From NCBI GenBank assembly GCA_024708885.1, contig JANJXT010000011.1, forward strand, positions 1 to 64,000: a stretch of DNA of 64,000 bases. Reading direction: 5' to 3'. How positions within the stretch are numbered: the stretch's first letter is position 1; the number at the start of each line of letters is the position of its first letter. The notes under the pieces were generated by a model. The model ran no database searches. It was not told the DNA's origin and was given only the letters and a program-made list of their open reading frames with translations. The translations under genes were made by a program, and so were the position numbers. Of the stretch, positions 1 to 64,000 are shown piece by piece. The DNA comes from Thiobacillus sp. (GTDB lineage: Bacteria; Pseudomonadota; Gammaproteobacteria; Burkholderiales; Thiobacillaceae).

Positions 1-1114
1 TTTCCAGTTGCGCTTCGGGAATGCCGGGGCCGGCGTCGCGCACCTGCACGCGCACCTGCCGTGCATCGCAGTCGAGCGCGAGTTCCACGCGCCCCCCTCC
101 ATAACGCAACGCATTCTGGATGAGATTGGCGAGTATCCGGCGCACGGCGAGCGGACCGGCTTCGATTTCACACGCTGCGGCGGCCTTCCAGGGCACGCCG
201 GCGTCTGCGGCCAGCTCGCCCAGCAGCGCGGCGAGATCGAAGTGGGTGCGCGCTTCCGCACGGGAGGCGCGGGCAAGATCGAGATACGCCGCGACGAGCC
301 GGTTCATGTCGTCGAGATCGGCCAGCGCACGGTCGATGCGCGCGGGGGCGGGGTCGTCGTGCAGCAATTCCAGGTTGAGGCGCAGGCGCGTCATGGGCGT
401 GCGCAGGTCGTGCGAAATGCCGCCGAGGAGCGTGGTGCGGTTGTCGAGCAGTTCGCGCACTTCCGTCGCCATGGTATTGAAACGCCGTGCCAGTTCGGCG
501 AGTTCGGCGGGGCCGGTTTCGGGCAAGGGCTCGGGCAGCTGCCCGGCGCCGACCTGGCGTGCGGCCTGCGCCGCGCGCGCCAGCGGCACGGTGATGCGGC
601 GCACCAGAAACAGCGCAGTCAGCAGGCTCAGCAGGGCGCCGACGCCGATGACCGCGACCGCGGCAAGCGGCGGCCGCACGGCGTAGCGCTGCGGAAAGAA
701 GCCGACCCGCAGGTCGTGGCCGCCCACCGGCAGTTCCAGCCAGGCCGCGGCGGAGCCGGGCACGCCGTGCAGCACCGCCGCCTCGCCCATGCGCTGGCTG
801 AGCGCAACTTCGATCTGCCTGCGGAAGGCGAAATTCGGTGCCGGCGCGGTCGCGCCGACATCGACGGTGGCCAGGCGCAGTCCGTGGCGGCGGGCCAGCT
901 CGTGCTCGAACGCCGTGCGGGTCTCCGGCGGCAGTTCCGCCCAGGTCTGCGCGGAGAGCACGATGAGACCGGCAAGGTCGTCGGCGGAGCGCTCCGCCAC
1001 CGGCACGATCAGCGTCTGCACCACCACCCAGGTCGCCAGCGCCTGGAACACGACGAAGGCGAACGCCAGCGTCAGCGCGGTACGCGCGTAGAGCGAACCG
1101 GCGACGCCCCGCAT
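1..1114 (-). CDS. EnvZ-like sensor histidine kinase (C-terminus cut by window edge)
   Basis: Membrane histidine kinase that would phosphorylate the response regulator encoded just upstream. The start is an ATG 7 bp after the regulator's stop. Two membrane segments are visible (about residues 12-37 and 149-172) around a periplasmic domain of roughly 110 residues, followed by HAMP (about 173-225). The H-box GISHDLRTPMTRLR puts the phospho-accepting His at residue 235, and an N-box NLIQNALRYG follows. The G-box end of the ATPase domain lies outside the window. The H-box and architecture resemble EnvZ/RisS kinases. The signal sensed is unknown. Confidence 0.9.
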   Translation of the reverse strand, partial: MRGVAGSLYARTALTLAFAFVVFQALATWVVVQTLIVPVAERSADDLAGLIVLSAQTWAELPPETRTAFEHELARRHGLRLATVDVGATAPAPNFAFRRQIEVALSQRMGEAAVLHGVPGSAAAWLELPVGGHDLRVGFFPQRYAVRPPLAAVAVIGVGALLSLLTALFLVRRITVPLARAAQAARQVGAGQLPEPLPETGPAELAELARRFNTMATEVRELLDNRTTLLGGISHDLRTPMTRLRLNLELLHDDPAPARIDRALADLDDMNRLVAAYLDLARASRAEARTHFDLAALLGELAADAGVPWKAAAACEIEAGPLAVRRILANLIQNALRYGGGRVELALDCDARQVRVQVRDAGPGIPEAQLE

Positions 1115-1120
1115 TCGCAA

Positions 1121-1831
1121 TCAGCCTTTGCCCTGCGGCAGGAAGATGTAGCCCTGGCCGCGCTGGGTGCGGATGTAGGCAGGGTTGGCCGGATCGCCCT
1201 CGATCTTCTTGCGCAGGCGATTGACGCGCACGTCGATGCTGCGGTCGAAGGGGTCGCGCTCGAAGCCGCGCAGCTGGTCCATCAGCCAGTCGCGCGACAG
1301 CGCGCGGTTGGCATGGGTGACGAAGATTTCCAGCAGTTCGTACTCGCCGCCCGTGAGCGGAATTTCCGCGCCGTCGCACGACAGCGTGCGCGCATCGAGG
1401 TTGACGCTGCAGGGGCCGAAGTTCACCCGCCGCGCACCCTCCGCGGCGCGGGGTGCAACGGTCGCGCCACGCCGCAGCACGGCGCGGATGCGCGCGAGAA
1501 GTTCACGCGGATTGAACGGCTTCGGCAGGTAGTCGTCGGCGCCGACTTCGAGGCCGATGATGCGGTCGATGTCCTCGCCCCTGGCCGACAGCATGATGAT
1601 GGGCGGAAACCCCGGCTGCGCGCGCAGGCGGCGCGCGACCGAAAGGCCGTCTTCCCCGGGCATCATCCAGTCGAGCACGACGAGGTCGGGCCTTTTCGCC
1701 CCCAGCAATTGCTCGAGCGCCGCCGCATCCGCCGCGGTTTCGACGGCGTAGCCCTGGCTGCCGAGATATTCGGCGACGAGCTCGCGGATGCCGGCGTCGT
1801 CGTCGGTGACATAAACGAGTTCCTTCTCCAT
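1121..1831 (-). CDS. OmpR-family response regulator
   Basis: Two-domain transcription factor of 236 residues. The receiver domain occupies about residues 1-120, with acidic pocket D10-D12, phospho-acceptor D54 in VVLDWMMPG and the conserved Lys in LPKPF. A winged-helix OmpR/PhoB DNA-binding domain follows (about 135-232). I chose the ATG that begins MEKELVYV. An in-frame ATG 30 bp upstream would add MCGRRCYSLR, which is not typical of the family. It is cotranscribed with the kinase downstream and is divergent from three small envelope-protein genes, which makes that intergenic region a possible target. Confidence 0.9.
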   Translation of the reverse strand: MEKELVYVTDDDAGIRELVAEYLGSQGYAVETAADAAALEQLLGAKRPDLVVLDWMMPGEDGLSVARRLRAQPGFPPIIMLSARGEDIDRIIGLEVGADDYLPKPFNPRELLARIRAVLRRGATVAPRAAEGARRVNFGPCSVNLDARTLSCDGAEIPLTGGEYELLEIFVTHANRALSRDWLMDQLRGFERDPFDRSIDVRVNRLRKKIEGDPANPAYIRTQRGQGYIFLPQGKG

Positions 1832-1983
1832 GCGCAAACTATAACAGCGCCGCCCACACACCCTGTCCCATCCGGTTACACACTGTTACAAAATCACCCT
1901 TGCGCGAAACGGTGCGCTTACTTTTCCCACCCACAATGCGAAGCGTGGAAGCGACGCACGCAAGCACAGAAACGGAGATGACG

Positions 1984-2280
1984 ATGAATGCACGCACCCC
2001 CCTGACGTTCGGCATGGCAGCACTGGGACTTGCCCTGGTGACTCCGGTTCACGCCGCGTCCGATGCCCATCGCGACGACGCGTTCATCGTCGCCCGGCAG
2101 GACAACGCACGCGACACGCGCCGCACCACGCGCGAGCCGCGCCACGACGAAGACCGCGCCCAGGAACGTGATGCCGAGACCGAGGCCGGGCGCGACAAGG
2201 AAAACGGGTACGGCTACGGCTACGAGCGTCGCCAGCAGAAACGGCAGGACGGCGACAGCCGCCCACGCGGCCGCCGCTGA
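1984..2280 (+). CDS. small secreted charged protein, unknown function
   Basis: Predicted 98-residue protein. It has a clear Sec signal peptide (MNARTPLTFGM... ending VHAAS, cleavage near residue 25). The mature part is extremely hydrophilic and rich in Arg, Asp and Glu with a GYGYGYE patch, so it is probably disordered. I chose the second of two close ATGs because GGAG lies 6 bp before it. I recognise no family. It is first of three consecutive small exported proteins divergent from an OmpR-type two-component pair, which suggests an envelope-related role (inference). Confidence 0.6.
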   Translation: MNARTPLTFGMAALGLALVTPVHAASDAHRDDAFIVARQDNARDTRRTTREPRHDEDRAQERDAETEAGRDKENGYGYGYERRQQKRQDGDSRPRGRR

Positions 2281-2317
2281 ACGAGTGCCTACATACACAC
2301 CGGAAAAGGAGCGCAAC

Positions 2318-2866
2318 ATGAACACACTGACCGTCAACACCACCCTCGCCGCCGCGCTGCTCGTCGTCGCCGGCACCGCCCACGCCGGCGCCGGCCATGG
2401 CGACCGCTACACCACCCGCGCCCGGGTGCTGGCCAGCGTACCGGTCTACGAAACGATCAACGAGCCGCGCCGCGAATGCTGGACCGAGACGGTCGGCTAC
2501 GAAACCCGCAGCTACCGCGATGGCAACAGCGCCGGCAGCGCGATTCTCGGCGCCATCGCCGGCGGCCTGCTCGGCTCCACCGTCGGCAAGGGCGACGGCA
2601 GGGTCGCTGCGGCGGCGGTCGGCGCGGCCACGGGCGCAGTGGTGGGCGACCGCTGGAACAAGAACGGCACCCGCTACGAATCGGTCCCGCAACAGGTCGA
2701 GCGCTGCCGCGTTCAGGACGATTACCGCCAGGTCATCACCGGCTACGACGTGCGCTACCGCTTCGAGGGCCGCGAGTACACCACGCGCCTGCCCTACGAC
2801 CCGGGTCCGTGGCTGACGCTGAACGTCAATGTTTCCGTGGCGGACGATCGGCGCGACCGCTGGTGA
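2318..2866 (+). CDS. glycine-zipper 2TM-domain envelope protein
   Basis: Predicted 182-residue exported protein. It has an N-terminal signal peptide (cleavage after TAHA, near residue 24). A central glycine-rich helical hairpin, ILGAIAGGLLGSTVGKG followed by AAAVGAATGAVVGDRW, is the glycine-zipper 2TM motif found in the Rickettsia 17-kDa antigen and SlyB groups. The C-terminal third carries paired Cys and Tyr/Arg-rich segments (ERCRVQDDYRQVITGYDVRY). A ribosome-binding site AAAAGGAGCG precedes the ATG. Such proteins usually sit in the outer membrane or periplasm and respond to envelope stress; the exact role is unknown. Confidence 0.8.
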   Translation: MNTLTVNTTLAAALLVVAGTAHAGAGHGDRYTTRARVLASVPVYETINEPRRECWTETVGYETRSYRDGNSAGSAILGAIAGGLLGSTVGKGDGRVAAAAVGAATGAVVGDRWNKNGTRYESVPQQVERCRVQDDYRQVITGYDVRYRFEGREYTTRLPYDPGPWLTLNVNVSVADDRRDRW

Positions 2867-2933
2867 GCCGGCCGCCGCCACCGGGACGGATCACGTCCGC
2901 CCCACGTTTCACCCATCCTCAAGGAGAACGACC

Positions 2934-3302
2934 ATGCTTCGCACACTGCTACTCACAGGCGCCCTGTTGACCGCTTCCGGCACGGCCTTGGCACATGGCG
3001 GCGCCCCGGTCTACGGGCGCGTCATCCAGGTCCAGCCGAGCGTTTCGGTATCATTCGGGACCGGCCGTTACGATGGCTTCCGGGTACTCTACGAGCGCGG
3101 CGGCAACCGCTACTGGACGCATGCGATGTACCGCCCCGGGCCGACGATTCTGGTGCCGCAATACGTCCCGGTGACGTATGCGCCCCGCTACGCCCCGGAT
3201 CACGGGCGCGGCTGGAACGACCACCGCGGCCGGCATGACGACCGCCGCGACCATCCTTCCCGCGGCCACCCTTCCCGCGACCGGCATCACGGACGCGGCT
3301 GA
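2934..3302 (+). CDS. small secreted His/Arg-rich protein, unknown function
   Basis: Predicted 122 residues. The signal peptide MLRTLLLTGALLTASGTALA has a canonical AxA cleavage site. The mature part has a compact core (about 25-85, with GRVIQVQPSVSVSFG and GNRYWTHAMYRPG) and a low-complexity tail of His, Asp, Arg and Gly repeats that could bind metal. AAGGAG lies 8 bp before the ATG. No family is recognised. It follows the glycine-zipper gene by 67 bp and probably shares its transcript. The tail (DHGRGWNDHRGRHDD type) resembles other small metal-linked envelope proteins only in composition. Confidence 0.6.
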   Translation: MLRTLLLTGALLTASGTALAHGGAPVYGRVIQVQPSVSVSFGTGRYDGFRVLYERGGNRYWTHAMYRPGPTILVPQYVPVTYAPRYAPDHGRGWNDHRGRHDDRRDHPSRGHPSRDRHHGRG

Positions 3303-3318
3303 AGCGGCGTTTCGCGAT

Positions 3319-3440
3319 TAACGTGAAGCTCGCGCAGCGAACCTTCGTCCCCCTCCCCCGCTTGCGGGGGAGGGCGGGGAGAGGGAAACGTTCATGGCGA
3401 GCGTCGTTTCATGTTCTGGGGCGGCGAATCGCCATGAACG
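3319..3440. repeat. dispersed intergenic repeat, copy 1
   Basis: About 120 bp that matches a second copy near 17,921-18,092. Shared blocks in order: ACGTGAA(G/A)CTCGCGCAGCGA, then CCCCCTC(C/T)CCCGCTTGCGGG, then AGAGGGAAACG, then CATG(T/G)TCTGGGG(C/T)GGC and CGCCATGA. The C-rich/G-rich block (3350-3375) can fold as a strong hairpin. The copy ends exactly at the stop codon of the minus-strand reductase gene, so on that strand it forms the 3' untranslated region and may act as a terminator. Confidence 0.65.
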
Positions 3441-4187
3441 TCAGCCGTGGTGCACGACAAAAGCCACTTCGGTGGTGAAATTGCCGATACCGCGATGGTT
3501 GGTCAGGGTCCAGCCGGTCTCCTTGAGGTGATGCGTGAGCTCGCGCGTCATCTCAGGATTTCCGCAGATCATCACCCGGTCCTGCTCGGGATCGGGGTGC
3601 GGCAGGCCGAGGCGCCGCGACAGTTCGCCCGAGCGAAACAGGTCGCCGCCACGCTCCGGCGTCGGGAAAGGTTCGCGCGTCACCGTCGGCACGTAATGCA
3701 GTTGCGCGTTGCCCATGGCCTCGATTTCCGCGCGGTACGCCAGTTCGGCCGCCGTGCGCACGGAATGCACGAGCACCACGGTCTCGAATCGCGCATACAG
3801 TCCGGCATCGCGGATCAGGCTCATGAACGGCGCCAGCCCGGTGCCGGTGGCAAGCAGGTAGAGGGTGCGGCCCGGCAGCACGTGGTTGAGCGTGAGCGAG
3901 CCGGTGGTCTTGCTGTTGACCCACACGCTGTCGCCCGGACGGATGTTCGCGAGCTGGCTGGTCAGGGGACCGTCCGGCACGTGGATGCTGAGAAACTCCA
4001 GGTGGTCGTGGGCCGCGGTCGAGACGATCGAGTAGGCACGCGCCACCAGCTTGCCTTCGCGCTTCAGGCCGATGGTGACGAATTCGCCGTTTTCGAACGC
4101 AAAATCCTGCGGCCGGCTCAGGGTAAAGCTGAAAGTCTTATCCGACCACGGGCGCACCGACTGCACGGTCTGTTCGCTGTAAGGCAT
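3441..4187 (-). CDS. fpr: ferredoxin--NADP(+) reductase
   Basis: FAD flavoenzyme of 248 residues that moves electrons between NADPH and ferredoxin or flavodoxin. The FAD-binding barrel (about 1-100) has the RAYSIVST motif. The NADP domain (about 105-248) has GTGLAPFMSLIRD and VMICGNPEM. Length and motifs match the bacterial Fpr subfamily. The C-terminus ends VAFVVHHG rather than the Tyr- or Trp-ended tail of plastid-type enzymes; extended tails are usual in this subfamily. It stands alone, with an intergenic repeat immediately after its stop. Confidence 0.92.
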   Translation of the reverse strand: MPYSEQTVQSVRPWSDKTFSFTLSRPQDFAFENGEFVTIGLKREGKLVARAYSIVSTAAHDHLEFLSIHVPDGPLTSQLANIRPGDSVWVNSKTTGSLTLNHVLPGRTLYLLATGTGLAPFMSLIRDAGLYARFETVVLVHSVRTAAELAYRAEIEAMGNAQLHYVPTVTREPFPTPERGGDLFRSGELSRRLGLPHPDPEQDRVMICGNPEMTRELTHHLKETGWTLTNHRGIGNFTTEVAFVVHHG

Positions 4188-4305
4188 GTCCGACTCCAGG
4201 TTTTCCTGGTTGACAAGTGAATTCGCATATTCTACTCAACAGGCGTCGGATGCAAGCCGGGTCGATGCCGCGCACGCCCGTGCCGGTCTGGTGCGCGAAA
4301 TGCTC

Positions 4306-5520
4306 TCAGTGCGTACCGTGCACGGCGGCGACCGCCTCGGCGCGTGCCTGGAATACCGCCTCGCGGATGCGAGCGGGCTCGACCCGCTTCGCCACCGCGC
4401 CGGCGTCGACCGCCTGCGCCGCGCGCAGGGCCTGACGCAGATGATCGAGGGCCGGAAAGGGCTTGTCCTCGTAGCCGGGGCGACCGCGGAAATCGCACTC
4501 GCAGGCGGCAAGGAAATCCTCGAAGCGCGCGGGGCGCCGGAAGGCGTCGACGCGTTCCAGCAATTTGACGAGGGTGCCGGGACGCAGTTCGAGGGCGCGG
4601 TGCACGAGACCATGCTCACGCGCCACCGCCACCGCCAGTTCGCGGCATTCGACCGGCACACGGATACGCGCTGCAAGTGCGCGCACCAGTTCCACCCCCT
4701 TCGCTTCGTGACCGACGTGCTTCGGCCACAGTTCGGGCGGCGTCACGCCCTTGCCCAGATCGTGCGTGAGCGCGGCGAAGCGCACCGCCAGGCTCGCGCC
4801 CTGCCCTGCCGCCCAATCGACGACGCGCAGGGTGTGCACGCCGGTGTCGATCTCGGGGTGGTGTTCGGGCGGCTGCGGCACGCCGAACAGGCGCTCGATT
4901 TCGGGAAACAGGCGGGCCAGCGCGCCGCATTCGCGCAGTACCGCGACCATGCGCGACGGCTGCGCTTCCATGAGTCCGCGGGCGAGCTCCTGCCACACGC
5001 GCTCGGGCACCAGCGCGTCGACCTCGCCGTCGTCGACCATCTGCCGCATCAGGACGAGCGTTTCGGGCGCCACCGTGAAGCCGGAAAAACGCGCAGCGAA
5101 GCGCGCGACGCGAAGGATGCGCAGCGGATCCTCGGCGAACGCCGCGCTGACGTGGCGGAACACGCGTGCGTCCAGATCGCGCCGGCCGCCGTAGGGATCG
5201 ATCAACGCCCCGCGCTCGTCTTCCGCCATGGCGTTGATGGTGAGGTCGCGCCGGCGCAGGTCGTCCTCCAGCGTCACCTCGGGTGAGGCGTACACGGTGA
5301 AGCCCTTGTAGCCGCGCCCGGACTTGCGTTCGGTGCGCGCAAGCGCGTATTCCTCGTGGGTGTCGGGATGCAGAAACACCGGAAAATCCTTGCCCACCGG
5401 CTGGAAGCCCAGTGCCACCATGTCGTCGGGCGTGGCGCCGACGACGACGTGGTCACGGTCGGCCACCGGCCGCCCCAGCAGGCGGTCACGCACCGCACCG
5501 CCGACGATGTAGGTTTTCAT
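4306..5520 (-). CDS. cca: multifunctional CCA tRNA nucleotidyltransferase
   Basis: Adds or repairs the 3' CCA end of tRNAs. The class II nucleotidyltransferase head shows GGAVRD (residues 7-12) and metal-binding D21 and D23 in DRDHVVVG. Neck and RNA-binding segments follow. A C-terminal HD domain shows HDLGKG plus a downstream HVGHE, typical of the E. coli-type enzyme with phosphatase and phosphodiesterase activity. At 404 residues it is close to the E. coli protein. It lies 15 bp beyond the dehydrogenase-like gene on the same strand, so cotranscription is likely. Confidence 0.95.
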
Positions 5521-5535
5521 GGCGGCAGCGCTGGA

Positions 5536-6573
5536 TCAGCGATGCGCGTGTTCGCGGAACTCATCGTAGCGCGCCCGCGGCGTTTTCGCACCGAGATATT
5601 CGGGGGCGATCGCTTCCAGGGCTGCGGGCTGGAAATCGAACACCGCAGGCCAGCCGCCGGTGCAGACATTGTCGACGCTCATGGCGAAGAAGTTGTCACG
5701 CGTCATCAGCGCCCTGCCGGGTTTGAATTCCAGCATCCATGCCTGCAGGTAGGACAGCGCATCGCCGAGCGGGACGATGGGACGTCGATGTCCGGTGAGT
5801 GTCCCGACGTAGCGCACGAGTTCGAGCAGGGTGTAGGCGCGCGGGCCGCACAGCTCATACGCCTCGCCGATGGTCGCGGGGCTGTCGAGACTGTCGGCGA
5901 AGGCGCGCGCGACGTCCTCGACATGCACCGGCGCAAAGCGCGCATGCGCGCCGGCGAGCGGCACCGCCGGGGACAGCCTGAGCAGGCCGGCGAACATCGA
6001 CAGGAAGGAATCACCGCGGCCGAAGATCACCGAGGGGCGGAACACCGTGACGTCGAGACCATAGCCGTGAACGAACTTGGGACCGTCGAGATACCACTTC
6101 TCGTGTTCGACGTGGCGCCGCCCCGCCTCGCGCACCAGCGCCTCGCCGATGCCCTTGGAACGCTGGTAGGCGGAGCGCGAATTGGGATTGGCGCCGAGTG
6201 CGCTCATGTGCAGCAGGCGGCGCACGCCGGCTTCGCCCATGGCGTGCACGACCTTGCGCGGCAGTTCGACGTGGACGTGCTGGAAGTCGCCGCGCCGCTC
6301 GGAGGGCCGATCGATGCGCCCACGCTTGCCTTCATGCAGGATGCCGACGAGGTTGACGACCGCGTCAAGCCCGCGGAACTGACGCAGCAGGGTCTGCGGA
6401 TCGTGCACGTCGGCCTCGACCACCTCGACGGTGGGCAGGAGGATCAGTTCCTTGGCGGCCTCGCGGCGCCGGCTCAGCACGCGCACATGATGACCGCGCG
6501 CCGCCAGCAGGCTGACGAGCTGTGTGCCGACGAAGCCTGAACCGCCCAGGATGCCGATGCGTTGGATACTCAT
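5536..6573 (-). CDS. NAD(P)-binding complex I NDUFA9-like protein
   Basis: Atypical short-chain dehydrogenase of about 345 residues. The Rossmann motif GILGGSGFVGTQLV is at residues 5-18, followed by NLVGILHEG and an active-site-like YQRSKGIGEALV in which the usual YxxxK is present. The C-terminal part (RPSVIFGRGDSFL, then the substrate-side LxxLVRYVG) matches the NDUFA9 group of extended SDRs that associates with complex I or quinone metabolism. I chose the start MSIQRIGI; an ATG 9 bp earlier is also possible. The substrate is unknown. Confidence 0.8.
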   Translation of the reverse strand: MSIQRIGILGGSGFVGTQLVSLLAARGHHVRVLSRRREAAKELILLPTVEVVEADVHDPQTLLRQFRGLDAVVNLVGILHEGKRGRIDRPSERRGDFQHVHVELPRKVVHAMGEAGVRRLLHMSALGANPNSRSAYQRSKGIGEALVREAGRRHVEHEKWYLDGPKFVHGYGLDVTVFRPSVIFGRGDSFLSMFAGLLRLSPAVPLAGAHARFAPVHVEDVARAFADSLDSPATIGEAYELCGPRAYTLLELVRYVGTLTGHRRPIVPLGDALSYLQAWMLEFKPGRALMTRDNFFAMSVDNVCTGGWPAVFDFQPAALEAIAPEYLGAKTPRARYDEFREHAHR

Positions 6574-6610
6574 GGTCTGCAAATCGAGTCGTGGAAATTC
6601 GGATTCTAGC

Positions 6611-8572
6611 TCAGGCCGCAGCCTCGTCGTCGCCCGCGGGTTCCGCGTCGGTGGCGGGTGGCTGCGCCTCGCCGCGGCGCGCCGGGATGCTGCCGAGCCG
6701 TTCCTTCAGCAGCACCGACGGCTGGTTGAAGCGCTGCGCATAGTACATCGCGTTGCTCAGCACTTTCTTTACGTAATCACGCGTCTCGGCGAACGGGATC
6801 GACTCCACATAGACAGCGCCCTCCATCGGCTGACCGGCGCGCCAGCGCTGCGCCCGGCCCGGGCCGGCGTTGTACGCGGCGGTGGCGAGTACCGGCGAGC
6901 CGTCGAGGCTGTCGAGCACGTGGCGAAGGTAGTATGTGCCGAAGCGGATATTCTTTGCCGGGTCCTGCATTTCCCTCGGGTTGAAGCGGGATATGCCGAG
7001 CCGACGCGCGATCCAGCGCGCGGTATTGGGCATGATCTGCATCAGGCCGGCGGCGCCGACGTTCGAACGCGCGACGTTGATGAAGCGGCTCTCCTGGCGC
7101 ATCAGGCCGAACACCCACGCCTCGTCGATCTGCTGCGCACGGGCCGCCTCCTGCGCCAGTTCACGATAGGGCGCGATGAAGCGCAGTTCGAAATCGTGCA
7201 GGTCGCGGGTGCGCTCGGCCGCATAAATGGCGCGGTCGAACCAGCCCAGTCGACGCGCAATCTCCGCGGCAGCGAGCAGATTCACGTCGTTGAACTCCTG
7301 GATGCTCCAGTTCCATTCCTGCGTTGCCTCGCTGCGCAGCCCCAGTTCGTAGAGCGTCACCGCACGCGCGATACCCGGATGGCGCGCCACGGCGTCGATG
7401 TCGGTGCCACCGACCTTGACGTTGACGGCGGGCGCCTGCAGCACCGGGCCGAGCTCTTCCTGCGCGAGCTGGCCGTAATAGTGGTGCTCGCGCGCCAGCG
7501 CGACGAAGCTCTGGTTGGCAGCGAGCGTCTGCCCGCCGGCTTTCATCGCACGCGCGTGCCAGTAGCGCCATGGCGGCTGCACGCGCGCCTCGCCCATGCT
7601 CTCGATCGCGCGCCGCACCGCATCCCAGTCGCCTGCGCGCAGCGCGCTGCGGACCCACCACTCGCGCTGCGTGTCGTCGAGTGCGACCGCGCCGGCACGT
7701 TCGAACAACGCACGTGCAGCCGGCTCGTGGCGGCGTGCCGCCCACGTCGCCAGAAGCCCCCAGGCGTGGCGCTGTTCCGGCTGGGTGAACTGCTCCAGCC
7801 GCTTTTCAAGCGCCGTGCGCGCACGCGCGGTATCCAGTTTCGCGAGCAGGCTCAGCGCATAGAGGGCGATTTCGCGGCTGGCGCGGCTGTCGAGCGTTTT
7901 GGTGGTCGCGAGCCAGCGCGCCGGGTCGCGTGCCGCCAGATCGAGCTGCGCGGCTGCCGGGCGCTGCGCCTCGGGCAGCAGGATCGCAACGCTTTTCGCC
8001 ACCCCAGGATTGCCGGCCGCCAGCGCCAGCCGGTAGCGCCGCCACAGGTCTTCGGTCTGCAACAGTCCCGCCGCAATCAGCTGGTCGAACAGCGGCGCGC
8101 AGACAGCGGGCTGATCGCGCCCGGTGAACCACAGCGCGATGGCCGCGCGCAGCTCGCTGCGATCGCCCACCGCCCACTCGGCCCGCCGCGCGTAGCATTG
8201 ATGCACCACGTCCGGGCGCCGCAGGCGCGCGTACTCGGCGCGGTAGGCCGGCCACATCTCGCGCCGGCCCAATTCCTTCAACCATTCGGCACGCAGGCGC
8301 TCGGCCGGCCAGCTGCCGGGATACGCGGCAAGAAAATCCGCCACCCGTTCGTCGCGCTCGGCCGGGAGCGTCAGCAGCAATTGCCAGAATGCCACGTAGG
8401 GTGCGAGCGCATGGTCGCCCGGTACCGCGGCCGCCGCGCGTGCCAGTTCCGTCGGCTTGCGTGCGACAAACGCCGCCTGCGCCTGCCGCACCGACGCGTC
8501 GCCCGGAGCCGCGGCCGCCGGCGCTTCCCACAGCATGCCAAACAGCAGGCAAACAGCCAACCATCTCCTCAT
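6611..8572 (-). CDS. slt: soluble lytic murein transglycosylase (Slt70-type)
   Basis: Periplasmic enzyme that cleaves peptidoglycan between MurNAc and GlcNAc, forming 1,6-anhydro ends. It is 653 residues, starting MRRWLAVCLLFGMLW with a signal peptide ending APAAAAP. A long alpha-superhelical region (about 30-440) precedes the SLT catalytic domain, where MRQESRFINVARSNVG holds the catalytic Glu and GLMQIMPNTA and AYNAGPGR complete the signature. The C-terminal tail (about 30 residues, rich in Ala and Glu) is unusual but low in complexity. It follows ilvA on the same strand after 46 bp. Confidence 0.93.
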   Translation of the reverse strand: MRRWLAVCLLFGMLWEAPAAAAPGDASVRQAQAAFVARKPTELARAAAAVPGDHALAPYVAFWQLLLTLPAERDERVADFLAAYPGSWPAERLRAEWLKELGRREMWPAYRAEYARLRRPDVVHQCYARRAEWAVGDRSELRAAIALWFTGRDQPAVCAPLFDQLIAAGLLQTEDLWRRYRLALAAGNPGVAKSVAILLPEAQRPAAAQLDLAARDPARWLATTKTLDSRASREIALYALSLLAKLDTARARTALEKRLEQFTQPEQRHAWGLLATWAARRHEPAARALFERAGAVALDDTQREWWVRSALRAGDWDAVRRAIESMGEARVQPPWRYWHARAMKAGGQTLAANQSFVALAREHHYYGQLAQEELGPVLQAPAVNVKVGGTDIDAVARHPGIARAVTLYELGLRSEATQEWNWSIQEFNDVNLLAAAEIARRLGWFDRAIYAAERTRDLHDFELRFIAPYRELAQEAARAQQIDEAWVFGLMRQESRFINVARSNVGAAGLMQIMPNTARWIARRLGISRFNPREMQDPAKNIRFGTYYLRHVLDSLDGSPVLATAAYNAGPGRAQRWRAGQPMEGAVYVESIPFAETRDYVKKVLSNAMYYAQRFNQPSVLLKERLGSIPARRGEAQPPATDAEPAGDDEAAA

Positions 8573-8618
8573 GGCACCGAGGGTACCATTGCTGCGCGAT
8601 GTTTCACGCCAGGCGAGT

Positions 8619-10136
8619 TCAGCCGAGGAAGAGTTTGTAGGCCGGGTTGCGCGACTCGTCCCAGTAGCGGTAACCGAGGCCGTCGAGGAATTTCTGGAAC
8701 GCCGGTTTTTCCTTTTCCGGCACCTGGATGCCGACCAGCACCCGCCCATAGTCGGCGCCATGATTGCGGTAGTGGAACAGGCTGATGTTCCAGCCGCGGC
8801 TCATGCTCTGCAGGAACTGCATGAGCGCGCCGGGGCGTTCGGGAAATTCGAAGCGGTACAAGACTTCGTTGACCGCCGCGGGCGCGCGGCCGCCGACGAG
8901 ATGGCGAACATGCAGCTTGGCCATCTCGTTGTCGGTGAGGTCGATCGCTTCGAGGCCGTGACGATGCAGCAGATCGACCACGCGCGCACTTTCGCCCGCC
9001 CCGGGCACCGACAGGCCGACGAACACGCGCGCCGCCTTCGGATCGGAATAGCGGTAGTTGAATTCGGTGATGTTGCGCGCGCCGAGCAGGGCGCAAAAAT
9101 TCTTGAAACTGCCCGGCGTCTCGGGAATGGTGACCGCGAGCACGGCCTCGCGCTTTTCGCCCAGTTCGGCGCGCTCGGCGACGTGGCGCAGGCGGTCGAA
9201 GTTCATGTTGGCACCGGACGCCACAGCGACCAGCGTCTTGCCGCGCAGCCGGTCGCCGGCCACCGCCGCCTTGAGGCCGGCCACCGACAGCGCACCGGCG
9301 GGTTCGAGGATCGAGCGCGTGTCCTCGAACACGTCCTTGATCGCCGCGCAGATGGCGTCGTTGTTGACGCGGATCACTTCGTCGACGTAAAGCTTCGCCA
9401 GGCGGAAGGTTTCCTTGCCGACCTTCTTCACCGCGACGCCATCGGCGAAAATGCCGACGCGCGACAGCGTCACGCGCTCGCCGCGGCACAGCGAGCGCGC
9501 CATCGCGTCCGCGTCCTCCGGCTCGACACCGACCACCTTGACATCGGGCCGCAGACGCTTGATATAGGCTGCCATGCCGGCGATCAAACCGCCGCCGCCG
9601 ACCGGGATGTACACGGAATGGATCGGACCGGGATGCTGGCGCAGCAGCTCCATCGCCACGGTACCCTGGCCGGCGATCACGTCGGGGTCGTCGTAGGGGT
9701 GAACGAAAGTCGCCTTCGCCTCCTTCGCCAGTTCGGTCGCGTGTGCGCAGGCTTCATCGTAGTTGTCGCCGTGCAGGATCACCTGTGCGCCGCGCGTGGC
9801 GACCGCGTCGATCTTGATCTTCGGCGTGGTCGCCGGCATCACGATGGTGGCGCTGACACCGAGGCGCTGCGCGGCCAGCGCGACGCCCTGCGCATGGTTG
9901 CCGGCCGATGCCGCCACGACGCCGCGCGCCAGTTGCGCCGGCTTCAGACGCGCCATGCGGTTGTAGGCGCCGCGACACTTGAAGGAGAACACCGGCTGCA
10001 GGTCTTCGCGCTTGAGCAGAACCTGGTTGTCGAGCCGCTGCGAGAGATTGTGCGCGATGTCGAGCGGCGACTCCACCGCGACGTCATAGACGCGCGAAGT
10101 GAGAATGCGTTCGAGGTAATCGTCGGGTCGGCTCAT
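8619..10136 (-). CDS. ilvA: biosynthetic threonine ammonia-lyase
   Basis: PLP enzyme that turns threonine into 2-oxobutanoate, the first step of isoleucine synthesis. At 505 residues it has the long biosynthetic form. The catalytic domain (about 1-320) has PLP-binding Lys53 in [10 protein letters not shown] and the glycine loop [11 protein letters not shown]. Two ACT-like regulatory domains (about 325-415 and 420-505) are typical of isoleucine feedback control. It is divergent from rpiA, with a 70-bp shared promoter region. Confidence 0.95.
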
Positions 10137-10206
10137 GGCAAGGTTTGAAAAAAGGGAACGATACGGCTATCTTAGCCGGCTGCAACCGAAATCGACGACA
10201 GAGATC

Positions 10207-10869
10207 ATGACCCAGGACGAAATGAAGCAAGCCGTGGCGCGTGCCGCGGTCGATTATGCCAAGAGCGGCATCATCGGGGTAGGCACCGGCTCGACCGCCA
10301 ACTACTTCATCGATGCGCTGGCCGAGGTGAAGAGCCGCATCGACGGCACCGTGGCGAGTTCGGAAGCCACCGCCGTGCGCCTAAAAAGCCACGGCATTCC
10401 GGTGTTCGACCTCAACAGTGTGGGCGAACTCGACGTGTACGTCGACGGCGCCGACGAGATCACCGAACATTTCGCCATGATCAAGGGCGGCGGCGGCGCA
10501 CTGACGCGCGAGAAGATCGTTGCCGCGTGCAGCCGGCAGTTCGTCTGCATCGCCGACGCGAGCAAGCTGGTCGACGTGCTGGGGACGTTTCCCCTGCCGG
10601 TGGAAGTGATTCCCATGGCGCGTGGCTACGTTGCGCGCGAGTTGGTGAAACTGGGCGGACAGCCGCGTTTGCGGGAAGGCTTCACCACCGACAACGGCAA
10701 CGTGATCCTCGACGTGCACGGCTTGTCCATCGTCGACCCGGTCTCGCTGGAGACCGCCATCAACCAGATCGTCGGCGTGGTCACCAACGGGCTCTTCGCA
10801 CGTCGCGGTGCCGACGTGCTGCTGCTCGGCACCGAATCCGGGGTCAGGACGTACAAGAAAGCCGCTTGA
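10207..10869 (+). CDS. rpiA: ribose-5-phosphate isomerase A
   Basis: Interconverts ribose-5-phosphate and ribulose-5-phosphate in the pentose phosphate pathway. It is 220 residues, with the family signatures [19 protein letters not shown] and [11 protein letters not shown] that bind phosphate and carry the catalytic acidic and Lys residues. I chose the ATG of [10 protein letters not shown]; an upstream in-frame ATG would add 24 residues that do not fit the family. It is a single-gene unit on the plus strand, followed by an intergenic repeat. Confidence 0.95.
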
Positions 10870-10964
10870 GCTGAAAAACAGCCTCCGCGAGGAGCGCGAA
10901 GAAACGCGAAGTCCCCTTTTTGCCTTCGCGTTTTTCGCGGATAGACGACGATTCATCCTGCATT

Positions 10965-11105
10965 CCGCACCACAGAGACACAGAGGCACAGAGAAACCCG
11001 AAAAACAGGGATTCTCCGCGCTTTTCCCCACTCACCCATCGGGTGAAGCACGGGAAGAATGCAAGCACGTGTTTTGCTCGCTGGTCTCTGTGTCTCTGCG
11101 GCTCA
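10965..11105. repeat. inverted CACAGAGACACAGAG-type intergenic repeat
   Basis: The arm CACAGAGACACAGAGGCACAG (about 10972-10992) has an imperfect inverted partner, GTCTCTGTGTCTCTGCGG (about 11084-11101), about 90 bp away. An A- and C-rich segment lies between. A second short dyad, CGCGAAGAAACGCGAAG / CTTCGCGTTTTTCGCG, lies just upstream (10897-10940). The unit fills the space between rpiA and the convergent yacG and may form a long hairpin acting as a bidirectional terminator. CACAGAGACACAGAG-type repeats occur in other proteobacterial genomes, from memory. Confidence 0.6.
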
Positions 11106-11121
11106 ACTGCTTTTTTAAGGT

Positions 11122-11313
11122 TCATTGCCGAGATTCGTCCTCGGGTTCCTGCTCCCGTGCCGGCACGCGGTATTTCTCGTCCGCCCACTGCCCCAGGTCG
11201 ATGAGCCTGCAGCGCTCGCTGCAAAACGGTTTCCAGCGGCTCGCCGCGGTCCACGGCACGGCGGCAGCGCAAATCGGGCATCGGACGACGGGCGGCGGGC
11301 GCACGGATTTCAC
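11122..11313 (-). CDS. yacG: DNA gyrase inhibitor YacG (zinc finger)
   Basis: 63-residue zinc protein of the YacG family, known in E. coli to bind GyrB and inhibit gyrase. Four Cys in the order CPIC (12, 15) and CSERC (31, 35) form the Cx2C-x15-Cx3C site. The family signature [19 protein letters not shown] is complete. The start is a GTG overlapping the TGA stop of zapD as GTGA, indicating translational coupling. No ATG lies in a sensible place. Confidence 0.9.
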
Positions 11314-12065
11314 AGCGTGCAGAACGTGAGCTGAAAGTCGATGGCCTGGTCGGCGCAGGTGCGCGCCTGGCCCGGGCCCGCCTGCACGAAGCGGATGTTG
11401 AGGGCGTATTTGTTCGCCGAGATTTCCGGCACGCACGGGATCTCCTCGGCGAGCGCCACCCTGATGAGCAGGGGATTCCTCGATTCGAGCATGCGCTGGT
11501 AGTTGCCATTCGTCGCGTGCTGCGCTTCCGCCTGCCCGCTGTCGCGCAGCAGTCCCAGGACGATGCCGACCGCCGCGCGGATCGGCCCGAAGGGCTGCAG
11601 CCAGGCGAACAGCTGCTGTTCACGCTCGTCGGGCGGACGGTGCAGCCAGTGATGGTAGGCCGGCAAGTCGAATTCGCACGTGCCGCCTGGAATCGCCGCG
11701 CGCTGCTTGATCGCCATCAGCCACTCGTCGTCGCGCAGATGCTGGCCGACCTTGCCGGTCAGCCGATGGATGCCATGGTGCGCAGCCTCGATCGCCGTCA
11801 GCACCTGCTCCAGCGTGCTGGCGTCGACGTGCGGATTGCCGCGAAGCGTGGTCAGTACGGCTCTCTGGCGGTCGAGTTCCTGCAGAAGGTCGGATTTGAG
11901 GTCGGCACGCGCGGCGACCTCGGCGACTTCGAACAAGGTCAGCAGCGCGGCATGATGGGTGGAGGACGCGGCCGCACGCGCGTAGGCGTCGAAACGCTCG
12001 AACAGCGCTTCCAGCCGCAGCAGTGTGCGGATGCGTTCACTCAGAGGGTATTCGTAGTGGATCAC
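11310..12065 (-). CDS. zapD: cell division protein ZapD
   Basis: 251-residue FtsZ-interacting protein (formerly DUF1342/YacF) that cross-links FtsZ filaments in the Z-ring. The start [19 protein letters not shown] is characteristic: an N-terminal strand followed by a long helical domain, then a C-terminal beta domain with RAGPGQAR-type and FQLTFC strands. The neighbours (coaE upstream, yacG overlapping downstream) reproduce the conserved pilBCD-coaE-zapD-yacG order. Confidence 0.93.
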
Positions 12066-12116
12066 GCTGCGCTGGCTGCCGTAGGTCGATTGATTGTCGC
12101 CGATCCGGACCGAAAA

Positions 12117-12722
12117 TCAATACCTTGCGGCGGAAAGTTCGAGATACTTGCGGTGCAGGGCCGCCACCAGCGGCGGCAGGGCGTCCGCTGCGCCGCTGTT
12201 CTCGATGACGTCGTCCGCCACCGCCAGGCGCTCGAGCCGGCCGGCCTGCACGGCAAGAATCGCCGCGGCCTCGTCGCGGGTCAGCGCGCTGCGCGCCATG
12301 ACGCGCGCCAGCTGCATCGCCTCTGGACAGTCGACCACCAATACGCGATCGAGCAGCTCACGATAGCCGCCCGTCTCGACCAGAAGCGGAATCACCACCA
12401 GCGCATAGGGCGCCCGCACAGCCAAGAGCGCGTCCTCGACTTCACGGCGGATGCGTGGGTGCAGGATCGCCTCGAGCCGCCGCCGCGCGGCAGCGTCCGC
12501 AAAAACCGCGCGACGCAGCGCCGCGCGATCGAGCGTGCCGTCCGATGCGATGACCGTATCGCCGAATGCGGCACGGATTTCCGCCAGGGCCGCCTGGCCA
12601 GGTGCGACGAGCGCGCGCGCGATGAGGTCGGTGTCGATCACCGCCGCCCCCAGCTCGGAAAAAAGAGCGGCGACGACCGACTTGCCCGCGCCGACACCGC
12701 CGGTGAGCCCGACCGCGAACAT
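12117..12722 (-). CDS. coaE: dephospho-CoA kinase
   Basis: Last step of coenzyme A synthesis: ATP-dependent phosphorylation of the 3'-hydroxyl of dephospho-CoA. It is 201 residues. The P-loop GLTGGVGAGKS is at residues 5-15, followed by the DTDLIAR substrate motif (about 30-36), HPRIR and the PLLVETG segment. The ATG overlaps the TGA stop of the prepilin peptidase gene by one base (TGATG), so the two are translationally coupled. Confidence 0.95.
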   Translation of the reverse strand: MFAVGLTGGVGAGKSVVAALFSELGAAVIDTDLIARALVAPGQAALAEIRAAFGDTVIASDGTLDRAALRRAVFADAAARRRLEAILHPRIRREVEDALLAVRAPYALVVIPLLVETGGYRELLDRVLVVDCPEAMQLARVMARSALTRDEAAAILAVQAGRLERLAVADDVIENSGAADALPPLVAALHRKYLELSAARY

Positions 12723-13576
12723 CAGAACTGCGCGAGATACGCCCGGGCCAGGTCGGCGCCGAAGAACAGTGCGACCACACCGCCGCCCGCGAGATAGGGC
12801 CCGAAGGGAATCGGCACACGGCGATCGTGCTTGACCAGCACGATCATCGCGATGCCCACCGCCGCGCCGACCACCGAGGACAGCAGGAGGGTGATCGGCA
12901 GCAGTTGCCAGCCGAGCCAGGCGCCGAGCGCGGCAAGCAGCTTGAAATCGCCAAAGCCCATGCCCTCCTTGCCGGTGGCGAGCTTGAACAGCCAGTACAC
13001 CGACCACAGCACCAGATAACCCGCCATGGCACCGATGACCGCGTCGGACAGGCTGGCGAAATGCCCGCCAAGATTGAACAGCAGACCCAGCCACACGAGC
13101 GGCAGGGTGAGCGAATCGGGCAACAGCGTGGTGTCGAGGTCGATGAAGGCGAGCGCCACCAAGGTCCAGACCAGCAGCAATGCGCCGGCCGTCTCGATGC
13201 TCGCGCCCCATTTCCACGCCACCGCCGCAGACAGCGCCGCCGTCAGCAGTTCCACCAGCGGATAACGCGCGCGGATCGGCGCGCCGCAGCCGGCACACCG
13301 TCCGCGCAGCCACAGCCAGGAGAGCACGGGAATGTTTTCCAGCGCAGTGATGGCGTGGCCGCAGTGCGGGCAGGCCGAACGCGGGGTCCACAGGTTGTAA
13401 CGCGGCATCTCCGGCGCGGGCTCGCCGCGCAGCTCGGCACACTGCGCCTGCCACTCGGCCTCCATCATTTTGGGCAGGCGATGGATGACGACATTGAGAA
13501 AGCTGCCGATCAGCAAGCCAAAAACGAACACCAGCCCTGCGAACAGGGCCGGTTCGGCTTGCAGCAGCGCGATCAA
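12722..13576 (-). CDS. pilD: type IV prepilin peptidase / N-methyltransferase
   Basis: Inner-membrane aspartic protease that cleaves and N-methylates type IV prepilins. It is 284 residues with about eight hydrophobic segments. The cytoplasmic zinc loop has two CxxC pairs (CPHC, CAGC). The two catalytic Asp lie in FIDLDTTLLPDSLTLP and GMGFGDFKLLAALGAWLGW (GxGD motif), and the N-terminal FGLLIGSFLNVVIHRLP is the family signature. It overlaps pilC by 4 bases and coaE by 1. Confidence 0.96.
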   Translation of the reverse strand: MIALLQAEPALFAGLVFVFGLLIGSFLNVVIHRLPKMMEAEWQAQCAELRGEPAPEMPRYNLWTPRSACPHCGHAITALENIPVLSWLWLRGRCAGCGAPIRARYPLVELLTAALSAAVAWKWGASIETAGALLLVWTLVALAFIDLDTTLLPDSLTLPLVWLGLLFNLGGHFASLSDAVIGAMAGYLVLWSVYWLFKLATGKEGMGFGDFKLLAALGAWLGWQLLPITLLLSSVVGAAVGIAMIVLVKHDRRVPIPFGPYLAGGGVVALFFGADLARAYLAQF

Positions 13577-14796
13577 ACGACCGAGCCCATCTTGAAGATC
13601 GGCAGGTACATGGCGATCACCATGCCGCCGATGAGCGTGCCCAGCACCACCATGATGAGCGGCTCCATCAGGCTCGACAGCGCCGCCACGGCATCATCCA
13701 CCTCGGCCTCGTAGAAATCCGCCACCTTGCCGAGCATGGAATCGAGCGAACCGGATTCCTCGCCGATCGCCGCCATCTGCAGCACCATGTTGGGGAACAA
13801 GTTCGAGTTCTGCATCGCCGCGGTGAGCGCGGTGCCGGTCGACACCTCGCCGCGGATCCTCGCCGTGGCATCGACGAACACCTGGTTGCCGGACGCGCCA
13901 CCGACCGAATCGAGGGCTTCGACCAGGGGCACACCGGCGGCGAACATGGTCGCCAGCGTGCGCGTCCAGCGCGCGATGGTCGCCTTCTCGATGACCGGCC
14001 CGAAGATCGGCAACCTGAGCATCAGCCGGTCCATCACCATCTGCATTTTCTTCGAGCGCTTCCAGGCCTGCAGGAAGGCATAGATGCCGCCGCCGATGGC
14101 GCCGAAGATCGCCCACCACCACTCGACGAAGAAATCCGAAATCGCCATCACCACCAGGGTCGGGCCGGGAAGATCGGCGCCGAAGCTGGAAAACAGATCC
14201 TTGAACGCCGGAATGACGAAGATCATGATGATCGCGGTGATGACGAAAGCCACCACGATGATCGAGACTGGATAGAACAACGCCGCCTTGATCTTGCTCT
14301 TGATGGCGAGGATCTTCTCCTTGTACACCGCCAGCCGCTCCAGCACGCCTTCCAGGATGCCGGCCGCTTCGCCCGCGCCGACCAGGTTGCAGAACAGGGT
14401 GTCGAAATACAGCGGATGGCGGCCGAACGCCTGGGTGAGGCTGCTGCCCTTCTCGATATCGGCCTTGATTTCCAGCAGCAGGCGCTGCATCGACGGGTTG
14501 GAGTGCCCGCGCGCGACGATCTCGAAGGACTGCAACAGCGGCACACCGGCCTTCATCATGGTGGCGAGCTGGCGGGTGAACAGGGTGACGTCCTTGTCGG
14601 TGATGCGTTTGCCGCCTTTACCGAAGAGGCTGCTCTGCTTCTTCACCTTGGTGACGGTGATGCCCTGTCTGCGCAACTGGGTGCTGACCACGGCCTCGCC
14701 GCCGGCGGACATCTGCCCCTTCAGCTTCTTGCCGCGCTTGTCCATGCCTTCCCACAGGAAGGTTGCCTCCTTGACTGCCTTTGCCGCTGTAGCCAT
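13573..14796 (-). CDS. pilC: type IV pilus inner-membrane platform protein
   Basis: 407-residue PilC/GspF family protein that anchors the assembly ATPase. Two tandem T2SSF domains (about residues 75-195 and 280-400) each carry the repeated pattern TRQLATMMKAGVPLLQSFE and TRTLATMFAAGVPLVEALD. Three transmembrane segments are visible: two near the middle and one at the end (LIMVVLGTLIGGMVIAMYLP). It lies between pilB (12 bp upstream) and pilD (4-base overlap) in one operon. Confidence 0.96.
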   Translation of the reverse strand: MATAAKAVKEATFLWEGMDKRGKKLKGQMSAGGEAVVSTQLRRQGITVTKVKKQSSLFGKGGKRITDKDVTLFTRQLATMMKAGVPLLQSFEIVARGHSNPSMQRLLLEIKADIEKGSSLTQAFGRHPLYFDTLFCNLVGAGEAAGILEGVLERLAVYKEKILAIKSKIKAALFYPVSIIVVAFVITAIIMIFVIPAFKDLFSSFGADLPGPTLVVMAISDFFVEWWWAIFGAIGGGIYAFLQAWKRSKKMQMVMDRLMLRLPIFGPVIEKATIARWTRTLATMFAAGVPLVEALDSVGGASGNQVFVDATARIRGEVSTGTALTAAMQNSNLFPNMVLQMAAIGEESGSLDSMLGKVADFYEAEVDDAVAALSSLMEPLIMVVLGTLIGGMVIAMYLPIFKMGSVV

Positions 14797-14808
14797 ACGG
14801 GTTTTCCC

Positions 14809-16521
14809 TTACATGTTGGTGACGGCCTCGACCTCTTCCAGCGAGGTGAGTCCGGCTTTCACTTTCAACAGACCCGCCTGCCGCAGGTCGAGCACCCCCT
14901 CGCGCCTGGCCTGGTCGGCGATGTCGGCTTCGTTGCCGCCGGTGAGGATGATGCGTGTCATCGCATCGGTGATCGGCATCACCTGGTAGATACCCACCCG
15001 CCCCTTGTAGCCGGTGCCGTTGCAGATGTCGCAGCCGACCGCCTTGTAGGGCTTCCATGTGCCGTCGAGCTGGTCCGCGGTGAAGCCGGCCGCCAGCAGG
15101 GTCTCGGTGGGGATGTCGGCCGGCTGCTTGCACGAACACAGGCGCCGCCCCAGGCGCTGCGCGGTGATCAGGATCACCGAGGAGGCGACGTTGAACGGTG
15201 CCACCCCCATGTTCAGCAAGCGGGTGAGCGTACCCGGTGCATCGTTGGTGTGCAGCGTCGACATCACCATGTGGCCGGTCTGCGCGGCCTTGATGGCGAT
15301 ATCGGCCGTCTCCAGATCGCGGATCTCGCCGACCATGATGACGTCCGGATCCTGACGCAGGAAGGACTTCAGCGCGGCCGAGAAGGTCAGCCCGGCCTTG
15401 TCGTTGACGTTGACCTGGTTGATGCCCGGCAGCTGGATTTCCGCAGGATCCTCCGCGGTGGAGATGTTGACGTCCGGCTTGTTGAGGATGTTGAGGCAGG
15501 TGTAGAGCGACACCGTCTTGCCGGAACCGGTCGGGCCGGTCACCAGCACCATTCCGTAGGGGCGCTCCACCGCGTTCAGCAGCAGTTCCTTCTGCCACGG
15601 CTCGTAGCCCAGCGCCTCGATGCCCAGCTGGGCGCTGGTGGGATCGAGAATACGCATGACGATCTTCTCGCCGTACAGCGTGGGCAGGGTGCTGACGCGG
15701 AAGTCGATGGCGCGGTTCTTCGACAGCACCAGCTTCATGCGCCCGTCCTGCGGCACCCGCTTTTCGGAAATGTCGAGGCGCGACAGCACCTTGATGCGCG
15801 AAGCGACCTTGTCCTTGATCGCCATTGGCGGCTGCGCCACTTCGGCGAGTATGCCGTCGCGCCGGTAGCGGATGCGGTAGTACTTCTCGTAGGGCTCGAA
15901 ATGGATGTCGGACGCGCCCTGGTTGATCGCGTCGAGCATGATCTTCTGCAGGTAGCGCACCACCGGCGCATCGTCGATCTCGATGCCGCCGGTCTCGGGC
16001 TGCGACGCCGCGGACTCCTCGTCCGTGAAATCGAGATTGAGGTCTTCCGCGTTGAGCACCGCGAGCGTGTTGTCGGTCGCCTCACCCAGTTTCTCGATCA
16101 GCTTGCCGAGCTTGTCGTCCTCGACGACGATCGGCTCCACCGCCTGGCCGGTCTGGAACTTGACCTCATCCAGCGCCTGCAGGTGGGTGGGGTCCGAGGT
16201 GCCCACATACAGCTTGCTGCCGCGCTGGAACAGCGCGATGACGCGCCGTTTCTGCACCAGTTTGGGATCGAGCAAGCCCTGCGGCAGCGTATCGGGTTCC
16301 ATCGCCGCGAGGTCCAGGTAGGGGAAGCCGAACGAGCCCGCCGCGAATTCCGCGATCTGGTCGGCCTTGAAGCGCCGCCCCCGGAGCAGCTCGGTGACGA
16401 ACGAGTCACCCACCTGCGAGGCGCGTTTCCACACACCTTCCGCTTCGTCCTCGGAAAGCCAGCCACGGTTGACCATGGCGCGCGCCAGGCCCGTCAAATT
16501 GATATTCGTCACTGCTGCCAT
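14809..16521 (-). CDS. pilB: type IV pilus extension ATPase
   Basis: 570-residue hexameric ATPase that drives pilus assembly. The N-terminal MshE/T2SSE-N domain occupies about 1-150. The motor domain has Walker A GPTGSGKTVSLYT, an Asp box, Walker B VGEIRDLETADIA and a His box (TGHMVMSTLHTNDA). The zinc tetracysteine CSCK...CDIC, typical of PilB and GspE, is intact. It is first in pilB-pilC-pilD, a standard type IV pilus block. No pilin gene follows here, so major pilin must be elsewhere. Confidence 0.96.
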   Translation of the reverse strand: MAAVTNINLTGLARAMVNRGWLSEDEAEGVWKRASQVGDSFVTELLRGRRFKADQIAEFAAGSFGFPYLDLAAMEPDTLPQGLLDPKLVQKRRVIALFQRGSKLYVGTSDPTHLQALDEVKFQTGQAVEPIVVEDDKLGKLIEKLGEATDNTLAVLNAEDLNLDFTDEESAASQPETGGIEIDDAPVVRYLQKIMLDAINQGASDIHFEPYEKYYRIRYRRDGILAEVAQPPMAIKDKVASRIKVLSRLDISEKRVPQDGRMKLVLSKNRAIDFRVSTLPTLYGEKIVMRILDPTSAQLGIEALGYEPWQKELLLNAVERPYGMVLVTGPTGSGKTVSLYTCLNILNKPDVNISTAEDPAEIQLPGINQVNVNDKAGLTFSAALKSFLRQDPDVIMVGEIRDLETADIAIKAAQTGHMVMSTLHTNDAPGTLTRLLNMGVAPFNVASSVILITAQRLGRRLCSCKQPADIPTETLLAAGFTADQLDGTWKPYKAVGCDICNGTGYKGRVGIYQVMPITDAMTRIILTGGNEADIADQARREGVLDLRQAGLLKVKAGLTSLEEVEAVTNM

Positions 16522-16609
16522 GTTCGATCCAGCCTTGTTCTGCCTCGGACAATCCGCTCAGCCGCCCCATTCCGGGCGGCAATCAGAGCCCTTAACGGCG
16601 AAATTTCGA

Positions 16610-17908
16610 CTAAGTTGAGGCTTCCCCGGACACCTGCGCAACGGGCGCCGGGATATGGATGCGGGCGGTTTTCACTGCCCGGCCCTGGGTCTGCACGATT
16701 TCCACCGGAATATCGCCCAGCTTGAGGCTCACGCCCGCCTCGGGAATGTCCTCGAACTGCTCCAGCAACAGACCGTTGAGCGTTTTCGGGCCGTCAAGCG
16801 GAAAATCGAGCCCCAGCTTGCGGTTGAGCTGGCGCAACGCCACCGAACCCTCGACCAGCCAGCTGCCGTCCGCATCCTGCCGCAGGTAGCCCACGTCGGC
16901 AGGGGCCTGGGTCGTGAATTCGCCAACGATCTCCTCCAGCAGATCCTCCAGGGTCACCAGGCCCTCGAGCTCGCCATATTCGTCGACCACCAGTGCCAGC
17001 CGCCGCCGGCTCTTCTGGAAATTATGCAGTTGCGTGAAAAGCGCCGTGCCGGCCGGCACGAAATAGGGGTCCTCCAGGTTCTCCCTCAGCGTTTCCGGGT
17101 CCAGTTCCTCGCCGGCGAGGGCATGCAGCACGCGCCGGATGTGCAGCACGCCGAGCAGGTGGTCCACCGAACCCTCGACCACCACCAGCCGTGTATGATG
17201 GCTGGTGGCGATCTGCTGGCGCACAAGTTCGGGAGGATCCTCGATATCGATCATCTCGATCTGGCTGCGCGGCGTCATGACGTCGTCCACAGTGAGCCCC
17301 CGGAGGTCCATCAGATTCATCAGGATGCGATGGTGCTCGCGCGGCAGACGGCCCGACGATTCCAGTACGATGGTGCGCAGCTCCTCGAGGCCGAGACTGG
17401 TACCCTGCCCCGGCTCCGGCGGCTTGATGCGCAGCAGCCTGAGGATGCCCTGTACGAAGAGATTGACGAACCAGACGGCCGGATAGGCCAGTTTCAGCAG
17501 CGGCCCCAGCAGGAACGATGCCGGGTAGGCGATGCGTTCGGGCAAGGACGCGCCCATGACCTTGGGCGTCACCTCGCTGAACACCAGAATGAGGAAAGTG
17601 AGCAGCAGCGTCGCCACGAGCAGCACCATCTCGCCGTCGCCGAACAGGCGAATCGCCAGCACCGCGGACAGCGTCGCCGCTGCGGAATTGACCAGGTTGT
17701 TGCCCAGGAGGATCACGCCGAGCAGCTTGTCGGTCTGATCGAGCAGCGCCTGTGCCCGCACCGCACCCCGCACGCCGGATTCCGCCGCATGGCGCAGGCG
17801 GTAGCGGTTGATCGCCATCATCGCCGTCTCGGACGCGGAAAAAAACGCCGAGGTCAGCAACAATACGGCAAGCGTGGCAAACAGCGTGCCGGTGGAAATG
17901 TGCTCCAT
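16610..17908 (-). CDS. CNNM/CorC-type transporter with CBS domains
   Basis: 432-residue HlyC/CorC family membrane protein, probably linked to Mg2+ (or Co2+) transport. The N-terminal CNNM (DUF21) domain has four hydrophobic segments (about 5-160, starting FATLAVLLLTSAFFSASETAMMA). It is followed by a pair of CBS domains (about 205-330, with VMTPRSQIEMIDI and RLALVVDEYGELEGLVTLEDLLEEIVGE) and a C-terminal CorC/HlyC domain (about 345-430). Family members have been variously called CorB or hemolysin-like; only the domain-level call is safe. Confidence 0.88.
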   Translation of the reverse strand: MEHISTGTLFATLAVLLLTSAFFSASETAMMAINRYRLRHAAESGVRGAVRAQALLDQTDKLLGVILLGNNLVNSAAATLSAVLAIRLFGDGEMVLLVATLLLTFLILVFSEVTPKVMGASLPERIAYPASFLLGPLLKLAYPAVWFVNLFVQGILRLLRIKPPEPGQGTSLGLEELRTIVLESSGRLPREHHRILMNLMDLRGLTVDDVMTPRSQIEMIDIEDPPELVRQQIATSHHTRLVVVEGSVDHLLGVLHIRRVLHALAGEELDPETLRENLEDPYFVPAGTALFTQLHNFQKSRRRLALVVDEYGELEGLVTLEDLLEEIVGEFTTQAPADVGYLRQDADGSWLVEGSVALRQLNRKLGLDFPLDGPKTLNGLLLEQFEDIPEAGVSLKLGDIPVEIVQTQGRAVKTARIHIPAPVAQVSGEAST

Positions 17909-17920
17909 TCAGCCCCGCCT

Positions 17921-18092
17921 TGACGTGAAACTCGCGCAGCGATTCCGTGTCCCCCTCTCCCGCTTGCGGGAGATAATCAGCGACTTGCCCGCTTGCGGGC
18001 TTGGTCGATTGCCTGGCGGCTTCATCAGGGATGGAAAGAGGGAAACGGGCAGCGCCGGTTCCATGGTCTGGGGTGGCAAGACGCCATGATCA
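17921..18092. repeat. dispersed intergenic repeat, copy 2
   Basis: Second copy of the element at 3319-3440. It shares ACGTGAAACTCGCGCAGCGA, CCCCCTCTCCCGCTTGCGGG, AGAGGGAAACG, CATGGTCTGGGGTGGC and CGCCATGA in the same order. It contains an extra insert of about 50 bp (roughly 17973-18030) with another CCCGCTTGCGGGC hairpin. Like copy 1, it ends directly at the stop of a minus-strand gene. Confidence 0.65.
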
Positions 18093-18878
18093 TTAACGCC
18101 GCAGCATCACTTCCAGAACGAACTGGGTGCCGAGGTAGGCGAGCAGCAGCAGGGTGAAGCCGGTGATGGTCCACACCAGCGCGGTGCGCCCGCGCCATCC
18201 GCGGTAATATCGTCCCAGCAGCAGGCCGCCGAACACCAGCCACGAGAGGATGCCGAACACGACCTTGTGGGTGAATTGCAGGGCCGTACCGAACAGCTCC
18301 TCCGAGAAGAACACACCGCTGAACAGCGCCAGGGTCAGCAGCGCAAAACCGACGCCGATGGTGCGAAACAGCATGGCTTCCAGCGTCAGCAGCGGCGGCG
18401 CCCCGTCCTGCAGCAGGCTGCCACGATGCAGCCGTTTTTCCAGCACCGTCATCAGCACCGCGTGCAGGGCCGCCACCGCCAGCAGGGCGTAGGCGAGAAA
18501 CGCCACCACCAGATGCGCGCGCAACGCAATCGCCTCCGAGTTCGGAATCGCATGGCTGGCGCTGAACAGCATCATGCCCGGCACGGCGACCGCGGCAAGC
18601 CCGCTCACCCACGCCTGCGCCCGCACCAGCGGCGTACCCCGGCTGGAGAGCCAATACACCACCGCGGCGAGCCAGACCACCGTCGACAGCGAACTGCCGA
18701 AACCGAGGCGAATATTGCCCTCGCCCAGCACCGCGTGCGCGTTGAGCACGCCGTGCCCCAGCAGCGCCAGCGGCAGCAGCCGGCGCACCCAGCGGTCGGC
18801 TGGCGCGTGCCGCAAGCGCCACGCGATCCAGGCATACAGCGCGCTTGTGCACAGGGTGAGCGGCAACAGCGGGGACAT
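18093..18878 (-). CDS. CcsA-like cytochrome c assembly membrane protein (YpjD type)
   Basis: 261-residue inner-membrane protein with about eight hydrophobic segments. The conserved region around GVFFSEELFGTALQFTHKVVFGILSWLVFGGLLLGRYYRGWRG, with its WxxxG and His, matches the CcsA/CcmC (cytochrome c assembly) domain and in particular the YpjD/CorE subgroup usually found beside ffh. The gene here is indeed divergent from ffh. A role in heme handling or metal efflux is known only for some relatives; the specific function is not established. Confidence 0.82.
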   Translation of the reverse strand: MSPLLPLTLCTSALYAWIAWRLRHAPADRWVRRLLPLALLGHGVLNAHAVLGEGNIRLGFGSSLSTVVWLAAVVYWLSSRGTPLVRAQAWVSGLAAVAVPGMMLFSASHAIPNSEAIALRAHLVVAFLAYALLAVAALHAVLMTVLEKRLHRGSLLQDGAPPLLTLEAMLFRTIGVGFALLTLALFSGVFFSEELFGTALQFTHKVVFGILSWLVFGGLLLGRYYRGWRGRTALVWTITGFTLLLLAYLGTQFVLEVMLRR

Positions 18879-18882
18879 TCGT

Positions 18883-18908
18883 TAAAATAGCCTGTCTGTT
18901 CAAGACAG
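18883..18908 (+). promoter_or_regulatory. candidate ffh promoter with dyad
   Basis: Between the divergent ccsA-like gene and ffh lies TAAAAT (18883-18888), a plausible -10 box, followed directly by the perfect dyad CTGTCT-gttca-AGACAG (18892-18908). The dyad would fall near the transcription start and could be an operator or a 5' hairpin. No convincing -35 box is visible. Confidence 0.35.
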
Positions 18909-18947
18909 CCCATTATCCACGCCCCCCGCGGCGACAACAAGGAAACC

Positions 18948-20291
<1,344 letters not shown>

Positions 20292-20354
20292 ACGCACCCG
20301 GCAGGGTCCCGGCCGTACGTGCAGACTCGTGCTGGCCAAGCTTGCGGATTCAGG

Positions 20355-20360
20355 TATAAT
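20355..20360 (+). promoter_or_regulatory. -10 box of the rpsP-rimM-trmD-rplS operon
   Basis: A perfect TATAAT at 20355-20360, 35 bp before the rpsP start codon and after the ffh stop, in an otherwise GC-rich gap. The matching -35 region is weak. Confidence 0.5.
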
Positions 20361-20394
20361 TCGCGGTTTTCTCCGTTTGCCGGCAGGTATTCCC

Positions 20395-20646
20395 ATGGTC
20401 GTTATTCGTCTTTCCCGCGGTGGTTCCAAGAACCGCCCGTTCTACAACGTAGTGGTGGCGGACTCCCGTTGCCGCCGTGATGGCCGCTTCATCGAGCGCG
20501 TCGGCTTCTACAACCCGGTCGCAGCCGAAGGCGCCGAGGGCGTGCGCCTGGACCAGGAGCGCATCAGCTACTGGACCGGCAACGGCGCACAGCTGTCCGA
20601 CACCGTCGCCCGCCTGGTCAAGCTGAACAAGGCCGCCGCTGCCTGA
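20395..20646 (+). CDS. rpsP: 30S ribosomal protein S16
   Basis: 83-residue bS16, with the signature [25 protein letters not shown] and [10 protein letters not shown] chose the ATG of [10 protein letters not shown]; an earlier in-frame ATG would add 22 residues not found in the family. First gene of the S16-RimM-TrmD-L19 operon. Confidence 0.97.
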
Positions 20647-20647
20647 C

Positions 20648-21154
20648 TTGGCTGACGCCGCCGACCGGGTCGTGATGGGGCGCATCGCCGCCCCGTTCGG
20701 CGTCAAGGGCTGGGTCAAGGTCCAGCCCTACAGCGAGGACCCGGACGCGCTGATGGATTTCGAATCCTGGTGCGTCGGCCGCGGCGCGCAACAGGTGCAG
20801 TACACCGTCGAAGCCATCCAGGACCACGGCAACGCGCTGGTCGCCAAGCTGGCCGGCATCGACGACCGCGACGCGGCGTACGCCCTGCGTGGGCAGGAAA
20901 TATCGGTGGCGCGCAGCGACCTGCCGCCGCCGGAAGAGAACGAGTTTTACTGGTCCGATCTCGTCGGGCTCGCCGCGGTCAACCGCGACGGGATCGAACT
21001 GGGCACGGTGACGAGCCTCCTGGAAACCGGTGCGCACGACGTGCTGGTGGTGCAGGGCAAGCGGGAACACCTGATCCCCTTCGTCGCGGCCTTCGTTGGC
21101 AGGGTCGACCTGGCCGGCGGCACGATCGAGGTGGACTGGGGCGAAGACTGGTGA
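20648..21154 (+). CDS. rimM: ribosome maturation factor RimM
   Basis: 168-residue factor for 30S assembly that works at the S19/head region. The N-terminal RimM barrel (about 8-92, [21 protein letters not shown]) is followed by a PRC-barrel (about 98-165, [20 protein letters not shown] and LIPFVAAFV). The start is a TTG one base after the rpsP stop. Its TGA overlaps the trmD ATG by one base. Both point to tight coupling with its operon partners. Confidence 0.96.
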
Positions 21155-21858
21155 TGCGCTTCGATGCGGTCACGCTCTTCCCCGAGATGTTCGATGCCGT
21201 ACTGGATTACGGCATCACGCGGCGGGCGCTGGACCGCGGGCTGTACCGCTTCCGCGCGTGGAACCCGCGCGATTTCACCGACGATGCGCATCGCACGGTG
21301 GACGACCGGCCCTACGGCGGCGGCCCCGGGATGCTGATGCTGGCCGAGCCGCTGGATCGCACGCTGAACGCGGTAGAGCAGGATCTCGCCGCCGGGAATT
21401 TGACGCCGTGGGTGCTGCATTTTTCGCCGCGCGGCCGCCCGCTGACGCACGAGCGGGTCATGGAATTGAAGGACATGCGTGCGCTGGTGCTGCTGTGCGG
21501 GCGCTACGAAGGCATCGACGAGCGCCTGCTGCAGCGTCGCGTCGACGAGGAAATTTCGCTCGGCGACTTCGTGCTCTCGGGCGGCGAACTGCCGGCACTG
21601 GCGCTGATGGATGCGATCATCCGGCAGCTGCCGGGGGCGCTGAACGATGCCGAATCGGCGGCGCAGGATTCGTTCAGCGACGGTCTGCTCGACTGCCCGC
21701 ACTACACCCGGCCCGAAACCTGGCAGGGCATGGCGGTGCCGGAGGTGCTGACCAGCGGCAACCACGCCGCGATCGCAAGATGGCGGCGCGAGGAAAGCCT
21801 GCGGCTCACCGCCAGCCTGCGGCCCGACCTGCTGCAGGCGGCGCAGAAAAAGATTTGA
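21154..21858 (+). CDS. trmD: tRNA (guanine37-N1)-methyltransferase
   Basis: SPOUT methyltransferase that makes m1G37 and so prevents frameshifting. It is 234 residues. The N-terminal [20 protein letters not shown] and GGGPGMLM are diagnostic. The SAM-binding trefoil knot is visible in [14 protein letters not shown] and [13 protein letters not shown] (catalytic Asp). The start ATG shares its A with the rimM stop. Confidence 0.97.
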
Positions 21859-21982
21859 CCGGCTTGCCCTGGCAAACCGGAAATGAGCGGCCCCGGCCCT
21901 TGACGGGCCACGGGCCAATTTGAAACGGCGTGACGTCCCTCCACGTGGAGGCACCTCTCCCGCCTGGATGTAAGGAAGCATC

Positions 21983-22366
21983 ATGAACATCATCGAGCAA
22001 CTCGAGAAGGAAGAAATCGCCCGTCTGGGCAAGACCGTGCCCGACTTCGCCCCCGGCGACACCGTCATCGTCCAGGTGAAGGTGAAGGAAGGCAACCGCG
22101 AGCGTCTGCAGGCCTACGAAGGCGTGGTCATCGCCAAACGCAACCGCGGTCTGAACTCCGGCTTCACCGTGCGCAAGATCTCCGCCGGCGAAGGCGTGGA
22201 ACGTACCTTCCAGACCTATTCGCCGCTGGTCGCCAGCATTGAAGTGAAGCGCCGCGGCGACGTGCGTCGCGCCAAGCTGTACTACCTGCGCCAGCGCTCC
22301 GGCAAGTCCGCGCGCATCAAGGAAAAGCTGCCCGCACGCAAGGCCGCTGCCAAGGCCGCCGAGTAA
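21983..22366 (+). CDS. rplS: 50S ribosomal protein L19
   Basis: 127-residue bL19, with [40 protein letters not shown] and the C-terminal [20 protein letters not shown] signature. Last gene of the operon, separated from trmD by a 124-bp leader with G/C-rich hairpins. A strong terminator follows 25 bp after the stop. Confidence 0.97.
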
Positions 22367-22391
22367 ACGGCCTTCCCGCCGCACGACGAGA

Positions 22392-22419
22392 CGCCCGCGC
22401 CAGGCGGGCGTTTTCGTTT
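22392..22419 (+). terminator. Rho-independent terminator after rplS
   Basis: Stem CGCCCGC / GCGGGCG (22392-22398 and 22404-22410) with loop GCCAG, followed by TTTTCGTTT. It closes the rpsP-rimM-trmD-rplS operon. Confidence 0.85.
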
Positions 22420-22517
22420 CATCCGCCCGGCCGCATTTGACGCCGGCGCGCGGCTCGTCAATCATTGGCATGCGTCGCGGCACCGGCGCACTCACGACAC
22501 CAAGGAGATAGGCCCGC

Positions 22518-23867
22518 ATGCAAACGAAAATCCTGCTCGACGAATCCGAGATTCCGACCCACTGGTACAACGTCGTCGCCGACATGCCCAACCCGCCGGC
22601 TCCGCCCCTGGGTCCGGACGGCAAGCCGATCGGCCCCGAGGCGCTGACGCCGATCTTCCCGATGAGCCTGATCGAGCAGGAAGTCTCGTCCGAACGCTGG
22701 ATCGCGATTCCCGAGAAAGTGCGCGAGATCTACCAGCTGTGGCGGCCCTCGCCGCTCTACCGCGCGCATCGCCTGGAAGCCGCGCTCGGCACGCCAGCGA
22801 AGATCTACTACAAGTACGAAGGCGTCTCGCCGGCCGGCTCGCACAAGGTCAACACCTCGGTGGCGCAGGCGTATTACAACGCCGAAGCCGGCATCAAGCG
22901 CATCGCCACCGAAACCGGCGCCGGCCAGTGGGGGTGTTCCATCGCCCTGGCCGGACAGATGTTCGGGCTCGAGGTGCGCGTGTACATGGTCAAGGTCAGC
23001 TACGGCCAGAAGCCCTACCGCCGCTCGATGATGCAGACCTGGGGCGCCGAGGTGTTCGCCAGCCCTTCCATGGAAACCCACGCCGGGCGCGCGGCACTCG
23101 AGGCCGATCCCGACAATCCCGGCTCGCTCGGCCTGGCGATCTCGGAAGCGGTGGAGGACGCCGCCAGCCACGCCGACACCAATTACGCGCTCGGCTCGGT
23201 GTTGAACCACGTGCTGCTGCACCAGACCGTGATCGGTCTGGAAGCGAAGAAACAGTTCGAGAAAATCGGCGCCTATCCCGACATGGTGTTTGCCCCCTGC
23301 GGCGGCGGCTCGAACTTCGGCGGCGCTGCCTTCCCCTTCTTCGCCGACAAGGCGGCGGGCAAGAACGTGCGCCTGGTCGCGGTCGAGCCGGCGTCGTGCC
23401 CGACACTGACGCGCGGTCACTATGCCTACGATTTCGGCGACACGGCCAAGCTCACGCCGATGATGCTGATGTACACCCTCGGTCACGACTTCATGCCGCC
23501 CAGCATCCACGCCGGCGGCCTGCGCTACCACGGCGATTCCGCGCTGGTGTCGCAGCTCTACCACGAGAAACTGATCGAGGCGATCGCGGTGCCGCAGCTC
23601 GCCACCTTCCAGGCCGGCGTCACCTTTGCGCGCGCCGAGGGCATCGTCCCCGCACCGGAATCGAACCACGCCATCGCCGCGTGCATCGACGAGGCGCTGC
23701 GCTGCAAGGAAAGCGGCGAAGCGAAGACGCTGTTCTTCAACCTGTCCGGCCACGGCCATTTCGACATGGCCGCCTACGACAGCTACTTCAGCGGCAAGCT
23801 GGAGGACTTCGTCTATCCCGAGGAAGCCATCCGCGCAGCGCTGGAGCGGCTGCCGAAAGTCGGCTGA
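22518..23867 (+). CDS. TrpB2-type tryptophan synthase beta-like PLP enzyme
   Basis: 449 residues, close to the TrpB2 subgroup and longer than classical TrpB (about 400). The PLP Lys lies in [22 protein letters not shown] (SHKxN). The family motif ETGAGQWG follows, and the phosphate loop is CGGGSNFGG. TrpB2 proteins convert indole and serine to tryptophan without an adjacent alpha subunit, and no trpA is nearby. Whether it works in tryptophan synthesis, indole salvage or on another substrate cannot be told from the sequence. Confidence 0.9.
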
Positions 23868-23873
23868 AGCGCC

Positions 23874-24389
23874 GTGGCCTCCCACTACGACGCCATTCTC
23901 GCGGCACCACCGTGCCGCCTCGGCGCCCGCTTCAGCGGCGAGGCGCTCACCGAGCTCGACTTCCTGCCGGCGGACACGCCCGTGTCCCGCCGGCTGGACA
24001 GCCGCGCGCGTGCGCTCGCGCGTGAACTCGACGCCTACTGGCGGGATCCCGCGCACATTTTCGATCTCCTGTACACGCCGGCCGGCACTCCGTTCCAGCA
24101 GCGCGTCTGGCAGGCACTGTTGCGCATTCCGCCCGGTCACCCCACCACCTACGGCGCCATCGCCCGCGCACTCGCCACCGCGCCGCGCGCGGTTGGCCAG
24201 GCGTGTGCCGCCAACCCGGTGCCGATCGTCATTCCCTGTCATCGCGTGCTCGCGGCGAATGGCGCGCTTGGCGGCTTCATGCACGCGTCGAGCGGCGCGC
24301 CGCTGGAGGTCAAGACCTGGCTGCTGGCGCACGAACGGCAGGCGGCCGCGTCCGGCGCCGCCGCGGCGCACCGTGCCCGAAGCCGCTGA
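23874..24389 (+). CDS. ogt: methylated-DNA--protein-cysteine S-methyltransferase
   Basis: 171-residue suicidal DNA repair protein that removes methyl groups from O6-methylguanine. The active-site motif IPCHRV is intact, preceded by the helix-turn-helix GHPTTYGAIARALATAPRAVGQACAANP and followed by GALGGF. The start is a GTG, 6 bp after the TrpB2-like stop. The 3' end overlaps the next gene, xerD, by 17 bp. Confidence 0.92.
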   Translation: MASHYDAILAAPPCRLGARFSGEALTELDFLPADTPVSRRLDSRARALARELDAYWRDPAHIFDLLYTPAGTPFQQRVWQALLRIPPGHPTTYGAIARALATAPRAVGQACAANPVPIVIPCHRVLAANGALGGFMHASSGAPLEVKTWLLAHERQAAASGAAAAHRARSR

Positions 24390-25275
24390 CGACGCGCTGA
24401 TCGATCGCTTCTGCGACCACCTGTGGCTGGAAGACGGTCTGGGCGAACTCACGCTCGCCGCGTACCGGCGCGACCTCAGGAGCTTTGCCGCATGGCTCGC
24501 CCAGGCGCGCGGCCGGACGCTCGCCGCGGCCGCGGCCGGCGACGTCGAAGCCTGGCTCGCACACCGCTTCGCGCAACAGGCACGGCCGCGCAGCGCGGCG
24601 CGCTACACCTCGACCCTGAAACGCTTCTATCGCCATCTGCTGCGCGAGCACCTCGTCGCCACCGACCCCACACTCAACCTCGACAGCCCCAAGCTGCCGC
24701 GCGCACTGCCGAAGACACTGAGCGAAGCCGACGTCGAGCGCCTGCTGGGCGCGTGCACGGACGAGGACGACGCCAGCCTGCGCGACCGCGCCATGCTGGA
24801 AACGCTGTACGCCACGGGGCTTCGCGTATCGGAACTGGTGGGGCTGAAGCTTGCCGCGCTCAAGCTCGACGACGGCGTGCTGCGCGTCACCGGCAAGGGC
24901 AGCAAGGACCGCCTGGTGCCGCTGGGCGAGGAAGCGGTGGCCTGGCTGCGCCGCTACCTTGCCAACGCACGCGCCGGCTTGCTGGGGCGCCATCTGTCCG
25001 ACGCGGTGTTCGTCACCGCGCGCGGCGGCGCCATGACGCGGCAGGCGTTCTGGTATCTCATCAAGCGCCGCGCGCACGCCGCCGGCATCGAGCGCACGCT
25101 CTCGCCGCACACCCTGCGCCACGCCTTCGCCACCCATCTGCTGAACCACGGCGCCGACCTGCGCGTGGTGCAGATGCTGCTTGGCCACAGCGACATTTCC
25201 ACCACGCAGATCTACACCCACGTCGCGCGCGAGCGCCTGAAGCAGTTGCACGCGCAGCATCATCCGCGCGGCTGA
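24373..25275 (+). CDS. xerD: tyrosine recombinase XerD
   Basis: 300-residue site-specific recombinase that resolves chromosome dimers at dif with XerC. The N-terminal SAM-like domain (about 5-90) starts IDRFCDHLWLEDGLGELTLAAYRRDL. The catalytic domain has Arg in YATGLRVSELVGL, HTLRHAFATHLL (HxxR), LLGHSDISTTQIYTHV (His and nucleophile Tyr). The start is a GTG inside the end of ogt; the reading frame is open far upstream, but only this start gives family length. Confidence 0.93.
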   Translation: MPEAADDALIDRFCDHLWLEDGLGELTLAAYRRDLRSFAAWLAQARGRTLAAAAAGDVEAWLAHRFAQQARPRSAARYTSTLKRFYRHLLREHLVATDPTLNLDSPKLPRALPKTLSEADVERLLGACTDEDDASLRDRAMLETLYATGLRVSELVGLKLAALKLDDGVLRVTGKGSKDRLVPLGEEAVAWLRRYLANARAGLLGRHLSDAVFVTARGGAMTRQAFWYLIKRRAHAAGIERTLSPHTLRHAFATHLLNHGADLRVVQMLLGHSDISTTQIYTHVARERLKQLHAQHHPRG

Positions 25276-26292
25276 TCAGCCTGGGTGAGGCAGGCGCTCC
25301 ATCAGATAGCACAGGCAGTCCTGGCGAATGACGCGCTCGTCGCGCGTCAGCATCGCCGGCATCAGGCGTTTTTTCAGGGCGATGCCGCCGCCGCGGTAAT
25401 CGAACACCTGCGCGCCGACGTCGGTGCCGGTCTCGTCGCTCACCTGCAACGTGACGCCGCTGCCGGGCCGCACCCGGCCGAGCAGCTCGCCGTGTCCCAA
25501 TTCGCGGAAATTGTAATGGTCGAGCTCGGGCAGGAAATCGATGTCGGCGTCCGGCGCACCAAAGCCGAAGCTGGCCGTCTCCGGCACCTTGACCGTGGCG
25601 ACCGTGTGAAACAGGTCGATGTCCTGCGGCGCCACCGCGTGCAGCGGGAACTCCGCAAGATGCAGGCAGGCCTCGACGAAATCGGCGGCATGTTCGACGC
25701 TGCCCGGAGCGCCCGGCTTGCCGCACTCCACCGTGACCGCCGGGCAGATTTCGGCAAACGCGGCCGACTGCACCCCGAGCGGGCGCACAAAATGCACAAC
25801 GATGCGCGAGAACAGCGTCGCCAGATGCAGGAAATCCGGCTCCAGGCGATTGACGCAGGCGTAGTGCGGGTTGAGGCCGGTGTTGTTGTGGATGTCGACG
25901 CTGGCGAACACGCCGCGCGCGCGCATGGCATCGACCACCTGTTGCATCAGCCCCGCCTCCACGGCATGCGCCGCCTCGCCGCCGGGCCACACGCGGTTGT
26001 AGTCGGGCTGTCCGTCCAGCCGCCGCAGCCCGGCACGCGCCGCGGCGACGTTGCCGACGAACAGGGACAGCGCGCGCGGCAGTTCGCTGCCGGCCCATTT
26101 TTTCAGCACCGCCCGGGCGGCGAGCCAGCCGGTGTCCTCGTTGCCGTGCAGCAGCACCGAGACGAAGAGCGGCGGCATGCGCCGTCCCGGCAGGTGGATG
26201 AGCGCAGGCCCCGGCAGGACTTCGTGCAGGCGCGCAGCCGGCAGGTCGAGGAGACCGGGCGGCAGCGCATCGAGTTGGGTCAGGGATTCCAT
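25276..26292 (-). CDS. AstE/aspartoacylase-family zinc hydrolase 1
   Basis: 338-residue M14-like deacylase/carboxypeptidase. The zinc site is seen in SVLLHGNEDTG (HxxE) and VDIHNNTGLNPHY (second His); ITVECG-type TVECGKPGAP holds the catalytic Glu. The C-terminal part (about 250-338) is a beta domain as in succinylglutamate desuccinylases. The true substrate is unknown; the family ranges over N-acyl amino acids and peptide tails. It overlaps the upstream GCS2-type ligase gene by 13 bp, so the two probably act together. Confidence 0.82.
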   Translation of the reverse strand: MESLTQLDALPPGLLDLPAARLHEVLPGPALIHLPGRRMPPLFVSVLLHGNEDTGWLAARAVLKKWAGSELPRALSLFVGNVAAARAGLRRLDGQPDYNRVWPGGEAAHAVEAGLMQQVVDAMRARGVFASVDIHNNTGLNPHYACVNRLEPDFLHLATLFSRIVVHFVRPLGVQSAAFAEICPAVTVECGKPGAPGSVEHAADFVEACLHLAEFPLHAVAPQDIDLFHTVATVKVPETASFGFGAPDADIDFLPELDHYNFRELGHGELLGRVRPGSGVTLQVSDETGTDVGAQVFDYRGGGIALKKRLMPAMLTRDERVIRQDCLCYLMERLPHPG

Positions 26293-27707
26293 TCGTGTAC
26301 CGGCGCGCCCGCGCGCTGGTTCTCCAGATAGTCGTCCATCATGCGGTGCAGGTCGCCTCCCACCCGCTCCAGCCGGCGCAGCTGCCATACCGCGCCGGTC
26401 TGCCCGCTGCGCACGCGGGTTTCCACCACGCCGAGATAGTGCTCGATCTCCGCGGTGGACAGCCCGAATTCGGACAAGCCGGCGCGTGCCAGCGGCAAGC
26501 CCTCGGCGAGCAGCAGGTCGCGCGCACGATGGCGCCGCCCGTCGAACCACACCAGCTCGGCGGCAAGGCCGTGACGCGCGGCGGCGTAGAAATTGGCGCG
26601 CGCCGCGTCGAACGGCAGCTCCGCCGCGACCGGCCGCTGCGCGAGCATGCGCACCAGGCCGAAATACAGGCCGGCGTTGGCGATCATGTCGAGCGCCGTC
26701 GGTCCCGCCGGCAGCACACGCTGCTCCAGGCGCAGATGCGGCTGGCCCGCCGCGTCGAAACCGACCAGCGGGCGCACCCAGCGCCAGATCGCACCGTTGT
26801 GCAGGCGCAAATGGGGGAAGCGCGCCGCATCCTCCATCTGCGGCATCGGCAGCAGCATCGGGTAATGCTCGAAATTTTCCTCGAAGATTTCCACCAGGCT
26901 GTCCGTCACGTACGCGCGGCCGAAGGTGACGCGGCGCACGCTCGGATCGGCAAGTCCCCTGTGTCCCCCCAGTTCCACAGCCTGTTCGAACAGCGGCACG
27001 CGCGTCTCGTGCCACAGGCGATGGCCGAACAGCAAGGGCGAGTTGGCCGCGGCGGCAAGCAGCGGCGCACAGCAGGCGAGCGAGGCATTGTAATAAGGCG
27101 CTGCCAGTGCGAACGGCACCTGCAGGTGCACCTGGAACGAGGTCGTGGCGGCCTCCAGCATGACGTCGTCGCGGCGCAGGCACAGCGCATCCTCACCGGC
27201 GATATCGATCTCGATGGGCGCGCCGCCACGCTGCTGCAGCACCTGCGCGTTGAGCACGTCGAAACGCTTCATCGCCGACATGTTGGCGAGATTGAGATCC
27301 GCATCGCGAATCGTCGGCAGCGTGCCGATCATCGCCAGCACCGTGTCCATGCCGTGCGCCACGTGCTGGCATTTGTCCCACGTGGCCAGCAACGACTCCT
27401 CGAGCGCCGCCAGCACCCCCGCATCCATGTCCACCGGCGGTGCGTTCAGTTCCACGTTGAAACGCGACAGCTCGGGCACCACCAGGGGATCGTCGAGCGC
27501 GCGCAGGTAGGCCTCGTTGACCGGGTTGGGGCGGCCAGCGTGATCGAGCAGCCAGGCCTCGAGCTCGAAACCCGCGACGAACGATCCCGCCGTGAAACCA
27601 CCCCGGTCGGCGAGCGCACGCAGCATCGCGGTTTCCTGTGCGAGGCGCGTCGCGCACGCCCGATGATCCGCTTCCGAAAAAGCGGTGCGCGCGATTTCCT
27701 GGCCCAT
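26280..27707 (-). CDS. GCS2-type glutamate--cysteine ligase-like enzyme
   Basis: 475-residue member of the carboxylate-amine ligase family (GCS2, related to YbdK and plant-type GshA). Motifs include FELEAWLLD (metal/ATP Glu), FNVELNAPPVDMD, the ANMSAMKRFDVLN block and SFQVHLQVP (His strand), with WRWVRPLVGFD. It may make gamma-glutamylcysteine or another amide bond. Lying between two AstE-like hydrolases and a macro-domain gene, it is not in a glutathione operon (no gshB nearby), which leaves the substrate open. Confidence 0.8.
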   Translation of the reverse strand: MGQEIARTAFSEADHRACATRLAQETAMLRALADRGGFTAGSFVAGFELEAWLLDHAGRPNPVNEAYLRALDDPLVVPELSRFNVELNAPPVDMDAGVLAALEESLLATWDKCQHVAHGMDTVLAMIGTLPTIRDADLNLANMSAMKRFDVLNAQVLQQRGGAPIEIDIAGEDALCLRRDDVMLEAATTSFQVHLQVPFALAAPYYNASLACCAPLLAAAANSPLLFGHRLWHETRVPLFEQAVELGGHRGLADPSVRRVTFGRAYVTDSLVEIFEENFEHYPMLLPMPQMEDAARFPHLRLHNGAIWRWVRPLVGFDAAGQPHLRLEQRVLPAGPTALDMIANAGLYFGLVRMLAQRPVAAELPFDAARANFYAAARHGLAAELVWFDGRRHRARDLLLAEGLPLARAGLSEFGLSTAEIEHYLGVVETRVRSGQTGAVWQLRRLERVGGDLHRMMDDYLENQRAGAPVHEWNP

Positions 27708-27713
27708 GGCCGA

Positions 27714-28202
27714 TCAGGCTGTTTCGGCCGCAGCCACCCCGGGATGGTAGGTCGCATAGACGTACACCGGCAGCGCAAGATCGCCCAGATGCTTTTCGAT
27801 CAGCGGCTGCACCGCGCTCCAGTCCATGCCGCCAACCCCGGTCGCCACGCGCGGCAACGCCAGACTTTGCACGCCTTCCGTCTCGACCCATTTGCGCAGG
27901 GCTTTCAATGCGTGGTTGACGTGCTCGACGGACGCGCGCCCCGGCTTGGCACCCTGCTCGTACGCCGCCTCCTGGGTGAACAGGGACACGACGCGTTTGC
28001 CATCGGCACCTGCCCATGCCCAGATGGTTCCGGCCTTCGGGTGGCTGGTCTGGCAATAATGCCGGAAGTCCTTGTACATCGCCGGCCAGTTCTCGCGCAA
28101 GGCCAGCGCCAAACCCTGTTTGTGATCGTCGTTCGGCGCGACGCCGTGGGCGATTGCGGCCGCCCGCGACAGGAGGATATCGCCGCTCACTTCATGCAAC
28201 AT
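27714..28202 (-). CDS. macro-domain protein
   Basis: 162-residue single macro domain. The start has VSGDILLSRAAAIAHGVAPND, matching the first strand and loop (GDI/L...ahcVn) that bind ADP-ribose. The C-terminal LALPRVATGVGGMDWSAVQPLI matches the second loop and the last conserved helix. Macro domains bind or hydrolyse ADP-ribose derivatives. The upstream 69 bp are AT-rich with a likely promoter. It lies 6 bp from the GCS2-type ligase in the same direction, hinting at a shared pathway (inference). Confidence 0.8.
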   Translation of the reverse strand: MLHEVSGDILLSRAAAIAHGVAPNDDHKQGLALALRENWPAMYKDFRHYCQTSHPKAGTIWAWAGADGKRVVSLFTQEAAYEQGAKPGRASVEHVNHALKALRKWVETEGVQSLALPRVATGVGGMDWSAVQPLIEKHLGDLALPVYVYATYHPGVAAAETA

Positions 28203-28271
28203 GGTTTTCCTTTCTCTCTGGTTGAAAACGATACTTCCTTATCTTTTTATAGACCCTGCAGGAAAAATCGC

Positions 28272-29264
28272 TCACACACGCGTGCTGCGTCGTGCCAGAT
28301 AGAACCATTCCTGCCCCGCCTGTGCCGCCGGGTTGGGGAAGACGACGTAGCCCCCGCTCTCGGCGCGCACCGGCGTGCCGTCGTGGCGGGTGCCGATGAT
28401 TTCGTTCGCCGCAACCGGATCGAAGCTCGCCCAGGGACGCACGAAGGTGTCGCCGGGATGTGCGCGATCGACAACCTGATACAGGCGCAGCGCTTCCATC
28501 TGCGCGACCGGGGCCGGCGCGGGCGCATCGCTCACGCGCAGATGCGCCAGCGCACGGAGGATGGCGCGATACGCCACCTCGGGCGCCGCCGGATCGTCGT
28601 GCTGGCCGCATTCGAGCGTGAGCGCGACACCGCCCCGGCTGCGCATGAACTCGGTGGTGCCGATGCCATAGCGCACGTCCGCCTCGCGCGCGGAGGCGCC
28701 GCGCCGCGCGACTCCCGCGGCATAGGTATCGAGCCAGCCGTCGACGCAGCGGTGCACACCGAGGCGCATCGCCAGGGCCGCCTCGTCCTGCGCCCGGGCG
28801 AACGGCTCGAGCGCACCGGCATTGTCCTCTGGACCCAGCATGACGAAGGGTTCGCCCGCGGTGTGGAAGGAATGCAGGTCGAGCAGCGCGTCGTGCGCGG
28901 CAAGCAGCGGACACAGCCAGTTGGCGACGCGGTCCTCGAACTCGACGGGCGTTGCGGTCGGCGCAAGATTGCGATTGAGGTTGCGGTCGCCCATGCGCTG
29001 TCGGCGCGCGTAGGCGAGCGGATTGGCCACCGGCACGAACGTCACCTGTCCGGCGCCGATGCCGAGTCGCCCGGCCTCGATTTCGCCGATCACGCGGCGG
29101 ATCGCCTGCGTGCCGCAGGTCTCGTCGCCGTGCACCGCGCCCAGCACGACGAGGCGCGCACCGGGTGCCAGACCACTGAACGACACCGACTGAAACGGCA
29201 GCAGGCGCGTCGCGGTTTCATCCAGCGGGTGCAGGGGGTCAAGGGCGCAAAAGCCAGTATTCAT
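28272..29264 (-). CDS. AstE/aspartoacylase-family zinc hydrolase 2
   Basis: 330-residue M14-like deacylase, a distant paralog of the enzyme at 25276-26292. Zinc motif VVLGAVHGDETCG (HxxE), substrate motif RNLNRNLA and second His in LLDLHSFHTAG. ALTLECGQHDDPAA holds the catalytic Glu. I chose the ATG beginning MNTGFCALD, as the 10 residues before it do not fit. With its sister gene it brackets a ligase and a macro-domain gene. Confidence 0.83.
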   Translation of the reverse strand: MNTGFCALDPLHPLDETATRLLPFQSVSFSGLAPGARLVVLGAVHGDETCGTQAIRRVIGEIEAGRLGIGAGQVTFVPVANPLAYARRQRMGDRNLNRNLAPTATPVEFEDRVANWLCPLLAAHDALLDLHSFHTAGEPFVMLGPEDNAGALEPFARAQDEAALAMRLGVHRCVDGWLDTYAAGVARRGASAREADVRYGIGTTEFMRSRGGVALTLECGQHDDPAAPEVAYRAILRALAHLRVSDAPAPAPVAQMEALRLYQVVDRAHPGDTFVRPWASFDPVAANEIIGTRHDGTPVRAESGGYVVFPNPAAQAGQEWFYLARRSTRV

Positions 29265-29357
29265 GCGATGTTGACAGGGGTATGGCGCGGTCAAGCCAGG
29301 TATTCAGGATAAGCCATTGCAACATCCGTACGCGAGCCATGGGACGCAGATCGCGCT

Positions 29358-30095
29358 TCAGAGCGACCACGCCTTGAAGAACAGCGACAGGCTCGACACC
29401 AGCAACAGCACGCCGATCAGCCGCGTCATCTGCGCGGGCGCGAGACCGACGTGGGCGCGTCCACCGGCATACAAGGCCCCCAGCACCAGCGGCAGCGCGG
29501 CCGCGTAGGCCATCCATACGCGGGGGGACAGCAGCAAACCCGCCGCGGTGAAGCTGACGATGCGCGCCAGGCCTTCGGTGAAGAATAACGCAGACAGTGT
29601 CGCGCGCAGCACACCCTTGTCGCGGATGCGGTGGGTGAGATAGATGACGTAGGGCGGGCCGCCCGTGCCGAACAGCGCGCCGACCGTGCCGCCGGTGAGC
29701 GAGGCGGGGATCGCCCACAGCCTTGACGCCGGTTTGTCGCCATGCACGTCGAACACGCTGCGCAGCGCAAAAACCAGCACAAACGCCGCCAGTGCGAAGA
29801 GCATCGGCGCCTGCGGCAAGTTGACCAGCAGACCGGTGCCGAGCAGCACCCCGAGCGTGCCCAGCGGAATCAGGATACCGATCTCGCGCCACTTCACGAG
29901 GCCGAAATTGAAGCCGCCGATCAGGATGGACGCCGTGAAATCGAGCAGCAGCACCCACGGCACGACGAACTGCAGCGGCATGAAAAGCGCCAGCAGGGGC
30001 ACCGCGATCAGCCCCGAACCGAAGCCCGTGATGCCGCGAATGACATACGCGCCGAGCAGGATCGCTGCCGCGGCGGCGATCTCACCCGGGCTCAC
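29358..30095 (-). CDS. TauE/SafE-family anion permease
   Basis: 245-residue membrane protein with about eight hydrophobic segments, in the TauE/SafE (DUF81) family of sulfite/organosulfonate exporters. The duplicated family motif is visible in IRGITGFGSGLIAVPLLALF and GTVGALFGTGGPPYVIYL. The substrate is not known. The start is a GTG overlapping the folB stop as GTGA; the reading frame is open upstream but that would run through folB. Confidence 0.82.
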   Translation of the reverse strand: MSPGEIAAAAAILLGAYVIRGITGFGSGLIAVPLLALFMPLQFVVPWVLLLDFTASILIGGFNFGLVKWREIGILIPLGTLGVLLGTGLLVNLPQAPMLFALAAFVLVFALRSVFDVHGDKPASRLWAIPASLTGGTVGALFGTGGPPYVIYLTHRIRDKGVLRATLSALFFTEGLARIVSFTAAGLLLSPRVWMAYAAALPLVLGALYAGGRAHVGLAPAQMTRLIGVLLLVSSLSLFFKAWSL

Positions 30096-30454
30096 GGCCG
30101 CGCGCCGCGCTCGATGGTGACGCCCAGTTCGCGCACGCCGGGCACGATGGCGAACTTGGTGACCGACACGCGCACCCAGGGCGCGCCGAACTCCTCGCGC
30201 ACGATCGCCGCGACGCGCTCGGCAACCGCCTCGACCAGCGCCAGCGGACGCGGCGCCTGGCACAAGGCCTCAGCGATGCGCCCCGCCACCGCACCGTAGT
30301 CGATGGTGTCGGCGACGTCGTCGCTGCTTCCGGCACGGCTGTGCGGCAGGCCGATCTCGAGATCGATGCGGACCGGCTGCGGCACTTTGCGTTCCCACTC
30401 GTATACGCCGATAATCAGTTCGAGGCGGAAATCCCGCAAATACAAAATATCCAT
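30092..30454 (-). CDS. folB: dihydroneopterin aldolase
   Basis: 120-residue enzyme of folate synthesis that cleaves dihydroneopterin to 6-hydroxymethyl-dihydropterin. The signature LELIIGVYEWERKVPQPV contains the substrate-binding Glu. DTIDYGAVAGRIAEAL and the C-terminal FAIVPGVRELGVTIERG (with Lys before) complete the tunnel fold. It is divergent from plsY with a 61-bp gap. Confidence 0.93.
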   Translation of the reverse strand: MDILYLRDFRLELIIGVYEWERKVPQPVRIDLEIGLPHSRAGSSDDVADTIDYGAVAGRIAEALCQAPRPLALVEAVAERVAAIVREEFGAPWVRVSVTKFAIVPGVRELGVTIERGARP

Positions 30455-30515
30455 CGAAGCATCCGCGGCGCCGCCCGCCCGGAGTCCCGGCCAAAACCCG
30501 CCATTCTACTGACTT

Positions 30516-31124
30516 ATGAGCGCCCTGTTGCTGATCGTTGCCGCCTACCTTCTCGGCTCGCTGTCGTTCGCCGTCATCGTCAGCCGCGCCATGGGGCTGC
30601 CCGACCCGCGCAGCTTCGGCTCGGGCAACCCCGGCGCGACCAACGTGCTGCGTACCGGACGCAAGGCCGCGGCCGCGCTGACGCTCCTCGGGGATGCGCT
30701 GAAAGGCTGGCTGGCCGTGGTGCTGGCGCGCCTGCTCGCGCCGCGCCTCGGCCTTGGCCTTGGCGAGGACGTGGTGCTGCTGTGTGCGCTCGCGGTGTTT
30801 CTCGGCCACCTGTTCCCGGTGTTTTTCCGCTTCCAGGGCGGCAAGGGTGTGGCCACGGCGCTCGGCGTGCTGGTCGGCCTTGATCCCTGGCTGGGCCTTG
30901 CGTGTCTGGCCACCTGGCTGGCGGTCGCACGGGTGTTTCGCATCTCCTCGCTCGCCGCGCTCGCCGCCGCCGCCCTGGCGCCGGTCTACGCCGGGCTGCT
31001 GACCGGCTGGAACCGGACGACCCTCGCGGTGCTGGTGATTGCGCTGCTGCTGGTCTATCGTCACAAGGGCAACCTCGTCAAGCTGGTTGCCGGTCAGGAA
31101 ACGCGCATCGGCGCGCGCAAGTAG
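30516..31124 (+). CDS. plsY: glycerol-3-phosphate acyltransferase PlsY
   Basis: 202-residue inner-membrane enzyme that transfers acyl groups from acyl-phosphate to glycerol-3-phosphate, the first step of phospholipid synthesis. Five hydrophobic segments are seen, and all three conserved loops are present: [37 protein letters not shown] and the C-terminal [10 protein letters not shown]. Confidence 0.95.
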
Positions 31125-31139
31125 GATTGCCCGACACCC

Positions 31140-31940
31140 ATGGTGCTATTCGACAAGACCATCGACCACGCCAAGGAAAGCCTCGCCGAAGTCTCGCGCG
31201 AGGCGATCGACCATGCCGGCAAGCGCCTGTCGGACGTGATGCGCGATGGTGTGACGCAGGCCGGCAGCGAGCTCAAGGACGTCATCTGGCAGGCGAGCCA
31301 GGAAATCGACGCCAAGCTCGACAAGATTTCCGACGAACTGCACGCGCAGCGCCAGTTCACCAAGGACGACGTGCGCGAACTGGTCGATTACGCGGGCGAA
31401 CGGCTCGGTGCGCTGATGGACGAGCGCATCGTCCGCGCCAAGAGCGAAATCTCCCTCCTGGTGCAGGAAAAGGTCGAATATTTCAAGGGCGAAATCGATC
31501 ACTTCTTCATCGAGCGCCAGCGCGATCTCGCACGCGAGCGGCGGCGGCTGTTCTTCAACGTCGCCATCGCCGTGCTGGCCTCGCTGTCGCTCGGCTTCGT
31601 GTCCTGGCTGTATCACCAGTACGTCGGTGGCGGGCTCGACGTGTTTTCGGCGTTCCGCATCATCTTCGCCTCCCTCGCGGGTGGCTACGCCGCCTATCTC
31701 GCGGTGAGGCTCCTGCGTCACTGGCTGGCGATGTCCGAGCACAAGAAGGACACCCTGTTCCTGGTCAGCCGCTACTGGGGCGTACTCCGCCCGGAAAGCG
31801 TTTTCGGCACTGTGGTGCTGGTGTGCCTGATGGCCGCGCTGGTCGGCTTCCTGCTGTTTCCCGAGCAGATCGCCCAGCTCACCGGCAGCGAGCAGTGGCT
31901 GCGGACGCTACGCGAGGCGTTTCCGATGCTGCCGCATTGA
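31140..31940 (+). CDS. coiled-coil membrane protein, unknown function
   Basis: 266 residues. The N-terminal part (about 1-130) is charged, probably helical or coiled-coil, with a repeat of acidic/basic heptads. The C-terminal part has about four hydrophobic segments (around residues 142-160, 168-192, 222-242 and a short last one). No family is recognised. It is 15 bp after plsY and probably in the same transcript, with convergent tsaD downstream. Confidence 0.65.
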   Translation: MVLFDKTIDHAKESLAEVSREAIDHAGKRLSDVMRDGVTQAGSELKDVIWQASQEIDAKLDKISDELHAQRQFTKDDVRELVDYAGERLGALMDERIVRAKSEISLLVQEKVEYFKGEIDHFFIERQRDLARERRRLFFNVAIAVLASLSLGFVSWLYHQYVGGGLDVFSAFRIIFASLAGGYAAYLAVRLLRHWLAMSEHKKDTLFLVSRYWGVLRPESVFGTVVLVCLMAALVGFLLFPEQIAQLTGSEQWLRTLREAFPMLPH

Positions 31941-31951
31941 CGCCGTCCGCC

Positions 31952-32968
31952 TCAGCGCTCGAGTGCATCCAGCGCCGCCAGTTCCCAGCGCGGGCGCACC
32001 GGAAACCCCATGTCGTCGACCGCAACACCCGCCGCCAAGCGCTGCGCGCCGGCGAAGGCGATCATCGCGCCGTTGTCGGTGCAGAATTCCAGGCGCGGAT
32101 AAAACACCTCGATGCCGCGCCGCGCGGCTTCGCGCGTGAGCTGCTCGCGCAGGCGTGCGTTGGCGCCCACTCCGCCCGCCACCACCAGCCGGCGCGCTCC
32201 GGCGTGCGTGCATGCGGCAAGGCTTTTGCCCACCAGCACGTCGACCGCCGCCGCCTGGAAGGCGGCGGCGATGTCCGCGGCCGACGCCGCGCCGGCCTTC
32301 CTGACCAGCGTCAGCACCGCCGTCTTGAGCCCGGAAAAGCTGAAATCGAAGTCGCCCGAATTGAGCATCGGCCGCGGCAGGCTGAAGCGGGCGGGGTCGC
32401 CGTTCGCCGCCAGCTTCGCCAGCGCCGGCCCGCCCGGATAGCCCAGCCCCAGCAGTTGCGCAGTCTTGTCGAACGCCTCCCCCGCCGCGTCGTCGAGCGT
32501 CTCGCCGAGCAGCGTGTAGCGTCCCACGCCCGCGACCTGCATCAACTGCGTATGCCCGCCCGACACCAGCAGCGCGACGAAGGGGAATTCGGGCGGCGCG
32601 TCGGAAATCAGCGGCGACAGCAGGTGCCCTTCAAGATGGTGCACCCCGACCGCGGGGATGCCCAGCGCATAGGCCAGCGCCCGTGCCATGCCGGCGCCCA
32701 CCAGCAGCGCGCCGGCCAGCCCCGGCCCCTGCGTGTAGGCAATGCCGTCAAGCTCTGACAGTGTGCAGCCACTCTCGTCCATCACCGCGCGTGTCAATGG
32801 GAGCACACGGCGGATGTGGTCACGCGAGGCGAGCTCGGGCACCACGCCGCCGTATGCGCTGTGCATCGCCACCTGAGAATGCAGCGCGTGCGCGACGAGG
32901 CCGCGCCCGGTGTCGTAGAGGGCGACCCCGGTTTCATCGCAGGAGGATTCGACGCCAAGCACCAGCAT
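31952..32968 (-). CDS. tsaD: tRNA N6-adenosine threonylcarbamoyltransferase TsaD
   Basis: 338-residue ASKHA-fold enzyme that, with TsaB and TsaE, adds threonylcarbamoyl to A37 of ANN-decoding tRNAs. The metal-binding HxEGH is in [14 protein letters not shown]. Nucleotide motifs are [27 protein letters not shown], and [16 protein letters not shown] chose the start at MLVLGVESS; the nine extra residues upstream do not fit. It is divergent from rpsU. Confidence 0.96.
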
Positions 32969-33051
32969 GATCGTGCCCCGCGCGGGGGCTGGCAAAAAGA
33001 ACGGGGGCTTGCTATTATTCTCGTTTTTCCCGTTCCCAGGAAGCCTCTTTC

Positions 33052-33264
33052 ATGCCTCACGTCAAAGTCAAGGAAAACGAGCCGTTCGACGTCGCCCTGC
33101 GCCGCTTCAAGCGCTCCATCGAAAAAGTCGGCCTGCTGACCGAACTGCGCGCCCGCGAGTTCTACGAGAAGCCCACCGCCGAGCGCAAGCGCAAGCTCGC
33201 CGCTGCTGTCAAGCGTCAGAGCAAGCGCCTGCGCAGCCAGCAACTCCCGCCCAAGATGTACTGA
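33052..33264 (+). CDS. rpsU: 30S ribosomal protein S21
   Basis: 70-residue bS21 with the signature [22 protein letters not shown] and the basic C-terminal half. It starts the macromolecular-synthesis operon rpsU-(yqeY)-dnaG-rpoD, whose order is widely conserved. A possible promoter is TATTAT at 33013-33018. Confidence 0.97.
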
Positions 33265-33289
33265 TTCCGCGTCCGCGGAATCGCTTGCC

Positions 33290-33736
33290 ATGTCGCTCAA
33301 GGCCCGCATCGGCGAGGACATGAAAACGGCGATGCGCGCCAGGGAAACGGCGCGCCTCGGCACGATCCGCCTGCTGCTCGCCGCAATCAAGCAGAAGGAG
33401 GTCGACGAACGCACCGATCTCGACGATGCTGCGGTGGGCGGCGTGGTCGAGAAGCTCATCAAGCAGCGCAAGGATTCGATCACCCAGTTCCGTGCCGCCG
33501 GGCGGGACGATCTCGTCTCCGTCGAAGAAGCCGAACTGGCCGTGCTGCAGGACTACCTGCCCGAACAACTCTCCCCCGCCGAAGTCGAGGCGGCGGTCGC
33601 CGCAGCGATTGCCGAAGCCGGCGCCGTCAGCGCGAAGGACATGGGCAAGGTCATGGGCCTCGTAAAGCCTCGCCTCGCCGGCCGCGCCGACATGGGGCAG
33701 GTGTCCGCCCTCATCAAGACCCGCCTCGCCGGCTGA
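33290..33736 (+). CDS. GatB/YqeY-domain protein
   Basis: 148-residue YqeY-like protein. The start SLKARIGEDMKTAMRARETARLGTIRLLLAAIK is typical of the family, and the C-terminal half resembles the tRNA-binding tail of GatB (KVMGLVKPRLAGRADMGQVSALIKTRL). The exact role is unknown. It lies between rpsU and dnaG, as in many proteobacteria, and is likely cotranscribed. Confidence 0.9.
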   Translation: MSLKARIGEDMKTAMRARETARLGTIRLLLAAIKQKEVDERTDLDDAAVGGVVEKLIKQRKDSITQFRAAGRDDLVSVEEAELAVLQDYLPEQLSPAEVEAAVAAAIAEAGAVSAKDMGKVMGLVKPRLAGRADMGQVSALIKTRLAG

Positions 33737-33769
33737 CCGGACCCGGAATTCCGGGTCTATGATGCAGCC

Positions 33770-35467
33770 ATGATTCCGCGCGATTTCATCGACACCGTGC
33801 TTGCCCGCGTCGATATCGTCGACGTCATCGACCGCCGGGTGCCTCTGAAGAAGGCTGGACAGAACTACCAGGCCTGCTGCCCCTTCCACAACGAGAAAAC
33901 CCCCTCCTTCACCGTCAGTCCGACCAAGCAGTTCTACCACTGCTTCGGTTGCGGCGCGCACGGCACCGCGCTCGGTTTCCTCATGGAATACGAGCACATG
34001 GACTTCCCCGATGCGGTCGCCGCGCTGGCACAGGACGTCGGCCTGCCCGTGCCCGAGTCGGCCCAGGAACCCGAACGGCCCAAGCCGCCGCCTGCGCTGA
34101 GCAACGCGCTGGATGAGGCGGCGCAGTTCTACCGGCAGCAATTGAAGCAGTCGCCACGCGCCATCGACTACCTGAAAAAACGTGGCCTCACCGGCCAGAT
34201 CGCCGCACGCTACGGCATCGGCTACGCGCCGGACGGCTCGCCGTTGAAACAGGTGTTCAAGGATTACCTGGCCGACGCGCTGGTCGCCTGCGGCCTGGTC
34301 GTCGAAAACCAGGGCCGGCGCTACGACCGCTTCCGCGACCGCATCATGTTCCCCATCAGGAACGTCAAGGGACAGATCGTCGGCTTCGGCGGCCGCGTGC
34401 TCGGCGAGGGCGAGCCGAAGTATCTCAACTCTCCGGAAACTCCGCTGTTCCACAAAGGCGCGGAAATCTACGGCCTGGTCGAGGCGCGCGCCGCGATCAA
34501 GGCGGCGGGGCGCATCGTCGTCGTCGAGGGCTACATGGACGTGGTGGCGCTCGCCCAGCACGGTGTCGAATTCGCCGTCGCCACGCTGGGCACCGCGACC
34601 ACGCCGGTCAACGCACGCACCCTGCTGCGCTACAGCGATCGCGTGATCTATGCCTTCGACGGCGACAACGCCGGGCGCAAGGCGGCCTGGCGCGCGCTGG
34701 AGAACACCCTGGAAGCACTGCAGGACGGCAAGGAAGTGAGCTTCCTGTTCCTGCCGCAGGGCGAGGATCCCGACAGCTACATCCGCCGCCACGGCCGCGA
34801 GGCCTTCCTGCACCTGCTCGACACCGACACCCTGCCGCTGTCGGCCTTTCTCGTGCGCGAGCTGGCACGCGAGCGCCGCCTCGACACCGAGGAAGGCCAG
34901 GCGGCGCTGCTCAAGGCGGCACGGCCCCTGCTGGCCAAAATCGCCGCGCCGCTGTTTGCCGGGCTCATCCAGCGCAACCTTGCCGAACTGGCCCACGTGA
35001 CGCCCGACGAACTGCGCCGCATGGGCGTGCAATCCGCCGCGCCGCGACGCACCCCCGCGCGGCCGCCGCGCCGGCCGGCTCCGTCGCGCTTGCGCAGCCT
35101 GGCACGCATCCTGCTGATGAATTCACGGCGCGCACGCGACATCGACGTGCGCTGGCTCGACGCCGACGATCCGCTCGCCCGGCCGATGGGCGAGTTGATG
35201 GAATGGCTGCAGGGCGTCGGGCCGCTCGGGCTGCCGGCGCTCGCCGAGGCCGCGCGCGGCAGCACCCTGGAAACGCTGGTCCACGAACTGATGACCGATC
35301 TGCTCGACAAGGACGACGGCTGGGACTGGAACGCGGAGTTCGATGGCGCCGTCAAACAGCTGCGCGACGATTGGCGGCGCCGACGCCTGCAGGAACTGGC
35401 GGCGCGCCCACTCGCCAGCCTCGGTCCCGACGAGCGCCAGGAGTTGAGCGAACTGACTCGCGCCTGA
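33770..35467 (+). CDS. dnaG: DNA primase
   Basis: 565-residue primase that makes RNA primers for replication. The zinc domain (about 1-100) has [13 protein letters not shown] and FHCFGCG-type [10 protein letters not shown]. The RNA polymerase core has the TOPRIM signature [17 protein letters not shown] (metal-binding Glu) and [12 protein letters not shown] (DxD). The C-terminal part (about 430-565) corresponds to the helicase-binding domain. Slightly shorter than E. coli DnaG (581). Confidence 0.96.
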
Positions 35468-35504
35468 CTTGTCGGACAGACCGAGACACAAGCGCGCGAT
35501 ACGG

Positions 35505-35510
35505 TATAAT
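35505..35510 (+). promoter_or_regulatory. -10 box upstream of rpoD
   Basis: A perfect TATAAT at 35505-35510 in the dnaG-rpoD gap, followed by a T-rich stretch (35511-35532). The -35 region is weak. It would give rpoD its own transcript besides operon read-through. The T-run after it could also serve as an attenuator. Confidence 0.5.
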
Positions 35511-35571
35511 TTCTCGTTTTTTTACGTTTTTTGCCGCCTCCCGGGCGGCATTCCAAGCGGAGACCAAGCCT

Positions 35572-37485
<1,914 letters not shown>

Positions 37486-37525
37486 GCCACGGCCAGCCCC
37501 GCCCCGCGCGGGGCGCATCATTTTC

Positions 37526-37566
37526 GGGCCTGTAGCTCAGCGGGTCAGAGCGGGGGACGCATCGCC
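37526..37566 (+). pseudogene. tRNA-like 5' fragment (relic)
   Basis: Begins like a tRNA-Ile: GGGCCTG, then TAGCTCAGCGGGTCAGAGC as a D-arm. It breaks down after the D-arm: no matching anticodon stem, T-arm or CCA end follows. The eleven bases before and into it (TTTTCGGGCCT) are repeated at the start of the complete tRNA at 37715. It is probably a decayed relic from an earlier insertion or duplication in this tRNA locus. The GC dyad GCCCCGCGCGGGGC (37501-37514), which may end rpoD, lies just upstream. Confidence 0.45.
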
Positions 37567-37642
37567 CACTGATCGAAGCCAGACCGGCGAGGCAGGATTG
37601 AGCGGGACGGCCGCCCTTCCGCCCCATCAAAAAAAGCCACAA

Positions 37643-37683
37643 GGGCCCATAGCTCAATTGGTTAGAGCAGCGGACTCATAATC
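37643..37683 (+). pseudogene. 5' half of split chromosomal tRNA-Ile2(CAU); attL
   Basis: GGGCCCA acceptor strand, D-arm and the 5' side of the anticodon stem (GCGGA), then the anticodon loop CTCATAA with anticodon CAT. After CTCATAATC (37675-37683) the sequence no longer matches a tRNA. Joined at that core to 47835-47870, it makes a perfect 77-nt tRNA: the acceptor GGGCCCA/TGGGCCC and anticodon stem GCGGA/TCCGT all pair. C4-G69 and C5-G68, as I recall determinants for the lysidine synthetase TilS, mark it as Ile2 rather than Met. Confidence 0.85.
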
Positions 37684-37714
37684 AGGTTGCCAGTGTAGGA
37701 AGATTCAAGTTTTC

Positions 37715-37791
37715 GGGCCTTTAGCTCAGTTGGTTAGAGCGCGCGACTCATAATCGCTCGGTCCCCGGTTCGAGCCCGGGAAGGCCCACCA
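37715..37791 (+). tRNA. element-borne tRNA-Ile2(CAU)
   Basis: Complete 77-nt cloverleaf with encoded CCA. The acceptor GGGCCTT/AAGGCCC pairs perfectly. The D-arm is GCTC/GAGC, the anticodon loop CTCATAA (anticodon CAT) and the T-arm CCCGG-TTCGAGC-CCGGG. The anticodon stem CGCGA/TCGCT has one C-U mismatch at 27-43. C4-G69 and C5-G68 favour Ile2 (lysidine-modified, reads AUA) over elongator Met, which has U-A and A-U there in E. coli. It differs at many positions from the split chromosomal copy, so it is not a duplication artefact. Confidence 0.88.
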
Positions 37792-37794
37792 ACC

Positions 37795-37816
37795 CCTTGG
37801 TTTCCAAGGCTTTTTC
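37795..37816 (+). terminator. terminator after element tRNA
   Basis: Hairpin CCTTGG-ttt-CCAAGG (37795-37809) followed by CTTTTTCT. It is part of a wider dyad GGTTTCCA / TGGAAACC (37799-37825). It would end the tRNA transcript before the convergent minus-strand genes. Confidence 0.7.
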
Positions 37817-37958
37817 TGGAAACCAGCCTTTACCCGACCGCCCCGCCATCCAGCCCCACCAAGGGGGCTAGGATTGGCGGTGGTGCAATCGGGGCCAGCT
37901 CTCCCAAAAAGCCGGTGGTGCAGATGGAGGTGCAAACACCCTCCCAGCCCAGCCGGGG

Positions 37959-38900
37959 TTACACCCCAGCCACCCCCAGCCCAGCGCGAGCCAGCCGGAC
38001 GCCTTCGCTTGCAAGGTCGCTGGCAAGGCGGAACAACTCGGCGGTGATGACCGGGCGCAGAGGGTCCAGCCCTACCGCGACGATGGCCGCCACTTGCAAC
38101 GACTGCCGCGCCCATTCGCCCTCCAGCCCGACCGGCCCATGCTCGCTGTAGGTGTCCATGTCCAAGCGCAGGAACAGGCGATACCAAGCGGCGGCGTCCT
38201 CGGTGACTTCGACCAGAACCTTTCCCCCCGCTTGGGCCAGGTCCGCCAGCTCGGCAAGACGACCCAGCAGCAAGGCGGACGGCTGCCCATGTGGTTGTCG
38301 GTTCTTCTCGCCCTTCGGCCCATGGTGCCGGATCATCAGGCACTGGCCGTAGAACGGGCTGCCCTCATACCAATGCGGCAGCAGGTATTCGAAATCATCC
38401 GGGGTCGATTCGGCCAGCAGGAACAGGGAGCCGTCTAGCAGCCGGTCGAAGGTCGCAGGCTTGACGATGCCGCGCACCCTATCCACATCCTCGGGTTCCG
38501 GCTCCATCCCGGCGAGCGCCAGATGGTTGAAGTGCTGGATGGCCAGCAGCCGCTGGGTGAAGGCCGAGGTGTCTGGGCGCAGCCTTTGCAGCCCGCCCAG
38601 CAGGGCATCGACCCCTTCGATAATCCCGCCCTTGCCGTGCGCCGGGTCGGCTACCAGCATGACGCTTTGCCCGATGGGCTGGGTCGTCGGGAAGTCCTCC
38701 GGCTCAAGGTGCGGCAGGACGCGGCGCACGGCTGATTCTGAGTAAAGGCCGATATGCGGCAACTCCCAGCCAGCGCCGACGATGGCCCCCAGCAGGGCAA
38801 TGGCCCCGCCCATTGCCATCCGGGGAGTGGCGACGGGGGCTTGTTCGTTGAGGTGCTGGGCAATCTCTCCGGCCAGCCCGGGAAGGTGAATCGCGTTCAT
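37959..38900 (-). CDS. small DUF3987-like protein (degenerate paralog of the next gene)
   Basis: 313 residues. Two stretches align with the DUF3987 half of the PrimPol protein encoded just upstream. One is VMLVADPAHGKGGIIEGVDALL (about 80-101), matching its LAKTGIGKEGGKQGINRLL loop. The other is QSLQVAAIVAVGLDPLRPVITAEL (about 263-286), matching its NALKVASVIGVGCNPYQPLVTVEH. The P-loop is altered (GKGG rather than GKT/S), so ATPase activity is doubtful. It starts 13 bp after the PrimPol stop behind a strong AAAGGAGAAG ribosome site. It may modulate the replication helicase (inference). Confidence 0.7.
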   Translation of the reverse strand: MNAIHLPGLAGEIAQHLNEQAPVATPRMAMGGAIALLGAIVGAGWELPHIGLYSESAVRRVLPHLEPEDFPTTQPIGQSVMLVADPAHGKGGIIEGVDALLGGLQRLRPDTSAFTQRLLAIQHFNHLALAGMEPEPEDVDRVRGIVKPATFDRLLDGSLFLLAESTPDDFEYLLPHWYEGSPFYGQCLMIRHHGPKGEKNRQPHGQPSALLLGRLAELADLAQAGGKVLVEVTEDAAAWYRLFLRLDMDTYSEHGPVGLEGEWARQSLQVAAIVAVGLDPLRPVITAELFRLASDLASEGVRLARAGLGVAGV

Positions 38901-38913
38901 GGTTGCTTCTCCT

Positions 38914-41145
38914 TTACCAGCTATGGCCGACGCAATAGGCCTTGGTGTCTAGTTTGAATTTCTCCCGGACTTGCTGCGGCGGTAGCTGTTGCAGTGCCCC
39001 GGCTTCGAGCAACGCCTTCAAGGTTTCGTCCAGTAGGCGGCGCTCATCCTTGAATGGCTGCACCCGCTTCAACTTTGCGTACAGGTACGAATGCGGGATG
39101 ACGCTGCCCGTTTGGAATGCCTTGGGCGTCTTGTAGGTCTCGCGCTTCTCGGGAGGCATGGCGAGGAAGTCAGCTACCGCTGTACGAATTGCCGCTTCGG
39201 CCTTGGCACCATCGCCGCCGCCGACCTCGCCTTTATCGAAGCGGGACTGAACGGCATGAACGCTGCGCCGAACAAACTCGACCGCCCAGCGGGCATGTTC
39301 AACGGTGACCAGCGGCTGGTAGGGGTTGCAGCCCACACCGATGACGGAGGCGACCTTCAAGGCGTTGAGGTGCGCCCGGTTCCATAGCTGGACCTCGGCA
39401 GCGTTCCCGCTGTTGATGTGGTCATCGCATTCCCTGTCAAAAGCATCCAGCAGGGCTTCCGCGTCAGCGGCGAGATGGACCTTTGCGAAGCTGCCGTTCT
39501 GCTCGCCATGGACGGCGACCGTAACCAGATCAGCAAACCGCCGAACCAGCGTCGCGTCCGGCTTGCCGCCAGCGTAGCGATTGCGCGGCGGGCGGCCTCC
39601 GGTGTATTCGATCACCAGCAGGCGAGGCACCAAGCCATCTTGGACCAAGGCGCTGTCGAGGCAACCGAAGAAGACCTCCGGGGTAGATTCACCGATGATG
39701 GTCAAGCTGGGGGCGCGAACTACGGCGGTGTTCTTCTCCTTGTCGCTGTATGCCTGCACACCTACGAAGCCATCCGGCCCGCTGCGCGAATACAGCGCCA
39801 GCAGTTCGCTATGCAGGGCTTGTTCTGCACCGGATGCCTTGGGCGTCGTGATGCGCTTGAGCGTATGGCCGAACTCGTCCAGCACCGAGTAGAAGCAAGG
39901 ACGCTCCTCGAAGTGCTTGACCAAGGCTTGCCCGGATGCAAACGAAGTCGGGCCAACAAAGCGGCTGACGGTCGGAATGCTGGGGCTGATCTCTGACAGC
40001 AAACGATTGATGCCCTGCTTGCCCCCTTCTTTCCCGATGCCGGTCTTCGCCAGCAGGATCAAGTAGAGGTTCAAGCCAGTAGGCAGTCCGCTGGTGTAAT
40101 AGGTGCGACCAACAACCCCGGCAACCAGTCCAAGCGCAGCCGAAAGCGCAACTTCTGGCACCGGGCGGATAGCCGAACTGTAGATGTACTGGGCCAGCTC
40201 GCCGACCAAGCCCGGAGGGGGCGGTAACTCGCCGGTAACGGGGCCTTCCAGCCGAGGGGCGAGGCTATGGGAGGGGGACGGGACGGGCGCTTGTGGCGCG
40301 GTTGCCACTTGGGCGGCTAGTTCCTCCATTGCCTCCAGATCGACCGGCACCGGCTCATTCGCCCTGATCTTGCGAAGCGCCAGATCAATCCGGTAATCGG
40401 TGCCCCGGTGCTTGTCGCGCTTGCCGAGGGCGGACATTCGGAACAGGCGCTTTACCTGCTCATTGCTGGGCGAGTAGAAAGCAAGGATCGCCAGCAACGC
40501 ATGATCCGCTTCGGACGCGCTCTCGTAGCCCAGCGCTGCCCATTCACCAGCGCATAGCAGGTTGAACTTGTCCCCGTTGATGGCGCGCATCGCCATCTCC
40601 ACAAGGCCGGCGTCGTCTTGCAGTTCCTCGCGCTCCTCCAGCTCAACTTGCGGGGCGGGCTTCATCTCGCCGTACAGCACGTCCAGCAGGTCTTGCCGGT
40701 CGGCAATCTCCAGCGGGCGCACTACGTCGCCGGTGAAGATCATGAAACGCTTGTCGGAATAGACCTCGACGCCATCCCGATGGACGCCAGCAGGCATCTT
40801 GCCGCGCACGACGATATGAACGCCGCGCCCGGATTGCGACCGCTCGGTGTAGCTGTCGAACTTTTCGATGATCTTGGCGAAGCGGGCCTTCTGCTCGTCG
40901 GTCGCCGGGCGCTCGGCTTTGTCGTCCAGATCGATGATGGTGTAGGGGTCGGATTCAGCCAGCACGAAGCCGACGCGCAAGCCGTACTGGTCGGCATAGG
41001 CGCAGGCAACATCGAAGGCCGCCCATGTGGTCGAATCAGTGACAGAGGCTGCGCCCCCGGTCTTCGGGTCTAGCGGCTTCTTATCGGCGGCCGCGACTAC
41101 CCATTGCGGAAGCTGTCGCAGCTCCAGCGGAATGTTGTTTCTCAT
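38914..41145 (-). CDS. PrimPol-DUF3987 replication protein (primase-polymerase/helicase)
   Basis: 743 residues, probably the replication initiator of the element. The N-terminal archaeo-eukaryotic primase-like domain (about 1-150) shows D72 and D74 in IDLDD, SQSGRGVHI (His110) and VEVYSDKRFMIFTG, the order seen in the NrS-1 phage PrimPol. A helical PriCT/HBD region follows (about 185-260, CAGEWAALGYESASEADHAL). The C-terminal DUF3987 helicase-like ATPase (about 310-690) has the P-loop-like LLAKTGIGKEGGK (about 364-376). The gene is second in an operon behind AlpA and faces the iteron region. Confidence 0.85.
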   Translation of the reverse strand: MRNNIPLELRQLPQWVVAAADKKPLDPKTGGAASVTDSTTWAAFDVACAYADQYGLRVGFVLAESDPYTIIDLDDKAERPATDEQKARFAKIIEKFDSYTERSQSGRGVHIVVRGKMPAGVHRDGVEVYSDKRFMIFTGDVVRPLEIADRQDLLDVLYGEMKPAPQVELEEREELQDDAGLVEMAMRAINGDKFNLLCAGEWAALGYESASEADHALLAILAFYSPSNEQVKRLFRMSALGKRDKHRGTDYRIDLALRKIRANEPVPVDLEAMEELAAQVATAPQAPVPSPSHSLAPRLEGPVTGELPPPPGLVGELAQYIYSSAIRPVPEVALSAALGLVAGVVGRTYYTSGLPTGLNLYLILLAKTGIGKEGGKQGINRLLSEISPSIPTVSRFVGPTSFASGQALVKHFEERPCFYSVLDEFGHTLKRITTPKASGAEQALHSELLALYSRSGPDGFVGVQAYSDKEKNTAVVRAPSLTIIGESTPEVFFGCLDSALVQDGLVPRLLVIEYTGGRPPRNRYAGGKPDATLVRRFADLVTVAVHGEQNGSFAKVHLAADAEALLDAFDRECDDHINSGNAAEVQLWNRAHLNALKVASVIGVGCNPYQPLVTVEHARWAVEFVRRSVHAVQSRFDKGEVGGGDGAKAEAAIRTAVADFLAMPPEKRETYKTPKAFQTGSVIPHSYLYAKLKRVQPFKDERRLLDETLKALLEAGALQQLPPQQVREKFKLDTKAYCVGHSW

Positions 41146-41163
41146 TTGAGCCGTCCCCGCTGG

Positions 41164-41361
41164 TTACTGTTGTGCGGCGCGGGCAGCTCGTTTATCTGCC
41201 AGCCATTGTTCAACAACTTCGCGGGGCCAGCCGACGCAGCGAGGACCGTACTTGATAGGCTTCGGAAAGATGCCCGTCCGCTGCCAGCGGTAAAGGGACT
41301 CTTGGGAAATGTTGAGCAGGGTAGCTACTTCGGGGTAGCGGAGGATCGCGCTCTCGGTCAT
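41164..41361 (-). CDS. AlpA-family transcriptional regulator
   Basis: 65-residue winged-helix protein with YPEVATLLNISQESLYRWQRTGIFPKPIKYG and the tail GWPREVVEQWLADKRAA, the classical AlpA/Excisionase-like (MerR-type) fold. In P4-like elements it controls integrase or excision genes. It is first of the minus-strand replication operon and lies next to the iteron region. I chose the internal ATG of MTESAILRY; the reading frame is open 33 codons upstream but without family support. Confidence 0.88.
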   Translation of the reverse strand: MTESAILRYPEVATLLNISQESLYRWQRTGIFPKPIKYGPRCVGWPREVVEQWLADKRAARAAQQ

Positions 41362-41705
41362 GGTTTTTTCTCCGTTCAAGTAATTGAAGCCATTACTTGC
41401 GCTACGGAGAGCACCGCTCTCTAAGGTACGGGCCTTGGCGAAGGCCTCGGATGCAGGCACAGCCTGCGCGCGATGGGGTCATTATAAAAGCGACCCTTTA
41501 TGAACTTCAAGTGAACATCGGATGCAATTCTCTTGCATATCAATCACTTAGAGTAGAATCCGGGTCTCCATATAAGGGCGCCCGTATCCGGTCCAGTCCT
41601 GGCCACAGGTGGGCCGGAGTCGCCGCCAAAGCGCCGGGGACCCCGCCATTACCCCGGATGTGCCCAGCCAAAAACCCAATGCCACCAAGGCGTTACCGCT
41701 GGTCT

Positions 41706-41808
41706 GGGGTACGGGGTACAAGGGGTACAGAAATACAGAGAGAGATACCCATATTAGATGAATCTTCATAACCCCCTACCCTAAGTACCCCATGTACCCC
41801 TGTACCCC
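41706..41808. repeat. GGGGTAC iteron array; candidate replication origin
   Basis: Six exact copies of GGGGTAC in two facing groups. Three are direct at 41706-41712, 41713-41719 and 41722-41728. Three are inverted (GTACCCC) at 41785-41791, 41794-41800 and 41802-41808. The spacing within groups is 7-9 bp. A 56-bp centre separates them, and an AT-rich tract (ATATATTTAGTAACC..., 41809-41860) follows. Iterons beside an AT-rich stretch next to a primase/helicase gene are the usual layout of a plasmid or satellite origin. Confidence 0.65.
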
Positions 41809-42207
41809 ATATATTTAGTAACCCCTTATATTTATTAAAGAAATCAACTTTTTGATTAGGGGTCCATCTGGGGTAAATGCGTATTCTTCTGTGCCCCCGC
41901 AAGTTCCAGACGATGACGCGACCGCTAGAACGGCATCTCTACCGGGAGCATGTCATTGGAGGCCAACCAGCAGCCGACGAGGGAGGCCCGCGACAGCGGC
42001 ACCAACCGCAAGCCTTTTGCCTTGGCCCAGCGGGGCGCTTGAGTCGATTACTGATGCTTGATGCCATCCGTCCAGCCCCGGCACCCGGCGCGGCAGGCGC
42101 GACCCGGTCGCCCCATGTGGTCATGCAGGAAAACAGGCGAGCGGATACATAGTCACCGGGTCCAGCAGGCGACCCGCGATTAGAAACAATGGCTTAGACC
42201 AACGCCC

Positions 42208-42427
42208 CGGTTGGCGGGGGTGCCTTACGGGGTAGGCTGGCCCCAGAAAAACCCCTCGCCACGGCCTTTTTGCCCCGTCCCCTCCCTACCCCATGCCCCA
42301 GCCCGCGAAATGGCCCCCACGCGCGGTTACGGCCCGTTACCGGCGGGGATGGGGGCCTTGGCTGGGCTTATGGGCCGGGATGGCCAGCCATGGCGGGCAA
42401 AGCATCGCCTTTCTGGGTGCCCCACTA
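42208..42427. repeat. intergenic module, copy 1 (upstream of HNH gene)
   Basis: Two motifs repeat in another gap of the element. Motif A is CGGTTGGCGGGGGTGCC followed by TTACGGGGTAGG (42208-42236). Motif B is GCATCGCCTTTC then GTGCCCCACTA (42402-42427). The second copy (43179-43243) has the same two motifs in the same order but only 10 bp apart instead of 165. They precede the two plus-strand genes HNH and DUF5681. Confidence 0.55.
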
Positions 42428-42489
42428 CCCAAGACTACCGAGAATGGAACTGTCCCCCTGCCCCGGAGCCGTCCGTAAGCAAGAGTGAC

Positions 42490-42560
42490 CAGAGCATCGT
42501 TCAAAGCCCGATGCACTGCCCCTTAAGGGCCTCGGATTCGTCTGAGGCCCTTTTTCTTTG
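42490..42560 (+). ncRNA. candidate small RNA ending in a strong terminator
   Basis: A first hairpin GCATCG / CGATGC (42494-42499 and 42509-42514) is followed 12 bp later by a terminator hairpin GGGCCTC / GAGGCCC and a T-run. No coding frame upstream has a ribosome-binding site, so the terminator may close a small untranslated RNA. A weak resemblance to satellite immunity RNAs (such as P4 CI RNA) is only an idea. No promoter box is clear. Confidence 0.35.
42527..42560 (+). terminator. Rho-independent terminator upstream of HNH gene
   Basis: Stem GGGCCTC (42527-42533) and GAGGCCC (42544-42550) with loop GGATTCGTCT, then TTTTTCTTTG. It insulates the HNH gene from upstream transcription. Confidence 0.8.
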
Positions 42561-42633
42561 CCTCAACAAACCAGTACCCGCATCTCGCTGCTCGTCGTGA
42601 ATATGGACCCATCCAGAAGCGAGGGGCGGACGA

Positions 42634-43128
42634 ATGAAGCAATGCAGCAAGTGCGGCGAGGTGAAGCCGCTGGAGGCGTTCGGAAAGCGCAAAGCATCAA
42701 AAGACGGACTGCGCTCTGAATGCAGGAAATGCAAGGCGCACGCCGCAGACACCTACCGCGAAGCTAACCGGGAGCAGGAGAGGGAGCGGGCGAAGGCATG
42801 GTATGAGGGGAACAGAGAGCAGCACGCTACCTCCATGAAAACATGGCGGGAAGCGAATCGCCCCCGTCGGAATGCGCTCATTCGAGCCTACAAGGCTGGG
42901 CTGGCGACGGCAACCCCCATGTGGTTATCGAAAGAGCAGCGGGACGCCATCGCCGCCATCTACGCCGAGGCCGACCGCCTGACCAGCGAGACCGGCATTC
43001 CGCACCATGTAGACCACATCATCCCGCTGAAGGGGAGCGGGGTCTGCGGCCTGCATGTGCCTTGGAACCTTCGCGCCATTCCAGCGGCTGAAAACCTGTC
43101 CAAAAGCAATCGCCTGATTCTTGATTAG
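42634..43128 (+). CDS. HNH endonuclease-like protein
   Basis: 164 residues. An N-terminal zinc-finger-like pair, CSKCGEVKPLEAFGKRKASKDG and CRKCK (four Cys), precedes a basic helical linker (about 45-95). A C-terminal HNH/His-Me core has HHVDHIIPLKGSGVCGLHVPWNLRAIPAAENLSKSNR, including the DH pair and Asn. Such proteins are common in phages, often near the packaging genes, and may act as a nickase or cos/pac nuclease. Strong GAGGGG site before the ATG. Confidence 0.8.
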   Translation: MKQCSKCGEVKPLEAFGKRKASKDGLRSECRKCKAHAADTYREANREQERERAKAWYEGNREQHATSMKTWREANRPRRNALIRAYKAGLATATPMWLSKEQRDAIAAIYAEADRLTSETGIPHHVDHIIPLKGSGVCGLHVPWNLRAIPAAENLSKSNRLILD

Positions 43129-43178
43129 ATGGTCTAGCCAAATTCTGCCCAGTCAATCAACGCGTTGGGCGTTCGGTT

Positions 43179-43243
43179 CGGTTGGTGGGGTGTCCCTCGG
43201 GGTTACCGAACGACACGGCATCACCTTTCCAAGTGCCCCACCA
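43179..43243. repeat. intergenic module, copy 2 (upstream of DUF5681 gene)
   Basis: Motif A variant CGGTTGGTGGGGTGTCCCT then CGGGGTTACC (43179-43207), and motif B GCATCACCTTTCC then AAGTGCCCCACCA (43218-43243), matching copy 1 at 42208-42427. A flanking perfect dyad CGTTCGGT (43170-43177) / ACCGAACG (43205-43212) encloses motif A. It sits directly upstream of the DUF5681 gene. Confidence 0.55.
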
Positions 43244-43294
43244 TTTTTACGGCGGGACCATAGCGGCAGCCCTGAGTTTTATTGGTTGCCGAGA

Positions 43295-43915
43295 ATGAAA
43301 ACACCACCATGGAAGCTGACGCCGGAGGCCCTGGCCCAGCAACAGGCCGAAGCTGCTGCCGCAGCAGACGCCCCCACCGAACACGCCAAAGGCATCGCCA
43401 AAGATGCCAAGACCGGGCATTTCGCCAAAGGCAACGCGGGCCGTCCGAAAGGCTCCCGCAACAAAGTGACCCTTGCCATCGAGAACATGATGGAAGGCGA
43501 AGCCGAGGCCATCACCCGCAGTTGCATCGACCTCGCCAAGCGCGGCGACCCGACCGCCATGCGCATCGTCATGGACCGCGTCTGCCCCCAGCGCAAGGGG
43601 CGCACGATTCCCAAGCTCGAGAAGCAAGAAGGCGAAACCAACATTGACGCGCTTCTCCGTGCAGTGCTGGACGGAGAGATTGCTCCCGAAGAAGGCAAGG
43701 AAGTCGTCGGCCTCATCGAAAGCGCTGCCCGTGTGGCTGCTACCCAAGTCCTCGCCGACATGCGGAAGCGCCAGATGGAAGCACTCCAGAAAGCAGCCGA
43801 CTCCGGCGGGGTTCCCGGCGGCGTCATGCTCGTCCCCATGCTGGGCGGATTGGACGACTGGGAAAGCGCCGTCCTCAAGCAGCAGCACCACCTCAAGATC
43901 ACCGTTAAGGAGTAA
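43295..43915 (+). CDS. DUF5681-domain protein
   Basis: 206 residues. The N-terminal signature GHFAKGNAGRPKGSRNKVTLAIENMMEGEAEAI (about 45-80) is the DUF5681 domain, frequent in phage and mobile-element proteins, whose role is not settled. A basic DNA-binding-like patch (RPKGSRNK) is followed by a helical C-terminus ending VPGGVMLVPMLGG. The start ATG has only a weak ribosome-binding site. It may act in packaging or as a DNA-binding partner of the HNH protein (inference). Confidence 0.75.
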   Translation: MKTPPWKLTPEALAQQQAEAAAAADAPTEHAKGIAKDAKTGHFAKGNAGRPKGSRNKVTLAIENMMEGEAEAITRSCIDLAKRGDPTAMRIVMDRVCPQRKGRTIPKLEKQEGETNIDALLRAVLDGEIAPEEGKEVVGLIESAARVAATQVLADMRKRQMEALQKAADSGGVPGGVMLVPMLGGLDDWESAVLKQQHHLKITVKE

Positions 43916-43920
43916 GCACC

Positions 43921-44604
43921 ATGCAATACCTCGTCAATTCGCCGGACGCTACCAGCTTCCTCGATACCGCCCAGCTGGACAGCGGCCTGTCCGCCATCCT
44001 CGGCGATCCCAAGGGCATCGACGCCCACGTTGCGCCGGACGTACAGAGCGCCCATATCACCCTCAAGGATGCGGCCAAGAAGATTGCGGCGCTGGTCGGC
44101 GACGCGACCCGGACGGAGGTTCAGAAACACGCCGCCGCCAAGCAGCTTGCGGAGAAGGTGACGAACCATCTGGAGAAGTCCAAGGCCGCGCTGGAGGCGC
44201 ACGCCGAGAAGCTGAAAGCATCGGCACTGGCGCAGGCTGATTTGCATCTCGGCCCCAGCTCGGACCGCAGCGTCCTGCATAGCGAGATTCGTAGCTGGGT
44301 GCGCGAGCAGGCTAAGACGCCGGAAGGGTTGCTGCAAGTGAAGCAGGCGATGGCGGACAACGACGACGTTGCAGCCATCCTCTGGCACTCGCCCTCGTTC
44401 CTCGTCGGGCTGGCTCCCAGCGTCCATGAAGGGCTGCGCCTCGAAGCCCTGCAATCGCGCAAGCCGGACCTCTACACCAGCCTGAGCAACAGCGTCGGCC
44501 TGTCAAAGCTGGCGGGCAAGTATGAAGCCGCCATCCGCAAGGTTGCGCCCAGCTTCTACACGCCCAGCCTCGCAGAACAGGCCAGCAAGCGCGTCGAGAT
44601 TTGA
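43921..44604 (+). CDS. unrecognised helical element protein
   Basis: 227 residues, largely alpha-helical. A long charged, coiled-coil-like stretch (about residues 45-110, with TRTEVQKHAAAKQLAEKV and KAALEAHAEKLKA) lies between globular ends. No family recognised. AAGGAG lies at a good distance before the ATG, and the gene follows DUF5681 after 5 bp, so it belongs to the same transcript. Confidence 0.65.
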   Translation: MQYLVNSPDATSFLDTAQLDSGLSAILGDPKGIDAHVAPDVQSAHITLKDAAKKIAALVGDATRTEVQKHAAAKQLAEKVTNHLEKSKAALEAHAEKLKASALAQADLHLGPSSDRSVLHSEIRSWVREQAKTPEGLLQVKQAMADNDDVAAILWHSPSFLVGLAPSVHEGLRLEALQSRKPDLYTSLSNSVGLSKLAGKYEAAIRKVAPSFYTPSLAEQASKRVEI

Positions 44605-44716
44605 CGGACTGGACACCCCCTCCGGCACCACCTCGCCGGAGGGGCGAACGCCAAGCCTTTGAGTAACCAAGGCGACCCGTCGCGGAACCGCCCGATTAAA
44701 GATTCGGAGACCCAAA

Positions 44717-45130
44717 ATGACCGCAGCCCAACAGGCCCTTTCCGCGCTGGCCGACTGGATCAAAGCCAGCAGCCAGAACTACCAGACCCGCCTTGCCATC
44801 GTTGAGCGCGGCCCGTTCGCCGTCCTCGTCCCGCTGGCCCTCGACCAAGCGCCCGCGCCGACCTTCGACCCCGAAGCCCTGCCCCTGTGGATACCCGAGG
44901 CACAGGCACCCGCCGACCTTCCGGCCATCGACACTAGCGCCCCGGCCAGCCAAGACCGCAAGGCGCAGCGCCTCGGGCATATCGTCTGGATGGTGCAGGA
45001 GGGGCGCTTTCCGGGCATCCAGCTCATTGACCTGACCGACCCCAGCGAAACGCTACAGGCGGCGCTTGACCGACAAGCCCCCGGCCTCGACCTCGACCAG
45101 ACCGCCGCCGTCTTCCTGCCTCGCTGGTGA
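44717..45130 (+). CDS. unrecognised small element protein
   Basis: 137 residues, with a Pro/Ala-rich middle (about 45-80). No family recognised; no motif or membrane segment is visible. CGGAGA is well placed before the ATG. It belongs to the plus-strand run of element genes; the next gene starts 4 bp after its stop. Confidence 0.6.
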   Translation: MTAAQQALSALADWIKASSQNYQTRLAIVERGPFAVLVPLALDQAPAPTFDPEALPLWIPEAQAPADLPAIDTSAPASQDRKAQRLGHIVWMVQEGRFPGIQLIDLTDPSETLQAALDRQAPGLDLDQTAAVFLPRW

Positions 45131-45134
45131 TTGC

Positions 45135-45605
45135 ATGGCCCGCCTCATCGCAAAGGAAGGGCCAGACTTGCCGCCGCTGTCGCCAGACCTGCGGCATACG
45201 CCCGCCGAAGCCATCCATAACCTGTTCGGCGCAGTCTTCATGCAGGCGCTACAGGAGCAGGACCGGGAATGGGTGGAGTCGCCCGACTACCTGCTGATTG
45301 CCGACTTTGCAGGGATCGACCTGGACCTAGCGGAGCGGGTGCGCCGCATGTTTCTTGCCGGGCAGATCAGGCCCGGAGCCTTCGCGGGTCTTGCTCCCGC
45401 CATGCCGCCCGACCGCATCCGTGCCGCCGCGCAGCCTTCGACCACTATCCGCCCCGTCGAGATGGTCCGGGCCATCGCCGCGACCATGCCCGATGCCAAG
45501 CCCAGCGAGGTAATCCGCGCCTGCATTGCCGCTGGGGTCAATCCGGCGACCGCCGCCACCCAAGTCCGCAGGTATCGAAAGGCGCTTGCTGAGTCGAATA
45601 ATTGA
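45135..45605 (+). CDS. element protein with C-terminal shared domain
   Basis: 156 residues. The N-terminal two thirds are not recognised. The C-terminal 55 residues (RPVEMVRAIAATMPDAKPSEVIRACIAAGVNP) align with the C-terminus of the next protein: both have RPxxxV, then V-I-A-x-C, then G-[VI], then TAxTQ and a basic end. I chose ATG at 45135, 4 bp after the previous stop; an upstream in-frame ATG at 45066 would overlap that gene. Confidence 0.65.
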   Translation: MARLIAKEGPDLPPLSPDLRHTPAEAIHNLFGAVFMQALQEQDREWVESPDYLLIADFAGIDLDLAERVRRMFLAGQIRPGAFAGLAPAMPPDRIRAAAQPSTTIRPVEMVRAIAATMPDAKPSEVIRACIAAGVNPATAATQVRRYRKALAESNN

Positions 45606-45699
45606 TCGCTTCCCCGAGTGCCACTGCTGCGGCCCAGCTTGATTATTGAGTCATCGAGCAGGGGAACGGCCCCTGACGCCAACCAGCAAGGGGAACATC

Positions 45700-46224
45700 A
45701 TGAAACTGTACACCGTCAAATCCTCCGCTCACCGCGCCGCTAAGCAGGCTGGCTTCGAAAAGGATCAGTACGAGATCGTCGAGGTCGATGGCCAGTTCGG
45801 CTTCCAGCCGATCGAAGCGGCCCCGGCCACCGAAGCCGAGGAGCCGGTGGTTGGCGAGTTCGTCCATTGCCCCCACTGCGGTATCCACCTGGAGAACGGC
45901 ATCTGGGTCCACCTGCAGGAAGTCAATGGCAAGGAGATCAAGCACAAGGCCTTCGAATACGAGTGCCTGGCCTGCGGCGAAGAGTTCGGCCCGGCCATCG
46001 CGGAGGAAGCTCCCAAGGCCGCCCCGAAGCGCAAGATCGAAATCACCAACCACTCGACCATCGAGCGCCCGACCAAGACCGTCTGGCACATCGCTGACGA
46101 GATGGTTGCGGCTAACCCGCAGGTCCGCCGCAAGGATGTGATTGCCGAGTGCGTGAATCGCGGCATCGCCTTCTTCACGGCGCGGACGCAGTACCAGAAG
46201 TGGAAGCAAAATCAGGCGACCTGA
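45700..46224 (+). CDS. zinc-ribbon element protein with shared C-terminal domain
   Basis: 174 residues. A zinc ribbon is visible in the middle: HCPHCGIHLENG (CxxC) and YECLACGEEFG (CxxC). The C-terminal part (RPTKTVWHIADEMVAANPQV, then VIAECVNRGIAFFTARTQYQKW) repeats the fold of the previous gene's C-terminus. The strong AAGGGGAAC site supports the start. The two adjacent proteins with one common domain may share a nucleic-acid or protein target. Function unknown. Confidence 0.7.
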   Translation: MKLYTVKSSAHRAAKQAGFEKDQYEIVEVDGQFGFQPIEAAPATEAEEPVVGEFVHCPHCGIHLENGIWVHLQEVNGKEIKHKAFEYECLACGEEFGPAIAEEAPKAAPKRKIEITNHSTIERPTKTVWHIADEMVAANPQVRRKDVIAECVNRGIAFFTARTQYQKWKQNQAT

Positions 46225-46250
46225 TTTTTAATTCTCCGGTCCTCGACGAA

Positions 46251-46289
46251 AACGCCCAGCCCAGACAAGGGGTTGGGCGTTTTGCTTTT
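46251..46289 (+). terminator. terminator at the end of element plus-strand genes
   Basis: Stem AACGCCCAGCC (46251-46261) and GGTTGGGCGTT (46271-46281) with one G-T pair, loop CAGACAAGG, then TTTGCTTTT. It closes the plus-strand run convergent to the integrase gene. Confidence 0.8.
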
Positions 46290-46323
46290 CATTCGGGGTC
46301 CGGCTGGGGGTGGCCCCGGCCTT

Positions 46324-46408
46324 CGTAACCGCGATTTAAGGGGGTTTCTGGGCGGGGCTATAGGGGAGGGAGGGGAAGGCCCCGTTCGCGGGGTATAGCG
46401 CGGTTACG
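46324..46408. repeat. inverted CGTAACCGCG / CGCGGTTACG pair
   Basis: Perfect 10-bp inverted repeat (46324-46333 and 46399-46408), 65 bp apart, between the terminator and the integrase stop. The same CGCGGTTACG occurs at 42322-42331. All three are in non-coding DNA of the element, which suggests a protein-binding site. Its binding protein is unknown. Confidence 0.5.
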
Positions 46409-46426
46409 GGGGCCAGGGGCGGGAAG

Positions 46427-47656
46427 TTAGGCCGGGACTTCGGCCCCTTCCTCGGTGGGGGCTGGGACTTCGGCGGGCTTGGGATCGGTTAGGCTGGCCA
46501 CATGCTCGGCCCATGCCTCAATGGCCTGCCGCGCCTCGGCGTCGTACATGTGCTGGTTATAGACTGATGCCGTCACGTCAGCGGCTGGCGGGGTATGCGC
46601 CAAGATGCGCTTGATGACCTCGGCCCGGACACCCAGCTTCGCCAGACCGGAAGCGCAGGTGCGGCGCAAGTCATGCAGCCGCCAGTCGGCGACCGGCTCT
46701 CCTAGTTCCTCGCTCATGTACTGGTCCAGCGTCTGCTTGGCCTTGCCCCAGCCGTTGATGGCTACCTTGCCGTTGGTAGTAAAGACAAAGGCGCACTTGT
46801 CGAAACGCGGACGGCCTTCGATGATGGCTTGCGCCTTCTTCGATAGCGGGGCGCGGTAATCGCGGCCTGCTTTCATGCGCGAGGCCGGGAGGCTGGCCCA
46901 TTCACCGCTCACCTCATCCCAGCGCAACAGCCCCGCCTCGTCGCGGCGCATACCGGACAGCAGCAGAAGGCGGGTGCAGTCGCCAAAGGCCCCGCCGATA
47001 AGCCCGGTTGCCTTCCAGAGCGCCTTAACCTCGTCGTCGGTCAGGATGCGGGTCCGGGCTTGTGGCTTGTACCGCTGCGCAATCCCGACGACCGGATTGA
47101 CCTCGACAATCTCCCGCTCCAGCAGCCAGTTAAACATCTTGGAGAGGTACGCCCGCAGATGGTTGGACTGCCCCGGCGTCTTGGCGGCGACCTTCTCCAG
47201 CAGATCAACAATATCGCGGCGGCGAATGTCCTTGACGGGCCGATCCTTGAACTCGGGGATAGCCAGCCGCACAAAGGCGCTCTCGATTTGCTCCCATGAC
47301 TTCAGCTTCGGCTTGCAGTACTTCTTGACGAAATCCTTGGCGCAAGCCTCGAAGCCGCTATACAGCCGTTCCCGTTCCTCGGCCTTCTTGTCTTCTACGG
47401 GGTCTTCGCCTCGCTGGACAGCGGCGCGGGCTTCCCGGGCGCGCTCCCTCGCCAGCTTCAATGTCACGCCCGGATAAACGCCCAGCGACAGGCGGCGCGG
47501 CATACCCTTGACCCGGTAAGTGAAGCTCCATGACTTGGTGCCGGATGGCAGCAGCCGGAGGACCAGCCCCGGCACTTCACCGTCATAAACGTCTTTGCGT
47601 GTTGCAGGCGTCGGCATCTTCTCGATAGCCGTCGCGGTAAGTTTGATGCTCCCCAT
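46427..47656 (-). CDS. tyrosine-type integrase of the element
   Basis: 409-residue P4-family integrase. N-terminal arm-binding domain about 1-95 (DUF4102-like: GVYPGVTLKLARERAREAR). The core-binding domain is about 100-200. Catalytic residues are Arg237 or Arg238 (LSGMRRDEAGLL), Lys262, His328 and Arg331 (HDLRR), His354 (ILAHTPP) and nucleophile Tyr366 (SVYNQH). The gene lies 170 bp inside the right junction and reads inwards. A GAGGGGACGATT site precedes the ATG. Anticodon-loop tRNA targeting is known for some integrases of this group. Confidence 0.92.
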   Translation of the reverse strand: MGSIKLTATAIEKMPTPATRKDVYDGEVPGLVLRLLPSGTKSWSFTYRVKGMPRRLSLGVYPGVTLKLARERAREARAAVQRGEDPVEDKKAEERERLYSGFEACAKDFVKKYCKPKLKSWEQIESAFVRLAIPEFKDRPVKDIRRRDIVDLLEKVAAKTPGQSNHLRAYLSKMFNWLLEREIVEVNPVVGIAQRYKPQARTRILTDDEVKALWKATGLIGGAFGDCTRLLLLSGMRRDEAGLLRWDEVSGEWASLPASRMKAGRDYRAPLSKKAQAIIEGRPRFDKCAFVFTTNGKVAINGWGKAKQTLDQYMSEELGEPVADWRLHDLRRTCASGLAKLGVRAEVIKRILAHTPPAADVTASVYNQHMYDAEARQAIEAWAEHVASLTDPKPAEVPAPTEEGAEVPA

Positions 47657-47825
47657 AATCGTCCCCTCATGGTGGTTGGGTGGGTGGTGCGACTGGGGGC
47701 GATCTTTAATAAACCCCCATGAAGGGAAATTTTCAGGACGATTTGGGTAAAAGGCACCGTAAAACAAGGGGTTGGACATCACCATTGAAGGTTTATGAAG
47801 TCCTTTGAAATCCTATGGCTCCGGT

Positions 47826-47870
47826 CTCATAATCCGTTGGTTGCAGGTTCAAGTCCTGCTGGGCCCACCA
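47826..47870 (+). pseudogene. 3' half of split chromosomal tRNA-Ile2(CAU); attR
   Basis: Core CTCATAATC (47826-47834) then CGTTGGTTGCAGG, the T-loop TTCAAGT, CCTGC and TGGGCCCACCA: the 3' side of the anticodon stem, variable loop, T-arm, acceptor and CCA. The sequence before the core belongs to the element (TGGCTCCGGT) and cannot form a 5' tRNA half. It pairs with the 5' half at 37643-37683. Confidence 0.85.
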
Positions 47871-47941
47871 TGTTCGCTTGCGCAGCGCTGGTGCGTCGGT
47901 ACAGCGGCGGTGCACGAGCCCTGTTCTGGAGCAACCGAGAG

Positions 47942-48115
47942 GGCGACTATCGTCAAGACACCCTCTGGCACGTGGAAGGTGGTCATCCGCAAGACGGGAT
48001 GATCGACTCCGGCCAAGACCTTCCGCACCAAACGCGACGCCGAGGATCGGGCGCGGCGCACCGAAGACGAATTGGTGCGCGGCGCTCGGCTCGGCTGCAT
48101 GGACCAGACAGGCGC
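47942..48115 (+). pseudogene. integrase N-terminal fragment (relic)
   Basis: In one frame the DNA reads ATIVKTPSGTWKVVIRKTG, an in-frame TGA, then PAKTFRTKRDAED-ARRTEDELVRGARLG. This is the N-terminal part of a phage-type tyrosine integrase (cf. the usual KTFRTKRDAEDWARRTEDEM pattern). It has a stop in place and no catalytic domain, so it is a decayed remnant, different from the intact integrase of the element. It lies directly outside the right junction. Confidence 0.6.
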
Positions 48116-48241
48116 GGTGAGCGCGATGCGCTCATCGCGGCGACGGCACTGGTGCACGGCATGGCGGTGGTGACGCGCAATGTGGCCGATTTCAAGCCGA
48201 CGGGCGCATCCGTCGTCAATCCGTGGGAGCCATCCTCATGA
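48116..48241 (+). pseudogene. VapC-like PIN toxin C-terminal fragment (relic)
   Basis: About 40 residues, RDALIAATALVHGMAVVTRNVADF followed by VNPW, match the C-terminal part of PIN-domain VapC toxins (with the acidic Asp of DALIAATA and N-x-x-DF). The N-terminal Asp of the active site is missing, and no antitoxin is near. It abuts the integrase remnant, so it is a fused piece of debris rather than a working gene. Confidence 0.6.
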
Positions 48242-48474
48242 CCGCCTGCTCCAGCGGCACAAAGCGTGGTTTTGCCCAATTTCGCCACGCTGCGCGGGCG
48301 GCACTGTAGTTTTCCCGCCACGTGCCGTTATGTCACTGATGGGTCGGGGCGCTCCCGCCTAACTGTTAAAATCGCGTGACATCAGACTCCCGGCCAACGG
48401 CGCGGGGGTCGTCTACAGGTCTGCCATGCATACCGCACGCCATGCTCTTCGCCCACAAAAACAGGGAGAACTCG

Positions 48475-49059
48475 ATGGAAGGTGAAGCCAGAAAACGCGG
48501 TGAACGTCGTTTGCAAATCCTGCAGACGCTGGCCGCGATGCTGGAGGAACCGCAGCCGGAAAAGATCACGACCGCGGCGCTCGCGGCGCGTATCGGCGTA
48601 TCGGAAGCGGCGCTCTACCGGCACTTCTCCAGCAAGGCGCAGATGTACGAGGGGCTCATCGAATTCATCGAACAGACGCTGTTCGGGCTGATCGCCCGCA
48701 TCACGGCGGAAACGCCGGCGGCCACGGCGCAGGTCGAGGCGATCGTGGCGATGCTGTTGAATTTCGCGGCGAAGAATCCTGGCATGACGCGCGTGCTGAT
48801 CGGCGAGGCACTGGTGCACGAAAACGAGCGCCTGCAAAAACGCATCAACCAGCTGCACGACCGCATCGAGGCGCAGCTCAGGCAATGCCTGCGCCTCGGC
48901 GGCGACCGCCTCGCCGAGCACAGCGGGCCGCTGGCCAATCTGCTGCAATGCGTGGTGGTGGGGCGCTGGCACCAGTTCGCCAAGAGCGGCTTCACGCGCG
49001 CCCCGGGCGGCGACCTCGAGCTGTTGCTGGCGCGCCTGCTCGACGCTCACCCCGCCTGA
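48475..49059 (+). CDS. slmA: nucleoid occlusion factor SlmA
   Basis: 194-residue TetR-type protein that, bound to its DNA sites, blocks FtsZ assembly over the nucleoid. The HTH is in TTAALAARIGVSEAALYRHFSSKAQMYEGLIEFIE, as in the family, and the C-terminal helical domain is complete. I chose the ATG after AGGGAGAA; an earlier in-frame ATG adds 33 unlikely residues. Its 3' end overlaps the convergent moeB-like gene by 13 bp. Confidence 0.92.
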   Translation: MEGEARKRGERRLQILQTLAAMLEEPQPEKITTAALAARIGVSEAALYRHFSSKAQMYEGLIEFIEQTLFGLIARITAETPAATAQVEAIVAMLLNFAAKNPGMTRVLIGEALVHENERLQKRINQLHDRIEAQLRQCLRLGGDRLAEHSGPLANLLQCVVVGRWHQFAKSGFTRAPGGDLELLLARLLDAHPA

Positions 49060-49817
49060 GCGGCGGCGGGGCCGCACACCGGGCACGCCGGGTCGCGCGG
49101 CACCTTCATCACGCGAACGTCCGCACGCAGGCCATCCCATAGCAGCAGCCGCCCGGTCAGCGTTTCGCCCGCGCCGACCGCCAGCTTCAAGGCTTCGGTC
49201 GCCTGCATCGCGCCGACCACGCCGACCAGCGGCGCGAACACGCCCGCCTCGGCGCAGCGCAACTCCGGTTCGCCGGCTGCATCGGGAAACAGGCAGTGGT
49301 AGCAGGGGCTGGTGTCCCGGCGCGGATCGTACACCGCGACCTGGCCGGAAAAGCCAATGGCGGCCCCCGAGACCAGCGGTTTTTTCCGCACCACGCAGGC
49401 ACGGTTGACGGCGTGGCGCGTGGCAAAGTTGTCCGACGCATCGATCACCAGGTCCACCGTCGCCACCACTTCGTGCAACGCGTCGCGATCAAGCGTGTTC
49501 GGCATCGCATGCACGTCGATTTCCGGGTTGATCGCGCGCACGCTCGCGGCCAGCGACTCGGCCTTGTTCATGCCGATGGCCGCGGTGGCGTGGCCGATCT
49601 GGCGTTGCAGGTTGGTGAGATCGACCGTGTCGCCATCGGCCAGCACCAGCCGGCCGATGCCCGCGGCACCGAGATACAGTGCGACCGGACAGCCCAGGCC
49701 GCCGGCACCGACGATCAGTATCGACGTACCCGCAATGCGCGCCTGGCCGTCGATCCCGACTTCGGGCAGCAGGATGTGACGGCTGTAGCGCAGCAGCTGG
49801 GCGTCGTTCAATTCCAT
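49047..49817 (-). CDS. MoeB/ThiF-family adenylyltransferase
   Basis: 256-residue E1-like enzyme that adenylates the C-terminus of a small sulfur-carrier protein (MoaD or ThiS). The start LLRYSRHILLPEVGIDGQARI is typical. The ATP loop is GAGGLGCPVALYL, with the conserved DxxxLxNLQRQ, and the zinc-binding Cys pair is in CPVCG near the end. No MoaD or ThiS gene is near, so MoeB versus ThiF cannot be decided. Confidence 0.9.
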   Translation of the reverse strand: MELNDAQLLRYSRHILLPEVGIDGQARIAGTSILIVGAGGLGCPVALYLGAAGIGRLVLADGDTVDLTNLQRQIGHATAAIGMNKAESLAASVRAINPEIDVHAMPNTLDRDALHEVVATVDLVIDASDNFATRHAVNRACVVRKKPLVSGAAIGFSGQVAVYDPRRDTSPCYHCLFPDAAGEPELRCAEAGVFAPLVGVVGAMQATEALKLAVGAGETLTGRLLLWDGLRADVRVMKVPRDPACPVCGPAAAQAG

Positions 49818-49830
49818 GACAGGGCAGGCG

Positions 49831-50226
49831 CTACTTGTAGCGGCGCCATTCTTCCGGGGTGTCGTCGCAGTCGCCGTGCAGGCGGGATTCGTAGACGCGC
49901 ATGAATGCGCGCTGCGACTTGATGTCCGGTTCGTTGGCAGCGACGTTGCTTCGCTGCACGCGCTCGCAGAAGTAGGCCATGGCGCGCTGGAGCTTGGACA
50001 GGAGGCTGTTGTCGAGATGAAAGCCCTGCTGCGCGAGCGCGGTTTCCAGCCCTTCGAGGGTATATTCGCAGACGCTGTAGCGCACCACCAGACAGCGCCC
50101 GTCGTCGCGGCGCGTCACGCTCAGGCCTTCCAGTCCCTGCAGCAGGACGTGGGCGCGTGCGGCCTGCCCCGCCGGCATGTCGTGGAAGACGATTTCACGA
50201 ATTTTCTCGAGGTCGCACGGGCGCAT
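49831..50226 (-). CDS. conserved hypothetical protein
   Basis: 131 residues. The middle (about 25-80) has a beta-alpha-beta pattern (VLLQGLEGLSVTRRDDGRCLVVRYSV, then LEGLETALAQQGFHLD), reminiscent of a ferredoxin-like or HMA fold but without the metal CxxC. The C-terminus is charged. No family is recognised; function unknown. It lies between moeB and ctpA in the same direction. Confidence 0.6.
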   Translation of the reverse strand: MRPCDLEKIREIVFHDMPAGQAARAHVLLQGLEGLSVTRRDDGRCLVVRYSVCEYTLEGLETALAQQGFHLDNSLLSKLQRAMAYFCERVQRSNVAANEPDIKSQRAFMRVYESRLHGDCDDTPEEWRRYK

Positions 50227-50295
50227 GGCATCCCATCCGGACAGCAGGGCTTCAGTATAGCGCCGACACGGTCCGGGGGAAGCCCCCGCACCCTG

Positions 50296-51711
50296 TCAAC
50301 GCCCCTGCAGGATTTGCAGGCCCTTCAGCAGGTTGAGCGCCTGGTTCACCTGGAAATCGTTCTTCGAGACGATCTCGCCCGGTTCCAGCGGCGTCGGCTT
50401 CCTGTCCTTGCCGGGCTTGTCCTTGTCGGCGGGCGGCGCCTTGAGCGTGTCGGCCGGCTTGCCCGGTGCGGGCTGCGGTTCAGTGCCCGACGGATTGGCA
50501 AGATGCTTGTCGAGATCGGCCTCGCGGATGCCGAAACCCTCGTCGGCGTCGGGCATGGACGGGTCTTCCACGACGATGTCCGGCTCGATGCCCTTGGCCT
50601 GGATGGAACGGCCGCTGGGTGTGAAGTAGCGTGCGGTGGTGAGCTTGATCGCCGTGCTGTTGCCAAGCGGCAGGATGGTCTGCACCGAGCCCTTGCCGAA
50701 GGTGCGCGTGCCCATGACGACCGCGCGCTTGTGGTCCTGCAGCGCACCGGCGACGATTTCGGAGGCCGATGCGGAGCCGCCGTTGACCAGCACCACCATC
50801 GGCACCTGCTTGACGCCTTCCGGCAGCCCCTTCAGATAGTCGGTCTGCATCGGGCGCAGATAGTGCTCACGGCTCGCGGTGAGCCGCATGCGCGCATCCT
50901 CGCTGCGGCCCTCGGTGTAGACGACGAGGCTGTCCGGCTTGACGAACGCCGCCGTGACGGCGACGGCGCCGTTCAACAGGCCGCCGGGGTCGTTGCGCAA
51001 ATCGAGGATGAGGCCTTTCAACGGCGCCTTGTTGTCCTTGTAGAGCTTCTGCAAGGCCTCGACGAGCAGTTCGCCGGTGTGTTCCTGGAACTGGGTGACG
51101 CGCACGTAGCCGTAACCGGAGTCCAGCATCGTCGACTTGACGCTGCGGATCTTGATGACGGCGCGGGTGATGGTGAGCACGACCGGCTTGTCCGCACCCT
51201 TGCGCGCGATGGTGAGCTTGATCGACGAACCCGGCTTGCCGCGCATGCGCTTCACCGCGTCATTGAGCGCCATCCCCTTGACCGGCGTATCGTCGAGCTT
51301 GACGATGAGATCGCCCGCCTTGACCCCCGCCTTGAATGCCGGGGTGTCCTCGATCGGCGCGACCACCTTGACGAAGCCGTCTTCCATGCCGACCTCGATG
51401 CCCAGGCCGCCGAATTCGCCCTGGGTGCCGACCTGCAGGTCCTTGAAGGCCTCGACGTCGAGATAGGCCGAATGGGGGTCGAGCCCCGTCAACATGCCGT
51501 TGATGGCCTCGTTGATGAGCTTCTTGTCCTCGACCGGCTCGACGTAGTCGCTCTTGATGCGCGCGAACACTTCGGTGAAGGCGCGCAGTTCCTCGACCGG
51601 CAGCGGCGTGTCGGCCGACTTGTTGGCGATGGCCGAGAGATTGACGGTGAGCGCGGCACCCGCGACGAGGCCCGCCAGACCGACAAGAATGAGTTTTGTC
51701 TTTTGCGTCAT
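50296..51711 (-). CDS. ctpA: S41-family C-terminal processing peptidase
   Basis: 471 residues. An N-terminal signal/anchor is followed by a PDZ domain (about 95-175, GLGIEVGMEDGFVKVVAPIEDTPA) and the S41 core with catalytic Ser in GGSASASEIVAGALQD and Lys in TRTFGKGSVQ. The C-terminal linker (about 400-470) is Pro- and Lys-rich. It clips C-termini of envelope proteins. It is 3 bp downstream of envC, its usual partner in this group. Confidence 0.94.
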   Translation of the reverse strand: MTQKTKLILVGLAGLVAGAALTVNLSAIANKSADTPLPVEELRAFTEVFARIKSDYVEPVEDKKLINEAINGMLTGLDPHSAYLDVEAFKDLQVGTQGEFGGLGIEVGMEDGFVKVVAPIEDTPAFKAGVKAGDLIVKLDDTPVKGMALNDAVKRMRGKPGSSIKLTIARKGADKPVVLTITRAVIKIRSVKSTMLDSGYGYVRVTQFQEHTGELLVEALQKLYKDNKAPLKGLILDLRNDPGGLLNGAVAVTAAFVKPDSLVVYTEGRSEDARMRLTASREHYLRPMQTDYLKGLPEGVKQVPMVVLVNGGSASASEIVAGALQDHKRAVVMGTRTFGKGSVQTILPLGNSTAIKLTTARYFTPSGRSIQAKGIEPDIVVEDPSMPDADEGFGIREADLDKHLANPSGTEPQPAPGKPADTLKAPPADKDKPGKDRKPTPLEPGEIVSKNDFQVNQALNLLKGLQILQGR

Positions 51712-51714
51712 TGC

Positions 51715-52962
51715 TTATTTCACCCACACGAGGGGATTCAGGGGGCGGCTCTGGTGCCGCATTTCGAAATACAGCCCGGTATCGGGCTGGCCGCCGCTGT
51801 TGCCGACCGTGGCAATCGCATCGCCGGGCTGGACCTGCTCGCCCACCTGCTTATACAGACTTTCATTGTTGCTGTACAGGCTCATGTAGCCTTCGCCGTG
51901 GTCGACGATGACGAGGTTGCCAAAGCCGCGCAACCATTCGGAAAACACCACCCGTCCGGCCGCGATCGCCTTGACCGCGGTGCCCTGCGCGGCGCGGATG
52001 AACACGCCTTTCCAGCTCACGCCGCCATCTTCTCTCGGAGCGCCGAAATGGTTCATGAGTTCCCCCGGCACGGGCAGGCGCAGGCTGCCTTTCAAGCGCG
52101 AAAACGGCTGCCCGGACCGAAACGGCACCGGGGTTTCGGTGTTCACGGCAAGCGGCTGCCGCGCTGCATCGGGTGCGGCCCGCCCGGGCGCCTTCGCCTG
52201 TGCCTGCCGTGCGGCACGGGCACGTGCCGCTTCGCGCGCGGCCTGCTGCGCCATCAGCCGGTTGAGGCGCTCGACCAGTTGCGTGAGGTTGCGCTCGTCG
52301 CGCTGCAAGCCGGTGATTTCACGGTGCTGCTGGCGGATCTGCGACGAGAGCGTGTCGAGCACCGCGGCGCGCGCCGCGCGCTCGGCGAGCAGTCGTTCCT
52401 GTTCGGCCTCGCGCGCCGTACGCAGCGCTACGAGACGGGTATTTTTCTGCTCGATTTTTTCGCGCAGGGCCGCAAGCGTGGCGAGCTCGCTGCGCAGGGC
52501 CTCGATCTGCGCCTGCTGCGCGCGCGAAATGTGCGCGAGATAGCGCAGTTCGCGCGCGGTCTGGTTGGGGTCGCCGCCGTCGAGCAGGAGGCGCAGGGCA
52601 TCCGCCTCGCCGCGCCGGTGCGCCGCCCGCAAGGCGTCCGCCAGGCGCGCCTGCTGCCCGCGCACGCGCGACGCCACACTGTCCGCCTGGCGGTTCAGCG
52701 CTTCGAGATCGCTGCTGGCTTCCTTGCGCGCACCGTCGAGTTCGCGCAGGGCGCGCACCGCGTCGCTGATGGCGCGTTCGGATGCACGCAACTCGTCGGC
52801 GGCCGCCTTCTGGGTCGCCTCGGTGCGGCGGGTTTCCTGCTGCAGCACATTGAGCCGGCGCTTGAGAGCGTCGAGTTCGGACTGCCTGCCGGCGACCGAG
52901 TCGGCCACGGCGGGCAACGACAGGACCAGCGCCGCGATGACGAAAATGGATCGAAGCTTCAC
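51715..52962 (-). CDS. envC: EnvC-like murein hydrolase activator
   Basis: 415-residue secreted coiled-coil protein with a LytM/M23 end. A signal peptide (ending PAVADS) is followed by a long coiled coil (about 25-245) and an M23-like domain (about 300-415). The zinc ligands are replaced (SWKGVFI in place of HxGxD; LYFEMRH in place of HLHFE), as in EnvC, which activates amidases instead of cutting itself. It lies between gpmI and ctpA. Confidence 0.93.
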   Translation of the reverse strand: MKLRSIFVIAALVLSLPAVADSVAGRQSELDALKRRLNVLQQETRRTEATQKAAADELRASERAISDAVRALRELDGARKEASSDLEALNRQADSVASRVRGQQARLADALRAAHRRGEADALRLLLDGGDPNQTARELRYLAHISRAQQAQIEALRSELATLAALREKIEQKNTRLVALRTAREAEQERLLAERAARAAVLDTLSSQIRQQHREITGLQRDERNLTQLVERLNRLMAQQAAREAARARAARQAQAKAPGRAAPDAARQPLAVNTETPVPFRSGQPFSRLKGSLRLPVPGELMNHFGAPREDGGVSWKGVFIRAAQGTAVKAIAAGRVVFSEWLRGFGNLVIVDHGEGYMSLYSNNESLYKQVGEQVQPGDAIATVGNSGGQPDTGLYFEMRHQSRPLNPLVWVK

Positions 52963-52992
52963 CCGGCGAAGCTTAACGCAAGCGCGCCGTAC

Positions 52993-54534
52993 CTACTCGA
53001 AATGAAGCAGGGACTGGCCGGTCATCTCCGGCGGCTTGGGCAGGCCCATCATGTCAAGCAGAGTGGGCGCGATGTCCTCCAGCGCGCCGGTCTCGGCCAC
53101 GCTGGCGCGGCGGCGGCCGACGTAGATGAACGGCACCAGGTTCATGGTATGTGCGGTGTACGGCTGCCCGGACACCGCGTCGCGCATCAGTTCGGCGTTG
53201 CCATGGTCGGCGGTGATGAGAACCTCGCCGCCGCGCGCGAGCTGTGCGGCGACCACCTTGCCCAGGCAGACGTCGACCGTCTCGATCGCCTTGGTCGCCG
53301 CCGCCAGATCGCCGGTATGGCCCACCATGTCGGGATTGGCGTAGTTGCAGATGATGAGGTCGTACTGCTTGCCCTCGATCGCCGCGACCAGCTTGGCGGT
53401 CACCTCGAATGCGCTCATTTCGGGCTGCATGTCGTAGGTGGCGACGTCGGGCGAGGACACCAGCACGCGGTCTTCGCCGGGAACGGAGATCTCCTCGCCG
53501 CCGTTGAAGAAGAAGGTGACGTGGGGATATTTCTCGGTCTCGGCAATGCGCAGCTGGCGCAGGCCGAGCTTGGCGACGTATTCGCCCAGTCCGTTCTTGA
53601 TGCGCTCGGGCGGAAAGGCCACGGAGACGTCGAAATCGTCGCTGTAGCCGGTCAGGGTGCAATAGGTGGCGAGGCGCGGCGTGACTTCGCGCTCGAACTC
53701 GCCGAAGTCCTTTTCGATGAACGGTCGCGACAACTGCCGCGCACGGTCGGAGCGGAAGTTGAGGAACACCACCGCGTCGCCGTCTTCCATCGTCACGGGC
53801 TTGCCGTCGGGCGGCAGGATGGCGGTGGCCTTGACGAACTCGTCGGTTTCCCCGCGCGCATAGGCGGCCTCCAGCCCGGCGAGCGGATTCTCCGCCTGGA
53901 ATTCGGCACGCCCCTGGGTGAGGAGATCGTAGGCGGCCCTCACGCGCTGCCAGCGGCGGTCGCGGTCCATCGCGTAGTAGCGGCCGATCATCGACGCGAT
54001 ATGGCCGACACCGGTCCGTTCGATCTTGCCGATGAGCCGGTGCAGGTAGATTTCGGCACTCTTGGGAGGGGTGTCGCGGCCGTCGAGGAACACATGCAGG
54101 CACACCTTGTGCAGGTTCTCGCGCGCGGCCAGATCGAGCAGCGCGTGAAAGTGTGTCTCGTGGCTGTGCACGCCGCCGTCGGACAAGAGGCCGAGCACGT
54201 GCAGCGTCTTGCCATGGTCGCGCGCCAGATGCACCGCGTTGAGGAGCGCCGGGTTGGCGTAGAAATAACCGGACTCGATGGCGCGGTCGATGCGGGTGAA
54301 TTCCTGATAGACCACGCGCCCCGCGCCGATGTTGAGATGCCCCACCTCGGAATTGCCCATCTGCCCCTTGGGCAGGCCGACCTCGGATTCGGAGGCGTGG
54401 ATTTCGGTATGCGGGCATTCCTTCCACAGGCGATCGAAGTTCGGCTTGTTCGCCTGGGCGATGGCATTGTCGGCGCGTTCGGCACGGCAGCCAAAACCGT
54501 CGAGGATGATGAGAAGGGCCGGCACGGTCTTCAT
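52993..54534 (-). CDS. gpmI: cofactor-independent phosphoglycerate mutase
   Basis: 513-residue dimanganese enzyme of glycolysis (3-PG to 2-PG). The alkaline-phosphatase-like fold shows LIILDGFG (metal Asp), catalytic Ser in GQMGNSEVGHLNIGAGR, DGRDTPP and the substrate loop. The C-terminal metal site is in ITADHGNAE and VPFIY. It is divergent from the ArsR-type regulator. Confidence 0.96.
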   Translation of the reverse strand: MKTVPALLIILDGFGCRAERADNAIAQANKPNFDRLWKECPHTEIHASESEVGLPKGQMGNSEVGHLNIGAGRVVYQEFTRIDRAIESGYFYANPALLNAVHLARDHGKTLHVLGLLSDGGVHSHETHFHALLDLAARENLHKVCLHVFLDGRDTPPKSAEIYLHRLIGKIERTGVGHIASMIGRYYAMDRDRRWQRVRAAYDLLTQGRAEFQAENPLAGLEAAYARGETDEFVKATAILPPDGKPVTMEDGDAVVFLNFRSDRARQLSRPFIEKDFGEFEREVTPRLATYCTLTGYSDDFDVSVAFPPERIKNGLGEYVAKLGLRQLRIAETEKYPHVTFFFNGGEEISVPGEDRVLVSSPDVATYDMQPEMSAFEVTAKLVAAIEGKQYDLIICNYANPDMVGHTGDLAAATKAIETVDVCLGKVVAAQLARGGEVLITADHGNAELMRDAVSGQPYTAHTMNLVPFIYVGRRRASVAETGALEDIAPTLLDMMGLPKPPEMTGQSLLHFE

Positions 54535-54577
54535 GAAAAAATTTGTCTAATCCGTCTCGTTTTTGTGGAAATATTTT

Positions 54578-54592
54578 AATATATGCATGATT
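54578..54592. promoter_or_regulatory. AT-rich near-palindrome in the gpmI-arsR divergent region
   Basis: AATATATGCATGATT sits in a strongly AT-rich stretch (54534-54600) that stands out from the GC-rich genome. It lies 114 bp upstream of the ArsR-type gene and 44 bp upstream of gpmI, so it may be a shared promoter or the operator of the ArsR-type protein. Confidence 0.4.
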
Positions 54593-54705
54593 GCTAATCT
54601 ATAGGGCCCTCTTCCGTCAGGATGTCCGTCAAGGCATCGTGACGGGGGCGCCCCGCGCGCCGGGACCCAAACTGGCTAGAGTACACCAGGAAAAGGATCG
54701 AGGTA

Positions 54706-55035
54706 ATGAACATGGCAGCTGATTGGGACGAGATCGGCCTGTTGGACAAGGATGAGCACATCGAGCAGGCATCGCGCGCGATGAAAGCGATGTCGCACCC
54801 GCTGCGCCTGAAGATCCTGTGTGTCCTGGGCGACAAGGAAGTGAGCGTGCAGGACATCGTCGACCACGTCGGCACCTCGCAGAGCAACATCTCGCAGCAC
54901 CTGGCGATCCTGCGCGACAAGGGCGTGCTGCGCACCCGCAAGGACGCCAACCGCGTGTATTACCGCGTCGGCGACACCCGCACCTTGAAGCTGCTCGGCA
55001 TGATGCGCGACGTGTTCTGCGGCTTCAGCAAGTAA
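54706..55035 (+). CDS. ArsR/SmtB-family regulator, BigR/SqrR-like
   Basis: 109-residue winged-helix repressor with HTH DIVDHVGTSQSNISQHLAIL and wing TRKDANRVYYRV. Only two Cys are present, C39 (ILCVLG) and C105 (VFCGF), 66 residues apart, which is the spacing of the redox pair in the persulfide sensors BigR and SqrR. Metal-binding motifs of ArsR or SmtB (CxC or His-rich ends) are absent. It likely senses sulfide/persulfide or another oxidant. The start could also be the ATG two codons later. Confidence 0.85.
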   Translation: MNMAADWDEIGLLDKDEHIEQASRAMKAMSHPLRLKILCVLGDKEVSVQDIVDHVGTSQSNISQHLAILRDKGVLRTRKDANRVYYRVGDTRTLKLLGMMRDVFCGFSK

Positions 55036-55147
55036 ATCTTTTTCATCGCCGCCTTGAACAAAGGTGGCCGGCAGGATATACAGGAACCATGTTCCTCATC
55101 CGGCCGGGAAATCGCCTGCGCGCCAGCGATCACCGCCTGTTTCGCGC

Positions 55148-56116
55148 ATGGACGGCCTCGAACTCCCGCTGATTTCGGTTCTCATGCCCTGCCACAACGC
55201 CGCGCCCTACGTCGGCGAGGCGGTGGCGAGCGTGCTGGCGCAGACCTATCCGCACGTGGAACTGGTGATCGTCGACGACGGCTCGACCGACGGCGCATCG
55301 GACGTTCTGCAAGGGCTCGCCGCCGCGCATCCCGAGCGCATCACCCTCGTCTACCAGAACCGCGCCGGCCCGTGGGCCGCGCGCAACCACGCACTGGCAC
55401 GTGCGCATGGCGCGTTCATCGCCTTCCTCGATGCCGACGACACCTGGGCACCCGAGGCACTGGCGCGCCTGCATGCCGCCCTTGACGCCGCACGCGCCGA
55501 CATCGCCTGCTGCGGCTGGCAGAGCATGGGGGTCGGTGTGACCGCCCCGCAGCCCCACCCGCCGCCCGCAGCCGATGCCGCCGGCGCCCTCGATCACGCC
55601 TTCGAGCACGGTGCCTGGCCGCTCAATGCCCTGCTCATCCACCGCCCACGGCTCGACGCCCTGCACGGTTTTTCCGAACGCCTGCCGACGGCGATGGATT
55701 TCGACCTCTGGCTGCGTCTGCTGGCGGACGCCCCAGTTCTCGCCGCCGTGCCTGAAGCGCTCGCGCAGCGCCGCCGCTACCCGCGCGACGACGCACGCAT
55801 CCCGCAGTGGCAGCAGGTATCCGATGCCGTCGCCGTGCGCCGCGACTTCGCCCGCCACCACCCGGACGCCGTCGCACACTACACCCCGTTCCGGCTCGAC
55901 GAACTGATCTACGCGCCGCTGCTGCGCGAAGCGTATCGCTGCCATTGGCGCCACGACACGGAATCGGCGCGCCGGCTGTTTCGCCGCGCGTTCCGCACTG
56001 CTGGCTGGCAGGCCGGCGATCTCAAGCATCTGGTCGCGAGCCTGCTGCCGGCGCCGCTGTATCGCGGCGTGGTCGACTTGGTCACGTGGCGGCGGCGTAC
56101 GCGATTCGAGGGATGA
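55148..56116 (+). CDS. family 2 glycosyltransferase
   Basis: 322-residue GT2 protein. N-terminal Rossmann-like GT-A fold with ISVLMPCHNAAPYVGEAV, VIVDDGSTDGASD and the metal site FLDADDTW. The C-terminal part (about 180-322) lacks membrane segments, so it is likely a cytoplasmic or peripheral transferase. It opens the surface-glycan locus. The sugar and acceptor are unknown. Confidence 0.85.
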   Translation: MDGLELPLISVLMPCHNAAPYVGEAVASVLAQTYPHVELVIVDDGSTDGASDVLQGLAAAHPERITLVYQNRAGPWAARNHALARAHGAFIAFLDADDTWAPEALARLHAALDAARADIACCGWQSMGVGVTAPQPHPPPAADAAGALDHAFEHGAWPLNALLIHRPRLDALHGFSERLPTAMDFDLWLRLLADAPVLAAVPEALAQRRRYPRDDARIPQWQQVSDAVAVRRDFARHHPDAVAHYTPFRLDELIYAPLLREAYRCHWRHDTESARRLFRRAFRTAGWQAGDLKHLVASLLPAPLYRGVVDLVTWRRRTRFEG

Positions 56117-56452
56117 TCCGCGAACATCGCCCATCCTTCGTGCCCGCGTACCGTTCGTCCGATGCGTCGGCATCGCGCAAGCCCCCCGGCGTTCGGGCCC
56201 ACCACGCCCGTTCTTGTCGACGACCACACAGGCACGGGCCTTGCTGTGATCCGCTGCACATACAATATCCGCCCATGCGTACCCTGTCTTTCGCCCCAAC
56301 GTCGTTTGCCATGCCCGCCACCCCGGCCCCCGTGATGCACAGGCTCCCGGGTGTCGACACGTTCGTCAGATTTCCGACAGTCGGTGCCATGCCGGCCGCG
56401 AGCCGCCTCGGCAAGCGTGTCCTGAAACACGCCTTGGCACGACCCTGAATTC
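56117..56452. other. 336-bp gap before the flippase gene
   Basis: No convincing gene, RNA or repeat seen. Short open frames lack ribosome sites. TACAAT at 56261-56266 could be a -10 box, but its TTGCTG partner is only 14 bp away, so promoter status is unclear. Confidence 0.3.
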
Positions 56453-57922
56453 ATGGCATCCGGCCAAAGCATCCGGCGAGGCATTGCCTGGCTCTTCGTA
56501 GGGAATACCAGCAAGCAGGTACTCGGCTTCGTGTTCGGTGTCGTGCTTGCACGGCTGCTGGTGCCGGAGGATTTCGGCATGCTGATCACGATCCAGGTCT
56601 TCACGGGTCTCGCCGGGTTCATCGCAGGGGGCGGGATGGGACAGGCCCTGATCCGCGCGAAGACAGCCACGGCACAGGACTACGACATCGTATTCACGCT
56701 CCAGTTGATCATCGGCTGTCTCATCTATGCGGTGTTTTTCCTGGCGGCCCCCTGGTTTGCGCACTGGTATGACAATCCGCTTTACTCCGATCTGCTCCGG
56801 GTCTCCGCGCTCTCGTTCATTCTGCGTCCGTTTGTGAACCTTCCCGGCAACATGCTGCACCGTGCGATGCGTTTCAAGGCGCAAGCCGTCGTGAGCGTCA
56901 TCACGTTGATCGTCTCCAGCACAGTCAGCATCGGCTTGGCCTATCTCGGCAACGGGGTGTGGAGTCTGATCTGGGGCGGCATCGTAGGCTCGGTGGTCAG
57001 TGCGCTGCTGCTGATGCCGATTGCGCGCTGGCGTCCGCGGCTATCCACGGCATTCGGCCGCGGGCGTGAGATCGCACGCTATGGCGTGCTGTTCTCGATC
57101 AACGACATCGTGTTCTACCTGCGCAGCCAGTTGAGCGCGTTCATCCTCTCACGCACGCTCGGTCCTGCAAGCGTCGGCCTGTTCAACAAGGGCGAGAGCC
57201 TTGCCCGCATGCCGCACGCTTTTATCACCGGCTCGGTCTACCCCGTGCTGTTCCGCGCACTGGGCGCCGAGCAGGACAATCTGGACCGCTCGCGCTACCT
57301 GTATTTTCGTAGCATTGCACTCGTCGCCCTCTATGCCACGCCTTTCTACGTCGGGCTCCTGTGGCTGGCGGAACCGCTCGTTCGAGGGGTTTACGGCGTG
57401 CGATGGGTCGAGGCTGCCGGGCCGTTGGCCATTCTGGCGCTGGCGTGGCCGTTTTGGCTGATGGGCAACCTCTCGGGAAATGTGCTCAAGGCCAGGAATT
57501 GGCTGGGACACGAACTCGCCGTGCAGCTTGCGTCGCTCGCCATCGGCGGCCTCGCGATCTGGGTCGGGCTGGCCTACGGTATCGACGGTGTGGCCTGGGC
57601 GGTCGTCGGCACTGCCGCCTTCACCGGCATTTGGCAGTATGGGCTGGCCGCGCGCTGTCTCGACGCGCGCCTCTCGGGTTTCCCACGTGCGCTCGTTCCG
57701 GCAGGCGTGCTCAACGTCCTCCTTGCAACCGTACTTTTTCTGATGGACCTCGCACTCCCTCAGGCGGTGCGGCAAAATGACCTTGCCTATGTGCTGACGA
57801 TGGGCACGGCAGGGGGGTTGGTGTACGGACTGGCTTTCCTTTATGTTCCGCTTGCGGCGCTTGCGGTCGAGCAACAACGCTGGAAAACGAAGTTGCGCCT
57901 TGGCCGGGAAAATCCGGGATGA
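56453..57922 (+). CDS. Wzx-like polysaccharide flippase
   Basis: 489-residue integral membrane protein of the MATE/MOP superfamily, with about 12-14 hydrophobic segments. The N-terminal RRGIAWLFVGNTSKQVLGFVFGVVLARLLVPEDFGML motif is typical of polysaccharide-synt flippases that move lipid-linked oligosaccharides across the inner membrane. It lies between two GT2 genes, supporting a Wzx/Wzy-type export. No Wzy polymerase is recognised in the window. Confidence 0.87.
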   Translation: MASGQSIRRGIAWLFVGNTSKQVLGFVFGVVLARLLVPEDFGMLITIQVFTGLAGFIAGGGMGQALIRAKTATAQDYDIVFTLQLIIGCLIYAVFFLAAPWFAHWYDNPLYSDLLRVSALSFILRPFVNLPGNMLHRAMRFKAQAVVSVITLIVSSTVSIGLAYLGNGVWSLIWGGIVGSVVSALLLMPIARWRPRLSTAFGRGREIARYGVLFSINDIVFYLRSQLSAFILSRTLGPASVGLFNKGESLARMPHAFITGSVYPVLFRALGAEQDNLDRSRYLYFRSIALVALYATPFYVGLLWLAEPLVRGVYGVRWVEAAGPLAILALAWPFWLMGNLSGNVLKARNWLGHELAVQLASLAIGGLAIWVGLAYGIDGVAWAVVGTAAFTGIWQYGLAARCLDARLSGFPRALVPAGVLNVLLATVLFLMDLALPQAVRQNDLAYVLTMGTAGGLVYGLAFLYVPLAALAVEQQRWKTKLRLGRENPG

Positions 57923-58007
57923 ATGCTGCGAATGGCGAATTTCGGCGCGGCCGCCGCACGATGCAAGGTTTTTTGGCAACGATACCAATGGCTCTGGAGG
58001 GGCGGCA

Positions 58008-60050
58008 ATGTTGAGACACATCCCGGGCAAGCGCCTGGCCGGTTTGGCAGCCACCACGGCGAGCGCCCGATCGTGCCGCAACGTCCTGTACGCTACCGCA
58101 TTGCTCTGCCTGCTGACGCTGATGGCCGGCTGCGGCAGGCAGGAACTGACGCTCAACGTGTTTGAAGAGGTGACGGCCGGCTCCGGTCTCGAAAGCCTCA
58201 CCGGGATGAGCTATGGCGCGACCTGGGGCGACTTTGACGGGGACGGTCTTGCCGACGTGTATCTCACCCATCACCTCAATGCCGCGGGTTTGTACCGCAA
58301 TGCCGGCGCCGGCCGGTTCGAGGACGTCACCGCGAAGTATTTCGCGCCGGAAGACATCCTCGCCGACAAGCATGGCTCGGCCTGGGCCGATTTCGACAAC
58401 GACGGGCGCACGGACCTGGTGCAGCTGACCGGTGCCGTGAAAGGCGTCGGCGCGGAACCCAAGCTCCTGTTCAGCAACCGCGGCGACCATTTTGTCAACG
58501 TGGCCGATGCCGTCGGCGTCGTGAATCCGGACGGCCGGACCCGCATGCCGCTGTGGCTGGACCTCAACGGCGACGGCAAGCTCGATCTTCTGCAGGGCGC
58601 GGAAATTCGCCTCGATGGAAAAACGCCGCCCTTCGTCTTCCTGCAGGGCGACGCACACTTCCAGCCATTCGATACCGCCCTGGGCTTCAAGAGCCGCGGT
58701 GCGCCTTTCTGTGTGTTGACCGAACTCACCGGCGACAACCGGCCCGAACTGGTCTGCCGCCTGCTGGGACAGGACGGCGCTTTGCAGGTATTCGATCTGG
58801 CAGATCTTCCGGCCCGTTCGCTCGACATCCTGCCGCAGACCGCCTTCGAGGATATCGCCGCCGCCGACTTCGACAACGACGGCCGCATCGACGTCTTTCT
58901 CACCCGCAAGAACGCACCCGGCCCACTGGCATTCGGGCGTCCCTCGGACAGTCAGATCGTGGCGAGTCTGCGCATCGACAAGCACAACCTGGACAAATCC
59001 ATGGGCTTCCGCTTTCGTTCGAAAGGCAAGCTGAGTGTGCGCCTGGCCGCGGCAAGCCCGGAGGGCGCGCTGACGCCGGCGCATGTTCATCTGGGCGCGA
59101 ACGGTACGCATCCGAACAGCCTGAATTTCGACGTGCCACCGGAAATCGGCCCGCTCGCGCAACCGGTGGCAGGCGCCCAAACCGCGGTGCATGTGGGCTT
59201 CACTGCGCCGGATCAATGGGAAATCCTCGTTGCGGCGCCGCGCGAGGCGCTCGCGGCCGGCACGTGGAAACAGCAGGAAATCCAGGCGAGTCTCGTCTCC
59301 AGCGAACCGATCGCGCAACTCGAAGCAATCGGCGAAACAAAGCCCGAAGAGGCGCCGGCGCGCCTGTTCATGAACCGCGGCGGCGAAATGCGCGAGGAGA
59401 GCGACAAGCGCGGCGTGAACACGCGGCTTTTGTCCGGAGCCAACGTGGTGGCGGGTGACTTCGACAACGACATGGACATCGATCTTTTCATTCTCGCCTC
59501 CGGCGACATCGGCCAGCAGGAGAACCAGCTCCTGCTCAACGACGGCAAGGGCTACTTCCGGGTCGTCAAGGCCGCCGGCGGCGCGGCGGGCAGCCCAAGC
59601 GGCGTGGGAGATTCGGTCACCACGGTCGATTTCGACGGCGACGGCTTTCTCGACCTGTTCGTGGCCAACGGCGGGAGCATGGGGCGCAGCCTGGGCCTGC
59701 CCTCCGATGGCGGCAATTACCAGTTGTTCCGCAACAAGGGTAACGGCAACCACTGGCTGATGATCGACCTGGAAGGGACGCGATCCAATCGCGACGGCAT
59801 TGGCGCGATCGTGCGCGTGACTGCGGGCAAGGTCACCCAGACGCGGGTGCAGGACGGCGGCGTGCACTACCGGAGCCAGAATCACAGCAGACTGCATTTT
59901 GGCCTGGCGAAGCACACGCAGGCCGACACGATTACCATCCACTGGCCCAGCGGGCAAATTCAGCAATTGAAGGCAATCCCGGCAAACCAGGTGCTGCGCG
60001 TGACCGAGCCCACGCCGCAGGGCGAGCCTCGACAGGCGCCCCGGGAATAG
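58008..60050 (+). CDS. FG-GAP/VCBS-repeat lipoprotein with ASPIC/UnbV domain
   Basis: 680 residues. Signal peptide with a lipobox LMAGC (Cys42) indicates a lipoprotein. Four or more calcium-binding FG-GAP/VCBS loops with DFDxDGxxD (ATWGDFDGDGLADVYL, WADFDNDGRTDLV, AADFDNDGRIDVF, DFDGDGFLDLF) suggest a beta-propeller. The C-terminal UnbV/ASPIC domain shows GIGAIVRVTAG and ITIHWPSG. It resembles CRTAC1. It is within the glycan locus, so surface glycan binding is possible (inference). Confidence 0.85.
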   Translation: MLRHIPGKRLAGLAATTASARSCRNVLYATALLCLLTLMAGCGRQELTLNVFEEVTAGSGLESLTGMSYGATWGDFDGDGLADVYLTHHLNAAGLYRNAGAGRFEDVTAKYFAPEDILADKHGSAWADFDNDGRTDLVQLTGAVKGVGAEPKLLFSNRGDHFVNVADAVGVVNPDGRTRMPLWLDLNGDGKLDLLQGAEIRLDGKTPPFVFLQGDAHFQPFDTALGFKSRGAPFCVLTELTGDNRPELVCRLLGQDGALQVFDLADLPARSLDILPQTAFEDIAAADFDNDGRIDVFLTRKNAPGPLAFGRPSDSQIVASLRIDKHNLDKSMGFRFRSKGKLSVRLAAASPEGALTPAHVHLGANGTHPNSLNFDVPPEIGPLAQPVAGAQTAVHVGFTAPDQWEILVAAPREALAAGTWKQQEIQASLVSSEPIAQLEAIGETKPEEAPARLFMNRGGEMREESDKRGVNTRLLSGANVVAGDFDNDMDIDLFILASGDIGQQENQLLLNDGKGYFRVVKAAGGAAGSPSGVGDSVTTVDFDGDGFLDLFVANGGSMGRSLGLPSDGGNYQLFRNKGNGNHWLMIDLEGTRSNRDGIGAIVRVTAGKVTQTRVQDGGVHYRSQNHSRLHFGLAKHTQADTITIHWPSGQIQQLKAIPANQVLRVTEPTPQGEPRQAPRE

Positions 60051-60081
60051 CCTTCGCATCAGAAACCGAGGAAAGGAAACA

Positions 60082-61002
60082 ATGCTTTTCTGGAAAACAA
60101 GGAAGCCCGGCCACGAGCGGGCGCTGGCATGGTTCAAAGCCAACATGGTGCCGGGGCAGGGCATCATCGTGCACACGAAGCAGCCGGTGCCCTACCCCGA
60201 GGTGACGGGCTATTTCATTCCGACCCTCTACAACTGGGGCGAGACGGAACTGGCGCGCACCTGCGCCCGCTGGCTGATGTCGATCCAGTTGCCGGACGGC
60301 GCCTTTCCGGCACCCGACGGCGTGCCCTACACCTTCGACACCGCACAGATCATGCGCGGGCTGTGCGCGGCCCTCGGCGACGTCGAGGGTGCGGAAGCAT
60401 CGCTGCGGCGGGCGAGCGACTGGATGCTCACGCAGGTGGCGGAGGACGGTCGCCTGAAGACGCCCTCGACCGCGCTGTGGACCGACATCGCCAGCGACCT
60501 CATCCACACCTACGCACTGCCGCCGCTCGCCGAGGCCGGCCGGCTGCTGGGGGTGAAGGCCTACACGGATGCGGCCCTTTTCGTGCTCGAACATTACAAG
60601 CGGCGCGAGGATCTGGTGCCCTTCAATCGCCTGTCGCATTTTCACGCTTACGCCATGGAGGCGCTGTGTGAAATGGGTGAAATGGAACTGGCCGCACGGG
60701 GCATGGCCGACGTGGAACGCTGCCAGCGGCGCGACGGCAGCATTCCCGCCTACCCCGATGTGGAGTGGGTGTGCTCGACCGGCATGGCCCAATATGCCAT
60801 CGTCTGGTACACGCTCGGCAGGAAGGATCTGGCGGACAAGGCGATGCAGTACCTGGAAACGATCCAGAACCCGTCCGGGGGATTCAACGGCAGCTACGGC
60901 AAGGGCGCGCAATACATTGCCGGCGCGGAGATCAGCTGGGGCGTGAAGTATTTCCTCGATGCCCATCTGCTGAAAATGCGTACGGAGGGCAAACATGCTT
61001 AA
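60082..61002 (+). CDS. alpha/alpha-toroid protein of unknown activity
   Basis: 306 residues with repeating helical hairpins and conserved aromatic/Gly turns (GYFIPTLYNWGETELARTCARWLMSIQ, SIPAYPDVEWVCSTGMAQYAIVWYTLG, NPSGGFNGSYGKGAQYI). This pattern is an alpha/alpha-barrel as in some terpene cyclases, lyases and glycan epimerases or hydrolases. Between a lipoprotein and a WecB gene it may act on the glycan. It overlaps wecB by 8 bp. No catalytic residue can be named safely. Confidence 0.6.
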   Translation: MLFWKTRKPGHERALAWFKANMVPGQGIIVHTKQPVPYPEVTGYFIPTLYNWGETELARTCARWLMSIQLPDGAFPAPDGVPYTFDTAQIMRGLCAALGDVEGAEASLRRASDWMLTQVAEDGRLKTPSTALWTDIASDLIHTYALPPLAEAGRLLGVKAYTDAALFVLEHYKRREDLVPFNRLSHFHAYAMEALCEMGEMELAARGMADVERCQRRDGSIPAYPDVEWVCSTGMAQYAIVWYTLGRKDLADKAMQYLETIQNPSGGFNGSYGKGAQYIAGAEISWGVKYFLDAHLLKMRTEGKHA

Positions 61003-62122
61003 GGTACTCACCGTCTTCGGCACCCGCCCCGAAGCCATCAAGGTGGCGCCCCTCATCGCGGAGCTGGAACGGCACCCGGACCGGATCGACAACCGCAACT
61101 GCCTGACGGGGCAGCACAAGGACATGGTCGCGCCGCTGATCGAGCTGTTCGGCATTCGCGCGGATTATGACCTCGGCCTGATGCGCGAAAACCAGACGCT
61201 GGAGCACATCACGACCTCGGTGCTGGCCGAGGTCGGACGCATCCTGCGCGAAGACCGCTTCGACCTGCTTCTGGTGCAGGGTGACACGACGACCTCGATG
61301 GCTGCGGCACTGGCTGCGTTCTACGCTGGCGTAAAAGTCGGCCACGTCGAGGCCGGCCTGCGCACCTTCGACAAGTACCATCCCTATCCCGAGGAAGCCA
61401 ACCGCAAGATGATCGACGCGGTGGCGGACCTCTTCTTCGCACACAGCGGCAAAGCCAGGCAGCATCTGCTCAACGAAGGCATCGCCGAGTCCGCGATCGC
61501 GGTCACCGGCAACACGGTAATCGACGCCCTGCTCGACGTTTCGGCGCGTCCTTTCGAGATCACCGGTTCGCCGCTGGAAGGCATTCCCTTCGACGACAGG
61601 CGCATCGTGCTCGTCACCGCGCACCGGCGCGAAAGCTTCGGCGGACCGTTCGAGTCGATCTGCGAGGGACTGGCCGCCCTTGCGCGCAAGTATGCCGACG
61701 ACATCGAACTGGTGTATCCGGTGCACCGCAACCCCAACGTGCGCGCAGTGGTCAGCAAGCATCTCGCAGGCATTCCCAACGTGCGCCTGCTCGATCCGCT
61801 CGACTATCTGCCGCTGGTGCAACTGATGAAACGCGCCTATCTGGTGCTGACCGACTCCGGCGGCCTGCAGGAAGAGGCGCCCAGCCTCGGCAAACCCGTA
61901 TTGGTCATGCGCAAGGTCACCGAACGTCAGGAAGGCGTCGAGGCCGGTACGCTCAAGCTCGTCGGCATGGGTGCCGCCGACATCGTGCGCGAAGCCAGTC
62001 TGCTGCTCGACGACGCAACAGCGTACCAAGCGATGGCAACACGCGCCAATCCGTACGGAGACGGCACCGCAAGCGCGAAGATCGTGCGCAAGATCCTGGC
62101 CGAGCTGGGGGCCAGCGCGTGA
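60995..62122 (+). CDS. wecB: UDP-N-acetylglucosamine 2-epimerase
   Basis: 375-residue non-hydrolysing epimerase making UDP-ManNAc. GT-B fold with FGTRPEAIKVAPLI, the catalytic Glu in HVEAGLRTFDKYHPYPEEANRK, GNTVIDALL and SGGLQEEAPSLGKPVLVMRKVTERQEGVEAGT. The ManNAc made here may be used by glycosyltransferases of the cluster. It overlaps the toroid gene upstream (8 bp) and the GT2 gene downstream (GTGA, 4 bp). Confidence 0.93.
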   Translation: MLKVLTVFGTRPEAIKVAPLIAELERHPDRIDNRNCLTGQHKDMVAPLIELFGIRADYDLGLMRENQTLEHITTSVLAEVGRILREDRFDLLLVQGDTTTSMAAALAAFYAGVKVGHVEAGLRTFDKYHPYPEEANRKMIDAVADLFFAHSGKARQHLLNEGIAESAIAVTGNTVIDALLDVSARPFEITGSPLEGIPFDDRRIVLVTAHRRESFGGPFESICEGLAALARKYADDIELVYPVHRNPNVRAVVSKHLAGIPNVRLLDPLDYLPLVQLMKRAYLVLTDSGGLQEEAPSLGKPVLVMRKVTERQEGVEAGTLKLVGMGAADIVREASLLLDDATAYQAMATRANPYGDGTASAKIVRKILAELGASA

Positions 62123-63099
62123 ACCAAGCGCTCGTCAGCGTCGTCCTGCCCACCTACAAGCGGGCGCATCTGCTCGCGCAGGCAATGCGCAGCGTGCTCG
62201 AGCAAACCTACACGAATCTGGAGCTGATCGTCGTCGACGACAACTCTCCCGATGACACCGCGGCAGTGGTGCGCTCGTTCGACGATGCGCGCATCCGCTA
62301 CGTGAAGAACGATCCCAACCTGAAGCTGCCACGTGCGCTCAATCGGGGCTTTGCAATGGCGCACGGCGACTACCTGACCTGGACTTCGGACGACAACCTG
62401 CTGGCGCCCACGGCGATCGAACGCATGGTCGGTGCGTTGGCCGACGGAAACTGCGACTTCGTCTATGCCGACTACTGGCTGTTTTCCGAACAGGATGCAA
62501 ACGGGCACCCGCTCGCGCCGCAGCACGACCGCCTGCCCGATATGCTGCAACTCGACAGGGGCAACCACATCGGCGCCTGTTTCCTTTATACCCGACGGCT
62601 CTACGCCGCGGTCGGCGACTACGATCCGGAGCTCTTCCTGGTCGAGGACTACGACTACTTCCTGCGCGCAGCGCGGCAGTTCCGCTTCTGCCATATCGCC
62701 GAACCGCTGTATTACTTCCGTCGTGACGATGCCACGCTGTACTGCTCGCGCTTTCCCGAGGTCAAGACGTCCGACGTGCTGGTGCGCTTCAAGAACGGCG
62801 CGATCCAGGCCGGCGATGCGGCAGCGATGCTGACCGGCCTGCTGCTGCAACACCCGGCCAAGTTGACAGATGCCGGCTTGCGGCGCGCCCTGGCGATCCG
62901 CGAGCGCCTCTCCTATCGTCTGGGAACCTGGCTGCTCGAGCGCGGCCGCGGCCGCCTGAAACACCGCATCGAGGCCGAGATCGCCCCCTTGTTCGCGCGC
63001 TACCAATCGGGCGAGGCCAGCTTCGGCGACACCCGCGCCGCGCTGCTCGACCGCGTGCGCGCCCATGGCGCGCTGGCCTACGTCGCGCCCAGGGCCTGA
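62119..63099 (+). CDS. family 2 glycosyltransferase
   Basis: 326-residue GT2. ISVVLPTYKRAHLLAQAM-type start (VSVVLPTYKRA), VVDDNSPDD nucleotide-binding loop and WTSDDNLL in the metal site position (SDD). The GTG start overlaps the wecB stop. Sugar and acceptor are unknown. Confidence 0.85.
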   Translation: MNQALVSVVLPTYKRAHLLAQAMRSVLEQTYTNLELIVVDDNSPDDTAAVVRSFDDARIRYVKNDPNLKLPRALNRGFAMAHGDYLTWTSDDNLLAPTAIERMVGALADGNCDFVYADYWLFSEQDANGHPLAPQHDRLPDMLQLDRGNHIGACFLYTRRLYAAVGDYDPELFLVEDYDYFLRAARQFRFCHIAEPLYYFRRDDATLYCSRFPEVKTSDVLVRFKNGAIQAGDAAAMLTGLLLQHPAKLTDAGLRRALAIRERLSYRLGTWLLERGRGRLKHRIEAEIAPLFARYQSGEASFGDTRAALLDRVRAHGALAYVAPRA

Positions 63100-63103
63100 C
63101 ACC

Positions 63104-64000
63104 ATGTTGCGAACCATCCAGACCGCACTGACAGGTCCGGCCCAGGCATGGGCCCAGCATCGCCAGCTGATGAAGGACCATACCGGCATCGAAAGCGGGC
63201 TCGAAGCCTTGCAGGCCCTGTGTCCCGCGCCGAAGGACGATGCCGCGTCACCGATCTTCCTGCTTTCGGCGGGCTGGCGCTCGGGCTCGACCCTGATGCA
63301 GCGGCTGATCATGTCCGACAAGCAGGTGCTGATCTGGGGCGAACCCTACGACGAGTGCGGCCCGATCCAGGCCATGGCGGGCACGCTCAAGGCCTTCCGT
63401 CCCGGCTGGCCACCGGCCGAGTACTACTACGACGGCACGCCCCCGGCCCAGCTCACCGGCAGTTGGGTCGCCAACCTGTTTCCCGCGCCAGCTTCGCTGT
63501 GGCAGGCGCACCGGCAGTTTCATGACGCGCTGTTCGCCGCCCCGGCCACGGAGGCCGGCGCCGCGCGCTGGGGTCTGAAGGAGGTACGCCTCGGCATCGA
63601 GCACGCGCGCTATCTGAAATGGCTCTACCCCAATGCCCGCTTCGTGCTGCTGTACCGAAATCCGCTGGAGGCCTACCGCTCGTATTGCCGCTACGGCCGC
63701 AGCTGGTATGACACGTTTCCGGACAAGCCGGTGTTCACCCCCACGGCGTTCGGATCGCACTGGCGCAAACTGATGGAAGGCTATCTTGCGGGCGCCGCAT
63801 CGATCGGCGCGCTTCTGGTGCGCTACGAGGATCTGGTCGGACCCAAGCCGCCGCTTGCCGAAATCGATGCCCACCTCGGCATCCAGACCGACCACGGCGT
63901 GCTCGCCAAGAAGGTCGGCAGCTCCGAGCGCAGCGGCAGCAAGGTGCAGGTCAACGTGCTGGAGCGGTGGCTGCTCAAGCGTGCTGTCGGGCCGATCGCC
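63104..64000 (+). CDS. sulfotransferase (C-terminus cut by window edge)
   Basis: At least 299 residues, in frame to the window edge. The PAPS-binding 5'-phosphosulfate loop is IFLLSAGWRSGSTLMQRLI (about 51-69) and the 3'-phosphate motif is FVLLYRNPLEAYRSYCR (about 180-196), with Arg and Ser at the right places. It probably transfers sulfate to a glycan of the locus. Its start is 4 bp after the GT2 stop. Confidence 0.85.
   Translation, partial: MLRTIQTALTGPAQAWAQHRQLMKDHTGIESGLEALQALCPAPKDDAASPIFLLSAGWRSGSTLMQRLIMSDKQVLIWGEPYDECGPIQAMAGTLKAFRPGWPPAEYYYDGTPPAQLTGSWVANLFPAPASLWQAHRQFHDALFAAPATEAGAARWGLKEVRLGIEHARYLKWLYPNARFVLLYRNPLEAYRSYCRYGRSWYDTFPDKPVFTPTAFGSHWRKLMEGYLAGAASIGALLVRYEDLVGPKPPLAEIDAHLGIQTDHGVLAKKVGSSERSGSKVQVNVLERWLLKRAVGPIA

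Follow-up and report, generated by a model that had tools for sequence, protein, structure and literature searches.

A 10.2-kb integrative island splits a tRNA-Ile2(CAU) gene at the anticodon loop and carries a complete tRNA-Ile2 in a Thiobacillus-like genome

In a Thiobacillus-like metagenome-assembled genome, a 10.2-kb integrase-bearing element splits a tRNA-Ile2(CAU) gene at its anticodon loop, downstream of rpoD. The element lies within the 64,000-nt stretch of DNA analysed here (the window), and the split gene seems to be the only gene of this bacterium for an essential tRNA. The split, the core common to both ends, the missing reconstruction of the gene, a complete tRNA inside the element, an adjacent integrase and the recurrence of this layout in other genomes were all directly observed. 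Together, they make it very probable that an integrative island targets the anticodon loop of tRNA-Ile2, breaks the gene and compensates for the loss with a complete tRNA-Ile2.

The rpoD open reading frame ends at position 37485 and is followed by an intergenic stretch (37486..37525, + strand), directly 3′ of which the genus-native tRNA-Ile2 site starts. The 5′ half of the split gene (37643..37683, +) ends with the 9-bp attL core CTCATAATC (37675-37683), and the orphan 3′ half (47826..47870, +) begins with the same bases as the attR core (47826-47834). As the preliminary description had proposed, the two halves rejoin into 77 nt, in which ARAGORN recognises a complete CAU tRNA. Rebuilding of the target gene at attL, the mark of a classical island, does not take place here: the core is followed by a 31-bp spacer of unrelated bases forming the element end (37684..37714, +), with no tRNA 3′ half, and the right junction consists of the 3′ half alone. 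Immediately after the spacer lies the element-borne rescue copy, a complete tRNA-Ile2 (CAU) (37715..37791, +; ARAGORN; RF00005, 65.8 bits), which is indeed divergent, being equal to the split gene at 58 of 77 positions, with C4/C5 and G68/G69 in both. A terminator-like hairpin read from the sequence (CCTTGG-TTT-CCAAGG-C-TTTTT; 37795..37815, +) comes next and is also found 3′ of the tRNA in locus L225. On the native right flank, a TetR-type gene (48475..49059, +) preserves the order rpoD - tRNA - TetR of relatives. Chance or misassembly is an unlikely source of this layout, because the rpoD and TetR-type flanks match those of relatives and because six further elements repeat it, each with a tRNA half followed by spacer and full tRNA, and with an integrase next to an orphan half far away.

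Just inside the right end, the element encodes a tyrosine integrase (46427..47785, −) with Arm-DNA-bind_3, Phage_int_M and Phage_integrase domains. By tblastn, this integrase matched 326 phage and 846 plasmid records, all below 60% identity. At the other end, an open reading frame resembling a portion of a phage primase family (37959..38900, −; phrog_3022, E 5.1e-16) adjoins a primase/helicase-type replication protein of the DUF3987 type (38914..41145, −; phrog_3022, E 8.5e-197) and an AlpA-family regulator or excisionase (41164..41460, −; PF05930, E 7e-11). The opposite strand encodes an endonuclease VII-like (HNH) protein (42634..43128, +; phrog_1035, E 1.8e-26), a DUF5681 protein with weak similarity to a small terminase subunit (43121..43915, +; PF18932, E 4.4e-6; phrog_5334, E 8.2e-7) and, within 43921..46224 (+), four open reading frames without named function (43921-44604, 44717-45130, 45066-45605 and 45646-46224). 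All four have relatives in L231, the third also in G664 and the fourth in L225. Of the genes of PICI- or P4-like phage satellites, AlpA, primase and integrase are present; for a packaging or capsid-hijack module, the scan gave only the weak small-terminase-like match. No capsid, tail or large-terminase match was found among the ten open reading frames scanned, nor a relaxase, and the search for related loci revealed no relatives of the primase in viral contigs.

Seven complete elements were traced: the window element, a second one from the same genus (L063; 7.5 kb, integrase 24% identical to that of the window) and five from the gammaproteobacterial side (L216, Neptuniibacter; L217, Cellvibrio; L218, Spongiibacteraceae; G664; G775). 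They measure 7.5-15.9 kb and share the layout with integrases whose identity falls to 23-28%. In all seven, 19-31 bp separate the core from the rescue tRNA, with no tRNA 3′ half in between. ARAGORN recognised the 15 element copies and the seven rejoined split genes as complete CAU tRNAs, all with C4C5/G68G69, and the rejoined halves of L063 are exactly the tRNA of relatives G004, G023, G030 and G033. G664 keeps the gene order of the window element (primase, 41% identity over 243 aa; AlpA, 52% over 69; DUF5681, 44% over 233; integrase, 64% over 406), including the weak small-terminase similarity. Relaxases are encoded by four of the seven elements (L063, L217, L218 and G775), some islands carry defence genes, and no capsid, tail or large-terminase match was found among the scanned open reading frames of the related elements. 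One tailed phage (L223/L224) has a related module, and blastn of two left ends against phages gave matches over or near tRNA genes among the best 15 of 1110 and the best 10 of 585 records. The trait is rare, being found in one of 399 sampled genomes of the window's order, namely the window's own, and in 4 of 390 from the order of G068, counting the centre genome itself. The differing anticodon stems of the window and L063 had suggested a rescue tRNA recoded to escape the integrase, which was rejected as a rule because rescue copy and split gene are identical in L216 and L217 (77/77). Leader and trailer around the rescue tRNA can pair over at least 7 bp in 8 of 15 modules, versus 18 of 210 cross-pairs, many of which come from identical modules.

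The junctions, and a host genome in which no further Ile2 was seen, support the claim that integration breaks a tRNA-Ile2 gene and supplies an entire replacement. ARAGORN reported three CAU tRNAs in this assembly; apart from the element copy, we read one as an elongator Met and one as an initiator Met. At 84% completeness, the assembly may lack a second Ile2 gene. The tilS gene is present. Of 35 same-genus genomes queried, 11 yielded a locus, and all 11 have an intact tRNA at rpoD and lack the element tRNA there, as expected from the preliminary description; none has two CAU tRNAs at the site. In other carrier genomes, pattern searches found the element-side copy to be the sole Ile2-type gene in 13 of 13 (10/10 and 3/3), three of which have a single contig of roughly genome length; these counts leave out three half-plus-full loci (L100, L123 and L172), depend on an exact D-arm match that a divergent Ile2 or a tRNA-Ile(UAU) would escape, and distinguish Ile2 from Met by our own reading. 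Host dependence on the element, which the preliminary description suggested, would be conditional: if the element excised precisely, the split gene would be whole again. Dependence looks permanent only in G743 and G065, where no host 3′ half was found.

The history of the site appears to involve more than one tRNA takeover. Upstream of the split gene lies the degraded 5′ half of a tRNA-Ile2 of the genus type (37526..37566, right end approximate, +; BLAST E 8.3e-6 and fuzzy search), which starts with GGGCCTGTAGCTCAGC, exactly as in the native gene, and shows substitutions thereafter. The split gene is hence probably not the original tRNA of the genus, which survives only as this relic; the relic and the sequence type of the split gene suggest that the latter, of foreign type, derives from an earlier element. 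On the right, 47871..48302 (+) is unmatched in the corresponding stretch of relative G010, with similarity resuming at about 48303, and is possibly what remains of an older element. Within it, there is some support only for the C-terminus of a PIN domain (PF01850, E 6.3e-4, below the curated cut-off). A candidate older integrase after 47871 was rejected, being one short peptide with no plasmid match and no convincing Pfam match.

In the proposed mechanism, the integrase would recombine the 9-bp core of the element's attachment site with the identical nine-base segment in the host gene. As this core is too short to hold the 3′ half of the gene, integration would break the tRNA gene that reads AUA, and the complete tRNA-Ile2 31 bp from the core would serve as compensation. 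Once integrated, the rescue copy would come right after the host 5′ half and, presumably, behind the host promoter, from which it may be expressed, with the terminator-like hairpin next; the element tRNA would presumably be lysidine-modified, charged and needed. Precise excision would restore the split gene, while decay of the host halves or damage to the element could turn the element tRNA into the permanent gene of the host. Promoter scores of the host upstream stretches reached 9-10 of 12 in 5 of 14 cases and 6-8 in the other nine, and the two Thiobacillus cases scored 6 upstream and 7 in half plus spacer, on a crude scale with no shuffled control and with upstream stretches longer than the inner ones. 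An extension of this mechanism, to which we give about even chances, is a ratchet, in which each newcomer breaks the resident tRNA and installs a promoterless copy under the resident promoter, and decay then fixes an element-derived AUA reader that becomes the next target. On this ratchet, as many as three generations would be present at the window locus (the relic of the native gene, the foreign-type split gene and the current rescue copy), and G743 and G065 would represent the fixed end state.

An ordinary tRNA integration, in which a 3′ half from the element restores attL and the full tRNA stands nearby by chance or through duplication in the host, is very improbable. In its favour, tRNA-targeting islands usually restore their target (PMC4383910), and the close relative L231 has a contiguous, potentially restoring tRNA-Thr 3′ half at its left core. 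However, none of the seven complete elements has a tRNA 3′ half after its left core, the 19-31 bp distance from core to full copy is nearly fixed, and the element-free relatives have a single CAU tRNA at the site. It is also highly unlikely that the full tRNA comes from the host, by entry into the first of a tandem Ile2 pair or by duplication. The identity of split and full genes in L216 and L217 would fit such an origin, as would the 71 of 77 positions shared by the rescue copies of L063 and G664 with their split genes. Against it, the second gene begins 19-32 bp past the core in 15 of 15 modules, a gap too short for a whole first gene because the 3′ half alone takes about 36 nt before any spacer. 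Elements from different hosts and a record of a tailed phage moreover have spacers and trailers in common, with L223 and G743 agreeing at 28 of 28 spacer bases, and a tandem CAU pair occurs in none of the 11 same-genus loci.

Finally, the element tRNA could be neutral cargo, with AUA read by a missed Ile2 or a tRNA-Ile(UAU). Phages carry tRNAs for further reasons too, and the incomplete assembly leaves room for a missed gene. The probability of this explanation is nevertheless very low, in view of the element-side Ile2 standing alone by pattern in all 13 other carriers, including those with near genome-long contigs, the retention of TilS in the window genome, and the intact cloverleaf and identity positions of 15 out of 15 copies.

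Breakage with compensation, the reading preferred here, follows a principle already in print for phages. In the tRNA-dependent lysogeny described in 2024 for the actinobacteriophages Fionnbharth, Cain and Gaia, the requirement for the phage tRNA was shown experimentally, and the Gordonia phages OneUp and Mollymur use tRNA-Ile2-CAT (PMC10865867). Both systems combine a tyrosine integrase with an arm-type domain, a roughly 10-bp core within a tRNA gene that is not rebuilt and, in the window element, a complete CAU tRNA with Ile2 features. In contrast to these temperate phages of Actinobacteria, the 7.5-15.9 kb islands belong to Beta/Gammaproteobacteria, are known here from sequence alone and show no capsid or tail genes among their scanned proteins; their tRNA sits right beside the core, and replacements appear stacked or permanent. 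In Sinorhizobium meliloti, prophage-like sequences substitute a host tRNA: phage-related sequence inactivates the host gene and supplies a similar isoacceptor resembling that of unrelated bacteria (PMC11476347). That case, however, concerns Alphaproteobacteria and is phage-related, and the accessible part of the report describes no mobilizable island with a rescue tRNA. Islander-type islands share the tRNA target, the tyrosine integrase and the displaced fragment at the far end, but restore their target (PMC4383910), whereas the islands described here supply a whole gene. PICI and P4-like satellites resemble the window element and G664 in AlpA, primase, integrase, small size and weak small-terminase similarity. 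PICIs in tRNA-Ile2 are mentioned, without alpA, in the available part of one study, which does not describe rescue tRNAs for PICIs (PMC10111431); in addition, the islands show no packaging module here. No rescue tRNA in a mobilizable island was found in the literature searched, in which subscription journals were mostly out of reach.

What is new is the occurrence of phage-type tRNA replacement in islands in which no capsid or tail genes were recognised and of which four in seven encode relaxases, with the same layout around integrases down to 23-28% identical, with a gap of 19-31 bp between core and rescue tRNA, and with signs of serial or permanent takeover. With a phage trick now found in islands of another phylum that are not recognisably phages, the breakage and replacement of an essential tRNA seems to be a general strategy of integration and not a peculiarity of actinobacteriophages, and it offers a route for foreign genes to replace core tRNA genes.

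A point against the preferred reading comes from L231, whose integrase is 99% identical to that of the window, yet which joins a tRNA-Thr(UGU) half and retains only the last 15 nt of the Ile2 copy; the contiguous tRNA-Thr 3′ half at its left core could be a restoring end. In mBio, the authors of the phage study did not settle the relationship between systems that replace and systems that restore the target (PMC10865867), and the window/L231 pair, with its near-identical integrases, different target tRNAs and Ile2-copy scar, provides a concrete case for this question.

The genome scan also revealed a second pattern in Lysobacterales and relatives, consisting of a truncated elongator tRNA-Met together with a full tRNA-Met. 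Among 11 genomes searched for Met 3′-end copies, nine have one, one has none and one (G075) has two, the second of which could be a displaced half.

The preliminary description placed a split tRNA-Ile2(CAU) gene near rpoD, with halves at 37643-37683 and 47826-47870 and an intact copy at 37715-37791, and re-reading of the sequence showed these coordinates to be correct. The halves have CTCATAATC in common and, once rejoined, form a valid CAU tRNA. Lying 31 bp inside the left core, the intact copy is sequence-divergent, as had been described, matching the rejoined gene at 58 of 77 positions. The two cores bound a single unit (37675 to 47834), which begins on the left with this rescue tRNA and a terminator-like hairpin, continues inward with primase-type genes, AlpA, an endonuclease VII-like gene, a DUF5681 gene and four unnamed ORFs, and carries a tyrosine integrase at its right end. 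None of the ten ORFs scanned matched a capsid, tail, large-terminase or relaxase family. The element is classed here as a small integrative island and may be a phage satellite.

By analogy, the element can be said to work like tRNA-dependent lysogeny, in which phages break a host tRNA gene upon integration and supply their own copy. The available portions of the report on this strategy (PMC10865867) describe its proof by mutants in phages, with tRNA-Ile2 among the targets, cite a single Lactobacillus prophage as an example beyond Actinobacteria and raise the question of how widespread tRNA-dependent lysogeny is. The logic in these portions is the same as here, but the carriers are phages, whereas the present carrier is not recognisable as a phage. 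In the accessible parts of two other reports, phage-related sequences substitute a tRNA in Sinorhizobium (PMC11476347) and tRNA substitution was not found in phiLM21-like prophages (PMC12429752); further literature, likewise available in part, comprises PMC3293823, PMC10111431 and PMC13015707.

When genome_contigs was scanned for cores closely followed by a full tRNA, at least 115 stretches were returned; in at least 13 of those listed, the first core closes a tRNA 5′ half and the full gene carries acceptor bases of the Ile2 type. Ten of these 13 half-plus-full matches were traced, leaving out L100, L123 and L172; a single pattern search of L123 and L172 gave no match in either. A sample of the order of genome G068 yielded 4/390, namely G068 itself, on which the sample was centred, and the new genomes G664, G743 and G775, and a sample of the window's own order yielded 1/399, namely the window itself. 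Seven elements are complete, with both halves and a right-end integrase, and measure 7.5-15.9 kb from core to core: the window element, L063 (same genus), L216 (Neptuniibacter), L217 (Cellvibrio), L218 (Spongiibacteraceae) and those of G664 and G775.

The integrases of these elements fall into three groups, with 23-28% identity between groups: the window and G664 (64%), L216, L217, L218 and G775 (73-86%), and L063 alone. The gene order of the window element is kept in G664. Cargo consists of Mob_Pre and RepL in L063, MobA/MobL and RnlA in L217, MobA/MobL, PD-T4-5 and RmrT in L218, MobA/MobL in G775, and an N6/Eco57I-type methylase and TrbL in L216. In the part of the ORFs scanned from these other six elements, no match to capsid or tail families was found; one L218 ORF is weakly similar to an endolysin family (E 6e-4). 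A primase 51% identical to that of the window lies beside the half-plus-full tRNA-Ile2 pair of L226, a contig titled Klebsiella pneumoniae MAG TH-11nov19-3, whose gene neighbours read as unlike Klebsiella, and the record label may be wrong. In a Porticoccus MAG (L221+L220), an integrase lies directly downstream of the tRNA of such a pair, on the same strand; no orphan half occurs within about 39 kb, and the layout differs from other carriers. In Lysobacterales and relatives (L093, L098, L114, L119, L135, L138, L169, L187 and others), a truncated elongator tRNA-Met directly precedes a full tRNA-Met. No displaced 3′ part was traced for these pairs; the truncation reaches through the variable loop, and several have a TACAAT-like box between the copies.

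The window assembly (2.56 Mb, 67 contigs, 84% complete) contains TilS and 38 matches to RF00005. On the fetched loci of this 84%-complete assembly, ARAGORN returned three CAU tRNAs, one being the element copy and the other two reading as elongator Met and initiator Met. The element copy had been proposed as a substitute for the destroyed gene, and no other tRNA-Ile(CAU) gene was found in the 84%-complete assembly. By pattern search, a single Ile2-type gene, the element-side copy, is present in 10/10 and 3/3 carrier genomes examined; G664, G743 and G775, in which the contig is about genome-long, still have one by pattern. The accompanying proposal that the host depends on the element stood only in part: in the seven complete elements, precise excision would restore the split gene, but dependence looks fixed in G743 and in G065 (Parasulfuritortus). 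In G743, a search of 79.6 kb found neither an orphan half nor a related integrase, and similarity to the G664 flank (95% identical) resumes about 4 kb past the tRNA; read most simply, the element decayed and left its tRNA behind. In G065, a search of the 32.7 kb up to the contig end found no orphan half, and the genes following the tRNA look chromosomal by reading.

As to expression of the rescue copy, a host promoter would transcribe through the dead half into it. The distance from core to tRNA is 19-32 bp in 15/15 modules (core, spacer and full tRNA) compared. Promoters were scored by a simple -35/-10 match out of 12, a crude measure, used without a shuffled control and on stretches of unequal length. 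Upstream of the host half, scores were 9-10 in 5/14 modules (G775, L218, L217 and loci L222 and L229) and 6-8 in the other nine, and within the half plus spacer they were 6-7 in 14/14. For the two Thiobacillus cases, this crude score gave a good promoter neither upstream nor in the half plus spacer. The scores would be compatible with read-through from a host promoter. A leader/trailer stem of 7-13 bp is present in 8/15 modules (G664, G775, G743, L218, L221, L222, L223 and L229), its complements flanking the rescue tRNA and co-varying from element to element.

The history of the rpoD site was approached through 35 same-genus genomes, for 11 of which the search returned the locus. An intact tRNA-Ile2 follows rpoD in 11/11, a comparison with element-free relatives that the preliminary description had proposed as a check. 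A TetR-type gene starts 51-56 bp past the tRNA in 8/11; the gap is 254 bp in G004, and no TetR match was found within the 9.4 kb fetched downstream in G033. In G010, the TetR protein is 98% identical to that of the window, and an 11-kb island separates the tRNA from the TetR gene. This island (L067) follows an intact native tRNA-Ile2 at this rpoD locus and, by reading of its ORFs, carries defence-type genes (Wadjet-like, type I methylase-like); no integrase was seen among the listed ORFs of at least 200 aa. The native-type gene has the anticodon stem GGGGA/CCCTT, and the GCGGA/CCGTT stem of the window's split gene occurs in 0/11 same-genus loci. A decayed native 5′ half starts at 37526, in the native position 40 bp past rpoD. 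In the simplest reading, the native gene would have been broken, a foreign-type gene installed, and this gene broken in turn by the present element, which brought its own copy. We infer the middle step, whose sole trace on the right of the split gene is a remnant of 432 bp encoding a PIN-like C-terminus.

A phage-side module was found in a 35.5-kb IMG/VR record (L224/L223, IMGVR_UViG_2836913034_000002) encoding tail sheath, baseplate, tape measure, major head, terminase and integrase. A core at 32363, a 28-bp spacer and a full tRNA-Ile2 lie next to the integrase, and the 5′ half is lacking, which is the arrangement predicted for attP. Because this spacer equals that of G743, left-end modules seem to be exchanged between elements, both phage and island, whose integrases are unrelated. 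As a contractile-tailed phage record, L224/L223 is a candidate case of tRNA-dependent lysogeny beyond Actinobacteria.

A close relative of the window element, L231 (IMGVR_UViG_2675903445_000010), has an integrase 99% identical to that of the window and aligns with the window element in five blastn segments (74-97%). It is integrated at the anticodon loop of tRNA-Thr(UGU), the positions concerned being near 1837 and 11397 on the reverse complement. The right end joins a tRNA-Thr(UGU) 3′ half at CTTGTAATC; on the left, the last 15 nt of the window-type Ile2 copy border directly on a second 3′ half of tRNA-Thr and a terminator-like stretch. A pattern search found no further tRNA-Thr 3′ half in the record, and no tRNA gene occurs within its first 12 kb. 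Judged from these junctions, L231 represents a target switch within one element lineage, with a 15-nt left-end scar of the Ile2 rescue tRNA. The left tRNA-Thr half could either serve to restore the target or belong to a Thr rescue gene that was broken.
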